A DNA stretch of 44,495 nucleotides from positions 1 through 44,495 of the forward strand of contig JAMONX010000045.1 of assembly GCA_027066435.1 (NCBI GenBank), given 5' to 3'. Under the pieces are notes generated by a model that was not told the DNA's origin, made no database searches, and saw nothing but the letters and a program-made list of their open reading frames with translations. Source of the DNA: Campylobacterales bacterium. GTDB lineage: Bacteria > Campylobacterota > Campylobacteria > Campylobacterales > QNZT01. Shown in pieces: positions 1-44,495 of this stretch (positions are counted from its first letter, which is position 1; the number at the start of each line of letters is the position of its first letter). Position numbers and translations under genes: made by a program.

Positions 1-470
1 GTAGAATCAAAATAGTTTTTATAAAAACTCACAATAAGCTCATCCCTATTTTATCAACAAACATCAAGTTAACAGATGAAAAAATTATCAACATCTATAA
101 GAAAAGATGGAATATAGAACAAGGTTATAAAGAGCTTCGTGAACATTTTGGATTTGGTAAGGAAGAGAATAGAATCTATGAAGCACTTATGGCAAGAATT
201 TCTCTTTCATTCATCTCTTATAATCTTGTGAGTTATATCAACCGTATAAACCATGAACCTCAAACACTGGGTGGTTTATTTAAAGATCTCGAATGTGAAC
301 TTACAAATCTTGCAATATCTATGGAGTTCTTTATTCAGATATTAGTAGAAATTTCTCAAAATCTTGATGAAACTCAAAAAGATGAAAAATCCAATATGAT
401 TTTATTGCAACTAATACATAGTTTAGGAGCTTGCACTCAAAATTCTCTTGGTTTTATGTGCGAAAATTGA
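1..470 (+). mobile_element. IS transposase, 3' part (IS4-like DDE), cut by window edge
   Basis: The frame is open from base 3 to the stop at 468-470, so only the C-terminal ~155 residues are visible. The translation contains IYKKRWNIEQGYKELREHFG, which matches the Y-(2)-R-(3)-E signature around the last catalytic Glu of IS4-family DDE transposases. A hydrophobic helical stretch (ARISLSFISYNLVSYINR) typical of the region after that Glu follows. An internal ATG at 189 would give a 93-residue protein, but the similarity clearly extends upstream of it. No terminal inverted repeat can be assigned because the left end is outside the window. Whether the element is intact cannot be judged. The family call is moderately sure. 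Confidence 0.75.
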
Positions 471-583
471 GTTATTAAATATATAATATGACTATGTGTT
501 AAAAATACAAACAACTTGATAACACGATATTTTGCCACTTCACAGACATTTTATTTTTATGGGAACACGATCGAAGAAAAAGG

Positions 584-1498
584 CTATTTCACCTGTACTT
601 TGCTTAGCCTGAAAATTATGTCATCATCCAAGTCAGGTATACCGTTTTTCCCTAAAGAATAGATGTAAACCATATGGTTTTCTTTTCCCGAAGTATAAAC
701 TGTTTTCTGCTTATATTCAAAAGGATTACCCCACATATCAACAGGCATGTTGCCATCAAAAGTCAGTGTAGCGTTATACCTTTTTTGCAAATTTTCTAAT
801 AAATTTTGATTAAAATAGTGAGATAATTTGCCCTTCAAAAGTATATCGTTTCCAATCTCATCCGCAGGAATCTTTTTATTTTTATGCATATACGACGCTA
901 TAAAAAGTTCGTAGAGTATAACCATCTCTCTTTTGGTTTTTTTCTCAGAATTATCCACTCTATGATTTGCTTTAAGTTCAGCTTCCTTTATTCTTTGTTT
1001 TTGTACTTTTGCAAAATACTTTTCAGATGCTTTTACAATCTTTCCAAAATTCATATTGTAGATATTTTTATCTATACTAAGTAAACTTACCTCTCTGACT
1101 GTGGCCTCCGGATGAAGAGACTTGTCAAATACTACTCTCCCATTACTGTTACTAAACAATTGTAAATCTTCTATCCAGACAGAATTCCACTGATAATCAC
1201 ATATAGATAATACCTTGATTTTATCCAGCGGTACAACAACATGATATCTGTTTTTATCAAATTTAGGATAGTACTCCAAGTTATATTTCTCTTGTCTCAA
1301 TCCACCAAAAAGAGAGAAATCCTGACAGATCCTCCACTCTCTTTGTGCTTTGTATGAGACTCTTACGGTAAAATAATCCCCGTCTAAAACCTCTCCCTGC
1401 ATAATGATTTCTTTATCTTTGGAAAAGATATTTTGTATAAATATAAAAGCTAGAATAATCCCAACAAACTGTAAAAATCTATTATTAAGCAGTTTCAT
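584..1498 (-). CDS. membrane-anchored protein with GspG-like C-terminal domain
   Basis: This 304-residue protein has an N-terminal hydrophobic segment (about residues 9-25) that can act as a signal anchor or uncleaved signal. Residues ~30-125 look beta-rich and end in VWIEDLQLF. Residues ~155-190 are charged and helical. The last ~50 residues, with DMWGNPFEYK, YSLGKNGIPD and a DLDDD cluster, resemble the C-terminal Asp-rich, calcium-binding loop of type II secretion major pseudopilins (GspG). There is no N-terminal prepilin cleavage motif, so it is not itself a classical pseudopilin. It stands alone between the IS fragment and the divergent NlpC/P60 gene. The function is unknown; the GspG resemblance is inferred from motifs only. 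Confidence 0.6.
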   Translation of the reverse strand: MKLLNNRFLQFVGIILAFIFIQNIFSKDKEIIMQGEVLDGDYFTVRVSYKAQREWRICQDFSLFGGLRQEKYNLEYYPKFDKNRYHVVVPLDKIKVLSICDYQWNSVWIEDLQLFSNSNGRVVFDKSLHPEATVREVSLLSIDKNIYNMNFGKIVKASEKYFAKVQKQRIKEAELKANHRVDNSEKKTKREMVILYELFIASYMHKNKKIPADEIGNDILLKGKLSHYFNQNLLENLQKRYNATLTFDGNMPVDMWGNPFEYKQKTVYTSGKENHMVYIYSLGKNGIPDLDDDIIFRLSKVQVK

Positions 1499-1743
1499 TT
1501 TAAAGGTTCCTCATATAACCACAAAGAGGGTTGTTTTGACAACACAATGTCTATCTGCTAAAATCGTCATATATAATAAAAACTTAATTTTTCAGTCATA
1601 GCCCCTAAAGTAGGTTATGATGTATTATAGTTATTTTAGCTAAAAAGACTACAATGGTCAAAAAGGATGTTTTATGCTGACTATATACAGCTCAAGAGTC
1701 GATAAACTATAGTGAACTAATCCATTTTAAAACGAAGATTCGC

Positions 1744-1749
1744 TAAAAT
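1744..1749 (+). promoter_or_regulatory. possible -10 element giving a leaderless mRNA
   Basis: TAAAAT lies only 6 nt before the ATG at 1756, and no Shine-Dalgarno-like purine run precedes that ATG. If this is the -10 box, transcription would begin at or next to the start codon. No good -35 hexamer is visible 17 nt upstream. Weak prediction. Confidence 0.25.
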
Positions 1750-1755
1750 CTCAAG

Positions 1756-2289
1756 ATGAAACATATTTTATTTCAACTGACTATTTTACTGTTTTTTTCA
1801 GGATGCATCTTCCAACCACCTATTACTGTGGACAATCAAGTGAATGTTTATGTGGAGACTGAAGAGTCACCTGAAGTTGTTGATAGTAGTTTGCAGGATT
1901 TATTGGTTAGTGACAAGGCTGAAAAGTTGCTCTCTTTAGCTCATGCTCAGATTGGGACTCCTTATGTTTATGGTGGGAGTAGTTTTAGGGGGTTTGATTG
2001 TTCTGGGTTTGTTAGTTATGTTTATAGATATGGTATTGGCAAAAATTTACCTCGAACTTCAAGAGCCCAGTCTGAATATACGATGAGATTAGAGAGGTCA
2101 CAACTTGTTCCTGGAGATATTGTTTTTTTTGATACGGCAAAAAAAGGGTATATTAACCATTGTGGTATCTATATGGGAAATGGTAGATTTATACATGCAT
2201 CTAGTGGTAAAATAAAGGCGGTTGTTATCTCAAATATAGATAAAGGGTTTTATAAAAATCGTTTTAGATGGGGTGGAAGGGTAATATAA
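1756..2289 (+). CDS. NlpC/P60 family cell-wall peptidase lipoprotein
   Basis: This is a predicted periplasmic or outer-membrane lipoprotein of 177 residues. A hydrophobic leader ends in the lipobox FSGC with Cys17. The C40 peptidase domain covers about residues 55-177. Catalytic residues are visible as Cys82 in DCSGF, His135 in INHCGIYMG and a third polar His147 in FIHASS. The family cleaves gamma-D-glutamyl-diaminopimelate or related bonds in peptidoglycan peptides. The length is typical of small Spr/NlpC-like endopeptidases. The following flavoprotein is in the same frame immediately after this gene's stop codon, so the two are very probably co-transcribed and translationally coupled. The ATG lacks a clear ribosome binding site, but the lipobox position supports this start. 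Confidence 0.9.
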   Translation: MKHILFQLTILLFFSGCIFQPPITVDNQVNVYVETEESPEVVDSSLQDLLVSDKAEKLLSLAHAQIGTPYVYGGSSFRGFDCSGFVSYVYRYGIGKNLPRTSRAQSEYTMRLERSQLVPGDIVFFDTAKKGYINHCGIYMGNGRFIHASSGKIKAVVISNIDKGFYKNRFRWGGRVI

Positions 2290-2292
2290 ATT
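2275..2292 (+). promoter_or_regulatory. Shine-Dalgarno and ATT start of the flavoprotein
   Basis: GGAAGG at 2275-2280 is followed by 9 nt and then ATT at 2290-2292. The site sits inside the last codons of the upstream gene. It explains why the flavoprotein's essential FAD-binding residues lie upstream of the first ATG at 2338. Confidence 0.6.
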
Positions 2293-3417
2293 AAAACTTT
2301 TGAGATAGTTATCATAGGTGCAGGGGCTAGTGGTCTTATGGTTGCAAGTAGATTTAAAGATAAAGATATAGCTTTGATTGAGGGTAACCTAGCAATTGCT
2401 CAAAAGATAAAGATTTCAGGTGGCGGAAAATGTAATGTCACAAACACTCAGGTTAGTTATAAAAACTATCTAGGGAATTGTGATTTTATCAAGCCAATTT
2501 TAGATGCATTTGATCAAAATGCACTATTAGAGTTTTTAAAACTTAGGGGGTGTGAACCTCATATCAGAAAAGATGGTCAATACTTTTTCAAACACAGTGC
2601 AAATGAAATCATTGAAGTTTTTCAAAGAGAGATAGAGGGTGTAAAACTCTTTTTGAACCATAGAGTTATTAAAGTTAGCAAAAAAGATGCTTTTTTTATA
2701 GAGACTGATAAGGGAGTATTTAAAGCTAAAAAACTCATAATTGCAAGTGGTGGTCTCTCTTATCCAAAGATTGGTGCTAGTGGTATTTCATATGAAATAG
2801 CTGAAAGTTTTGGGCATTGTATAAAAAAGACAACACCAGCACTGGTTGGATTTACTCTGCAAAAAGAACAGTTTTGGATGAAAGAACTTAGTGGTATTTC
2901 AACAACCGTAGATATTAGAGTAGGTGATAAGAAGTTTAACGGAGAGCTTTTGTTTGCTCATAAGGGGATTAGCGGTCCTGTGGTCTTAAATACCTCTTTA
3001 TATTGGAAAAAAGGGGATATTGAGGTTGATTTTTTGCCCAATTATAATTTAAAACAAAATCTAAAAAATTCTAATAAACATATAAGTTCTGCTCTTCCTT
3101 TGCCAAAAAGATTTATCAAGCTTTTTTTAGAGAGTATTGATATCATTGATAAATCTGTTTCAAAACTAGATTCTGATGAGTTTCAAAAACTTTCAAAATT
3201 AAAAAGTTATAGTTTTGCACCAGCTGGAAATTTTGGCTATCAAAAGGCTGAAGTTACAAGAGGAGGGGTATCAACTGATGAAATTGATCCTTTAACTATG
3301 ATGAGTAGGATTGTTGATGATTTGTACTTTGTAGGGGAGTGTTTAGATGTTACTGGTGAGCTTGGAGGTTATAACTTTCAGTGGGCATTTAGTTCAGCTT
3401 GGAAACTTACTCTTTAA
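2290..3417 (+). CDS. HI0933/YhiN-type flavoprotein, probable ATT start
   Basis: This is a FAD-dependent oxidoreductase of the HI0933/YhiN/BaiN-like family, about 375 residues from the start chosen here. The dinucleotide-binding motif VIIGAGASGL is encoded at about 2308-2337, before the first ATG at 2338. An ATG start would remove the Gly-x-Gly-x-x-Gly loop. Reading back in frame, the only codon before the preceding gene's TAA is ATT at 2290, placed ideally behind GGAAGG. Other family features are GGGKCNVTN near the N-terminus, ASGGLSYPKIGASG in the middle, and GVSTDEIDP plus the C-terminal FVGECLDVTGELGGYNFQWAFSSA. The physiological substrate is unknown for most members. The gene overlaps the convergent gene at 3407-3844 by 11 bp. 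The family call is strong; the ATT start is an inference. Confidence 0.88.
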   Translation: MKTFEIVIIGAGASGLMVASRFKDKDIALIEGNLAIAQKIKISGGGKCNVTNTQVSYKNYLGNCDFIKPILDAFDQNALLEFLKLRGCEPHIRKDGQYFFKHSANEIIEVFQREIEGVKLFLNHRVIKVSKKDAFFIETDKGVFKAKKLIIASGGLSYPKIGASGISYEIAESFGHCIKKTTPALVGFTLQKEQFWMKELSGISTTVDIRVGDKKFNGELLFAHKGISGPVVLNTSLYWKKGDIEVDFLPNYNLKQNLKNSNKHISSALPLPKRFIKLFLESIDIIDKSVSKLDSDEFQKLSKLKSYSFAPAGNFGYQKAEVTRGGVSTDEIDPLTMMSRIVDDLYFVGECLDVTGELGGYNFQWAFSSAWKLTL

Positions 3418-3844
3418 ATTGATTGACCCAATCCCAAACTAATCTGTTTTTTGTATACAATTTTTCTACTTCATCCAAGTTAATGTTAAATGCCGTGGAT
3501 ACACCTTCTTTGAATTGATTTTTAGAGGCTTGAGTATAAAGAAATGAATCTATCTTAGTGCTTAAAGTGATATTTTGGGTATAGATTCTATCAGATGCAT
3601 CTGTTAAAATATTTTTAATTGTATCAAAAACTTGCTCTTGGGGTATCTCTGTTGGCTCCTCATTTACAAGAGAAGTGTACTCTGTAACTTCCTTCAGGGT
3701 CTCTAAATTCTCTGCTTTTTCAATCTCTTCAAGAGACTTTAAAATAGCTTCAGACTCTTCTTGTTCTACTTTGTAATCATTATAAAAAAATATAAATGAA
3801 AAAAATCCCATTACGATAATAAATAAAAATATAAATGTTTTCAT
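3407..3844 (-). CDS. small membrane-anchored protein, unknown function
   Basis: The protein has 145 residues with an N-terminal hydrophobic helix (about residues 3-21, FIFLFIIVMGFFSFIFFY), followed by an acidic, probably helical region rich in Glu. It looks like a single-pass inner-membrane protein or an uncleaved export signal with a periplasmic tail. It begins 4 nt after the RND permease stop and probably belongs to that transcript. Its 3' end overlaps the convergent flavoprotein by 11 bp. No family recognised. Confidence 0.65.
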   Translation of the reverse strand: MKTFIFLFIIVMGFFSFIFFYNDYKVEQEESEAILKSLEEIEKAENLETLKEVTEYTSLVNEEPTEIPQEQVFDTIKNILTDASDRIYTQNITLSTKIDSFLYTQASKNQFKEGVSTAFNINLDEVEKLYTKNRLVWDWVNQFKE

Positions 3845-3848
3845 GTCT

Positions 3849-6800
3849 TCATCTTATCCTTTTTGAATTTAAGAATGTATAAAGAACAGGAAGATAGAGA
3901 AGATTTAGTACTGTTCCCCAGGCTAATCCAAAACCAAGTGCTATTGCCATAGGTTGAAATATAGTTGCTTGTCCTGTTGGAAAAAATATAAGACTAGATA
4001 ATCCTATGAGAGTTGTAACTGAAGTCAATATTATAGGTCTAAATCTTTTTGCAGCATAGTAAAAAATTTCTTCAATATTTTTAGCTTTTTTGAGGTTCAT
4101 CATCATTATAATTCCATCATTTATCACAATTCCTGAAAGTCCTAGCATCCCAATTATTGAAGGCATCCCAAGGTTGATACCGAGAACAAAATGCCCTATA
4201 AGTACTCCTAAAAATGCAAAAGGGATAACAGACATCATCATAAATGTTTCACGAAATGAGTTAAAGAGGTATAAAAGTGAGAGCATTATCAAAATCATAG
4301 CTAGAGATGAAGCTGCTAACATATCATTTTTTAAATCTTTTTGTTTCTCTTTTTCTCCTTTAAATATAAGTTTAATACCGTTATTTTTAGCCTCTTCTAA
4401 AAGAGGTTCAATCTTTGCTAATGCCTCATTCGCTGTTAAGATTTTAGGGTTTACATTTGCATAAATATAAAAATTTGTCTCTCCAAAATCTTTTATCACT
4501 TTTTCAAATGATTTTATAACTTGAAACTCTACTACATCTTTTAATCTTACAACTCTATTTTTGTCAAGGGATAGGGAGTGATTTTTAAATGTTTCTATTG
4601 AATCTTTAGATTCACTCTTTATCTTTATCTCTAGTAGGTTCTCTTCATCAAATGAGAGAGAAACTTTTCGTTCTAAATAAATCCCTGAGAGTAATTTTCC
4701 TAGTAATCTTTCATCAATTCCCAATGATTCTCCATAACTATTGACTTTTAGTTTTATCTCATCAACTCCAAATTTTATACCATCATCAACTGAAGTTACT
4801 CCTTCAAGACTTTCTAAAGAGGTTTTTAGTTTTTCAATATATTTCAATATTTTCTGACTATTTTCAGATACTAGACCGATTTTAAGGTCTGATTTTATAG
4901 GTCCTACCTTTCTCTCAACTATATCAATATCTGTTAAATTAAATCTCTCTTTGTAGTTTTGCTCTTTTAAAAATATTCTTAGTTTTTTAGCGATGCTTTG
5001 TGATTTTTCTTCCCTAGTTCTTCCCTCTTTATCATAATAAAAGCTAAGATTTGGAGTGATAAATTTATCTACAAAGTTTTGTGCTTTTAGCTTTTGAAGC
5101 TCTATAGTGATTTGTCCAACATATGGATAAGTTTCGCTATTTCCTGCACTATCTCTTCTCCAACCTGCAACGGAACCTAAATGCTCTATATAAAACTCAT
5201 CTTTTTTCTCATAGATCTCTTTTTGTATGATTGCTAATACTCTATAAGTCTCCTCAGTTTTTGTATTTACATCTGCTTTTAGGGCTATTTTTATAGTAGT
5301 TGCATCAAACTTTGGAAACATTTGAAATTTACTCATCTTTATGCCTAAAATAATTAAAAGAGGAACAATTATAAGAAAACTAATAAGAAAACTCTTTTTA
5401 TATCTCATTAAAAACCGAATTATTTTGCTATAGATTTTATTTACTCTCTCCCAGCTTCTAGTTTTTTGCTCTTTTTTCAAGACATGGGCTGCGTGGATTG
5501 GCAAAAAAACAAATGATTCAATTAAAGAGGCTAAAACCAAGACTGAAACGGCGATGGGAATTAGTTTTATAACTTCTCCCATATTCCCACTCATCATAAG
5601 TGCGGGCATAAAAGCAAAAAGAGTGGTTAAAGATGCAATTGTTACAGGCTTAAACATCTCTTTTGCTCCAATTACTGCTGCCTCTTTTGGCTCTTTCCCA
5701 TCTTCTATATGTTGTTGTATATTTTCACTAACAACAATGGCATCATCAACTATAATTCCAAGAGCTAAAAGTACACCTATGAGAGATATCATGTTGATTG
5801 TATAGCCTGCAGCAAAAAGATAAAAAGCACCTAAAACAAAAGATGTAGGAATCCCAAGAGAAATGATAAAAGACATTCGTCCGTTTATCAATAGCATAAC
5901 TAACAAAGAGATGAGAATTAAACCTAAAAGGATATTGGAAATGATGATATTTAATCTATCTTTGATTTGGGCTGAACGGTCATTGTGAATGACATATCGG
6001 AGATTATTACTCTTTTGATTGAGTATATCTACTATATCTTTTATCTGTTTTGAGAGTTCTAATGCGTTTCCTATAGGGCTTTGTTTTATTGAAACATCTA
6101 TAGCATTTTCTGTATCAACCATAAACATAGTTGCTGCATCTTCATATCGTTTTTTCACAGTAGCAATGTCTTTTAAATAGAGTGTTTTCCCATCAACCTT
6201 TATGCGACTTTGAAGCATCTCTTTAGCATCTTTTTTGCCATTATATGTTGAGATATAGTAGTGCCCCTCTCTTTTGTCCTCTATCTTTCCAATAGGGTAG
6301 ATATATGAAAGCCCTGAAATTGCATTTATTACAGAACTCTCTTCTAGTCCTAAAGCTTTTATTTTTTGACTATCAATGTTTATATCATAGTAGATTTCTG
6401 AATCACCATATATGATTATCTCTGAAATGTTTTTAAGATTTGAGATTTTATCTTTTAGATTATCCGCTTTTTTTATTAACTCTGCATTTGACAGAGAGTT
6501 TGATATAATTGCAACACTCATAAGTTCTCGTTTGACTTCAAGTACTTGTACGGTGGGTTCATTCATATCTTCTGGAAGATTTTGGTAAGTTCGTAAAAGT
6601 GAATCTTTGATTTTATCTGCTGTACTATATTTATTTACTCTCTTTTCAAGCTCTAATATAATGTTAAATTTAGCTGGAGAGATGATAGTTGTCATCTCTT
6701 TTATTCCATCTACATTTTTTATCGCTTCTTCTATCTCTTTTACTGCCATTTTATCTAGTATATCTATAGATGCACCAGCATAACTTCCAGAAACTGAGAT

Positions 6801-6938
6801 CATGTTAAGTTCAAATGATGGAAATATCTCTTTTGGTGTTTTAGTATAGGCATAAATACCTGCAATAAATACTAATACAAACAGGAGATAATTCATCCTA
6901 GAATTATTAATAAAAAACCTTAAAAAACTTTCGTACAT
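3849..6938 (-). CDS. RND superfamily efflux permease (AcrB-like)
   Basis: This inner-membrane proton-driven exporter has 1029 residues, the usual length for an AcrB/HAE-type permease. It has the duplicated layout: TM1 near residue 15-32, a large periplasmic loop, a TM2-6 block at about residues 330-480, TM7 near 515, a second periplasmic loop and a terminal TM8-12 block. The TM4 proton-relay pair is present in GIIVDDAIVVSEN. TM10 carries GIVINDGIIMM, the Asn-Asp variant rather than the Lys-containing AcrB form. No adaptor (membrane fusion) or TolC-like gene adjoins it; upstream is an SGNH lipoprotein 15 bp away and downstream a 145-residue anchored protein. The substrate cannot be told from sequence. 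A second Met at residue 15 is a possible alternative start. Confidence 0.93.
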   Translation of the reverse strand: MYESFLRFFINNSRMNYLLFVLVFIAGIYAYTKTPKEIFPSFELNMISVSGSYAGASIDILDKMAVKEIEEAIKNVDGIKEMTTIISPAKFNIILELEKRVNKYSTADKIKDSLLRTYQNLPEDMNEPTVQVLEVKRELMSVAIISNSLSNAELIKKADNLKDKISNLKNISEIIIYGDSEIYYDINIDSQKIKALGLEESSVINAISGLSYIYPIGKIEDKREGHYYISTYNGKKDAKEMLQSRIKVDGKTLYLKDIATVKKRYEDAATMFMVDTENAIDVSIKQSPIGNALELSKQIKDIVDILNQKSNNLRYVIHNDRSAQIKDRLNIIISNILLGLILISLLVMLLINGRMSFIISLGIPTSFVLGAFYLFAAGYTINMISLIGVLLALGIIVDDAIVVSENIQQHIEDGKEPKEAAVIGAKEMFKPVTIASLTTLFAFMPALMMSGNMGEVIKLIPIAVSVLVLASLIESFVFLPIHAAHVLKKEQKTRSWERVNKIYSKIIRFLMRYKKSFLISFLIIVPLLIILGIKMSKFQMFPKFDATTIKIALKADVNTKTEETYRVLAIIQKEIYEKKDEFYIEHLGSVAGWRRDSAGNSETYPYVGQITIELQKLKAQNFVDKFITPNLSFYYDKEGRTREEKSQSIAKKLRIFLKEQNYKERFNLTDIDIVERKVGPIKSDLKIGLVSENSQKILKYIEKLKTSLESLEGVTSVDDGIKFGVDEIKLKVNSYGESLGIDERLLGKLLSGIYLERKVSLSFDEENLLEIKIKSESKDSIETFKNHSLSLDKNRVVRLKDVVEFQVIKSFEKVIKDFGETNFYIYANVNPKILTANEALAKIEPLLEEAKNNGIKLIFKGEKEKQKDLKNDMLAASSLAMILIMLSLLYLFNSFRETFMMMSVIPFAFLGVLIGHFVLGINLGMPSIIGMLGLSGIVINDGIIMMMNLKKAKNIEEIFYYAAKRFRPIILTSVTTLIGLSSLIFFPTGQATIFQPMAIALGFGLAWGTVLNLLYLPVLYTFLNSKRIR

Positions 6939-6953
6939 TAGCCTGCTTGTGTT

Positions 6954-8204
6954 TTATTTAAATTGTGTACAAAGTATTTTGTTATCACTATCACAAATAA
7001 GCTCTTTAACCCAAGATGCAATCATCTTTGCACCAGTTGGGCTAAAATGAGTATTATCTCCATATCCAAAAGTTTTTATTAATGCAGCACTATCTCTAAA
7101 GTTATTAAAATTACTCCACGATTTATGTTGTAAATCAAGTAAAAGTACATTTTCTATCTGACTTAAATCCCTAATAGTTTGTGCATAATCACCAACTTCT
7201 TTAATATGACTCTGTATGGTTTCATATCCTGCATATTTTTCCATTCGCTCAACTGGTGTTATCAGTACAGGTGTTAAATTTGCATCTCTTGCATATATAA
7301 CATATTCTTTTAGCTCATTATAAAAAGAGTTTTCAATACCAGGTAGTGTTCCTATATCTGAACTTGGTATCTCATCATTGTGTCCAAACTGTATAAATAG
7401 ATATCCACCATTTGTGATATTTGTATCATTTATAATCTCTTTTGTCTGATGCCAATTATGAAACCACCCGTCATACTCTAAATCACTTCTCTCTTTGTAA
7501 GATTTGCTACTTGCTCCAGGTTGGGCTAAATTAAAAAGGTTTTGAGAGTTTTGCATATATCTACCTAATATATCTCCCCAGCCCATCCCTATACGAATTC
7601 CATTGAGTGTTGTTGTATTATGCACAGTAGAATCACCAATGATGAATATTTTCATCTTCTTTCTTATATCAGGCGATAGTGTTTCATTAGCATCTACAAT
7701 TATTACATGGTCTTTTATAGGAAGCATTTTAATATTAGATACTATTTCCCATTTATCAGATCTACTAAGTGCAGCAACTCTAAAATTTTGCTTTATATCT
7801 GGTATGATTTGCGTAGAAGTTTGTGCAGTAATCTCTGTTTCACTATTTTTAAAATCAGCTCTGCCCACTATCTCCCAATCCCAAGAAGATCCATTGCTCA
7901 TTGATTTAAATATAGTCTCATTTTCTATAAGATAATCTGCTCCATCTACCAATCTATTGATATATCCTGTACTCTTATTGTAGTCACTATCTATAAAAAA
8001 TTGTATATTCTTTCCAACTTTTAAACCTTTTTTAATGTTTAGTTTTAACTCTGCATCTTTTAATGATTTTGATAATTTCCCTAAATATATATTAGGTTTT
8101 GGTTCATCTGCTAAGAGTTGGCTATTTTGAGTTAATATAGATTCATTACTGCATCCGCTTACAAATAGTGCATACAATGCAATTGTATATAAAATATTTT
8201 TCAT
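6954..8204 (-). CDS. SGNH/GDSL hydrolase lipoprotein, likely carbohydrate esterase
   Basis: The protein has 416 residues. The leader ends in VSGC with lipidated Cys18. Residues ~35-160 form a separate beta-rich domain with IDSDYNKSTGY and GADYLIE, similar in style to DOMON-like or carbohydrate-binding modules. Residues ~184-405 are an SGNH hydrolase of the rhamnogalacturonan-acetylesterase type: block I GDSTV (Ser192), the Gly in QPGASS, block III GHND (Asn276) and block V GDNTHFSP (Asp383, His386). The full catalytic set is present. The likely role is removing O-acetyl or other acyl groups from an extracellular polysaccharide, which fits the two acyltransferases just upstream. The gene has its own extended -10 promoter at 8228-8236. 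Confidence 0.88.
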   Translation of the reverse strand: MKNILYTIALYALFVSGCSNESILTQNSQLLADEPKPNIYLGKLSKSLKDAELKLNIKKGLKVGKNIQFFIDSDYNKSTGYINRLVDGADYLIENETIFKSMSNGSSWDWEIVGRADFKNSETEITAQTSTQIIPDIKQNFRVAALSRSDKWEIVSNIKMLPIKDHVIIVDANETLSPDIRKKMKIFIIGDSTVHNTTTLNGIRIGMGWGDILGRYMQNSQNLFNLAQPGASSKSYKERSDLEYDGWFHNWHQTKEIINDTNITNGGYLFIQFGHNDEIPSSDIGTLPGIENSFYNELKEYVIYARDANLTPVLITPVERMEKYAGYETIQSHIKEVGDYAQTIRDLSQIENVLLLDLQHKSWSNFNNFRDSAALIKTFGYGDNTHFSPTGAKMIASWVKELICDSDNKILCTQFK

Positions 8205-8227
8205 TATAGATGTTTCCTTTTTGTTTC

Positions 8228-8236
8228 ATTATATCA
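8228..8236 (-). promoter_or_regulatory. extended -10 promoter for the SGNH lipoprotein gene
   Basis: On the minus strand the sequence reads TGATATAAT, a TGN-extended consensus -10, about 24 nt before the start codon at 8204. AAAGGAAAC lies between them as ribosome binding site. No consensus -35 is visible; the upstream DNA is T-rich. Confidence 0.5.
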
Positions 8237-8243
8237 ATATTTA

Positions 8244-8265
8244 TGTTAAAAAAATTTCTACTTAT
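8244..8265. repeat. 22-nt motif, copy 1 (second copy at 11174-11195)
   Basis: TGTTAAAAAAATTTCTA followed by C and TTAT. It matches 11174-11195 at 21 of 22 positions. Both copies lie upstream of leftward polysaccharide genes in the same orientation relative to them. This copy is 11 bp upstream of the -10 box at 8228-8236. Confidence 0.5.
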
Positions 8266-8319
8266 CTGATTGATGAGTGTAAAAGTTTACATTATAATGT
8301 TTTTTCAAACTTATATTTT

Positions 8320-8889
8320 TTAAAGAGATTTTATAATTTTTGCAGGATTTCCTGCAACAACTACATTTGGAGGTACATCTTTGGTGACAATACTACCTGC
8401 CCCAATACTACTATTTTTACCAATAAAATTTACATTATGTAAAATGGTAGTATTTGTTCCGATGAAAACATTGTCTTCTATAACTAAAGGTAAAGGTATA
8501 GCTTTTCCCAATGGTTTTGAGCCATGATGATGTGTAATTATTTTAACATTTTCAGCTAGTACACAAAAATTTCCTATCTCTAAATTACCTGAAAAATCGA
8601 TTATGCACTTTTTTGCTAATCTTGTATTATTACCAATACGCAAATATGCAGAGGGTATCTCTGTATTAAGAGTAATATCTCTATTGATATAAATATTATC
8701 AGCTAATGAAATTTGTTTTGGATACCTAATAATTACAGAAGATTTAATTATACAATTTTTTCCACATTCTCCTAAATTTAAGGTTAAAAAGAGTGTAGAA
8801 ATTCTATCCTTAAATTGCAACCATAGTGCAACTAAGAATTGGAGAAAGGCACCGATAATACCTAGTGGTTTTTGATTCCAAAACTTCAT
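8320..8889 (-). CDS. left-handed beta-helix acyltransferase (WcaF/LacA-like)
   Basis: This soluble 189-residue acyltransferase is made largely of hexapeptide-repeat (LbH) coils, about residues 40-185. Typical elements are ITHHHGS with a candidate catalytic His, [15 protein letters not shown] and the standard C-terminal signature [25 protein letters not shown]. Family members transfer acetyl or other short acyl groups from CoA to sugars or amino sugars. A hydrophobic N-terminal patch ([17 protein letters not shown]) suggests membrane association. It is the last gene of a four-gene leftward set with the AMP ligase (18 bp gap), carrier protein and a second LbH enzyme. The polysaccharide context suggests it decorates repeat units or takes acyl groups from the carrier protein; the acceptor is unknown. 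Confidence 0.85.
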
Positions 8890-8907
8890 ATTCTTTTTCC
8901 TTCTATC

Positions 8908-10251
8908 TTAAGATTTTTTTATTCTATTGTAAATAGGAAGAGTTTCATCTACAATAACATTTAAAAAGCTAATTCCTATATTAAATGTTTTTGATATCTC
9001 TTCTAAAAAGAACTTATTATCAAAATTTTCTGATATTCGTAATTTTATATCAATCTTTTCAAAATTACCATTTTCATTATATTTACACTCAAATGATTCA
9101 ATGGATTTTATTTTAGAAATATAGTCTCTAATGGCATTTAAATTTACTTTTTTTCCACCCAAATTTATATTTTCATCAGCTCTTCCTTTTAAAAATATAT
9201 ATCCATCTTCATCTATGGAAACTAAATCATTGGTAACAAAATAGTCATCCTTCCGTTCCTTTTGATTTAAATATCCAATCATAATACCTTTACCACGATA
9301 TGCAAGCTTTCCATCTTCTGTAATTTTAACTTCAGTCCCTCCAATTGGTTTGCCTATGGACTCTTTTAAAAACTTTGCATCTGTATCATATATATATGAA
9401 ATTCTAGGAGATGCTTCAGTTCCACCATAATTGTTAATAATTATAGCATAAGGAAACATTTTTTTAACTTTATTATAAACTTCAAAAGGAAATTTTGCAC
9501 CAGCTGTACTTAATAATCTTACCGTAGGAGACTCTTTTTTAAATATAGATATCATTCTCAAATACAAAGCAACTGTCCAAAGAATTGTTATTTTTTCACA
9601 AGCTATGATATTAAAAAGCTGATTTATGGGTCTGTTATAAAAAAAGTATATATTTACCCCAGCATACAATGAGACTAACAGTTGTCCTATCAGTGCATAT
9701 CCATGCTCTAAAGGTAACATAATTAATCCATAATCATTTTTTTCTATTTTTAGAGATATTTTTATCTCCTTGACATTATGCTCTACATTTGTATATGACA
9801 ATCGTACTAGTTTTGGCACAGATGTGGTTCCAGATGTAAACATATATAAAAAATCATCTTTTGCCGTTGTATTAAATTTTTGACTTAATGTAACTAGATT
9901 TAGTCTATTATCAAATATCTCAAATTGTTGTTTTGTAGATAAATTATTATTATCCGTGATGATATGGTTAATAGTATAAGTTTTTAAAATATTAGTTAGT
10001 GCATCGTATTCCCAACTGTTTGCAGGTAATATAATAGACCCTTTTTCCCATAGCTTTAAGAAGAGTATTGTGTAAGTAATATGATCTTTGATGTTTAGAA
10101 CAACAACTTCTCTCTCTTTGATACTATCTAAAAACATTTCAAGTTTATTACTGTATAACTCTTCATAGATTTCTTTAAAGGGGATTACTTTTTCACTATC
10201 TTTAATAAAATTATTTTTATGTTTCAGGTTTTCTAATATTGTTTTTATCAT
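8908..10251 (-). CDS. AMP-forming acyl/aminoacyl ligase (ANL family)
   Basis: This 447-residue adenylate-forming enzyme would activate a carboxylic acid as acyl-AMP and load it onto the adjacent carrier protein. The phosphate-binding loop is FTSGTTSVPK (about residues 138-147). The adenine-site NNYGGTEASPR and the hinge region GRADENINLGGKKVN are also recognisable. It is short for the family (usually 500 or more), mostly at the N- and C-termini. The C-terminus ends PIYNRIKKS, where the usual P-x-T-x-x-G-K motif with the acylating Lys would be, so that motif is altered though nearby lysines exist. It overlaps the carrier gene by 4 bp (ATGA), a strong sign of coupled translation and of a DltA/DltC-like pairing. 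The acyl substrate is unknown. Confidence 0.88.
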   Translation of the reverse strand: MIKTILENLKHKNNFIKDSEKVIPFKEIYEELYSNKLEMFLDSIKEREVVVLNIKDHITYTILFLKLWEKGSIILPANSWEYDALTNILKTYTINHIITDNNNLSTKQQFEIFDNRLNLVTLSQKFNTTAKDDFLYMFTSGTTSVPKLVRLSYTNVEHNVKEIKISLKIEKNDYGLIMLPLEHGYALIGQLLVSLYAGVNIYFFYNRPINQLFNIIACEKITILWTVALYLRMISIFKKESPTVRLLSTAGAKFPFEVYNKVKKMFPYAIIINNYGGTEASPRISYIYDTDAKFLKESIGKPIGGTEVKITEDGKLAYRGKGIMIGYLNQKERKDDYFVTNDLVSIDEDGYIFLKGRADENINLGGKKVNLNAIRDYISKIKSIESFECKYNENGNFEKIDIKLRISENFDNKFFLEEISKTFNIGISFLNVIVDETLPIYNRIKKS

Positions 10252-10481
10252 AAGTCTGTTTTTTGAATAAATTGATTAATGCATTCGATAGTTTTTATAT
10301 CACTATTATCTACATTATTATTAAAAAAATCTATTGTTGTAGTTTCTTCAAGATATAGAACAAAATTAAAAATTCCTAGTGAATCTAAGTTTAAAATATT
10401 AATCAGATTAGTATCATTATCAAAATCTAATTGTTCATTATTTGCAAATCTTGTTATATCTTCTTTATTTATTAATCTCAT
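10248..10481 (-). CDS. acyl/peptidyl carrier protein
   Basis: This is a 77-residue carrier protein from the chosen start at 10481. The phosphopantetheine attachment site is Ser34 in NLDSLGIF, and the protein is acidic with predicted four-helix architecture. An upstream ATG at 10529 would add 16 Lys-rich residues and overlap the preceding gene. The ATG at 10481 is preferred because AAAGGAAAG lies just upstream on the minus strand. It is sandwiched between an LbH acyltransferase gene and an AMP ligase gene (4-bp overlap with the latter). The likely role is to hold an activated acyl or aminoacyl group for transfer, rather than housekeeping fatty-acid synthesis. The conserved LDSL core is clear; overall similarity to AcpP is low. 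Confidence 0.85.
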   Translation of the reverse strand: MRLINKEDITRFANNEQLDFDNDTNLINILNLDSLGIFNFVLYLEETTTIDFFNNNVDNSDIKTIECINQFIQKTDL

Positions 10482-10507
10482 GTCTTTTTTTCTTTCCTTT
10501 TTAAAAT

Positions 10508-11098
10508 TTATATTTTTTTTGATGGCCATAGTAAATTTTTATTTATCAACCTAGAAGAGGGTGCTAAGTATATACTATTTTCAGGTACATCTTTGGTAAC
10601 TACTGAACCCGCTGGGATTATTGCACCATCGCCAATATTGCATCCAGGTAAGATAATAGAGTAAGCTGCAATCCAAACATTTTTACCTATAATCACATCA
10701 GCATCAACATACTCTGTTTGATTTATGATAGCATTCTCTTCTGTGAGGATTTTATGGTTAAAAGCCAAGATAAAAACATTTGGTGATATTTTGCTGTTAT
10801 CTCCTATTTTTACAATACCTTTTACTTTTCCACCCCATATCTTGCATCCTGTGTTAATTCGAACATTATTTCCAATAAATATTCTTTCAGGATGTCGAAA
10901 CATAACCCTTGGTCTTATACTTACATTTTTTCCTTTATTTATATTCATATATCCATAATGATAATTTAATAAGTCATAAGCAAAAGTATATGTTATTCTC
11001 TTAAAATATGTTACAGAAAAGAGGGTTTTTAAAACTTGAAAAACCAAATCTTTTTTACTAGGGGCTTTATAAATAACTTCAATTTTTTTATTTGGCAT
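10508..11098 (-). CDS. left-handed beta-helix acyltransferase, second copy
   Basis: This 196-residue LbH-fold acyltransferase is distinct from the one at 8320-8889. An N-terminal helix region (about residues 1-60) precedes hexapeptide repeats. Recognisable are ILAFNHKI with a candidate catalytic His, DVIIGKNVWIAAYSIILPG and GAIIPAGSVVTKDVPENSIY, the usual maltose/galactoside acetyltransferase-like ending. It is the first gene of the leftward acylation operon and faces the export operon across a 136-bp divergent promoter region. The donor could be acetyl-CoA or the carrier-bound acyl group made by the two genes that follow; the sequence does not decide this. Confidence 0.85.
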   Translation of the reverse strand: MPNKKIEVIYKAPSKKDLVFQVLKTLFSVTYFKRITYTFAYDLLNYHYGYMNINKGKNVSIRPRVMFRHPERIFIGNNVRINTGCKIWGGKVKGIVKIGDNSKISPNVFILAFNHKILTEENAIINQTEYVDADVIIGKNVWIAAYSIILPGCNIGDGAIIPAGSVVTKDVPENSIYLAPSSRLINKNLLWPSKKI

Positions 11099-11116
11099 TA
11101 AAAATTCCTTTATTAA

Positions 11117-11125
11117 ACTATATCA
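11117..11125 (-). promoter_or_regulatory. extended -10 promoter of the acylation operon
   Basis: The minus strand reads TGATATAGT, one base from the TGATATAAT before the SGNH gene, followed by TAAAGGAA as ribosome binding site and the ATG at 11098. Prediction from sequence pattern only. Confidence 0.4.
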
Positions 11126-11141
11126 TAATTTTTTTTAAGAT

Positions 11142-11171
11142 TTAGGCTTCATAGTAGTTTTTATTAGGCTT
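11142..11171. repeat. direct repeat TTAGGCTT, 22-bp period
   Basis: TTAGGCTT occurs at 11142-11149 and again at 11164-11171, start-to-start 22 bp, close to two helical turns. It lies in the divergent region between the acylation and export operons, a typical layout for a dimeric regulator's operator. No regulator is identified. Confidence 0.35.
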
Positions 11172-11173
11172 TT

Positions 11174-11195
11174 TGTTAAAAAAATTTCTAATTAT
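11174..11195. repeat. 22-nt motif, copy 2 (first copy at 8244-8265)
   Basis: TGTTAAAAAAATTTCTA followed by A and TTAT, identical to 8244-8265 except for one base. It lies 39 bp upstream of the export lipoprotein start and 75 bp upstream of the leftward acyltransferase start. Confidence 0.5.
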
Positions 11196-11234
11196 GTCGA
11201 TACTTGAAATTACTTAGATAAATAGGAATATAGT

Positions 11235-11981
11235 GTGAAAATAATAAAAGTTTTAGCCATTTTAACGATAATAGTTGTTTTATTTAATGGTTGTACAAGC
11301 AAAAATAATCGACTTTTCAATAAAAATATACCGCTTGTAGATAACTATAAAAATATGAAAATACCAATCAATGAGAGTTATAAAATCAAATCATTTGATA
11401 GACTTTCTATTATATTTTTCGAATACCCAGAACTTAGCACAAAAAATAAAGATCGTTCAGAAAATGATATTGGGATTGAAGTTAGCTCTGAGGGTAAAAT
11501 AATGATGCCTCTTATTGGTAAAATTCTTGTATCTGGTAAAAGTAAAGAAGAAGTAGTTGATATGCTTTATGATAGATATTCTGAGTATTTAGAAAAGCCA
11601 GCACTTCGAGTTGAAATTTTAAATCAAAAAATTTATGTATTAGGTGAAGTTAAAAATCCAGGATCTGTTAATCTGTTGAGTCAGAGAGAGATAACACCTC
11701 TTAAGGCAATTGTTGAGAGAGGTGGGTTAACAGACTTTGCACAAAGAGATATTATAAAAGTTGTAAGAGGAACAGAAAAAAATTATCGTATATTTAGTAT
11801 GGATTTAACTGATATGCAAAGTTTTTCTGAAAATAATATAGAACTTTTACCAAACGATATAGTATATGTTGCCCACAATAGTGTAAAAGACTTTAATATT
11901 CCATTGAGTGGTGCTAGCCCTTCACTTAGTTGGATTAATACTCTCTTTAGTACGCTCACGCTTTATCAAGCATTGAGATAG
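11235..11981 (+). CDS. polysaccharide export lipoprotein (OPX/Wza-like)
   Basis: This 248-residue outer-membrane polysaccharide export protein has a hydrophobic leader ending in FNGC (lipidated Cys20). The poly-export domain follows, with YKIKSFDRLSIIFFEYPELS, the VSSEGKIMMPLIGKI segment and a soluble-ligand-binding beta-grasp (SLBB) unit YVLGEVKNPGSVNL. It is shorter than Wza (~380) and has one clear SLBB unit. The C-terminal helix is probably the membrane-facing part. The start is GTG, with AGGA 7 nt upstream. It begins the rightward operon and is followed 8 bp later by the Wzc-like partner, the standard pairing for passing polymer across the envelope. Confidence 0.92.
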   Translation: MKIIKVLAILTIIVVLFNGCTSKNNRLFNKNIPLVDNYKNMKIPINESYKIKSFDRLSIIFFEYPELSTKNKDRSENDIGIEVSSEGKIMMPLIGKILVSGKSKEEVVDMLYDRYSEYLEKPALRVEILNQKIYVLGEVKNPGSVNLLSQREITPLKAIVERGGLTDFAQRDIIKVVRGTEKNYRIFSMDLTDMQSFSENNIELLPNDIVYVAHNSVKDFNIPLSGASPSLSWINTLFSTLTLYQALR

Positions 11982-11989
11982 GAGATAGT

Positions 11990-14407
11990 ATGAGTATAAA
12001 TGAACATGAATTTAATAAAAGAAGTTTTCTTGATAAAATATCAAATTATAAAACATCTATCTTTTTTATAACGCTTTTTTTTATATCACTAGCTCTTATC
12101 TACTCTCTTTTTGCAGAGAAAGTTTATGAAACTGATGCAACACTTGAAGTTATTCCCAAATATAATCTATTGAATTCTTCAACTTCAAATCGTGCATCTG
12201 AGAGTGATTATGAGAGACATTTTGAAACTCAAATGGAGTTTCTACAATCAAGATATTTAATTGCAAAAGTTGTTGATTCATTACAATCAAATATAGAATT
12301 TTATAAAAATGGTAGATTAAAACCTTATGAAAGTTTACAAGGTGAATCACCCTTTTTTATAAAAAATTTAAATATCAAAGATGAAAGTTTTTACAAAAAG
12401 ATATTTCATATTAAACTCCTTGATGATAATCATTATGCGTTAAGTATGGTTTCAAAAGAAGCACTTATTGCAAATTTAGCTTCTGAGAAAAAAACTATGC
12501 CATTAGTTTATCAATTTTCAAAACCTCTTGTTAGTGACTTTATGGATTTTACAATAGAAAAAAACTCTTTATCAAATGAAAAAGAAATTTATTTTAAAGT
12601 AATAGCACAAAGAGACTCTATAGATAAAGTCTTAAAGAATTTATCTGTTATCAGAAATAATTTAAAATCAAGTATTATAAAAATAACTTATCAAGCTAAT
12701 AGTATTAAAGAAACTAAAGATTTTGTAGATGGTCTATTGCAAGAGTATAAAAAGGTTACCCAAGAGCAGCAATTATCACAATCAGAGAGCCACTTAACCG
12801 TAATAAATAGAGAACTTCTAGATGCAAAAGAGAGTTTAGATGAATCTGAAAAGAGATTTCAACTGTTTATTGAGCAAAATGGTGTTATTGGTGTAGGAAT
12901 TGGAACACAAACAAATAACTTAATTGAGAATATATATAAATATCAAAGTGAACTTGAAGATAGTAATATTTTATATCAAAATATAAATACAATTTATAAT
13001 ATATATAAAAAGAGTTTGGATTATAAAGATATTTTAACTCAAATTTCTGGGCTAGATAATGCTAATTTAATCAAACTTGTAGATTCAATTGAAAAAGAGG
13101 ATGCAAAATATAATGAATTGTTAAAAATGTATAAGGCAAAACATCCAACTCTGATAAAAGTTAAAAATAGCATTAAAGAAAAGAGTATTACTTTAGAAAA
13201 AAGCCTAAAACAGTTATTAAAAAATAGTGATGATAAAAGAGTAAAACTTAAAAGTTTTATAAAAAAATATGAAAAGATTTTGATTACAGTACCACATAAA
13301 GAGATTGAGTATGCAAAACTTAAAAGAGATTACTCTTTAATTGAAAAAAATTATCTAATGTTACTTGATAAAAAAAGAGAGTTAGATATCTCTAAAAAAA
13401 TTCAAGATGATTATACTTATCATGTTTTAGATGCTGCTTATTTGCCAAAGGTTCCCTCAAAGCCAAAAACGACAATTTTATTAATTTTATCCTCTTTTAT
13501 TGGGTTAATGATTGGACTTTTTTATGCACTTATAAGAGAGTATTTTGCTAAAAAGATTACAGTACCTAGTGAAGTTGAAGAGTTAACAAGATTGCCATAT
13601 TTAGGAACTATTCCTTATATAAAAGATAAAAAGCTTTATAATAAACTTTTTGTAGCAAAACAGCCAGAGTCAGTTGCATCTCAAATGATTTGGTCATTAA
13701 GAGATAGAATTGATGAATTTAATAGTGGGGAAAAAGGGCAGGTTATTGCTGTAACTTCTATGGTAAAAGGTGAAGGAAAAACTACATTAGCTGCAAATTT
13801 GGCTATATGTCTTGGAATGGGTGATAAAAAGACTGTTGTGTTATCACTAGATCTTAGACTTCCCCAGATTCATTCTAAATTTGGTATAGATAATAGTGTA
13901 GGTCTTACCTCCGTACTTTTTGGAGATAGAAAAGTTTCTGATGTTATATTTAGATCAAGCCAATTTAAAAACCTTTTTGTTGTACCTTCAGGTCCTAAAA
14001 TTCCTAATCCTATGCAGATTATAAACTCAAATTATATAGATGAGATGCTTGAAGAGTTGAGCGAACTTTATGATTATATTATTATCGATTTACCACCAGC
14101 TGGGATTGCTGCAGAGGCTGTTTTTTTGATGAAAAAAGCTGATTTGGTTATTTCAGTGCTTAAATCTAACTATTCTGAAAAGAGCTTTGTTACATATATG
14201 GAAAATATCGCTAAAAAAAGCAATATAAAAAACTTGGGCTTTGTTTTAAATGGTGTAAACCAAAAATATATTAAAATAATTTCTCGAAAAGAGAATAGAA
14301 AATATATCAATCATAATAGAGAGCTTGACCAAAAAAGAAAGTATGTTGACTCTATTTCAAAAAATACAAAAGTAGTAAAAAAGTTAAATAAAGAGGTTTT
14401 AGCATGA
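11990..14407 (+). CDS. Wzc-like chain-length regulator and tyrosine autokinase
   Basis: This is an 805-residue polysaccharide co-polymerase fused to a BY-kinase. The Wzz domain has TM1 (about residues 23-42), a long coiled-coil periplasmic region, and TM2 near residue 495-515 preceded by the Pro-rich PSKPKT. The cytoplasmic kinase has Walker A VKGEGKTT (about residues 590-600), Walker B YIIIDLPPAG and a short C-terminal tail with several Tyr (KYIK, RKYIN, RKYVDS). The Walker A' motif reads VLSLDLRLP; the family consensus has D-x-D, so the first Asp appears to be Ser. It controls polymer length and export through phosphorylation cycling and works with the OPX protein before it. The stop overlaps the next start by 4 bp. 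Confidence 0.93.
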   Translation: MSINEHEFNKRSFLDKISNYKTSIFFITLFFISLALIYSLFAEKVYETDATLEVIPKYNLLNSSTSNRASESDYERHFETQMEFLQSRYLIAKVVDSLQSNIEFYKNGRLKPYESLQGESPFFIKNLNIKDESFYKKIFHIKLLDDNHYALSMVSKEALIANLASEKKTMPLVYQFSKPLVSDFMDFTIEKNSLSNEKEIYFKVIAQRDSIDKVLKNLSVIRNNLKSSIIKITYQANSIKETKDFVDGLLQEYKKVTQEQQLSQSESHLTVINRELLDAKESLDESEKRFQLFIEQNGVIGVGIGTQTNNLIENIYKYQSELEDSNILYQNINTIYNIYKKSLDYKDILTQISGLDNANLIKLVDSIEKEDAKYNELLKMYKAKHPTLIKVKNSIKEKSITLEKSLKQLLKNSDDKRVKLKSFIKKYEKILITVPHKEIEYAKLKRDYSLIEKNYLMLLDKKRELDISKKIQDDYTYHVLDAAYLPKVPSKPKTTILLILSSFIGLMIGLFYALIREYFAKKITVPSEVEELTRLPYLGTIPYIKDKKLYNKLFVAKQPESVASQMIWSLRDRIDEFNSGEKGQVIAVTSMVKGEGKTTLAANLAICLGMGDKKTVVLSLDLRLPQIHSKFGIDNSVGLTSVLFGDRKVSDVIFRSSQFKNLFVVPSGPKIPNPMQIINSNYIDEMLEELSELYDYIIIDLPPAGIAAEAVFLMKKADLVISVLKSNYSEKSFVTYMENIAKKSNIKNLGFVLNGVNQKYIKIISRKENRKYINHNRELDQKRKYVDSISKNTKVVKKLNKEVLA

Positions 14408-15291
14408 ATGTATTAACTTTTGATATAGAAGAGTGGTTTCATGTCCTTGATAATGGTAGTACTAAAAGTGAAAAACAGTGGATAAATTTTGAGTATAGAT
14501 TGGAACATAATTTAGATAAGCTATTAAATATTCTTCAAAAATATGATCAAAAAGCAACATTTTTTTGTTTAGGTTGGCTTACTAAAAATCATAGACATAT
14601 AATTGAAAAAATTGATAATTATGGATATGAAATAGCTACACACTCAAACATGCATCAATTAGTATATGAACAAAAGATAGATATTTTTGATAAAGATATA
14701 GAATCTTCTATTAAATCACTAGAAGATATTACTGGTAAAAAAATTAGAGCATATAGAGCACCAGGATTCTCTTTAAAAGATGAAAATCGTTGGGTTTTTG
14801 AATCACTATATAAACATGGGATTGAAATTGACTGTTCTATTTTTCCAGCTCCAAGAGCTCATGGTGGATTTAAAAATTACTTAACAAATGGTCCTTCTAT
14901 AATTAAGTTTAATGGAAATAAACAGATAAAAGAGCTTCCAATGAGTTTAATGAATATTTTTTCAAAAAAGATAGTTTTTTCTGGAGGAGGTTATTTTAGG
15001 TTTTTTCCCTATCCTATGATAAAATATCTGATGCAAAGTAGTGATTATAATATGACATATTTTCATCCTCATGATTTTGATAAAAATCGTCCTATAATAG
15101 ATGAATTATCTTATCTTCGGAAATTAAAATCAAGAGTAGGTGCAGCTAATGCTTTGGATAAGTTGGAAAAATTGATACAAGATTTTGATTTTATAGATTT
15201 AGATGAAGCAGATAAATTGATAGATTGGGATAGTGTTCAAAAAATATCTTTGGTTGAGAGAAGAAAAAAACAACGGCTATATAAAAAATAA
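14404..15291 (+). CDS. polysaccharide deacetylase (XrtA/DUF3473 type)
   Basis: This 295-residue NodB-fold deacetylase carries motif 1 FDIEEW (Asp7), the metal-binding pair His80/His84 in THSNMHQ and motif 3 YRAPGFS (Arg118). The C-terminal DUF3473-like part has GGGYFRFFPYP and YFHPHDFD. The combination FDIEEWFHV plus that C-terminal part marks the subfamily found in exopolysaccharide loci. No signal peptide is seen, so it probably acts in the cytoplasm or at the inner membrane face on lipid-linked sugars. It would remove N- or O-acetyl groups. It overlaps the kinase gene by 4 bp, which places it firmly in the export operon. Confidence 0.92.
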   Translation: MNVLTFDIEEWFHVLDNGSTKSEKQWINFEYRLEHNLDKLLNILQKYDQKATFFCLGWLTKNHRHIIEKIDNYGYEIATHSNMHQLVYEQKIDIFDKDIESSIKSLEDITGKKIRAYRAPGFSLKDENRWVFESLYKHGIEIDCSIFPAPRAHGGFKNYLTNGPSIIKFNGNKQIKELPMSLMNIFSKKIVFSGGGYFRFFPYPMIKYLMQSSDYNMTYFHPHDFDKNRPIIDELSYLRKLKSRVGAANALDKLEKLIQDFDFIDLDEADKLIDWDSVQKISLVERRKKQRLYKK

Positions 15292-15300
15292 GGAAGCTTA

Positions 15301-16587
15301 TTGAAACATATTTTAAAAAACAAGATTTTTAGCGATGCTATTATATATATGTTGAGTACAATATTGAGCAGGGGGATTAATTTTCTTCTTATACCTGTTC
15401 TTACATACTACCTTACAAAAGAGGATTATGGTTATTTAGGGCTTATTCTGTCCGTTGTTGTAATCCTTCGAGTATATATTGGTCTATTTCCATCAAATTT
15501 TCTTATAGTCAAATATAGTGCTTATGGAAAAGAGCGTATTGGTAAATATATGTCAAATATTTTTATTATATTAGCTGTTACCTATTTTATCTGTTTGTTT
15601 ATACTACTTATAGTTGAAGATTCAATATTTACAAATATTGATAATAGTAGTCAGTTGGTATTTTTAATCTCAATTTATGCACTGTTTTCAGTTATTTTCA
15701 GGATATTTAGTACAATTATTCAGCTTGAAAAAAATGCCATTAAATATGCAATCTTTCAATTTATTTGGATTATTTCAAGTGTATCTCTTGGATTACTTCT
15801 TATAATTGAGTTTAATTGGGGATGGGAGGGGAAATTTTATTCTCAACTATTAATGCTATTTTGTTTGGCTGTATATTCTATTTACTATTTTATAAAAAAT
15901 AAATATTTTATTTTAGATTTTGATATAAAAAAGATTAAAGAACTCTTTTTCTATCTTTTCCCACTAACATTTGCTGTTGTTGGTTCATTTCTTATGGGTA
16001 CGATTGATAAAGTAATTTTAACGAAATATATGAATTTAGAAGCTGTAGGTATTTATGCTATTGCTATGACTATGTCCATAATTATCAATATCGTTTTTGA
16101 CGCTGCTATGAGGTCTTGGGAACCATATTTTTTTGAAAAACTAAATAGAGGTACAAAAGTAGATGTAAAAGTTGTGGTAAGAGCAGTATTATTATATAAG
16201 GTATTTGTCCTTATATTCACACTCTTTTATCTGTTTATTGTTCCATATCTTTTTTCATTTATGGTTGATGATAAGTTTTCAGAGGCACTTATTTATATCC
16301 CAATTTTAGTTATAGCATTTTTCTTTGAAGGGCTTCGCAAATCATTGGCAGGTTTTCTAACTCAGGAAAATAGAGTTAAGACTTTAGGTCTTATAAACTT
16401 TTTAGCTGCTATGTTAAACATTGTATTAAATATTATTTGGATTCCAGAATATGGTATATTTGGAGCCGCTTATGCTACTTTAGTTTCATTTGCTGCTTTG
16501 TATATTATAACACTTTATTGTGCTCTTTCACACTCTAAATTATCTTGGTCTCTGTTCAAAAAAGATATAGTTATAGATAAGAAATAA
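15301..16587 (+). CDS. wzx: Wzx-type oligosaccharide flippase
   Basis: This 428-residue polytopic membrane protein has about 12 hydrophobic segments and the N-terminal pattern STILSRGINFLLIPVLTYYLTKEDYGYLGLI, which is characteristic of the RfbX/MATE-like polysaccharide transporters. It would flip undecaprenyl-linked repeat units to the periplasm. The start is TTG with AAGGAAG just upstream; no ATG in a suitable position preserves the conserved N-terminus. It is located between the deacetylase and glycosyltransferase genes. The gene symbol reflects role rather than close identity. Confidence 0.9.
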   Translation: MKHILKNKIFSDAIIYMLSTILSRGINFLLIPVLTYYLTKEDYGYLGLILSVVVILRVYIGLFPSNFLIVKYSAYGKERIGKYMSNIFIILAVTYFICLFILLIVEDSIFTNIDNSSQLVFLISIYALFSVIFRIFSTIIQLEKNAIKYAIFQFIWIISSVSLGLLLIIEFNWGWEGKFYSQLLMLFCLAVYSIYYFIKNKYFILDFDIKKIKELFFYLFPLTFAVVGSFLMGTIDKVILTKYMNLEAVGIYAIAMTMSIIINIVFDAAMRSWEPYFFEKLNRGTKVDVKVVVRAVLLYKVFVLIFTLFYLFIVPYLFSFMVDDKFSEALIYIPILVIAFFFEGLRKSLAGFLTQENRVKTLGLINFLAAMLNIVLNIIWIPEYGIFGAAYATLVSFAALYIITLYCALSHSKLSWSLFKKDIVIDKK

Positions 16588-16606
16588 GGAAAAAAGGAGA
16601 AGTGTA

Positions 16607-17824
16607 TTGAAAAAAAATATTAAAAATGCAGTTTGTACTATTGCATCTAAAAACTATTTGCACTATGCAAGAACATTGAGGGATTCGTTTTTAAAATATA
16701 ATCCTGATATAGATTTTTTTATTTTGTTTGTTGATGAAATTAATGATGATTTTGATATTAAAAAAGAGAGTTGTGAAATAATTCAAGCTTGTGATTTAGG
16801 GATTGAAAATTTTAATCAAATAGCTTTTAAATATAATATTGTTGAATTTAATACTTCTATAAAACCATATTTCTTAAGATATCTACAAACAGATAGAGGA
16901 TATAAAAATGTGATGTATCTTGACCCTGATATTGAAGTTTTTCAAAGTTTAGATTTTATTTTTAATCTTTTAGATAAACATTCTATGGTAGTTACTCCTC
17001 ACATAACTAAACCAATCGAAGATAATTTAAAACCAAAAGAGAATGATTTTTTAAGAAGTGGTGTATTTAACTTAGGATTTATTGCAGTTGGAAACTCTAA
17101 AGAGTCTATAGAATTTTTAACTTGGTGGAAATTAAGACTCTTGAAATTTTCTTATAATGAACCTAGAAATGGTCTTTTTACTGATCAGAAATGGACAAAC
17201 TTTATACCGTGTCTTTTTGATAATTACTATATTTTAAAAGATGAAGGTTGTAATGTAGCTTATTGGAATTTTCATCAAAGAATTTTATCACAAAAAGATG
17301 GCAAATATTTTATCAATGATACACCATTGAAGTTTTTTCACTTTAGCGGTTTAAATGTCAAACATGATACAGAGATTTCCAAATATCAAAATCGTTATGA
17401 TCTTAAAAACAGAAAAGATTTATATGGCATTTTTACTGATTATAGAAAAAAACTTATTAATAATGGTTATGAAGATGCACAAAAATTTTCATATACTTAT
17501 GGTGTATATACAAATGGTGTAAAAGTTTCAAACTTAGCAAGAAAGCTATTTGCTAGTAATTTGGAAATGTTTGAAAATGAGAACCCATTTGATTATAATT
17601 CAAATTTTTATAAGTGGGCTATGAAAAAAAACCTAATAGATAATTCAGAAAAATTGCAAACTTTTACAACTATGAATTATAATGCACAAGATAGGCGTTT
17701 AAAAGTGATACATTTTATTTTGAAGCTGACCTTAAAGATAGTTGGCGTTCATAAATATGAAGCTTTGATGAAATACTTTAGTTATATCTCAATTTTGAGA
17801 AACCAAAAAGAGGTATTTAAATAA
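16607..17824 (+). CDS. glycosyltransferase, GT-A fold
   Basis: This 405-residue protein carries CTIASKNYLHYARTLRDSFLKY near the N-terminus, a nucleotide-sugar-binding beginning common to GT8-like enzymes, and the DxD-type metal site YLDPDIEV near residues 105-112. The central FNLGFIAVG and FTDQKWTNFIPCLF segments resemble the acceptor-site region of the same fold. The C-terminal ~130 residues are of unknown role. The start is TTG behind AAAAGGAG. It is the only clear glycosyltransferase in the locus. It probably adds one sugar to the lipid-linked repeat; the donor cannot be predicted. Confidence 0.85.
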   Translation: MKKNIKNAVCTIASKNYLHYARTLRDSFLKYNPDIDFFILFVDEINDDFDIKKESCEIIQACDLGIENFNQIAFKYNIVEFNTSIKPYFLRYLQTDRGYKNVMYLDPDIEVFQSLDFIFNLLDKHSMVVTPHITKPIEDNLKPKENDFLRSGVFNLGFIAVGNSKESIEFLTWWKLRLLKFSYNEPRNGLFTDQKWTNFIPCLFDNYYILKDEGCNVAYWNFHQRILSQKDGKYFINDTPLKFFHFSGLNVKHDTEISKYQNRYDLKNRKDLYGIFTDYRKKLINNGYEDAQKFSYTYGVYTNGVKVSNLARKLFASNLEMFENENPFDYNSNFYKWAMKKNLIDNSEKLQTFTTMNYNAQDRRLKVIHFILKLTLKIVGVHKYEALMKYFSYISILRNQKEVFK

Positions 17825-17826
17825 TT

Positions 17827-19092
17827 ATGATTTCAAGCCAAAGAGGTTGGTTTTATGGATATTTAATTATATTCATTTTTTTATCGCTATCTTCAATAGC
17901 AATCAATGCCGGTATAAAAATGAGGTTAAATCAAATTTTAATTTTACTTCTTTTTGCTGCTGTATTTATTGATGATGTTATTAAAAAAAAGATAGATATA
18001 AAATCTTTGGCAATTTTATACTTAGGGGGCATTATAATGTCTCTAATAAGTTTAAACTCAATATACGATAAAATTGGCGAAATTAAATTTATAATAAAAT
18101 ATATTTTAATATTTCCAGCAGCTTTTTACCTGGGTGCAAAAGCATTTGAAAAATTAAGTATTAAAAACTTAATACAAATTATTGAGATAACTGCATTTAT
18201 TTATGTTTTTATAGCATTTATATTTTATTTTTACCCTTTACCCATATTTACTCTTCTTGCTACAACAGCTACTGATGAAGGAGCCTTATCAACATATAGG
18301 GGGACTTTTAGTGAAACAGGTTGGTTTGCAGTAGTGGTTGGAGCTTTTTTATTGGCTTCTATTTCATTAAGATACGATTTTAAAATATGGCCTAAACAAA
18401 AAATTTGGCTAAATTTATTTTATATATATTTACTTTATTCAATGGCTATGTCTAAAAATAAGACTGTATGGATAGCTTTTGTTGTGATTGGATTGTGTTT
18501 TATTTTGTATAAAATATTTGCCAACTTAATATTATCAAACTATTATCAGCCAAAACATATACAAGATAATAATCCAACATTGAAGTTTTTTTCAAATATA
18601 GAAGTTGGTAAGATTGTTTTTATGCTTGTGATATTTACAATTATATTTTTCACAATTAATGAGTTTTTAGAAAAACCGATTGTATCTTGGGATATGATTG
18701 AGCTTAAAATTGAACAAGAGAGAGGTAAAGCTTTTGTTGTGATTATGGAGTTACTGCGACAGACTAATTGGATTGGAGGATACGGATTTGGTTTTGTAGA
18801 GTCATACTTTAGACATTATTCTGGAGAAATTTTAGGTTTGGGTGAGGGTGTGGGGATGCTTTTTAACTCATATCTTGATAGTTGGGTTAGTGCTTCAATC
18901 TTTGGTTTGATGTTTCACTTAACTCTTCTTTATATCTCTTTTGGATTAAGACAATATTTTACTATGGTTATTCCTATCTACTTTTTTGTCTTTGCAAACT
19001 TTAATCCTGCTACTGGAAGTGAGTATTATTATCTATTTTTAGGATTATCTTATGGAGCTATTTTTTACCACAAAAACTCTATCAATAAATAA
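17827..19092 (+). CDS. O-antigen polymerase/ligase-like membrane protein (Wzy)
   Basis: This 421-residue protein has about 10-12 hydrophobic segments and a periplasmic loop of ~90 residues after TYRGTFSETGWFAV. The second part contains WIGGYGFGFVESYFRHYSGE and FNSYLDSWVSASIFGL, resembling the GxGxG and H-containing loop of Wzy/WaaL-family proteins. As the only such protein in the operon it is the candidate repeat-unit polymerase. These proteins are poorly conserved, so the call depends on topology and position. Its last 48 bp overlap the convergent DUF4838 gene. Confidence 0.75.
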   Translation: MISSQRGWFYGYLIIFIFLSLSSIAINAGIKMRLNQILILLLFAAVFIDDVIKKKIDIKSLAILYLGGIIMSLISLNSIYDKIGEIKFIIKYILIFPAAFYLGAKAFEKLSIKNLIQIIEITAFIYVFIAFIFYFYPLPIFTLLATTATDEGALSTYRGTFSETGWFAVVVGAFLLASISLRYDFKIWPKQKIWLNLFYIYLLYSMAMSKNKTVWIAFVVIGLCFILYKIFANLILSNYYQPKHIQDNNPTLKFFSNIEVGKIVFMLVIFTIIFFTINEFLEKPIVSWDMIELKIEQERGKAFVVIMELLRQTNWIGGYGFGFVESYFRHYSGEILGLGEGVGMLFNSYLDSWVSASIFGLMFHLTLLYISFGLRQYFTMVIPIYFFVFANFNPATGSEYYYLFLGLSYGAIFYHKNSINK

Positions 19093-21183
19093 CTCTTTTA
19101 CAAAGTTATTATCAGGAGGTCTTATCCATAGAAAATAGTTTTTATCTTTTTTAATTTTAATATTTGCTAATTTTATAGTGTGATATTTTTCATCATTTAA
19201 ACTAAAAATAAATTCACCACCTTTAGTTTGTGTCCCTTTTATGCCATAGAAAAAGGCAAATCTTGTTTTATCACTCAATGATATATTGTTATTTAGTTTA
19301 ATCTTTGCATCTACAAATATTTCCCACTCACCAACACCAAGAGAGTCTAATGGCAGTTGAAATGCCCACTCATCACGATCTCCTGCTATCTTTGCTGAAA
19401 TCTCATCACTCGCTCCTTTATCTCTTACAATTTTTGTACAACAAAGCTTTAGTGCATACTCTTGAAACTCTAGCCACTCCCTGTTTTTAGCTTCATTTGG
19501 TACTAGAGCTTGTCTCTTTGGTAAACTTATAAAATTTATTAAATCACCTATTTTTTTACCCTCTGCATAAGATGTTACTCTTCTATCTTTTGCAAACTGT
19601 TTAAATCTGTCTAAACTCTTTTCTCTACTAGATGCATAAACTCCACGAACCAACTTTACATAATCAATCCCTGAAATTACAGATAAAACATGTTTTGTAT
19701 ATATAGGGTTATCATCAACATTTAACAGAGCTGTTTCTAATAGTTTTTCAGCTTCAGATAGAAATTTATCATTTAGATAATCTGAATTTATTGATGTTTT
19801 AACCAACAATCTATCATCTGTTTTTTCTAATGAATTATGAAGTAGTTCGATATATTCTAAAACATCTTGGGATGCATCCCCATAATAATATTGTGCAAAC
19901 TCTTCTATGAGTCTATTAATATCTTGATTTGGATTCCAAAGAAGTTTTGAAAATACCCAAATTCTTAGATTTGAAAACTCCCCTCCATAAGTGCCATAAC
20001 TTCCTTGTAAAAATATACCTTTTACATTAGCAACAGATGAAAAAACTTTTATACTTTTATCTGTTGCAAACAAGTCAGGGTAGGGCTGAAAATATCCATC
20101 AAAGTTTATTATATAGTGCCAAATACTGATATTGTCTATATATTTTGTCCAACCTAAGAGATCTCTATAAATTTCAATATTTTCTCTGTCTTTAATTGAT
20201 TTTGCAAAGTTTGCTTCAATATCTGCAAAAGATAGTATCATATTTGTAGGAAATTTGATAAAGTTTTTAGGCGAGTGTCTACTCCATTGGTATGCTGATA
20301 AACGAAAAGTAATTTCTGGAAATTTTTTAGCTAAATTTTTAGCTAAATATACTCCATAAAGCATGTATGGAGCAGCTGGTGAGTTATATTTTTCTATAAT
20401 CTCCATACTCTTTTTTGATTTACAGTAGCTATTTATATCTCTACGAGCTAAAGAAATCATAGTTACTTTATCAAGTTTTGATTCATTAATTTTATGTTCT
20501 AGAGCTTTTAATGCCAATTTTTTTACCTTGTTGGAAGTAAAGTCAACTTGTCCACCGCATCTATAATCATCTTTTGGCAAAAGGCTATCTGCTGTAAAAG
20601 TATTATAAATATTTATACTATTTCCATATTTATTTGGGATAGGTTTTTTAGTTCTATGCCCAAGCCTCCCATTTAATCGATTTTTTACACTATAAGGTAT
20701 ATCATCACTCTCACCTATAAAAATCTCTCTATACTCAAATCTTGGTTCATCTACGATATAAAAGTCACTAAATGAAATCTTCTCTTTTTTAGGAATCACC
20801 TCAAAATCAGGTGAAAGAAATTTGCAACCTTGCATCTGAAGTATCTCATAAACACCATAGTTAATGGCTCTATCATTTGAACCTGCAATTGTTAAAACAC
20901 CATCTCTATTTTGAAGTATAAAACCATCTTGTTTGATATTTTCTTGTTCAAATAGGTCATTTACTTTTCCTATAACTATGATATTTTTATGAATGTTTGT
21001 ATCATTTATTATTTGAATTTCAATATTTGATATTTTTTCTATATATCTTTTTAATTCACTCGCTGCATTTTTGGTAGCTACATTTTTATCGTTTAAAACT
21101 ATTTTTGTATCTAGGTTTATAGAAAAGCTATTTTGTGCTTGAGTAGCTGTTAAAAAGGTTAAGATAATTAAAATATATTTCAT
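19045..21183 (-). CDS. secreted DUF4838 glycosidase-like protein
   Basis: This 712-residue exported protein has a cleavable-looking signal (ILIILTFLTATQAQ). Residues ~20-120 match the alpha-glucuronidase N-terminal-like fold (KNAASELKRYIEKIS, AINYGVYEILQMQGCKFL). Residues ~145-440 form the DUF4838 region, related to the GH67-like TIM barrel. The last ~130 residues look like a beta-sandwich carbohydrate-binding module ending in FIDRVFVVKNSS. The expected role is periplasmic or extracellular hydrolysis or binding of an acidic polysaccharide, possibly the one made by the facing operon. Catalytic residues cannot be named with certainty. It is transcribed convergently with the Wzy-like gene and overlaps its end by 48 bp. 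Confidence 0.8.
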   Translation of the reverse strand: MKYILIILTFLTATQAQNSFSINLDTKIVLNDKNVATKNAASELKRYIEKISNIEIQIINDTNIHKNIIVIGKVNDLFEQENIKQDGFILQNRDGVLTIAGSNDRAINYGVYEILQMQGCKFLSPDFEVIPKKEKISFSDFYIVDEPRFEYREIFIGESDDIPYSVKNRLNGRLGHRTKKPIPNKYGNSINIYNTFTADSLLPKDDYRCGGQVDFTSNKVKKLALKALEHKINESKLDKVTMISLARRDINSYCKSKKSMEIIEKYNSPAAPYMLYGVYLAKNLAKKFPEITFRLSAYQWSRHSPKNFIKFPTNMILSFADIEANFAKSIKDRENIEIYRDLLGWTKYIDNISIWHYIINFDGYFQPYPDLFATDKSIKVFSSVANVKGIFLQGSYGTYGGEFSNLRIWVFSKLLWNPNQDINRLIEEFAQYYYGDASQDVLEYIELLHNSLEKTDDRLLVKTSINSDYLNDKFLSEAEKLLETALLNVDDNPIYTKHVLSVISGIDYVKLVRGVYASSREKSLDRFKQFAKDRRVTSYAEGKKIGDLINFISLPKRQALVPNEAKNREWLEFQEYALKLCCTKIVRDKGASDEISAKIAGDRDEWAFQLPLDSLGVGEWEIFVDAKIKLNNNISLSDKTRFAFFYGIKGTQTKGGEFIFSLNDEKYHTIKLANIKIKKDKNYFLWIRPPDNNFVKELFIDRVFVVKNSSIR

Positions 21184-21288
21184 TCTAGTATTATATTTAT
21201 AATTAGCTTTTTATTCCTCCATTTATGTATTTAAATATAGTTTTAGTCCCTGCCACTCAACTTAACTTATGTTGCTTCCTAAGACAAT

Positions 21289-21299
21289 ACTTGACAAGT
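21289..21299. promoter_or_regulatory. palindrome over the grpE promoter -35
   Basis: ACTTG-A-CAAGT is an 11-bp perfect palindrome covering the -35 hexamer. It could be a repressor site, although it does not match the CIRCE or HAIR heat-shock operators. Confidence 0.3.
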
Positions 21300-21319
21300 G
21301 AAGACTAAAGTTGTATAAT
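21291..21319 (+). promoter_or_regulatory. perfect-consensus sigma70 promoter of grpE-dnaK
   Basis: TTGACA at 21291-21296 and TATAAT at 21314-21319 are separated by exactly 17 bp, the ideal sigma70 arrangement. The grpE start lies about 50 bp downstream. No other gene lies between. Confidence 0.85.
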
Positions 21320-21371
21320 AACGGCAATTATTTATATTTATTGAGATATGGATGATTGTAAGGAGAATAAA

Positions 21372-21908
21372 TTGAGCGATAAAGAAGATAAAAAAATTGA
21401 GAAAGAGGTTCCATCACAAGATGTTGATGAGAGTCCTGAAGTTGAAGATGATGTTCCAAATCCCTTAGAAGAGCTTGAGCTAAAAGTTTCTGAGCTTGAA
21501 GATTTGCGACTTAGAGATTTGGCTGAGTTTGAAAATATTAAAAAACGGCTAGAAAAAGAGAAGATGCAGTCTATTGCTTATTCGCAAGAGGCGTTTGCAA
21601 GAGATTTATTGTCTGTTATTGATTCGTTGGACAATGCTAATTTAGCTCTTGAAAATGAGAGTGAAGATAATCTTGAAAAGATTAAAGAAGGAATTGATCT
21701 AACAATTGATCAGTTTAAGAAGATTTTTGAAAAACATGGGGTAGAGCTTGTAGATATAGAGAGTGGATTTGATCCAAATTTCCATGAAGCGGTTATGAAA
21801 GTTGATAGTCAAGAACACACAGAAGGTGCAATTGTACAGGTTTTTCAAAAAGGTTATAAAATAAAAGATAGAGTGCTTAGACCAGCAATGGTTTCAATCG
21901 CTAAATAA
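21372..21908 (+). CDS. grpE: nucleotide exchange factor GrpE
   Basis: GrpE releases ADP from DnaK and so resets the chaperone cycle. The protein has an acidic, disordered N-terminus, a long coiled-coil helix with LRDLAEFENIKKRLEKEK, then the four-helix and beta-wing part with LLSVIDSLDNAN, VELVDIESGFDPNFHEAVM and GYKIKDRVLRPAMVSIAK. The TTG at 21372 (178 residues) is chosen over the in-frame ATG at 21348 because AAGGAG ends 6 nt before the TTG and the ATG has no ribosome binding site. dnaK follows after 14 bp. hrcA, often placed before grpE in relatives, is not in this window's upstream region. Confidence 0.96.
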   Translation: MSDKEDKKIEKEVPSQDVDESPEVEDDVPNPLEELELKVSELEDLRLRDLAEFENIKKRLEKEKMQSIAYSQEAFARDLLSVIDSLDNANLALENESEDNLEKIKEGIDLTIDQFKKIFEKHGVELVDIESGFDPNFHEAVMKVDSQEHTEGAIVQVFQKGYKIKDRVLRPAMVSIAK

Positions 21909-21922
21909 AAAAGGAGTAGAAA

Positions 21923-23809
21923 ATGTCAAAAGTAATAGGAATAGATTTAGGTACAACAAACTCTTGTGTATCAGTATATGAGAGAGGTGAAAGTAAGATA
22001 GTTACAAATAAAGAGGGTAAAAATACAACTCCTTCTATTGTAGCGTTTACAGATAAGGGTGAAATTCTCATAGGGGATCCTGCAAAAAGACAAGCGGTAA
22101 CAAATCCAGAAAAGACTATTTATTCGATAAAAAGAATTATGGGTTTGATGTGTAGTGAAGATGCAGCAGGTGAGGCTAAAAAGAGACTACCTTATCATGT
22201 GGTAGATAGAAATGGTGCATGTGCTATTGAAGTCGATGGAAAAACTTATACTCCACAAGAGATAAGTGCAAAGATTTTAATGAAGTTAAAAGAGGATGCA
22301 GAAGCATTTCTGGGTGAAAGTGTAACGGATGTGGTTATCACAGTTCCTGCATATTTTAATGATTCTCAAAGAAAAGCAACACAAGAAGCTGGGACAATTG
22401 CAGGATTAAATGTGCTTAGAATTATAAATGAGCCAACTTCTGCAGCACTTGCATATGGGCTTGATAAAAAAGAGGCCGAGCAAATTGTAGTTTATGATCT
22501 TGGTGGTGGTACATTTGATGTTACTGTTTTGGAAACTGGTGACAATGTTGTTGAAGTTTTAGCGACTGGTGGTAATGCATTTTTAGGTGGAGATGATTTT
22601 GATAATAGATTGATTGATTGGTTAGTGAGTGAGTTTAAAAGTGATAGCGGTATCGACCTAAAAGGTGATGTTATGGCACTTCAAAGACTTAAAGAAGCTG
22701 CTGAAAATGCTAAAAAAGAGCTTTCAGCTGCAACTGAGACAGAGATAAATTTACCATTTATCACAGCTGATGCATCTGGACCTAAACACCTTGTAAAAAA
22801 ACTTACTCGTGCAAAGTTTGAGTCACTTATAGAGGATTTGGTTACAGATACAATTGATAAAATAGATTCAGTTATAAAAGATTCTGGAGTTGCAGTAGGT
22901 GATATAAAAGAGATTGTTATGGTTGGTGGTTCTACTAGAGTTCCATTGGTTCAAGAGAAGGTAAAAGCATTCTTTGGCAAAGATCTTAACAAGTCAGTAA
23001 ACCCTGATGAAGTTGTTGCTATTGGTGCGGCTATTCAAGGTGCAGTTATAAAAGGTGATGTAAAAGATGTACTTTTACTAGATGTAACACCTCTTTCACT
23101 TGGAATTGAAACTCTTGGTGGAGTGCTTACAAAAGTGATTGACAAAGGTACAACAATTCCTGTAAAAAAACAACAAACATTCTCAACAGCAGAAGATAAT
23201 CAACCAGCAGTTACTATCCATGTAGTACAAGGTGAGAGAGAGTTTGCAAAAGATAATAAATCTTTAGGGCAATTTAACCTAGAGGGAATTCCACCAAGTC
23301 CTAGAGGTGTTCCACAAATCGAAGTTACATTTGATATAGATGCAAATGGTGTTTTAACAGTATCTGCACAAGATAAAGCGAGTGGAAAACAACAAGAGAT
23401 TAAAGTTACAGGTTCTTCAGGATTAAGTGAAGAGGAGATTGAAAAAATGGTTCAAGATGCAGAAGCAAACAAAGAGGCGGATGCAAAAAGAAAAGAGGGT
23501 GTAGAGTCAAGGAATCAAGCAGATGCATTAGTTCATCAAACAGAAAAATCTCTAAGTGAGATGGGTGAAAAAATAGATGCAGAAGATAAAGCAAAAATCG
23601 AAACTGCAGTAAATGAGCTAAAAGAGGCTTTAAAAGATGAAAACTCTACAAAAGAGAAAATCGATGAAAAAGTAAAAGCATTGACAGAGGTTAGCCATAA
23701 ACTTGCAGAAGCAATGTACTCAAAAGATGATGCAACTGGAGCTGAGGGAAGTGATACCAAGAAGAAGAAAAAAGATGATGATGATATCATCGACGCTGAA
23801 GTAGAGTAA
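21923..23809 (+). CDS. dnaK: chaperone protein DnaK (Hsp70)
   Basis: This is a 628-residue Hsp70. The nucleotide-binding domain (about 1-380) has [48 protein letters not shown] and the interdomain linker [14 protein letters not shown]. The substrate-binding beta domain and helical lid follow, and the tail ends in the usual acidic motif DDIIDAEVE. The length and all signatures are normal. It is preceded by AAAGGAG and by grpE, with which it shares the promoter at 21291-21319. A hairpin follows the stop. The cytoplasmic folding and stress role is established for the family. Confidence 0.99.
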
Positions 23810-23822
23810 GCAAAAAACTACA

Positions 23823-23851
23823 ATATGAACGAAGTGTCACTTCGTTCATAT
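23823..23851 (+). terminator. hairpin after dnaK
   Basis: A perfect 14-bp inverted repeat (ATATGAACGAAGTG / CACTTCGTTCATAT) is centred on a single T, which leaves a realistic loop of 3-5 nt. The downstream tract is only moderately T-rich, so termination may be partial or bidirectional. Confidence 0.7.
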
Positions 23852-23927
23852 ATTTACAACTATTTTTAACTTTTCCTGTCTTTTAGAAATATATTTTATA
23901 TTTTAATATTTAATTATACCCCTTCTA

Positions 23928-23936
23928 TGTTATAAT
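23928..23936 (+). promoter_or_regulatory. extended -10 promoter of the outer-membrane protein gene
   Basis: TGTTATAAT is an exact TGN-TATAAT extended -10. It lies 30 nt before the ATG at 23967, with AAGGA as ribosome binding site. The upstream DNA is T/A-rich and has no clear -35. Confidence 0.6.
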
Positions 23937-23966
23937 CGTCGCTTAAAATTATTTAAGGAATGAATT

Positions 23967-25148
23967 ATGAATATAAAATTTTCAGCACTTGCAGCAGGAT
24001 TAGTTTTTGCAGTTAGTGCAAATGCAATAGAGATGACAGATTATAAACTCACAGAGAGTTTTTATGATGAATCGTATGTAGGTATGAATTTTGATTTAAA
24101 AGATGGTAATCAAGATCAAACGAGTTATAACGGAGTTTTTACGGGAGATTATAAAGCAAAATTCAACTCCCTTCCAAGTGCTTGGGATGTAAATGTAAAT
24201 GGTAAAGCAAATATATCTCGTGGTGGAAGTGATGGAGATAGTAGTGAAGATAACTATGTAATTAATGCAAGTGGACACTATGATAAATATTTAGAGAGTT
24301 ATGAAAATGTTTTTTTATATGGATCAGCAGAGGTTGGCTTTAGAAAACTTACAGGTGAAGATAAGGCAGATGACCCATTCTTAAAAGTAGGAGTTGGAGC
24401 TGGTTATGGACGAATGTACAATGCAACACCTCTTGCAAAAGCACTGAGAATTGCAGAAGATTTAAGAGATTATGGAATTATTTCAGAGCTTAATGATGAT
24501 GCTTTACTAAAGTTAGCAAGTGTTATCGATAGAGAGTCAGAGTTTAAAAGCAAATATGGTCTTGTCGAGTATAAGAAGTATTGGTTTGAAGCGATGGAAG
24601 AATCACTTAAAAATGCTGGGGCAATGAAAGATGATACTCTTGGTGCATTTGGAATTGTAAGAATTGATGAAATTTTATTTGATGAGAGAGTAAGTCCAAG
24701 ATATCACGGATGGCTTGTTAGAGCTGGTGTTGGTCAGATATTGTCAAATTATGATGGAGAGAGTACAGACCCTACACTAGATATCATGTTTGAGTATGGA
24801 AAACCTATAGGTTATATGGCACAATTTTATAATGTTGCAAAATATAGTACAATCTTATCAGATGATATAGGTCATATCTTTACTAATAATATGTCTTATA
24901 CTTATGAAGTTTCAAATGCGATTGATTGGGAAAATAGCTGGAATTTCAGATATGACAAATCATCAGACACAACTATAGAAGATGTTTATACAAATAGGTT
25001 GGCTTCAACATTTAGATTTTATGTTGCAAATAGACTTAGTTTGAATACCACACTCTCATTAACTAGTGTAGAAGATGATATTGATAATAATGGAAATGAT
25101 GATTTAGAGACTAGAGTTAATTTTGGTATCACTTATCGTCTAAAATAG
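23967..25148 (+). CDS. outer-membrane beta-barrel-like protein, unknown function
   Basis: This 393-residue protein has a clear signal peptide (FSALAAGLVFAVSANA, cleaved near residue 20). Residues ~30-150 and ~220-393 show alternating polar/aromatic strands (GVGAGYGRMY, WENSWNFRYDK, TRVNFGITYRLK), and a C-terminal strand ends near an aromatic residue, as in beta-barrels. Residues ~150-215 are instead strongly helical (KALRIAEDLRDYGIIS, YWFEAMEESLKNAG), an unusual insert for a barrel. It is monocistronic, with its own promoter and a terminator hairpin at 25155-25180. No named family is recognised; a DUF481-like or slender porin-like protein is possible. Confidence 0.7.
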   Translation: MNIKFSALAAGLVFAVSANAIEMTDYKLTESFYDESYVGMNFDLKDGNQDQTSYNGVFTGDYKAKFNSLPSAWDVNVNGKANISRGGSDGDSSEDNYVINASGHYDKYLESYENVFLYGSAEVGFRKLTGEDKADDPFLKVGVGAGYGRMYNATPLAKALRIAEDLRDYGIISELNDDALLKLASVIDRESEFKSKYGLVEYKKYWFEAMEESLKNAGAMKDDTLGAFGIVRIDEILFDERVSPRYHGWLVRAGVGQILSNYDGESTDPTLDIMFEYGKPIGYMAQFYNVAKYSTILSDDIGHIFTNNMSYTYEVSNAIDWENSWNFRYDKSSDTTIEDVYTNRLASTFRFYVANRLSLNTTLSLTSVEDDIDNNGNDDLETRVNFGITYRLK

Positions 25149-25154
25149 TTAGAT

Positions 25155-25180
25155 TAATACAGGGCTTAAGCCTTGTATTA
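25155..25180 (+). terminator. terminator after the outer-membrane protein gene
   Basis: A 12-bp stem (AATACAGGGCTT / AAGCCTTGTATT) with a single G-T wobble, flanked by T and A, is followed by T-rich DNA including a run of six T at about 25194-25199. Confidence 0.7.
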
Positions 25181-25273
25181 AATTTATTGCTTATTTTTTA
25201 TCCACTTTCTTGGTTAAATATTTCAAACTTTTTTGTAAAATAACTCTATGATGTAAATAGAGGATGTGTATAT

Positions 25274-27088
25274 ATGCTAGAAAAACTCAAAGAGATAAGT
25301 AAACAAAGAAATTTAAAACTCAATAAAATAGAAAAATTAAAACCAAATAGAACTGTTGATGAAGCTATGGAAGTACTCAAAAAGTATGCAGTATCTGGTT
25401 ATGATTCAATTGATAAAGATGATGCAACACTCTTTTTTAAATATTTTGGTATTTTTGACAAAGTGAAGCCAAATGGTAAAAATAGCTTTATGCTTCGTAT
25501 ACGAATTCCCGGTGGTCAATTAACTCCAACTCAAGCTAAAAAGATAGGAAATATAGCCAAAACTTATGGTGGAGATTATATAGATATCACAACTAGGATG
25601 CAAATTCAGCTTCGATTTCTTCTTATTGAAGATTTACCAACTATTTTAGAAGAGCTTGATAGTGTAGGGATTACAACTTACCAAACAGGTATTGATAATC
25701 TTAGAAATATCGTCACAGACCCCTTGGATGGATTAAGTTATGACAATGTTATAGAGAGTATGCCTCTTATTGAACAGTTGCAAGAGATATTTTTAAAAAA
25801 GAGTGAGTGGATAGGTACACTCCCTAGAAAATTTAATACTTCTATAACTGGAAGCTATGCAAATAGATGTAATGTTTTTGCTCACGATTGTTGTTTTGTT
25901 TTGGCACAAAAAGATGGTATTTTTGGATTTAATCTCTATCTTGGTGGAAGAGTTGGGATATTAGCTAAAGATGCTAATGTTTTTTTAGAAGAGGGTGAAG
26001 TTGTAGAGTTTTTTACAGCACTTATAGAGATTTTTAAAGAGTATGGTTTTAGAGACAATAGAAATAAAAATCGCTTACATTTTTTTATCGAAGAAGTAGG
26101 CATGGAGAATTTAGTAACTCTTTTAAAATATAGATGTGATAAGGAGTTTAAATCAGCTGGGCAACAAATGGTAGAGTTGGAGCATTTTGATGCCAAATAT
26201 GGAAAAATAAAACAAAAAGATGGTCTATTTGCACTTCATGTAGTAGTTCCTGCTGGTATTTTTACAGGTAAAGCTTTGATTGAGGCTAGTGAAATTGCAG
26301 ATAAAGAAGATGGATCGATAAGGCTTAGTGTTGATCAAAATCTCTACATTGTAGGAGTAAAAGAGTCAAATATAGAAAAAATTCTCTCCCATAAGCTCTT
26401 CTCATCTTATAAAAATATAAATACCCCTTTTTATAATGATATGATTTCATGTTCTGGAAGTGATACTTGCTCATTTGGTGTAATTCGTGGAAAAATGGAT
26501 GCTTTAAAGATGTCAAAGTATCTAAGCCAAATGGTAGAGTTAGATGATGGAAAAGTTCGTATATACTGGTCAGCATGTGTAAAGGGGTGTGGAATTCACG
26601 ATTTAGGAGATATTGGGCTTTTAGGATGCAAGACAAAGATAGGTGATAAAACTGTACCAGGTGTTGATATCTCACTTGGAGGAAAACTTATAAATGAGAG
26701 CTTGGAAGCTAAACTTCTTTTAAAGTCAATACCAATAGTATATGCTAGATACTATATAGAAGAGTTGATTTTAGAGTATAAACGACTTAAAAAATCAAAT
26801 GAGAGTTTTGAAAAGTTTTTTGATAGAGTACTTGTAAATTACTCTTATGGTGCAATAGCTTTTATGATGAGTTTTAACTATATGATTAGCAGAAAGTTTG
26901 ACTTACCAAATAATAAAATCAAACTCGAAGAAGAGTCAAAAACATTCTCAAATGAGAGTTTAGAGATAGAGTATTTTGGTAGAGTTTTGAGAGAGAGGCT
27001 AAATCCGCAAATTGCATCTTTGGTTGATAAAATGTCATCTGATATAGGAAGTTTTTCAGAGCTTTTAGAAGATATAAATCAATTCTAA
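25274..27088 (+). CDS. siroheme nitrite/sulfite reductase, ferredoxin type
   Basis: This 604-residue cytoplasmic enzyme catalyses six-electron reduction of nitrite to ammonia or sulfite to sulfide. The first ferrodoxin-like half has GQLTPTQAKK and DYIDITTRMQIQLR. The 4Fe-4S/siroheme ligands are four cysteines: Cys393 and Cys399 (CSGSDTC) and Cys435 and Cys439 (CVKGC). Further features are NRCNVFAHDCC near residue 200 and a second ferredoxin-like half. There is no FAD/NADPH partner gene next door, so electrons probably come from ferredoxin. Nitrite and sulfite enzymes cannot be separated safely from sequence, and the context is uninformative. It is slightly longer than the usual 510-580 residues. 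AGAGG lies upstream of the ATG. Confidence 0.9.
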   Translation: MLEKLKEISKQRNLKLNKIEKLKPNRTVDEAMEVLKKYAVSGYDSIDKDDATLFFKYFGIFDKVKPNGKNSFMLRIRIPGGQLTPTQAKKIGNIAKTYGGDYIDITTRMQIQLRFLLIEDLPTILEELDSVGITTYQTGIDNLRNIVTDPLDGLSYDNVIESMPLIEQLQEIFLKKSEWIGTLPRKFNTSITGSYANRCNVFAHDCCFVLAQKDGIFGFNLYLGGRVGILAKDANVFLEEGEVVEFFTALIEIFKEYGFRDNRNKNRLHFFIEEVGMENLVTLLKYRCDKEFKSAGQQMVELEHFDAKYGKIKQKDGLFALHVVVPAGIFTGKALIEASEIADKEDGSIRLSVDQNLYIVGVKESNIEKILSHKLFSSYKNINTPFYNDMISCSGSDTCSFGVIRGKMDALKMSKYLSQMVELDDGKVRIYWSACVKGCGIHDLGDIGLLGCKTKIGDKTVPGVDISLGGKLINESLEAKLLLKSIPIVYARYYIEELILEYKRLKKSNESFEKFFDRVLVNYSYGAIAFMMSFNYMISRKFDLPNNKIKLEEESKTFSNESLEIEYFGRVLRERLNPQIASLVDKMSSDIGSFSELLEDINQF

Positions 27089-27963
27089 TTCTCTTGCTCT
27101 TCAACGCCAACAGCTCCAACTACGCTAGATATAGCTCTAAGTCTTGATAGCAGATCATCTCTCTCATCTACTAGAGTCTCTACTTGTTTTTGATGGTGTT
27201 TTTGTTTTTCTTCTAATATTTTTAATCGTTCTTGATCTGAATTTATACTGTTTTTAAGTGATTTATGTTCTTCATTTAAAGTTTGGTAGGTTTTATCTTT
27301 TGATTTGATAGTATCTTTTAATTTTTCTAATTCATCTATATATTGAGTGAGTTCTTTGTTTAGGATATTTGCTTTTTCTAACTGGGTGGTTTTCTCTTGT
27401 TTTATATTTTCTAGTTCAGTAATTTTTTGTTTTTGTTTTTGATTGATATTAGATAACTGTTCTATTTTGTTTTGTTGTTCTTGTTTTTTTATATTGAGGT
27501 TATCGATATCTTTTTCAAAGGTTTTGGTTGACATTTTATATCGCTCTATTTCATCTAAGTTACTGTTTTTTTCTGTTTTTAATATTTTCAAGAAAGCAGA
27601 TTGTTCATCAAACTCTTTGGTTAGTGATTCATATCTTGCTTTATATTTTTCCAGAGTCTTTAACTCTTCTAGTAGTTTTTCTCTTTGGTTATTTGAAGAG
27701 GTTAGTTGTGTTAGATTATTTGTGTTTTCTTGCTCTTTTTTTGCCAAGAGATTTTCTTTCTCTTTTAAAGCAATTGATAGTTGCTTGACTTTTGACATTT
27801 GCATCTCTAATTGGTTTTGTCTCTCTTTGAGTATACTCTTAATTCTATTTTTTTGTGTTCGCTCTTCATTTTCACCACTTTTACACAAAAATCTACCCAT
27901 AAGTAGCCCTATAATAGCTACTATTGATAATACTGCTATCAATTCATATTCTAAATTCCACAT
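27085..27963 (-). CDS. membrane-anchored coiled-coil protein
   Basis: This 292-residue protein has one N-terminal transmembrane helix (about residues 7-24, LIAVLSIVAIIGLLMGRFL) followed by ~230 residues of heptad-like coiled coil rich in Lys, Glu, Gln and Leu. The C-terminal segment LLSRLRAISSVVGAVGVEEQEN may be a short capping or interaction motif. It is the last gene of the leftward MscS-OmpA operon, separated by 1 bp from the OmpA-like gene. It may tether or scaffold that envelope complex. The overlap with the reductase stop is 4 bp. There is no enzymatic motif. Confidence 0.75.
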   Translation of the reverse strand: MWNLEYELIAVLSIVAIIGLLMGRFLCKSGENEERTQKNRIKSILKERQNQLEMQMSKVKQLSIALKEKENLLAKKEQENTNNLTQLTSSNNQREKLLEELKTLEKYKARYESLTKEFDEQSAFLKILKTEKNSNLDEIERYKMSTKTFEKDIDNLNIKKQEQQNKIEQLSNINQKQKQKITELENIKQEKTTQLEKANILNKELTQYIDELEKLKDTIKSKDKTYQTLNEEHKSLKNSINSDQERLKILEEKQKHHQKQVETLVDERDDLLSRLRAISSVVGAVGVEEQEN

Positions 27964-27964
27964 A

Positions 27965-28984
27965 TTAATATCCTATAACTTTAAATTCAATTCTTCGATT
28001 TTTAGCTCGTCCATCTTTTGTTTTATTATCTGCCAATGGTTCAAGCTCTCCTCTTCCTATAGCTTCCATATTCTTTAGTGCTACACCTTGTTCCAAGAGT
28101 TTAGATGCAACAGCTTTTGCTCTTTTTAGGCTTAGTTTTAAGTTTTTTTCATCATTTCCTACATTATCTGTATGTCCTATTATTTTGATATGAGCCTTGG
28201 GACACAAAGCCGTGATATCGCTTATGGTTTGAAATAGAGGGTTATTAGACTCTTCTATGATTGCTTTATTTGGTTTAAAATATATTTTTTGTTTTTCAAA
28301 TAAGGTGTTTAATTTTTCTTGACATATTTGAGCAGATGCATCTAGTGCAACAATGTGGCTATTTATGATAAAGTCTTTATTTTCAAAAAGAGCAAGTTCT
28401 TTTTCGAGAGATTTTTTTTGATTTGATTTTTTGATTTTACCAGATATATGAATCTCTTTATCAATTATATTTATAGATCCGACTTCAAAATTTTTAAGCT
28501 CTTTTGTCAAAACTTTGAGTAGTTGCATCCACTCTTTTGGTTCACCACTACCTATAATGGTTTTGTCAATAATTTGTGATTTGGTATATGAATCTTTTAA
28601 TTTTTTAAATAAAACTTTTTTAACTTCATAAGATGGTATATATCCTTTTAGTGTTAGTTTTTGATTAGTATAGTTTATATTCATAGTATACGGGGTGATA
28701 ATTCTTGGTGAAATTTGATCATTAACAAACCTTACTCCTATAATATCTTTGCTCAAAGTGATTGCTTTTTTATGTTCTTGCATATTAGGAGCAATACCGC
28801 TAATCATTACATCTCTCCCCTCAACTCTAACTGCGGCCCAATTGATATTGTTTTTTTGCAGGTTTTGTTTGACTCTTTTTGACAACTCCTGGGGAATTTT
28901 TTTGGAGTATTGTGGTACTGCTAGAAGTATGAGCAAGAAAATTAGAAGTAAACCAAAAAGTTGTATTAAGAAATTTTTACTCAT
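27965..28984 (-). CDS. BON/OmpA-domain envelope protein
   Basis: This 339-residue protein has a strong N-terminal transmembrane anchor (FLIQLFGLLLIFLLILLAV). Residues ~35-205 contain BON-like repeats (NINWAAVRVEGRDVMISG, NINYTNQKLTLKGYIPSYE, GSINIIDKEIHISGKI). Residues ~225-339 are a peptidoglycan-binding OmpA C-terminal domain with IKIIGHTDNVGNDEKNLKLS and the GRGELEPLADNKTKDGRAKNRRIEFKV core. The anchor-BON-OmpA order resembles mycobacterial ArfA. It would link the inner membrane to the cell wall. It overlaps the MscS gene by 8 bp and precedes the coiled-coil gene by 1 bp, so the three probably form one functional unit. Confidence 0.88.
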   Translation of the reverse strand: MSKNFLIQLFGLLLIFLLILLAVPQYSKKIPQELSKRVKQNLQKNNINWAAVRVEGRDVMISGIAPNMQEHKKAITLSKDIIGVRFVNDQISPRIITPYTMNINYTNQKLTLKGYIPSYEVKKVLFKKLKDSYTKSQIIDKTIIGSGEPKEWMQLLKVLTKELKNFEVGSINIIDKEIHISGKIKKSNQKKSLEKELALFENKDFIINSHIVALDASAQICQEKLNTLFEKQKIYFKPNKAIIEESNNPLFQTISDITALCPKAHIKIIGHTDNVGNDEKNLKLSLKRAKAVASKLLEQGVALKNMEAIGRGELEPLADNKTKDGRAKNRRIEFKVIGY

Positions 28985-30293
28985 TATTGCTTCCTACTTT
29001 TTTTATCTTTGTTAATTTTTTAGCTGGTGCATTTCCAAAAAGATTAGGAATCTCTTTGATATCAATCTCCTGTTTTGTATTTGGGAACTCTTTGACGTAT
29101 ATCTCTTGTTTTGCAGTTGGTAACTCTGTAATTGCAACTTCTTGTTTGATCCCAACATGCTCTATGATAGAAACTTCCTCTCGTTCTGGTAGTGAGATAG
29201 AGATATCTTCTTTGATAAATATTTTGTAAATTAACTCATTTAACTCTGGAAGTACCAATCCCTGATGCTGTGGTTTTCCAACCCAGCAATATAAACTAAA
29301 AGTAGCCATGTTTCGTTTAAAGGTAGAGAGTCTAACTTCCATAGTCTTGTCTTGTAAAATATATATCGAATCTTTGGCTGCTCTTAGCAATAGTTCCCTG
29401 ATATACTCAGGCTCTGTACCATACGCAACATTGACATCAAATCTTACTCTCATAGTTATATCATCTGCTGAGCTTTGATTTATCACTTCAGATCTGTCAA
29501 TGAGACTGTTTGGCACAATGATTTCAACATTGTCTATTGTGAAGATACGAGTATTTCTGATTCCGATATGTTTAACCGTTCCTGTTAAATTATTTTTGAT
29601 TTGGATGATATCACCAACACGAAATGGTGGATCAGTTAAAAGCAATATACCTGAGATAACATCTGCTAATGTTTCTCTCATCGCCATACCAATTGCCATA
29701 GCAAATATACCAGCAGATGCTAAAAGAGCTGTTATGTCAACATTCCATACAGAGAAAATTTGATACAAAATTGCTACTGAGAAAAACATAAGAACTGCAT
29801 TTTCAAAAAGAGGCAGAGTTGCTGGTTGTATTATCTTTGCATCTTCATTAGCTTCTTCTTGTTTTGAATATGCAATTTGTCTAAGTATGGTTTTTAGCAC
29901 TTTATATAAAAATAAACCTATAGCTAAAACTATGAGAGATTTCACAATAGCAGATGCAGCAAAGTTAACACTTTCATTAAGGGTTGAAGCGTGTACTGCT
30001 ATCAATAAACCAACATAAAAGATAAGTTGATAAATAAGTGTCCTAACAAATCCTACAAGGTCCTTAGCAAAAGGAAAATGACCAAACTTATCAAGTAATT
30101 TGAGTAAATACTTTGGTATATGACGACTTAAAAGCTTTGCCAAAACATATGCAATTATAACAATAAAAGCAACACGAAGATAAGTATAATCACTAAATAA
30201 ATCCCATATTTGTTCAAAAAGCGGAAAAATAAAACTAAATTGATTTTTTAACCACTCTAAAAGTTGGCTTAGATTATCCACTGAAGAATCCAA
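28977..30293 (-). CDS. MscS-family mechanosensitive channel
   Basis: This 438-residue protein has four to five transmembrane helices, with the pore-lining TM3 and beta-domain GIFAMAIGMAMRETLADVISG-(I)LLLTDPPFRVGDIIQI and the conserved IVPNS motif. The ~70-residue C-terminal extension is unusual: it holds imperfect repeats of the form xKQEIxIxExPN (KQEVAITELPTAKQE, KEFPNTKQEIDIKEIPN). The chosen start is TTG at 30293; no strong ribosome binding site is visible there, so the N-terminus is uncertain. It heads the leftward operon with OmpA-BON and coiled-coil genes and is divergent from the binding-protein/cyclase operon. The family role is release of osmolytes under membrane tension. Confidence 0.9.
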   Translation of the reverse strand: MDSSVDNLSQLLEWLKNQFSFIFPLFEQIWDLFSDYTYLRVAFIVIIAYVLAKLLSRHIPKYLLKLLDKFGHFPFAKDLVGFVRTLIYQLIFYVGLLIAVHASTLNESVNFAASAIVKSLIVLAIGLFLYKVLKTILRQIAYSKQEEANEDAKIIQPATLPLFENAVLMFFSVAILYQIFSVWNVDITALLASAGIFAMAIGMAMRETLADVISGILLLTDPPFRVGDIIQIKNNLTGTVKHIGIRNTRIFTIDNVEIIVPNSLIDRSEVINQSSADDITMRVRFDVNVAYGTEPEYIRELLLRAAKDSIYILQDKTMEVRLSTFKRNMATFSLYCWVGKPQHQGLVLPELNELIYKIFIKEDISISLPEREEVSIIEHVGIKQEVAITELPTAKQEIYVKEFPNTKQEIDIKEIPNLFGNAPAKKLTKIKKVGSNNE

Positions 30294-30347
30294 ATATATT
30301 GTACATTTATAGTTTCCTTAACTCTTAATAATACAAATTATAGCAAT

Positions 30348-30400
30348 AATAGTATAAATTATTAAACTATTTGAATATTTATTTAATTATTTATACTATT
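30348..30400. promoter_or_regulatory. long inverted repeat between divergent MscS operons
   Basis: AATAGTATAAAT at 30348-30359 is the exact reverse complement of ATTTATACTATT at 30389-30400. After one mismatch the pairing continues for six more bases (30361-30366 with 30382-30387), giving 18 of 19 paired positions and a 15-nt loop. Very AT-rich. It is placed so that it could control both operons, but it could also be a folding RNA leader. No binding protein is identified. Confidence 0.5.
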
Positions 30401-30459
30401 TTATGATAGGATTACAAAATTAAGTTTACAATATGCCTACTCGGTCAAGGAAATATTAA

Positions 30460-31452
30460 TTGATACAATTTTTTTTAAATAGAGTTATTCAAATATTTAT
30501 GGTCACTATTTTGCTATTTACTGTAAGTTATGCTGACAATAAATTATCAACTGGTATTATTTCTTATACTCCAGTTGAAGATAAAGATAGTGTTTATGGT
30601 GTATTAAAATGCAAAGGTTCCACTAGAGTTGGAAGATTGTTAAATGTTTGGGTTCCTTCATTTGTAGAGATGTATCCTCATATACAAAGTGAACTCTCAT
30701 TTACAGGGACAGGTCATGGTATCAGTTCTCTCATAGATGGCTCGGCAAATATCGCAGCATCTAGTCGTAAAATTAAAGATTTAGAGATGGAAACTTTTTA
30801 TAAAGCAAAAGGTTATCCTCCAACAGAGATGAAAGTTTCTTTAGATGCTTTGGCATTGTATGTAAATAGGTTAAATCCTACACCATCTATCACACTAGAA
30901 CAGCTTGATGCTATATTCTCATCAACAAGAAGACAGGGGCTTGAAGCGATTGTTAATTGGAAACAGTTAGGCTGGGAAGATAAAAATATAACTGTGCATC
31001 TTTTTGCAAAAGAGGCAGGGGCTAGAGGTTTTTTACAAAAACATGTATTGCTCGGTGGGGAGTATACAACTCAAAATGTTGTCAATGATAAACATTTGAC
31101 TGCATTAAGTGTGACTGATGAAATTGAAAAGGACAAGTATTCTATAGGGTTTGGGGCGATTGGTATAGATAATTTTAAAGTTAAAATGCTTCCTATCGCA
31201 AAACGAGAGAGATATCCAGAATATGCACCAAATACTAAAAATATTAAAAATGAAAAATATCCATTAACGCGATTTTTATATATCTATATGGATGTACCTC
31301 CTGATAAACCTATACCAAAGCTTTTATATGAATTTTGTAAATTTATGCTCTCAAAAGAGGGACAGACGATAGTATTAAAAGATGGTGGAGTGCCACTTAG
31401 CCCAAGGTTGATTGGGATTGAGTTAGCAAAGATTCAAAGAGAGGGTATTTGA
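30460..31452 (+). CDS. PstS-like periplasmic binding protein
   Basis: This 330-residue exported protein has the signal segment VIQIFMVTILLFTVSYA. The fold matches the phosphate/oxyanion PBP-like II family: VLKCKGSTRVGRLLNVW, the FTGTGHGISSLIDGSANIAASSR ligand loop, a middle segment LDALALYVNRLNP and the typical C-terminal FCKFMLSKEGQTIV. The start is TTG, with CAAGGAAA 7 nt upstream. No PstC, PstA or PstB gene is nearby; instead it runs into a transmembrane cyclase with a 1-nt overlap (TGATG). A sensory role is therefore more likely than uptake: the loaded protein may contact the periplasmic domain of that cyclase. The ligand is not proven. Confidence 0.85.
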   Translation: MIQFFLNRVIQIFMVTILLFTVSYADNKLSTGIISYTPVEDKDSVYGVLKCKGSTRVGRLLNVWVPSFVEMYPHIQSELSFTGTGHGISSLIDGSANIAASSRKIKDLEMETFYKAKGYPPTEMKVSLDALALYVNRLNPTPSITLEQLDAIFSSTRRQGLEAIVNWKQLGWEDKNITVHLFAKEAGARGFLQKHVLLGGEYTTQNVVNDKHLTALSVTDEIEKDKYSIGFGAIGIDNFKVKMLPIAKRERYPEYAPNTKNIKNEKYPLTRFLYIYMDVPPDKPIPKLLYEFCKFMLSKEGQTIVLKDGGVPLSPRLIGIELAKIQREGI

Positions 31453-33575
31453 TGAAAAGAGGTAATATAAAATTATTTCATAAAGTGAGTATAAAATCTA
31501 AGTTTTTAATGATGATACTTAGTACGGCGATGGTATGCATAGCAGTCATTGGATTTCAAGGGCTTCATTATGGTAAAGATTCATTGACAAAGAGTATGTA
31601 TGACCATTTGACATCTTTAAAATCTGCAAGGACTCAACAGATTGAGAGTTATTTTCAAGATAAACGCTCTTTGATGAAGACTTTTTCAACAGAGCATACA
31701 ATCATAGATGCAATGAGTGAATTTTCTGCTGGTTTTAACCTTCTTGATATCTATAAAGTGGATATAGATAAAAATGCTAGTATGAGATTAAATAATTTTT
31801 ATGAAAATAGTTTTGTTGAAATGTTAAATGAAAACTCTATACAGGAGTATAGTCATACAAGTTTGGTTCCAAAAAAAGAGGTTGTGAAGTATTTGCAATA
31901 TAATTATATAGTTAATAATCCAGTAGAAGTTGGAAAAAAAGATTTATTAGAATCAGCCGAAGATAAAAGTTATTATACTGAAGTGCATCAGAAATTTCAT
32001 CATACATTAAGAGATATCGTCAAAAATCAAGGTTTTGATGACCTTTTCCTAATAGATTCTAAAAATTTAAATATCGTTTATAGTGTTTCTAAAGAGGTTG
32101 ATTTTGGGAGTAGTTTAAAAAATGGAAAATTTGCACAAAGCTCTTTGGCAAAAGTTGTTAAAGATGTTATCAGTCATCCTGATAAGGGTATAGTGCGGGT
32201 TGTTGATTTTAAAAACTATGAACCTTCATATAATACACCACAAATATTTTTTGCAGTACCTATATATAAAGGGAGTGAATTTTTAGGAGTATTAGCTACT
32301 CAAATTACTGTAGATGCTATTAATAATATTACTACTGGATATAAAAACTGGAGTCATGATGGCTTAGGAGAGAGTGGAGAAGTTTATCTAGTTGGTAGAG
32401 ATTATACAATGCGTTCAGATGCAAGAAAAATTATAGAGCAGCCTGAGGTTTATTTTAGCGATATTAATAAAATAGGTTTAGATAAAGATAGTATCAAATT
32501 GATTACTGCCATTAGAAGTACCGTGCTTAATCAATTAGTAAGAAGTGAAGCTGTTAAGAGAGCAACAGAGGGAGATGATGGCACAGTGATTACTCGAAAC
32601 TATTTGGGAGAAAAAGTTTTAAGTGCTTATGCTCCTTTAAATTTGGAAGGATTAGATTGGTCAATTATCGCTGAAAAAGAGATTAGTGAGGCAGAACAAC
32701 CAATTAAAGAGTTTCAAAAAGCTCTTTTAATCTCTTCTACAATCTTGGCAACATTGATAACATTTTATGCTATTTGGCTAGCTTATAGTTTTTTAGCACC
32801 TATAAATAGTATGGCAAATGGTGTAAAAAATATCATTAATACTGATAAATTTACAAAAATCAATCTTAGTCGTGATGATGAGTTTGGAGAGTTATCTAAC
32901 AATATAGATAAGATGATTGATACCATAAAATCACAGTCAAAAGAGATTGCAAATAAATCTAAAGAAAATGATGCACTTTTACTCAATATCTTACCTCAAA
33001 GCATTGCACAAAGAGTAAAAGCTGGTGAAAAAGATATAGCAGAGAAAGTTTCAAATGTTGCTGTACTTTTCTCAAATTTAAAAGGTTTTGATAACCTATC
33101 TCAAGGACTTAGTTCTAAAGAATCTATAAAATTACTTAATGAAATTATTAATGAATTTGACAATCAAGCACAAAAATTTGGTATAGAAAAAATTACTACT
33201 ATCGGTGACTCTTATATGGCAGCGAGTGGTTTAATGCAACCTCGTTTGGATTATGCGAGAAAGCTTGCAGAGTATGCTCATAAAATGTTTTTTGTTATAG
33301 ATGATTTTAATCGCCGCCATGCTTCAAATCTTCAATTAGTTGTCGGAATTGATAGTGGAGAAGTGATGGCTGGAATTGTGGGAGAACATAAATTTGTCTA
33401 TGATATATGGGGAGAGTCTGTAAATCTTGCCAATAATATTTCTCATCAAGCAAGTCTGGGAACTATAAGAGTAAGTCAAAGTATCTATGAACAGCTTATC
33501 AACAAGGATAAGTATAAAAAATGCTCAGGTGAAATATTAACTTATGAAACAATACCAAAAGATAGAGTGAGTTAA
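31452..33575 (+). CDS. Cache-HAMP class III nucleotidyl cyclase, atypical active site
   Basis: The protein has 707 residues from the ATG at 31452, preceded by GAGGG. It has TM1 at about residues 19-36, a ~380-residue periplasmic Cache-like sensor (FDDLFLIDSKN, FAVPIYKGSEFLGVLATQI, WSIIAEKEI), TM2 near 425-447, and a HAMP domain to ~495. A signalling helix with LLNILPQSIAQRVKAGE leads into a class III cyclase domain at about 534-690. Residue by residue: the first metal Asp is Asn542 (LFSNLKGF), the second metal Asp586 is present (TIGDS), the purine-selecting Lys/Glu position is Thr582, Asp651 (DIWG) is present, Asn658 is present and the transition-state Arg is Asn662. It may be inactive, slow or use another nucleotide. 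It is followed by a cNMP-domain channel. Confidence 0.9.
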   Translation: MKRGNIKLFHKVSIKSKFLMMILSTAMVCIAVIGFQGLHYGKDSLTKSMYDHLTSLKSARTQQIESYFQDKRSLMKTFSTEHTIIDAMSEFSAGFNLLDIYKVDIDKNASMRLNNFYENSFVEMLNENSIQEYSHTSLVPKKEVVKYLQYNYIVNNPVEVGKKDLLESAEDKSYYTEVHQKFHHTLRDIVKNQGFDDLFLIDSKNLNIVYSVSKEVDFGSSLKNGKFAQSSLAKVVKDVISHPDKGIVRVVDFKNYEPSYNTPQIFFAVPIYKGSEFLGVLATQITVDAINNITTGYKNWSHDGLGESGEVYLVGRDYTMRSDARKIIEQPEVYFSDINKIGLDKDSIKLITAIRSTVLNQLVRSEAVKRATEGDDGTVITRNYLGEKVLSAYAPLNLEGLDWSIIAEKEISEAEQPIKEFQKALLISSTILATLITFYAIWLAYSFLAPINSMANGVKNIINTDKFTKINLSRDDEFGELSNNIDKMIDTIKSQSKEIANKSKENDALLLNILPQSIAQRVKAGEKDIAEKVSNVAVLFSNLKGFDNLSQGLSSKESIKLLNEIINEFDNQAQKFGIEKITTIGDSYMAASGLMQPRLDYARKLAEYAHKMFFVIDDFNRRHASNLQLVVGIDSGEVMAGIVGEHKFVYDIWGESVNLANNISHQASLGTIRVSQSIYEQLINKDKYKKCSGEILTYETIPKDRVS

Positions 33576-33577
33576 CT

Positions 33578-35023
33578 ATGGTAGACTTACTTAGTACTTT
33601 ACCAGTTGAGTGGAAAACATGGGGATTACTTATCATATTTGGTTTTCCTTTATCTATTGTTATCACTGGTGAAATTCTTTTATACTTAGAAAAAAAAGAG
33701 TCCCGACTTACTTGTATTGTTCATAATGTTAGAAATATACTGCTTCCTGCTTTAGTTACATATTTAATTTTTAGTAAAATTATGAAGTTGGGAGATGACT
33801 CTATCTTTCTTAAAATATCAGCAACACTTTTTTGGTTGATATTGATTTATACCTCTTTAAAGTTTGTAAATATTTTAGTTTTTTCAGATGCATTGCCAAA
33901 GAGTGTTCGGGCAAGATTACCTAAGTTGTTGATTGATTTTTTACGAACATTTTTGGTTTTACTCGGTGCTGCAATCATCGCTTCAAATGTCTGGGGTGCT
34001 GATTTAGGCAGACTTTTAACTGCACTTGGGGTAGGTTCTGTTGTTTTGGGACTTGCTTTGCAAGATGTATTAGGCGGTTTGTTTTCGGGTATTGCGTTAC
34101 TTTCATCTAAGCCGTTTACTACTGGTGATTGGATAGGTATAGGAGATATGGATGGACGGGTAGAGAGTATCGATTGGCGGGCTGTATCTTTAATAAATTT
34201 TGAAGGTGATTTGGTTGTAGTTCCAAACTCCGTAATTGCAAAAGAACGGTTTAAAAACTACTCTAGACCAAATCCTATACATAGAGAATCAGTACCATTT
34301 GATATATCATTTGACGATCCACCAAACAAAGTAAAACAAGTTTTACTAGAAGCGGCTATGGATACAAAAGGAATACTTAGTGAACCTGCACCACAAGTAG
34401 TGCTAATTTCCTATGATGAATTTTCTATTCGATATGAGGTTCGATATTTTATCAATAATTATGCAAATATCGCATCTATATATGATAAATTTATCACAAA
34501 AATATGGTATACCAACAAGCGATATGGCATAACTTTTCCAACTCGCTCTCATGAGGTGTATAACTTTGAAGGGGATAAGGGTGAAGATAAAGATAGCTCA
34601 AAAGTTATCTATAAAGAGTTTAAAAACTTAAAAGTCTTTTCAGTGCCAGATGCACATCTGTTAATATTAACAAAACATTGCAAAATTGATGATTTTGGTG
34701 TAGGAGAATGCATCTTACAAAGAGGTCTTGTGACAGAGTATTTTTATGTGATTTTAGATGGTATAGCCTTAGAAAGAGTGGAAAATAAAAATGCTAAAGA
34801 GCTATATGAAAATCGCTTAAAACGAGGTGATTTATTTGGTTTATCCTCATTAGTTAGAAAAGAGGCGAGTTTGGTATCTGTATCTGCCCTTTCTGATTTG
34901 CGTGTAATAACTATCGAAATAGAAGCGATGAAAAACCTTCTACAAAAAAATCCTCAAGTTGCTGAATCTCTTGAAAACATGGTAAATACCAGTGAAAAGA
35001 AAATTGCTAAAAGTATGTTTTGA
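33578..35023 (+). CDS. MscS channel with C-terminal cyclic-nucleotide-binding domain
   Basis: This 481-residue member of the MscS superfamily belongs to the bCNG type. Helices lie near residues 15-35, 52-68, 78-103 and 120-137. The pore helix and beta domain run LLTALGVGSVVLGLALQDVL, SKPFTTGDWIGI and VVVPNSVIAKERFKN. Residues ~345-465 are a cNMP-binding beta-roll (GECILQRGLVTEYFYVILDG, NRLKRGDLFGLSSLV, ASLVSVSALSDLRVITIE). The phosphate-binding cassette is atypical: the usual Glu in FGE is Leu422, the Arg position appears to be Lys428 and the loop is several residues short. Known bCNG channels are gated by cAMP rather than tension. The gene starts 2 bp after the cyclase stop, so the pairing of messenger synthesis and reception is strongly suggested. 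Confidence 0.9.
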   Translation: MVDLLSTLPVEWKTWGLLIIFGFPLSIVITGEILLYLEKKESRLTCIVHNVRNILLPALVTYLIFSKIMKLGDDSIFLKISATLFWLILIYTSLKFVNILVFSDALPKSVRARLPKLLIDFLRTFLVLLGAAIIASNVWGADLGRLLTALGVGSVVLGLALQDVLGGLFSGIALLSSKPFTTGDWIGIGDMDGRVESIDWRAVSLINFEGDLVVVPNSVIAKERFKNYSRPNPIHRESVPFDISFDDPPNKVKQVLLEAAMDTKGILSEPAPQVVLISYDEFSIRYEVRYFINNYANIASIYDKFITKIWYTNKRYGITFPTRSHEVYNFEGDKGEDKDSSKVIYKEFKNLKVFSVPDAHLLILTKHCKIDDFGVGECILQRGLVTEYFYVILDGIALERVENKNAKELYENRLKRGDLFGLSSLVRKEASLVSVSALSDLRVITIEIEAMKNLLQKNPQVAESLENMVNTSEKKIAKSMF

Positions 35024-35027
35024 TTTT

Positions 35028-35630
35028 TTATAGTAATTTTCCAATCGCTAAAAAAACCTTAAAATTTTTATGTTTTACTATAGTTTCATTTGTCTCTAAA
35101 TAGACAATTTCTAATCCAGCCTCTTTGAACCATCGATTAATCACCTGTTTATCAAATCCAAAATGCTCTACACCATCATCATCTCCACCGTGAAAGCTAC
35201 CATCTTCAAGTTCTAAATCACTGATTGCGAGATATCCGCTTACTTTTAAAGCCTTTGTGATATTTTTGATAAAAAGTGGTGGATTTTTGATGTGGTGTAG
35301 AGTCATAGCTGTTATAATCAAATCAAAACGCTCTTTTGGAAATGCATCTATATTTCCATCGTGAAGTTTAGTTTTTATATTTGTAATATCTGCTTCTTGA
35401 ATTTTTCTTTGCATCTCATCTAACATACCTTTAGAGTTATCCATCGCTAGTATAGAGTGTGCATCTTCAAAAAGATTAAATGAAATCAATCCTGTACCTG
35501 ATCCATAATCTAAGATATCTTTATCTTTTATATCAAGTAAAGCTTTAATTTTATGAGTCGTTTTTATAGCACTTTCAACTCGGTTTGGATTTAAATCCCA
35601 CTGTGAAGCCAACTTGTCAAATCTATTCAT
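35028..35630 (-). CDS. class I SAM-dependent methyltransferase
   Basis: This is a 200-residue soluble methyltransferase. SAM-binding motif I is DILDYGSGTGLIS (about residues 38-50); an acidic motif II (SILAMDNS), LHDGNIDAFP and the post-motif region FDLIITAMTLHHI follow. The layout matches the Methyltransf_11/25 group acting on small molecules or quinone-like substrates. The substrate is unknown. It is convergent to the cNMP channel gene with a 4-bp gap, so no terminator separates the two stops. It may be co-transcribed with the lipoprotein gene on its 3' side. Confidence 0.88.
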   Translation of the reverse strand: MNRFDKLASQWDLNPNRVESAIKTTHKIKALLDIKDKDILDYGSGTGLISFNLFEDAHSILAMDNSKGMLDEMQRKIQEADITNIKTKLHDGNIDAFPKERFDLIITAMTLHHIKNPPLFIKNITKALKVSGYLAISDLELEDGSFHGGDDDGVEHFGFDKQVINRWFKEAGLEIVYLETNETIVKHKNFKVFLAIGKLL

Positions 35631-35663
35631 AAAATCTCTTTTTAAATAGATTATATCTAAACG

Positions 35664-37532
35664 CTACTTCCAATAATAAACCCCACTCCCATAAGCTTTA
35701 ACGAGTAACTTAAAACTATTTCCTAACCCTTGAGCAACAACTTCATCTGTATAATAATCCCTAACTTCACCTATAACTTTATCATCTGTTGTAAATGTAA
35801 CACTCTCATCACTCCCACTTCTACTTGCAACTATCATAAACCTTTTATCGTTATAATCACGAGTACCAACAACAATGCCATTTTCATCATCAGCTTTGTT
35901 ATATTTAAGTTCCCAGTCAGTCCAATGAGGTTCACGAATAATTGGTAAGAGTTTTTGAATTTTTTCAGTTACTTTATCAAAAATTCCCCACCAAGGTTTA
36001 GTCTCGATTGCTGGTTGTGAACCGCCATCTTTCCAAAAAGCAAATCCTTTTCCTCCTCTAGCAATCGCTGAAAATATAAGTGACTCTATATTTTCAACTT
36101 CAAAAGGTGAATTGATGACAAATATTGACTTTGGAGTTTTAACTCTATTGATATTTTCAAAAAGTGCAAAATTTCCAAACTCTGCATTGTAATTGCCTTT
36201 CATCTCCACACCATAACTTTGAATATCATTTGCTTTGTACAACATGTCGTTTGCATAAACGCCTTGTATATCCATAAATTTATATTTTTCATTATAGTAG
36301 TTTTTATTTCCAGCCACAAAATCAAGATGCATGTAGATTGGTCTTATTCTATCTCCATTGTCATCTCTATCTATCTCTCTTACTTTATTGGTCAATAATC
36401 TTATAGAATCCCACTCATCATACTGTTCATTGTCCCAATAAAAATTAAGCAATTTATCATAAGTAGTTTTATTATTGTTTCGCAACTCTGTATAATCTCT
36501 AGCAAATCTCTCACTTCCTATCGCACTACCATCATAAATACCATAATGCCCCATATCCCAAACCCAATACATCCCAAGATTAGCAACCCTATTTGCATCT
36601 GGTAGATTAACTCTTGTTATGACATTAAATCCTTTGTCTTTGTATATTTTCCAATTGTTTTTTTTGTTTATATCGCTATCATCAGGGTAAATTGCAATAG
36701 GAAAAAATGCCTTCCATTTTCCATCTTCATTAACTTCCCAATTTCCAAGTCTATCTATTCGAACTTTACTACCTTCAAACTCTACTTTTTGGCTTGGTTT
36801 TTCAAGTCCAAAGAGTTTTGAGCTATCAGAAGCTTCAAAGACTTGTAAATCATCTATCCAAATGTCACTAGTATTTAAATCAGATGCTTTCATCTCACCT
36901 TCATCTCTTATAGTGATTCTTATTTGATTTATGCCTTTATCTTTTTGGACATAAAAAGGGATTACAAACTCTTCCCATTTATTTGTGCTTGATGTAGATA
37001 TGACACTATAATTAACAGAATTTATATGTTTTCCATCTCCTGCATAGGCTATATGTAATCTTATCAAATCTGTAGGCAAAGATTTAGCAAACATATAACC
37101 GCTGATTGTGTACCATTTACCCTGTGTCACTGGAATATTATAAACTTTAAATGCATCATCTTTTTTGCTAAGTTTTATAGACCTCTCTCCTGTTCTTTTT
37201 ATGCTCTCATCATATTTTGCTCCATTATCAAAATATAAGTAGCTGCTATATCTTTCAAAAGATTTATCAATCACAGTTTGGGCTATATTTTCACCTGTTG
37301 GTGGATAAAAAGGGTAGATTTTATCACCTGCTGGAAATTTTACTTTGTTCCAATTTGTGCTTTGATTTTTATCCTCAATCTCTGATTCTTCTTTAATCTT
37401 TTTATCTATTAATTTTTCTTCACTTTTTTCAACTTCTGATTTTTTAATATTTTGTACATCAGTTGATTGGTTACAAGCTGTAAGTATTGATAGTAAAATT
37501 ATAGCTGGGAGAAGTTTTTTTATTTTTCTCAT
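35664..37532 (-). CDS. glycosidase-like lipoprotein with N-terminal carbohydrate module
   Basis: This 622-residue lipoprotein has the lipobox LTAC with Cys20. A Lys/Glu-rich linker reaches ~70. Residues ~85-240 resemble a CBM4/9-type beta-sandwich (SIKLSKKDDAFKVYNIPVTQGKWYT in part, ending IWIDDLQVFEAS). Residues ~265-530 look like a TIM-barrel glycosidase-type domain (FFPIAIYPD, GMYWVWDMGHYGIYDG, LLNFYWDNEQYDEWDS, FAFWKDGG), and a small beta domain closes the protein. In such folds YWDNEQYDE could hold an acidic catalytic residue, but this is not established. It is probably anchored in the outer membrane and handles polysaccharide. It lies outside the main polysaccharide locus. Confidence 0.7.
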   Translation of the reverse strand: MRKIKKLLPAIILLSILTACNQSTDVQNIKKSEVEKSEEKLIDKKIKEESEIEDKNQSTNWNKVKFPAGDKIYPFYPPTGENIAQTVIDKSFERYSSYLYFDNGAKYDESIKRTGERSIKLSKKDDAFKVYNIPVTQGKWYTISGYMFAKSLPTDLIRLHIAYAGDGKHINSVNYSVISTSSTNKWEEFVIPFYVQKDKGINQIRITIRDEGEMKASDLNTSDIWIDDLQVFEASDSSKLFGLEKPSQKVEFEGSKVRIDRLGNWEVNEDGKWKAFFPIAIYPDDSDINKKNNWKIYKDKGFNVITRVNLPDANRVANLGMYWVWDMGHYGIYDGSAIGSERFARDYTELRNNNKTTYDKLLNFYWDNEQYDEWDSIRLLTNKVREIDRDDNGDRIRPIYMHLDFVAGNKNYYNEKYKFMDIQGVYANDMLYKANDIQSYGVEMKGNYNAEFGNFALFENINRVKTPKSIFVINSPFEVENIESLIFSAIARGGKGFAFWKDGGSQPAIETKPWWGIFDKVTEKIQKLLPIIREPHWTDWELKYNKADDENGIVVGTRDYNDKRFMIVASRSGSDESVTFTTDDKVIGEVRDYYTDEVVAQGLGNSFKLLVKAYGSGVYYWK

Positions 37533-37576
37533 AGTTGCATCCTAAATATAATATTTAGATGATTATCGACAATAAA

Positions 37577-39346
37577 TTAAAAAGCTTTAATTCCTTTTAG
37601 GCTTTGGTCTATCAACACTAAAAATGGAGATTTTATAACTCTTATATCATATTTTTTATGTTGGTTTATCCAGATAAGTAGTGAGTATTTTGTAACAGTT
37701 GCATCTATATCTGTTATGATTATTTGAGCCTTTTTTTCCAAACTTCTTATATGTGGGATGGTACTGAGGTTCAATGCACAAAGTATAGTTTTTTGTATGA
37801 GTTCGTACTCTACTACATCTTTGGCAGAAAAAGGAACCTCAATTCGCCTAATCTGATTTTCAAGAGAGTGATTTATAAAAGAGTCATTGATAAATTTAGA
37901 GTTTGGAACAGTTATTCGCATATGATTGCTTGTCAAAATTGTGATGGAACGAAAATCCATATCATCTACAACACCAGTTATCTTATCATTAATCTCAATA
38001 TGGTCTCCAATTCTAATTGAGCGGTCAATTTTTATCAAAATCCCCATAGCATAATTTGAGATAAAGCCTTGAAGTCCAAGTATTATCCAAAGTAGTATCG
38101 CACCGATTATGATAAATATAGTATGGATATTTAGCCCAATAGATATAAGTGCTATAAAAAATGTAGCTAGTATTATTATATAATAACCGCTATTTGCTAC
38201 CATTCTTGCTGTTGAGAGGCTTTTGATTCTATTTGATTTTCTAAATTTTTCTATAAATTTTTTGTAAAGTAGGGCTAAAATAGATCCAATTATAAGAATA
38301 ACTATAAATGTCAAGATTGTTTTTATGGAAAATGCATTTTCTTCATAGATAAAGATAGTTTTATTAATACTGTGCAAAATATAGTTTATTAGATTTTCTA
38401 CTCCTACTTGTGTGGATGCAAGAGCTACTTCAAACATGTCAAATTTTGCATATCCCATTTTATTTAAAAGTTTAGAGATAGTATTGAATTTTTCTTTTTC
38501 CAAATCACTTAATGTTTTAATATCATCTTCAATCATTTGTAACGATTTTAAAAATTCATTTTGATTCTTCTCTTTAATCCATTTTAGTGAAAGTAGAATT
38601 TGTGCATCTAATTTTTTTGTAAATGTATCATCAGTTCTTTTTTGTAACTTTTTTTCATCTTTTATAATCTGCTTTTGAGCTTTTTTATTTCTTAAAGCTT
38701 CACTATCTTTATCGATATTTAGTAAGAGATTTTCTCTGTTTAAATCACCGATTTTTATCTCTTCTTGTTTGATTATCTTTTTTGAGTTTTGCTCCTTAAA
38801 ATTGACCCGTAAAAGGAAGTGTTGAAATATTTTGAACTCTTTGTTAAAAATTTCTTCATAAAGTTTCAAAGATTTTGTAATTTTATTTTGTGATATTTTA
38901 TAAAAAGCATATTGTAATTGATTTGCTAATAGTGTTTTATTTGCATCTTGGGGGAGAGTTTTTTCTATAGTTGTCTTTAATTCAAAAAGTTTTTTTTGAA
39001 TTGTTATATTCTTATTTTCAAGCCTATCTATTTCACTTTCTAGCTCACCTAAAGAGTATAACGCTTTTAAATACTGAGTTTGGGTGATAGAGCTTTTTTG
39101 CAGGGTTATAGTTTCAAATGATTTAGTCTCATCTTTTATTTCATAGAGTCTTTTTATCTTTTCTAAAGTTGACTTTTCATAACTGATTGTTTGGGAAGTT
39201 TTTAGCTTTTGTACAATTTCACTATTTATCTCTTTTTCAATATCTAAGAGGTATTGTTGTACATTTTCTCCCTCATATAGTCTTATATCTACTTTTGCAC
39301 AAAAGGACGCAGTTATAAAAAACAGAAGAAGGATTAATTTTTGCAT
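37577..39346 (-). CDS. large MscS-family channel with periplasmic coiled-coil domain
   Basis: This 589-residue protein has a signal peptide (LILLLFFITASFCA). Then comes a ~300-residue Lys/Glu-rich helical periplasmic region, as in MscK/KefA-like proteins though shorter. Transmembrane helices near residues 335-358, 380-400 and 405-430 lead to the MscS pore and beta domain (ILGLQGFISNYAMGILIKIDRSIRIGDHIEI, DMDFRSITILTSNHMRITVPNS). A short cytoplasmic alpha/beta domain ends the protein. It differs from the two other MscS proteins in the window in both pore sequence and accessory domain. It is probably tension-gated. It is preceded by the amidohydrolase gene with a 40-bp gap and could be part of that transcript. 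Confidence 0.88.
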   Translation of the reverse strand: MQKLILLLFFITASFCAKVDIRLYEGENVQQYLLDIEKEINSEIVQKLKTSQTISYEKSTLEKIKRLYEIKDETKSFETITLQKSSITQTQYLKALYSLGELESEIDRLENKNITIQKKLFELKTTIEKTLPQDANKTLLANQLQYAFYKISQNKITKSLKLYEEIFNKEFKIFQHFLLRVNFKEQNSKKIIKQEEIKIGDLNRENLLLNIDKDSEALRNKKAQKQIIKDEKKLQKRTDDTFTKKLDAQILLSLKWIKEKNQNEFLKSLQMIEDDIKTLSDLEKEKFNTISKLLNKMGYAKFDMFEVALASTQVGVENLINYILHSINKTIFIYEENAFSIKTILTFIVILIIGSILALLYKKFIEKFRKSNRIKSLSTARMVANSGYYIIILATFFIALISIGLNIHTIFIIIGAILLWIILGLQGFISNYAMGILIKIDRSIRIGDHIEINDKITGVVDDMDFRSITILTSNHMRITVPNSKFINDSFINHSLENQIRRIEVPFSAKDVVEYELIQKTILCALNLSTIPHIRSLEKKAQIIITDIDATVTKYSLLIWINQHKKYDIRVIKSPFLVLIDQSLKGIKAF

Positions 39347-39386
39347 AGTGAATCTTAACAGATTATTGTAAATAAGTACCCATCCA

Positions 39387-40364
39387 TTAAATTAGTTTTT
39401 TGTAATTACTAAAAATATCACTCTCTTTGTCAAAAAACTCTAAAATAATTTTAGTATATCGATCAAATGGATTTTTCTCATTTGATATCTCAAGACTCTT
39501 TTTAATTGATAATCTGTGTGTATTTAAAACAGTAGTAAATGGAACTGGAAAATCAGTACCAAATAGTAGTTTATTGTGTATATCTTTTTGTTCACTTAGA
39601 TGCATTAGTACTTTTGCTCTTACGGGTGTGAGTAGGGCGGAGATGTCTGCATATAGGTTATCATGCGTTTTTAGCATCTTTAAAAGTTGAAAATATTCAT
39701 CATTGAAGTTTTTAGGATTTTTAGATAGGGCTTTAAAAATCCTAAAAGGCTCATAGCTAAGTGCCATGTGAGCACAGACTGTATTTACCCCTATCTCAAC
39801 TGGATTATAGAGCATTTCTATGCTTTCACACTCTTTATAGGAGTGTACAGAACTTTCATTTCCGATGTGAATTATGAGTGGTAGATCGTGATACTTTAAC
39901 TTTTCAAAGTAGGGGATGTATTGTTTTTCTCTTGTATCAACTCCCCAGTAGTTTTGCAAAAATTTAGCACCTTTAAACCCAAGAGCGACATATTTGTCAA
40001 TTAGATCTAATGCATCTGGTCGTTTAGGGTTAATAGAAAAAAATGGAATAATATAATCTTTGTTTTGTTGATAGAGTCTGTTTACATCCTCATTTGTAGC
40101 ACAGACTGTTGCATCGCAGTGTGTAGTTTCTCCTCTATTATCTACTCTAGCATCCACACCAAAGAGTACAATTTTTTCTAAAAACTTAGACTCTTTGACA
40201 TTTTTAATTAAAGCTTCACAATATGCTTTGTATGGATTTTGCATTAACTTCTTTGGATGCATCCCAAGTTGGGATGCAAAAAAGATTATCGCTACTTTGT
40301 CATAAAGTCTATCAAATTTTACATCTGAACTTAAAAGATGTGTATGAAAATCAACCGTTTTCAA
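39387..40364 (-). CDS. metal-dependent amidohydrolase (TIM barrel)
   Basis: This 325-residue cytoplasmic protein of the amidohydrolase-2 type has VDFHTHLL at the N-terminus (metal ligands His7 and His9), PLIIHIGNESS in the middle (third His), VCAHMAL (fourth His) and LLFGTDFPVPFTT with the catalytic Asp. FKGAKFLQNYWGVDTR is also typical of the fold. Related enzymes hydrolyse or decarboxylate small ring compounds, and the substrate here cannot be inferred. It overlaps the Aas-like gene by 14 bp and so belongs to the MerR-Aas operon. A link to lipid metabolism is possible but not shown. Confidence 0.82.
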   Translation of the reverse strand: MKTVDFHTHLLSSDVKFDRLYDKVAIIFFASQLGMHPKKLMQNPYKAYCEALIKNVKESKFLEKIVLFGVDARVDNRGETTHCDATVCATNEDVNRLYQQNKDYIIPFFSINPKRPDALDLIDKYVALGFKGAKFLQNYWGVDTREKQYIPYFEKLKYHDLPLIIHIGNESSVHSYKECESIEMLYNPVEIGVNTVCAHMALSYEPFRIFKALSKNPKNFNDEYFQLLKMLKTHDNLYADISALLTPVRAKVLMHLSEQKDIHNKLLFGTDFPVPFTTVLNTHRLSIKKSLEISNEKNPFDRYTKIILEFFDKESDIFSNYKKLI

Positions 40365-43300
40365 GACTTAACTTGGTTGCAATCTTTTTAGCCATTTTTA
40401 GATCAGTTTTACCACTTCCAAGCTTTGGCATCTCTTCTAGGAAAAAGTATTGACTAGGTATCATTAGTGGGTTAAGTTTAGAGTTTTTGATAAGAGATTT
40501 TAACTCTCTCTCTTCTATCTCGCCGTGATAAAGAAGTACAACTTTTTCACCTTTTTTGCTATCTGGTGCATTTGCTGCAACTATATCGATTTCAGATGGC
40601 AATATTGCTCTTATCTCCTCTTCAACCGCACCTAAAGATATCATTTCTCCAGCAACTTTAGCAAATCTGGAGTATCTATCTACTATTGTTAAAAACCCAT
40701 CTTTATCAAGTCTCCCTTTATCTCCTGTGACATACCATCTTATATCATCTTTTTCGATAATTACCTCTTTGGTTTTTTCCTCATCTCCAAGATACCCTTT
40801 CATGATTTGCGTTCCACCTGTGATTATCATTCCTTCTTCTCCAATTGGTAGTTCTTCATAAGTTTTTGGGTCTACAATCTTACAAGTAGATCCAGGAAAA
40901 GGCATACCAACAGTCCCTTTTTTATGTCCAATTTGAAGGTTCCAGTATTTGGTATTTAATGCATCTGGTATATTTGCACTGATTCCAGGAGTCGCTTCAG
41001 TTGCTCCATAAGCTTCATAAATCTCTAAGCCAAACTTTTGCATAAATTTATTTCTAACATCTTCTGAAACTTTTTCAGCTCCACCAACAACAAAACGAAT
41101 ACTCTCAAACATATGAGGAATAAGTTTTCTATTTTTTGCATAAATTCTAAAAAATGTTGATGTTCCAAAAAGAAGAGTTCCTTGATAAGCCGCTGTAAGT
41201 TTACCAACTCCCTCTGCATCTGTAGGGTCTGGTTGGCAGATAAAAGGTACACCCTCAATCAATGGTGCTAAGGTAGAGACAGTCAATCCAAAAACATGAA
41301 ATGTAGGTAAAGTTGCCATTATGACATCATCCTCTTTGAGATTTAGTACATTGCAAAACTGTTTTATATTTCCCATAAAGTTTTTATGAGTGAGTTCTAT
41401 CCCTTTTGGAGTCCCTTCACTTCCACTACTAAATAGTATCGCTGCTGTGTCATTTATATCTACTTTTGCTATCCACATTTTTTCTAACACAAAAGTTGGC
41501 AATATCTTCATCAATGCCCATCTTTTTAAGACATCGCTCTTTTTTATATCTTTTTTTATATCTTCTACAAATATCACATTTGCAGTGTTTAGTGACTCCT
41601 CTATATCCATACCTTTTGCTTTTAATTTTATTAAAAACTGTTTTGATGTATAGATAGTTTTAATTTCAGCCTTTTTTATTGCACCTTCTAGGGATGAAGC
41701 ATTTGCTGTATAGTTTAGATTTACTATTGTTTTTCCAAGCATTAAAGTAGCTAGATTTATGATAGTTCCTCCCACAGATGCTGGCATAACAATTCCGATA
41801 TTTTGCTCATCTTTTGATAACACTTCTATCTGGTCTGCAAAAGTTCTTACCACTGCTACAAGTTTATGGTTACTTAGTTTTGTTCCTGTTGCATCTGTAA
41901 CAGATAGTTTTTCTCCCTCTCTTGCAGCTGTTTTTAACCAAGAGTTTGGAAGAGGTTTTAGTGTGTCTACATACTTGCTCCAAGACTCTATTTGAAGTTC
42001 AAATATTACTTTCTTCAGACCGCTCGCTGTTGTAGTGCTTGGAAGTGCTTTTCCAAATGAGACACTAACATCACGAACATTTTTCTTGACATTTGCTTTT
42101 TGTTTTTTATGAGCATAAGAGAAACGACTTCCCCAAAGTCCACGTATATAAAAAGGAATAATAGGCACATCACTATCTTTTAGAGCTAATTCAAAGCCTT
42201 TTGAAAATGTGTTTAAATGTCCATTTCTTGTGATTGAGCCTTCAGGAAATATAGCGACAATTTTCCCCTCATCTAACTTTTCTCTGATGGCTTTAAATGC
42301 CTCTTTACTAGCTTTAGTAGATATAGGGATGAGTCCAAAAAATTTAAAAATAGGTTTTAAATACCACTTCTCATATATGGTTCGCTCAATGACAAAACTA
42401 ACTCGCCTTGGACTTGCTATTGAGAGTACCATCCAATCAATCCAGCTTACATGATTTCCTAATAGTAAAGCCGCTCCATCTTTTGGAAAGTTTTTAATTC
42501 CATGCGTACTTAGGTTGTATCTACAAAGTGCTATCACTTTAAATATAAAACGAAGCAAAAATTGAGGTAGTGTAATAAAAGCATATAGAGCTCCTATGCC
42601 AATCATAACAAGCAAAAATGTAAAAATAGAGCTTGTAGAAACCGCAAATATAGAGACAAACATAGTTAATAGCAAAAATGCCAACATCAAAAATGATTGT
42701 ACAAAGTTGCTTGTTGCCATCACACGACCAAGTTCATGCTCTTTTGCTCTATATTGAATAAGAGAGTTAAGTACAACTATCAAAAAACCACCAAATATAC
42801 CAAAAAGAAGAAACTCAAAGCCTAACATATAGACAGATGAACTATTTGCAATCATAGCAATTGAAACTGCGACACCAATAGCTCCAATAGGAAGTAGCCC
42901 AGTTTCAATATACTGGCGAGATAGACGCATAGTAAAGATAGAACCTATCGCTATTCCAACACCAGCTAGAGACATAATCCCCTGTGCTACAATAGTATTG
43001 TGTATATTTGCAACCTCTTTTAAATGTACTCCAAAAATTGCTATCACAACTTGAGCAACTGCATAAAATAGTGCTAAACCTATGATACTTTCAAAAATAA
43101 CTCTATTTGAAAATGCCAAAGAGAGATTCTCTTTTAAGTAACCAAAACGGAGATATTTCTCTTTTTTTATCACTAATTCTTTATCTCCTTCAACATATGA
43201 AGGAACTCTTTTTGTAAGTTGTATCTGAATCCAAGCAAGAGCTACAAGGACAAGAGTTATTGGCCAAATATTACTCATAATGTCTGAAGTTGTGATCTCT

Positions 43301-43809
43301 TTACCATCTATAAGCCACTCAAAAGCAAATGAAAACAGAAGTGAGCTAAGAAGTATAGCTATGATAGTTACCGCTTGAACTATACCATTTCCCTCAGTCA
43401 ATCTCTCTTTGCCAAAAAGCTCTTTTATCAGTCCATACTTTGCAGGAGAAAATATAGCACTTTGAAGTGCAAGTAAGAAGGTAAAAAATAGGGCAATTTT
43501 AAATAGTCCAAAAAAGAAACTTATAGCTATAAAGATAGTGATGATAAAAGCTAGTTTTGAGGATTGTTGCAGTATCCAATTTTTTCTAAACCTATCACTT
43601 AAAAACCCAGCAGGTGTAAAAAACATTACAAAAGGTAAAAGAATCAAAGCATTTACAAGAGCTGTTAGTATGATTTGGGTTGAGCCGTCATAAATTTTGA
43701 AGATGGTATTTTGTAGGAGAATTTTATCCCCTAAATCAACAATTGCATTTATAAAGATAACAATAACAAAGGGCATAACACCTTTTAATTTTAGTAACTC
43801 TTTTATCAT
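40351..43809 (-). CDS. Aas-like fusion: MFS flippase, PlsC acyltransferase, acyl-ACP synthetase
   Basis: This is a 1152-residue three-domain inner-membrane protein. Residues ~1-415 form a 12-TM MFS transporter resembling the lysophospholipid flippase LplT. Residues ~430-610 form a PlsC-type acyltransferase with the NHVSWID motif (His453, Asp458) and FPEG (521-524). Residues ~635-1140 form an AMP-dependent ligase with the loop LFSSGSEGTPKG (792-803), YEAYGATEATPG and the C-terminal Lys motif PKLGSGKTD. Together these would import lysophospholipid, activate a fatty acid on ACP and re-acylate the lipid. In E. coli these are two proteins (LplT and Aas); here they are one chain, a fusion also known in other bacteria. 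It overlaps the MerR gene by 4 bp. Confidence 0.93.
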   Translation of the reverse strand: MIKELLKLKGVMPFVIVIFINAIVDLGDKILLQNTIFKIYDGSTQIILTALVNALILLPFVMFFTPAGFLSDRFRKNWILQQSSKLAFIITIFIAISFFFGLFKIALFFTFLLALQSAIFSPAKYGLIKELFGKERLTEGNGIVQAVTIIAILLSSLLFSFAFEWLIDGKEITTSDIMSNIWPITLVLVALAWIQIQLTKRVPSYVEGDKELVIKKEKYLRFGYLKENLSLAFSNRVIFESIIGLALFYAVAQVVIAIFGVHLKEVANIHNTIVAQGIMSLAGVGIAIGSIFTMRLSRQYIETGLLPIGAIGVAVSIAMIANSSSVYMLGFEFLLFGIFGGFLIVVLNSLIQYRAKEHELGRVMATSNFVQSFLMLAFLLLTMFVSIFAVSTSSIFTFLLVMIGIGALYAFITLPQFLLRFIFKVIALCRYNLSTHGIKNFPKDGAALLLGNHVSWIDWMVLSIASPRRVSFVIERTIYEKWYLKPIFKFFGLIPISTKASKEAFKAIREKLDEGKIVAIFPEGSITRNGHLNTFSKGFELALKDSDVPIIPFYIRGLWGSRFSYAHKKQKANVKKNVRDVSVSFGKALPSTTTASGLKKVIFELQIESWSKYVDTLKPLPNSWLKTAAREGEKLSVTDATGTKLSNHKLVAVVRTFADQIEVLSKDEQNIGIVMPASVGGTIINLATLMLGKTIVNLNYTANASSLEGAIKKAEIKTIYTSKQFLIKLKAKGMDIEESLNTANVIFVEDIKKDIKKSDVLKRWALMKILPTFVLEKMWIAKVDINDTAAILFSSGSEGTPKGIELTHKNFMGNIKQFCNVLNLKEDDVIMATLPTFHVFGLTVSTLAPLIEGVPFICQPDPTDAEGVGKLTAAYQGTLLFGTSTFFRIYAKNRKLIPHMFESIRFVVGGAEKVSEDVRNKFMQKFGLEIYEAYGATEATPGISANIPDALNTKYWNLQIGHKKGTVGMPFPGSTCKIVDPKTYEELPIGEEGMIITGGTQIMKGYLGDEEKTKEVIIEKDDIRWYVTGDKGRLDKDGFLTIVDRYSRFAKVAGEMISLGAVEEEIRAILPSEIDIVAANAPDSKKGEKVVLLYHGEIEERELKSLIKNSKLNPLMIPSQYFFLEEMPKLGSGKTDLKMAKKIATKLSLENG

Positions 43810-44366
43810 CTTTGCCCCTTTGCAGTTTCGTAAACTCTTACTTTGTGTTCTTTTAGTGTTGCTTGGTTGAAAACATATGGTTTATAAGTTAAAATTATAT
43901 CAAAAATGAGTTTATGAAGTTCATTTTTCTCATTGTTTTGATTCTCAGTCAAAAGCTTTGCCCCCATTTTATACTCAAGAGATGCTAACTCTATCGCCAC
44001 TTTTTTATAAGTTTCAAAAAACTCATCGCTAACTCCTAACTCTTTTGCCCTTTTTAAGATATTTTTTATATCTCTCTCTTTACTTTTATCGTTAATTGCT
44101 GTTAAATAGTTAATGATGGTATTGCTATCATTTTTAAAGTCAATATTATTATCATCTATGATTGATTTTATCTCAGTTATAGAGTAGTTTAAATGCTCTT
44201 GTAGATATTTTATAAACTCTATAGTCGCTACAGAGTCGTCATCATAAAGATGGACATTTGGTTTTGGTTTTTTGGGTTCGGGTAAAAGCCCCTCTTTTAG
44301 ATAATAGAGAATTGTTGATTTTGAAGTGTTGCTAAGTTTTGTTAGCTCTGCCATTTTGATACTCAT
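43806..44366 (-). CDS. MerR-family transcriptional regulator
   Basis: This 186-residue regulator has an N-terminal winged helix (about residues 3-75) with MAELTKLSNTSKSTILYYLKEGLLPEPKKPKPNVHLYDDDSVATIEFIKYLQ, whose recognition helix and wing are characteristic of MerR. A coiled-coil helix and a ~100-residue C-terminal effector domain follow, without the Cys cluster of metal sensors. It is likely to sense a small molecule or lipid state and control the operon it leads (Aas-like fusion, amidohydrolase). A good ribosome binding site (AAAAGGAG) precedes the ATG. The direct repeat in its own promoter could be its binding site; this is inferred. Confidence 0.9.
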   Translation of the reverse strand: MSIKMAELTKLSNTSKSTILYYLKEGLLPEPKKPKPNVHLYDDDSVATIEFIKYLQEHLNYSITEIKSIIDDNNIDFKNDSNTIINYLTAINDKSKERDIKNILKRAKELGVSDEFFETYKKVAIELASLEYKMGAKLLTENQNNEKNELHKLIFDIILTYKPYVFNQATLKEHKVRVYETAKGQR

Positions 44367-44395
44367 GATAGTTCTCCTTTTAAAAAATTATCGTA

Positions 44396-44424
44396 AGTAT
44401 ACAGGAAAATACATAAAGTGTCAA
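44396..44424 (-). promoter_or_regulatory. near-consensus sigma70 promoter of the MerR-Aas operon
   Basis: On the minus strand TTGACA (44419-44424) is followed after 17 bp by TATACT (44396-44401). The ATG at 44366 lies 29 nt downstream of the -10. Spacing is the normal 17 bp, not the 19-20 bp of classical MerR-activated promoters. Confidence 0.75.
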
Positions 44425-44428
44425 GTGT
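44416..44428. repeat. tandem direct repeat AAGTGT-C-AAGTGT over the -35
   Basis: Two identical AAGTGT units at 44416-44421 and 44423-44428 overlap the -35 hexamer of the MerR-Aas promoter, the place expected for a repressor site. Short enough that chance cannot be excluded. Confidence 0.35.
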
Positions 44429-44495
44429 TACTTTTTAATATCGGTTATTAAAGTTTAGAAAAAGTGCAATAATTAAATATTAATTTAGGTAAATT

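Follow-up and report, generated by a model that had tools for sequence, protein, structure and literature searches.

In P. aeruginosa, PstS is a binding protein that, when loaded with Pi, docks on the chemoreceptor CtpL (PMC4926252). Among ion channels, the bCNG members of the MscS family end in a CNBD, which comes after the pore and the beta domain (Caldwell 2010; Malcolm 2012; both cited in PMC4560390). The CNBD-fold domain of the KCNH channels does not bind cNMP and gates through contact between domains (PMC7515569). A canonical class III cyclase requires three pairs of residues: two Asp that bind metal, Lys and Asp for the substrate, and Asn and Arg for the transition state (PMC4174876; PMC4886424). 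The metal-binding aspartates have been described as indispensable (PMC4886424), and a C2 homodimer without them is inactive (PMC4174876).

The operon examined here, located in a 44,495-nucleotide stretch of DNA (hereafter, the window), resembles each of these systems in part. As in the PstS–CtpL pair, a PstS-type periplasmic binding protein (PBP) is the proposed input to the periplasmic domain of a membrane receptor. However, a cyclase-like domain next to a channel forms the output, in place of the chemotaxis signalling domain of CtpL; moreover, the PBP has no adjoining transporter and can be of the TAXI type, and the docking is putative here. The channel shares the domain order of the bCNG channels, but the canonical Glu and Arg are missing from its CNBD, and the channel is encoded together with a PBP and a putative pseudocyclase receptor. 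Three class III receptor cyclases from Sinorhizobium/Ensifer plasmids (L074–L076) have the same dCache-HAMP-cyclase architecture over their full length (29–31% identity); all six catalytic residues are intact in them, while the first metal Asp is missing from the operon receptors. The KCNH channels (EAG/ERG/ELK), whose CNBD-fold domain is free of cNMP regulation, provide a possible working analogy only: they are unrelated voltage-gated K+ channels with an intrinsic peptide ligand and a PAS partner. The reading developed below, which we hold with about even confidence, is that the operon encodes a receptor that is fed by the PBP and controls the neighbouring MscS channel through a pseudocyclase domain.

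Structure of the operon

The genes and domains of the operon are as follows.

30460..31452, + strand: PstS-like PBP, 330 aa, TTG start, N-terminal signal-peptide-like stretch (PF12849, 5e-27)
31452..33575, + strand: dCache-HAMP-class III cyclase-like membrane receptor (putative pseudocyclase), 707 aa from ATG 31452 (Pfam)
31602..32672, + strand: dCache sensor domain of the receptor (PF02743, residues 52-408 in TTG numbering)
33042..33536, + strand: class III cyclase-fold domain of the receptor (PF00211, 144.4 bits)
33578..35023, + strand: MscS-family channel with C-terminal CNBD, 481 aa (Pfam)
34703..34951, + strand: CNBD of the channel (PF00027, 2.4e-10); Leu422 and Ser431 replace the canonical phosphate-cassette Glu and Arg

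The first-pass annotation had placed genes for a PBP, a Cache-HAMP class III cyclase, and an MscS-CNBD channel at 30460-35023, and this location and content were borne out, as were the 1-nt overlap between the PBP and receptor genes and the 2-bp gap between the receptor and channel genes. Its proposal that they form a single operon is supported; Pst transporter genes are, as it had stated, absent from the 44-kb window. The receptor likely starts at ATG 31452, which has one base in common with the PBP stop codon (TGATG). In the receptor, Pfam matches were found to dCache_1 (1.7e-13), HAMP (6e-4, under Pfam's cut-off), and Guanylate_cyc (5e-41), and in the channel to MS_channel_2nd (3e-20), MS_channel_3rd (2e-11), and cNMP_binding (2e-10). 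The MscS domains and the C-terminal CNBD are thus both present in the channel (PF00924, PF21082, and PF00027, all over the cut-off). A promoter scan gave no excess over shuffled sequences, and no terminator-like site was found.

Conservation and distribution

Conserved adjacency was the check that the first-pass annotation had set beforehand, and the three-gene order was found in four other genomes (G416, G423, G539, and G508); in G534 and G795, the PBP and receptor genes were found side by side. In searches around the window, a PBP gene was located directly 5' of the same receptor gene at six further loci. Including the window, the PBP–receptor pair therefore occurs at seven loci, and the channel gene comes next at all five that have enough contig; in G534 and G795, the contig ends inside the receptor gene. 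In the four complete copies, neighbouring genes are 0 to 3 bases apart or overlap slightly, the exception being an 85-bp gap between the PBP and receptor genes in G539. The receptor is 57–70% identical to those of G416, G423, and G539 and 37% identical to that of G508; the corresponding values for the channel are 66–71% and 43%. This recurrence of the gene order indicates that the arrangement is beyond chance.

G423, G539, G508, G534, and G795 were obtained by searching several hundred genomes in the vicinity of the window's genome and of the matches. When 84,980 genomes were scanned for close relatives of the channel, the sole locus obtained was L044, an Epsilonproteobacteria MAG, whose three genes show 49, 70, and 71% identity. 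A full-length channel match was found in none of the 21 other genomes of the window's family, five of which belong to the same genus. The operon is conserved yet rare and patchy. The open reading frames inspected behind the Cache-HAMP matches were mostly chemoreceptors, together with some kinase-like proteins.

The binding protein and its ligand

The window PBP has a PstS-type fold, the best PDB matches being 4PQJ and 4OMB (1e-49); it scores 154.8 bits against NCBIfam TIGR02136, under the cut-off of 206.6, and is 42–50% identical to the PBPs of three other loci. Two families of PBP were found at the seven loci: PF12849 in the window, G416, G423, and G539, and PF16868 (TAXI/NMT1_3) in G508 and G534 according to Pfam, with a protein in G795 that looks alike. 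In the receptor tree, the three TAXI-type loci fall into one clade (support 1.0), so that a single switch of PBP family suffices to account for the distribution, and many such changes were rejected. The sensor input looks exchangeable between PBP families. Since the receptor is retained with either of two unrelated PBP families, the PBP is suggested to be the ligand input. The first-pass proposal to this effect is likely correct, in view of the switch of PBP family between receptor clades and the PstS–CtpL precedent (PMC4926252); putative indirect sensing of the CtpL/PstS type, in which a loaded PBP would bind the periplasmic domain of the receptor, is supported only by the operon linkage and the PBP-family exchange. 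The identity of the ligand as phosphate is uncertain, because the phosphate-binding SGT loop is absent from the window PBP, which has AGA where its homologues in G416 and G423 have SGT and SGS, respectively.

The cyclase domain of the receptor

The class III cyclase fold of the receptor was confirmed by PF00211 and by a structure prediction in which this region resembles cyclase structures (TM, by target length, up to 0.77). The prediction, made with five sequences, had a mean pLDDT of 47, and the cyclase domain was its only usable part. The catalytic residues were compared among the five full-length receptors, given below in the order window, G416, G423, G539, and G508. Three positions have lost the canonical residue to different extents.

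33075..33077, + strand: first metal position (Me1), codon of Asn542 in the window; N/V/V/V/S, Asp gone in 5 of 5
33195..33197, + strand: substrate-specifying Lys position, codon of Thr582 in the window; T/T/T/T/K, Lys gone in 4 of 5
33435..33437, + strand: transition-state Arg position, codon of Asn662 in the window; N/R/H/R/A, Arg gone in 3 of 5 and retained only in G416 and G539

The other three positions are largely kept: the second metal (Me2) Asp (Asp586 in the window) in all five (D/D/D/D/D), the second substrate residue, Asp (Asp651), in four (D/D/D/D/N), and the transition-state Asn (Asn658), also in four (N/N/N/N/D). Because of these retained residues, nucleotide binding or residual activity is possible. 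In addition, the Thr of the GFT motif is replaced by an acid in the four close copies (D/D/E/D), which might serve as a relocated metal ligand; G508 has Ser there, as it does at the first metal position.

The metal Asp is likewise missing from mammalian C2 domains, which function with a C1 partner. However, one class III cyclase (PF00211) was found per genome in the window genome and in G416, which leaves the receptor no partner for a heterodimer. In the window genome, the search for cyclases, which covered classes I and III, found no class I enzyme. Among the four close copies, the cyclase domain is 65–69% identical, as against 51–70% for the dCache domain. The cyclase domain is thus as conserved as the sensor, which indicates that it is maintained under constraint and is not decaying. 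With the first metal Asp gone from every full-length receptor, the production of cAMP or cGMP assumed in the first-pass annotation is not supported. The residues point to a domain that is probably non-catalytic, and ordinary cAMP or cGMP is probably not the link between receptor and channel.

The channel and its CNBD

In the phosphate cassette of the channel CNBD, the Glu position is occupied by L/L/L/L/M and the Arg position by S/S/S/S/N (same order of loci); both canonical residues are absent from all five. The view that a degenerate CNBD is a trait specific to this operon was weakened by a control set of ten plasmid MscS-CNBD homologues, in which the Arg was lost in eight and the Glu in four. 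Judging from these residues, canonical cNMP binding by the channel CNBD should not be assumed, and gating by a cyclic nucleotide through this domain, as had been proposed, finds no support. An inactive cyclase and a CNBD that binds no nucleotide had been named in the first-pass annotation as the outcome that would speak against its model; the residue losses go part of the way to that outcome at the level of sequence.

The pore helix of the channel is 95–97% identical to those of three loci, and the second transmembrane helix of the receptor is 81–92% identical among the four close copies, above the conservation of the dCache domain. Such values would fit contacts within the membrane, although they do not prove them. 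The channel structure prediction (3 sequences; mean pLDDT 40) was too poor for contacts or a pocket to be read from it.

Possible mechanisms

From the features described above, we infer the following course of signalling. The PBP would capture a periplasmic solute and, once loaded, dock on the dCache domain of the inner-membrane receptor. From there, the HAMP segment would carry the signal to the class III cyclase-like domain, a dimer that may have ceased to cyclise nucleotides. This domain, by direct contact or through its nucleotide occupancy, would shift the gating or the tension threshold of the MscS channel, which would receive the signal via its CNBD-fold domain lacking the canonical cNMP ligands. 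Contact, nucleotide occupancy, and a non-canonical product are all equally compatible with the sequences. A more specific form, which we put forward only tentatively, is a PBP-gated channel free of any second messenger, in which an exchangeable PBP drives the dCache-HAMP receptor, and the cyclase domain of the receptor, now a non-catalytic coupling domain, gates the MscS channel by contact with its nucleotide-free CNBD fold. Contact at the CNBD is attractive in view of the KCNH channels, where a CNBD-like domain works by contact and without cNMP (PMC7515569).

No description of this operon or its parts was found in the literature, subscription papers being outside the search. Bacterial receptors fed by binding proteins are numerous, but the searchable papers describe no route that leads from an external solute to a channel of the MscS family. 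If the proposed mechanism is true, it would explain how MscS-CNBD channels lacking the canonical cNMP residues can be controlled and what a maintained class III pseudocyclase does, and it would provide a small three-gene model of ligand-to-channel coupling.

Several other explanations were weighed. The pseudocyclase may be a receptor for uncyclised ATP or GTP that integrates the energy state of the cell with the periplasmic ligand in controlling the channel. The four close copies keep the purine-side Asp, the transition-state Asn, and the Me2 Asp while Me1 and the Arg drift, which speaks for such a receptor; however, G508 retains a different set (K, N, and D), so that the pocket is not uniformly preserved. 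We regard this explanation as improbable. It is similarly doubtful that the domain is a divergent but active cyclase, or another nucleotide enzyme, which uses GF[D/E] as a relocated metal ligand and makes a non-canonical product read by the altered CNBD. The coupled changes of Asp to N/V and of GFT to GF[D/E] in four loci are in its favour, as is the deviation of both the cyclase domain and the CNBD from the canonical residues, and migrated catalytic residues are known in pseudoenzymes (PMC10211241). Nevertheless, both acids are absent from the G508 receptor, which has S at the two positions, and the Arg and Lys have been lost as well.

The model of the first-pass annotation, in which ligand binding makes the cyclase produce cAMP or cGMP and the nucleotide opens the channel in the manner of bCNG channels, appears quite unlikely. 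It accords with the operon order and domain content, with the designation of MscS-CNBD channels as bacterial cyclic nucleotide-gated in the literature (references in PMC4560390), and with the Me2 Asp, substrate Asp, and transition-state Asn retained by the window receptor. However, the first metal Asp is lost in five of the five receptors, the Lys in four, and the Arg in three; metal-binding aspartates are described as indispensable (PMC4886424), and a C2 homodimer without them is inactive (PMC4174876); the CNBD ligand residues are missing from all five channels, and the genome has no second class III cyclase to complement the receptor. Mere co-transcription, with the channel as an osmotic valve and the receptor signalling elsewhere, would suit the further MscS genes nearby, the lack of a channel next to the Sinorhizobium receptor homologues in the two inspected regions with the fullest annotation, and the osmoprotectant genes beside Azospirillum MscS-CNBD genes, but it is very unlikely given that receptor and channel are adjacent at all five loci whose contig is long enough, even where identity falls to 37% for the receptor and 43% for the channel.

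Neighbourhood of the operon and related loci

Divergent from the operon, three genes (27085-30293, - strand) adjoin it in the window.

28977..30293, - strand: second MscS-family channel, divergent neighbour (Pfam; 40% identity to the adjacent gene in G423)
27965..28984, - strand: BON-OmpA protein (PF00691, PF04972), 8-base overlap with the MscS gene; 44% identity in G423 and 49% in G416
27085..27963, - strand: coiled-coil protein with an N-terminal hydrophobic helix, no Pfam family; 40% identity in G423 and 43% in G416

In G423, this trio lies immediately 5' of the operon, all six genes being on one strand. In G416, it is on a separate contig, and the 284 bp 5' of the PBP gene show no MscS start. 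Among 81 genomes, the OmpA/BON gene was found in four, the receptor in seven, and both in three (p 0.0016 assuming independence, which is untrue of related genomes). We rejected the trio as an obligate part of the system, because G539, G508, G534, and G795 contain no close match to the OmpA/BON gene, and G446 has the trio genes with no receptor match. The trio is probably a frequent neighbour and not an obligate part of the operon. It is tight, recurs in G423, G416, and G446, and looks like an envelope-spanning channel module. The C-terminus of its MscS protein (28977-30293, - strand) contains repeats of about 11 aa such as TKQEIYVKEFPN, and more of them occur in the G423 and G446 copies (L099:428-1873, L123). 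A third MscS-family gene is located at 37577-39346 (- strand), so that three lie within about 11 kb.

Outside the window, Azospirillum MscS-CNBD genes with the canonical CNBD residues (L077:5860-7332, L078:5860-7356) adjoin genes for the synthesis of the osmoprotectant NAGGN, a hint that these channels serve osmoadaptation. In Sinorhizobium sp. B11 (L128:1642-4778), a gene with a cyclase domain and an MscS-CNBD gene are divergently oriented. Finally, the window encodes at 40351-43809 (- strand) a 1152-aa protein that, by inspection, is an apparent fusion of a transporter, an acyltransferase, and an acyl-activating part.
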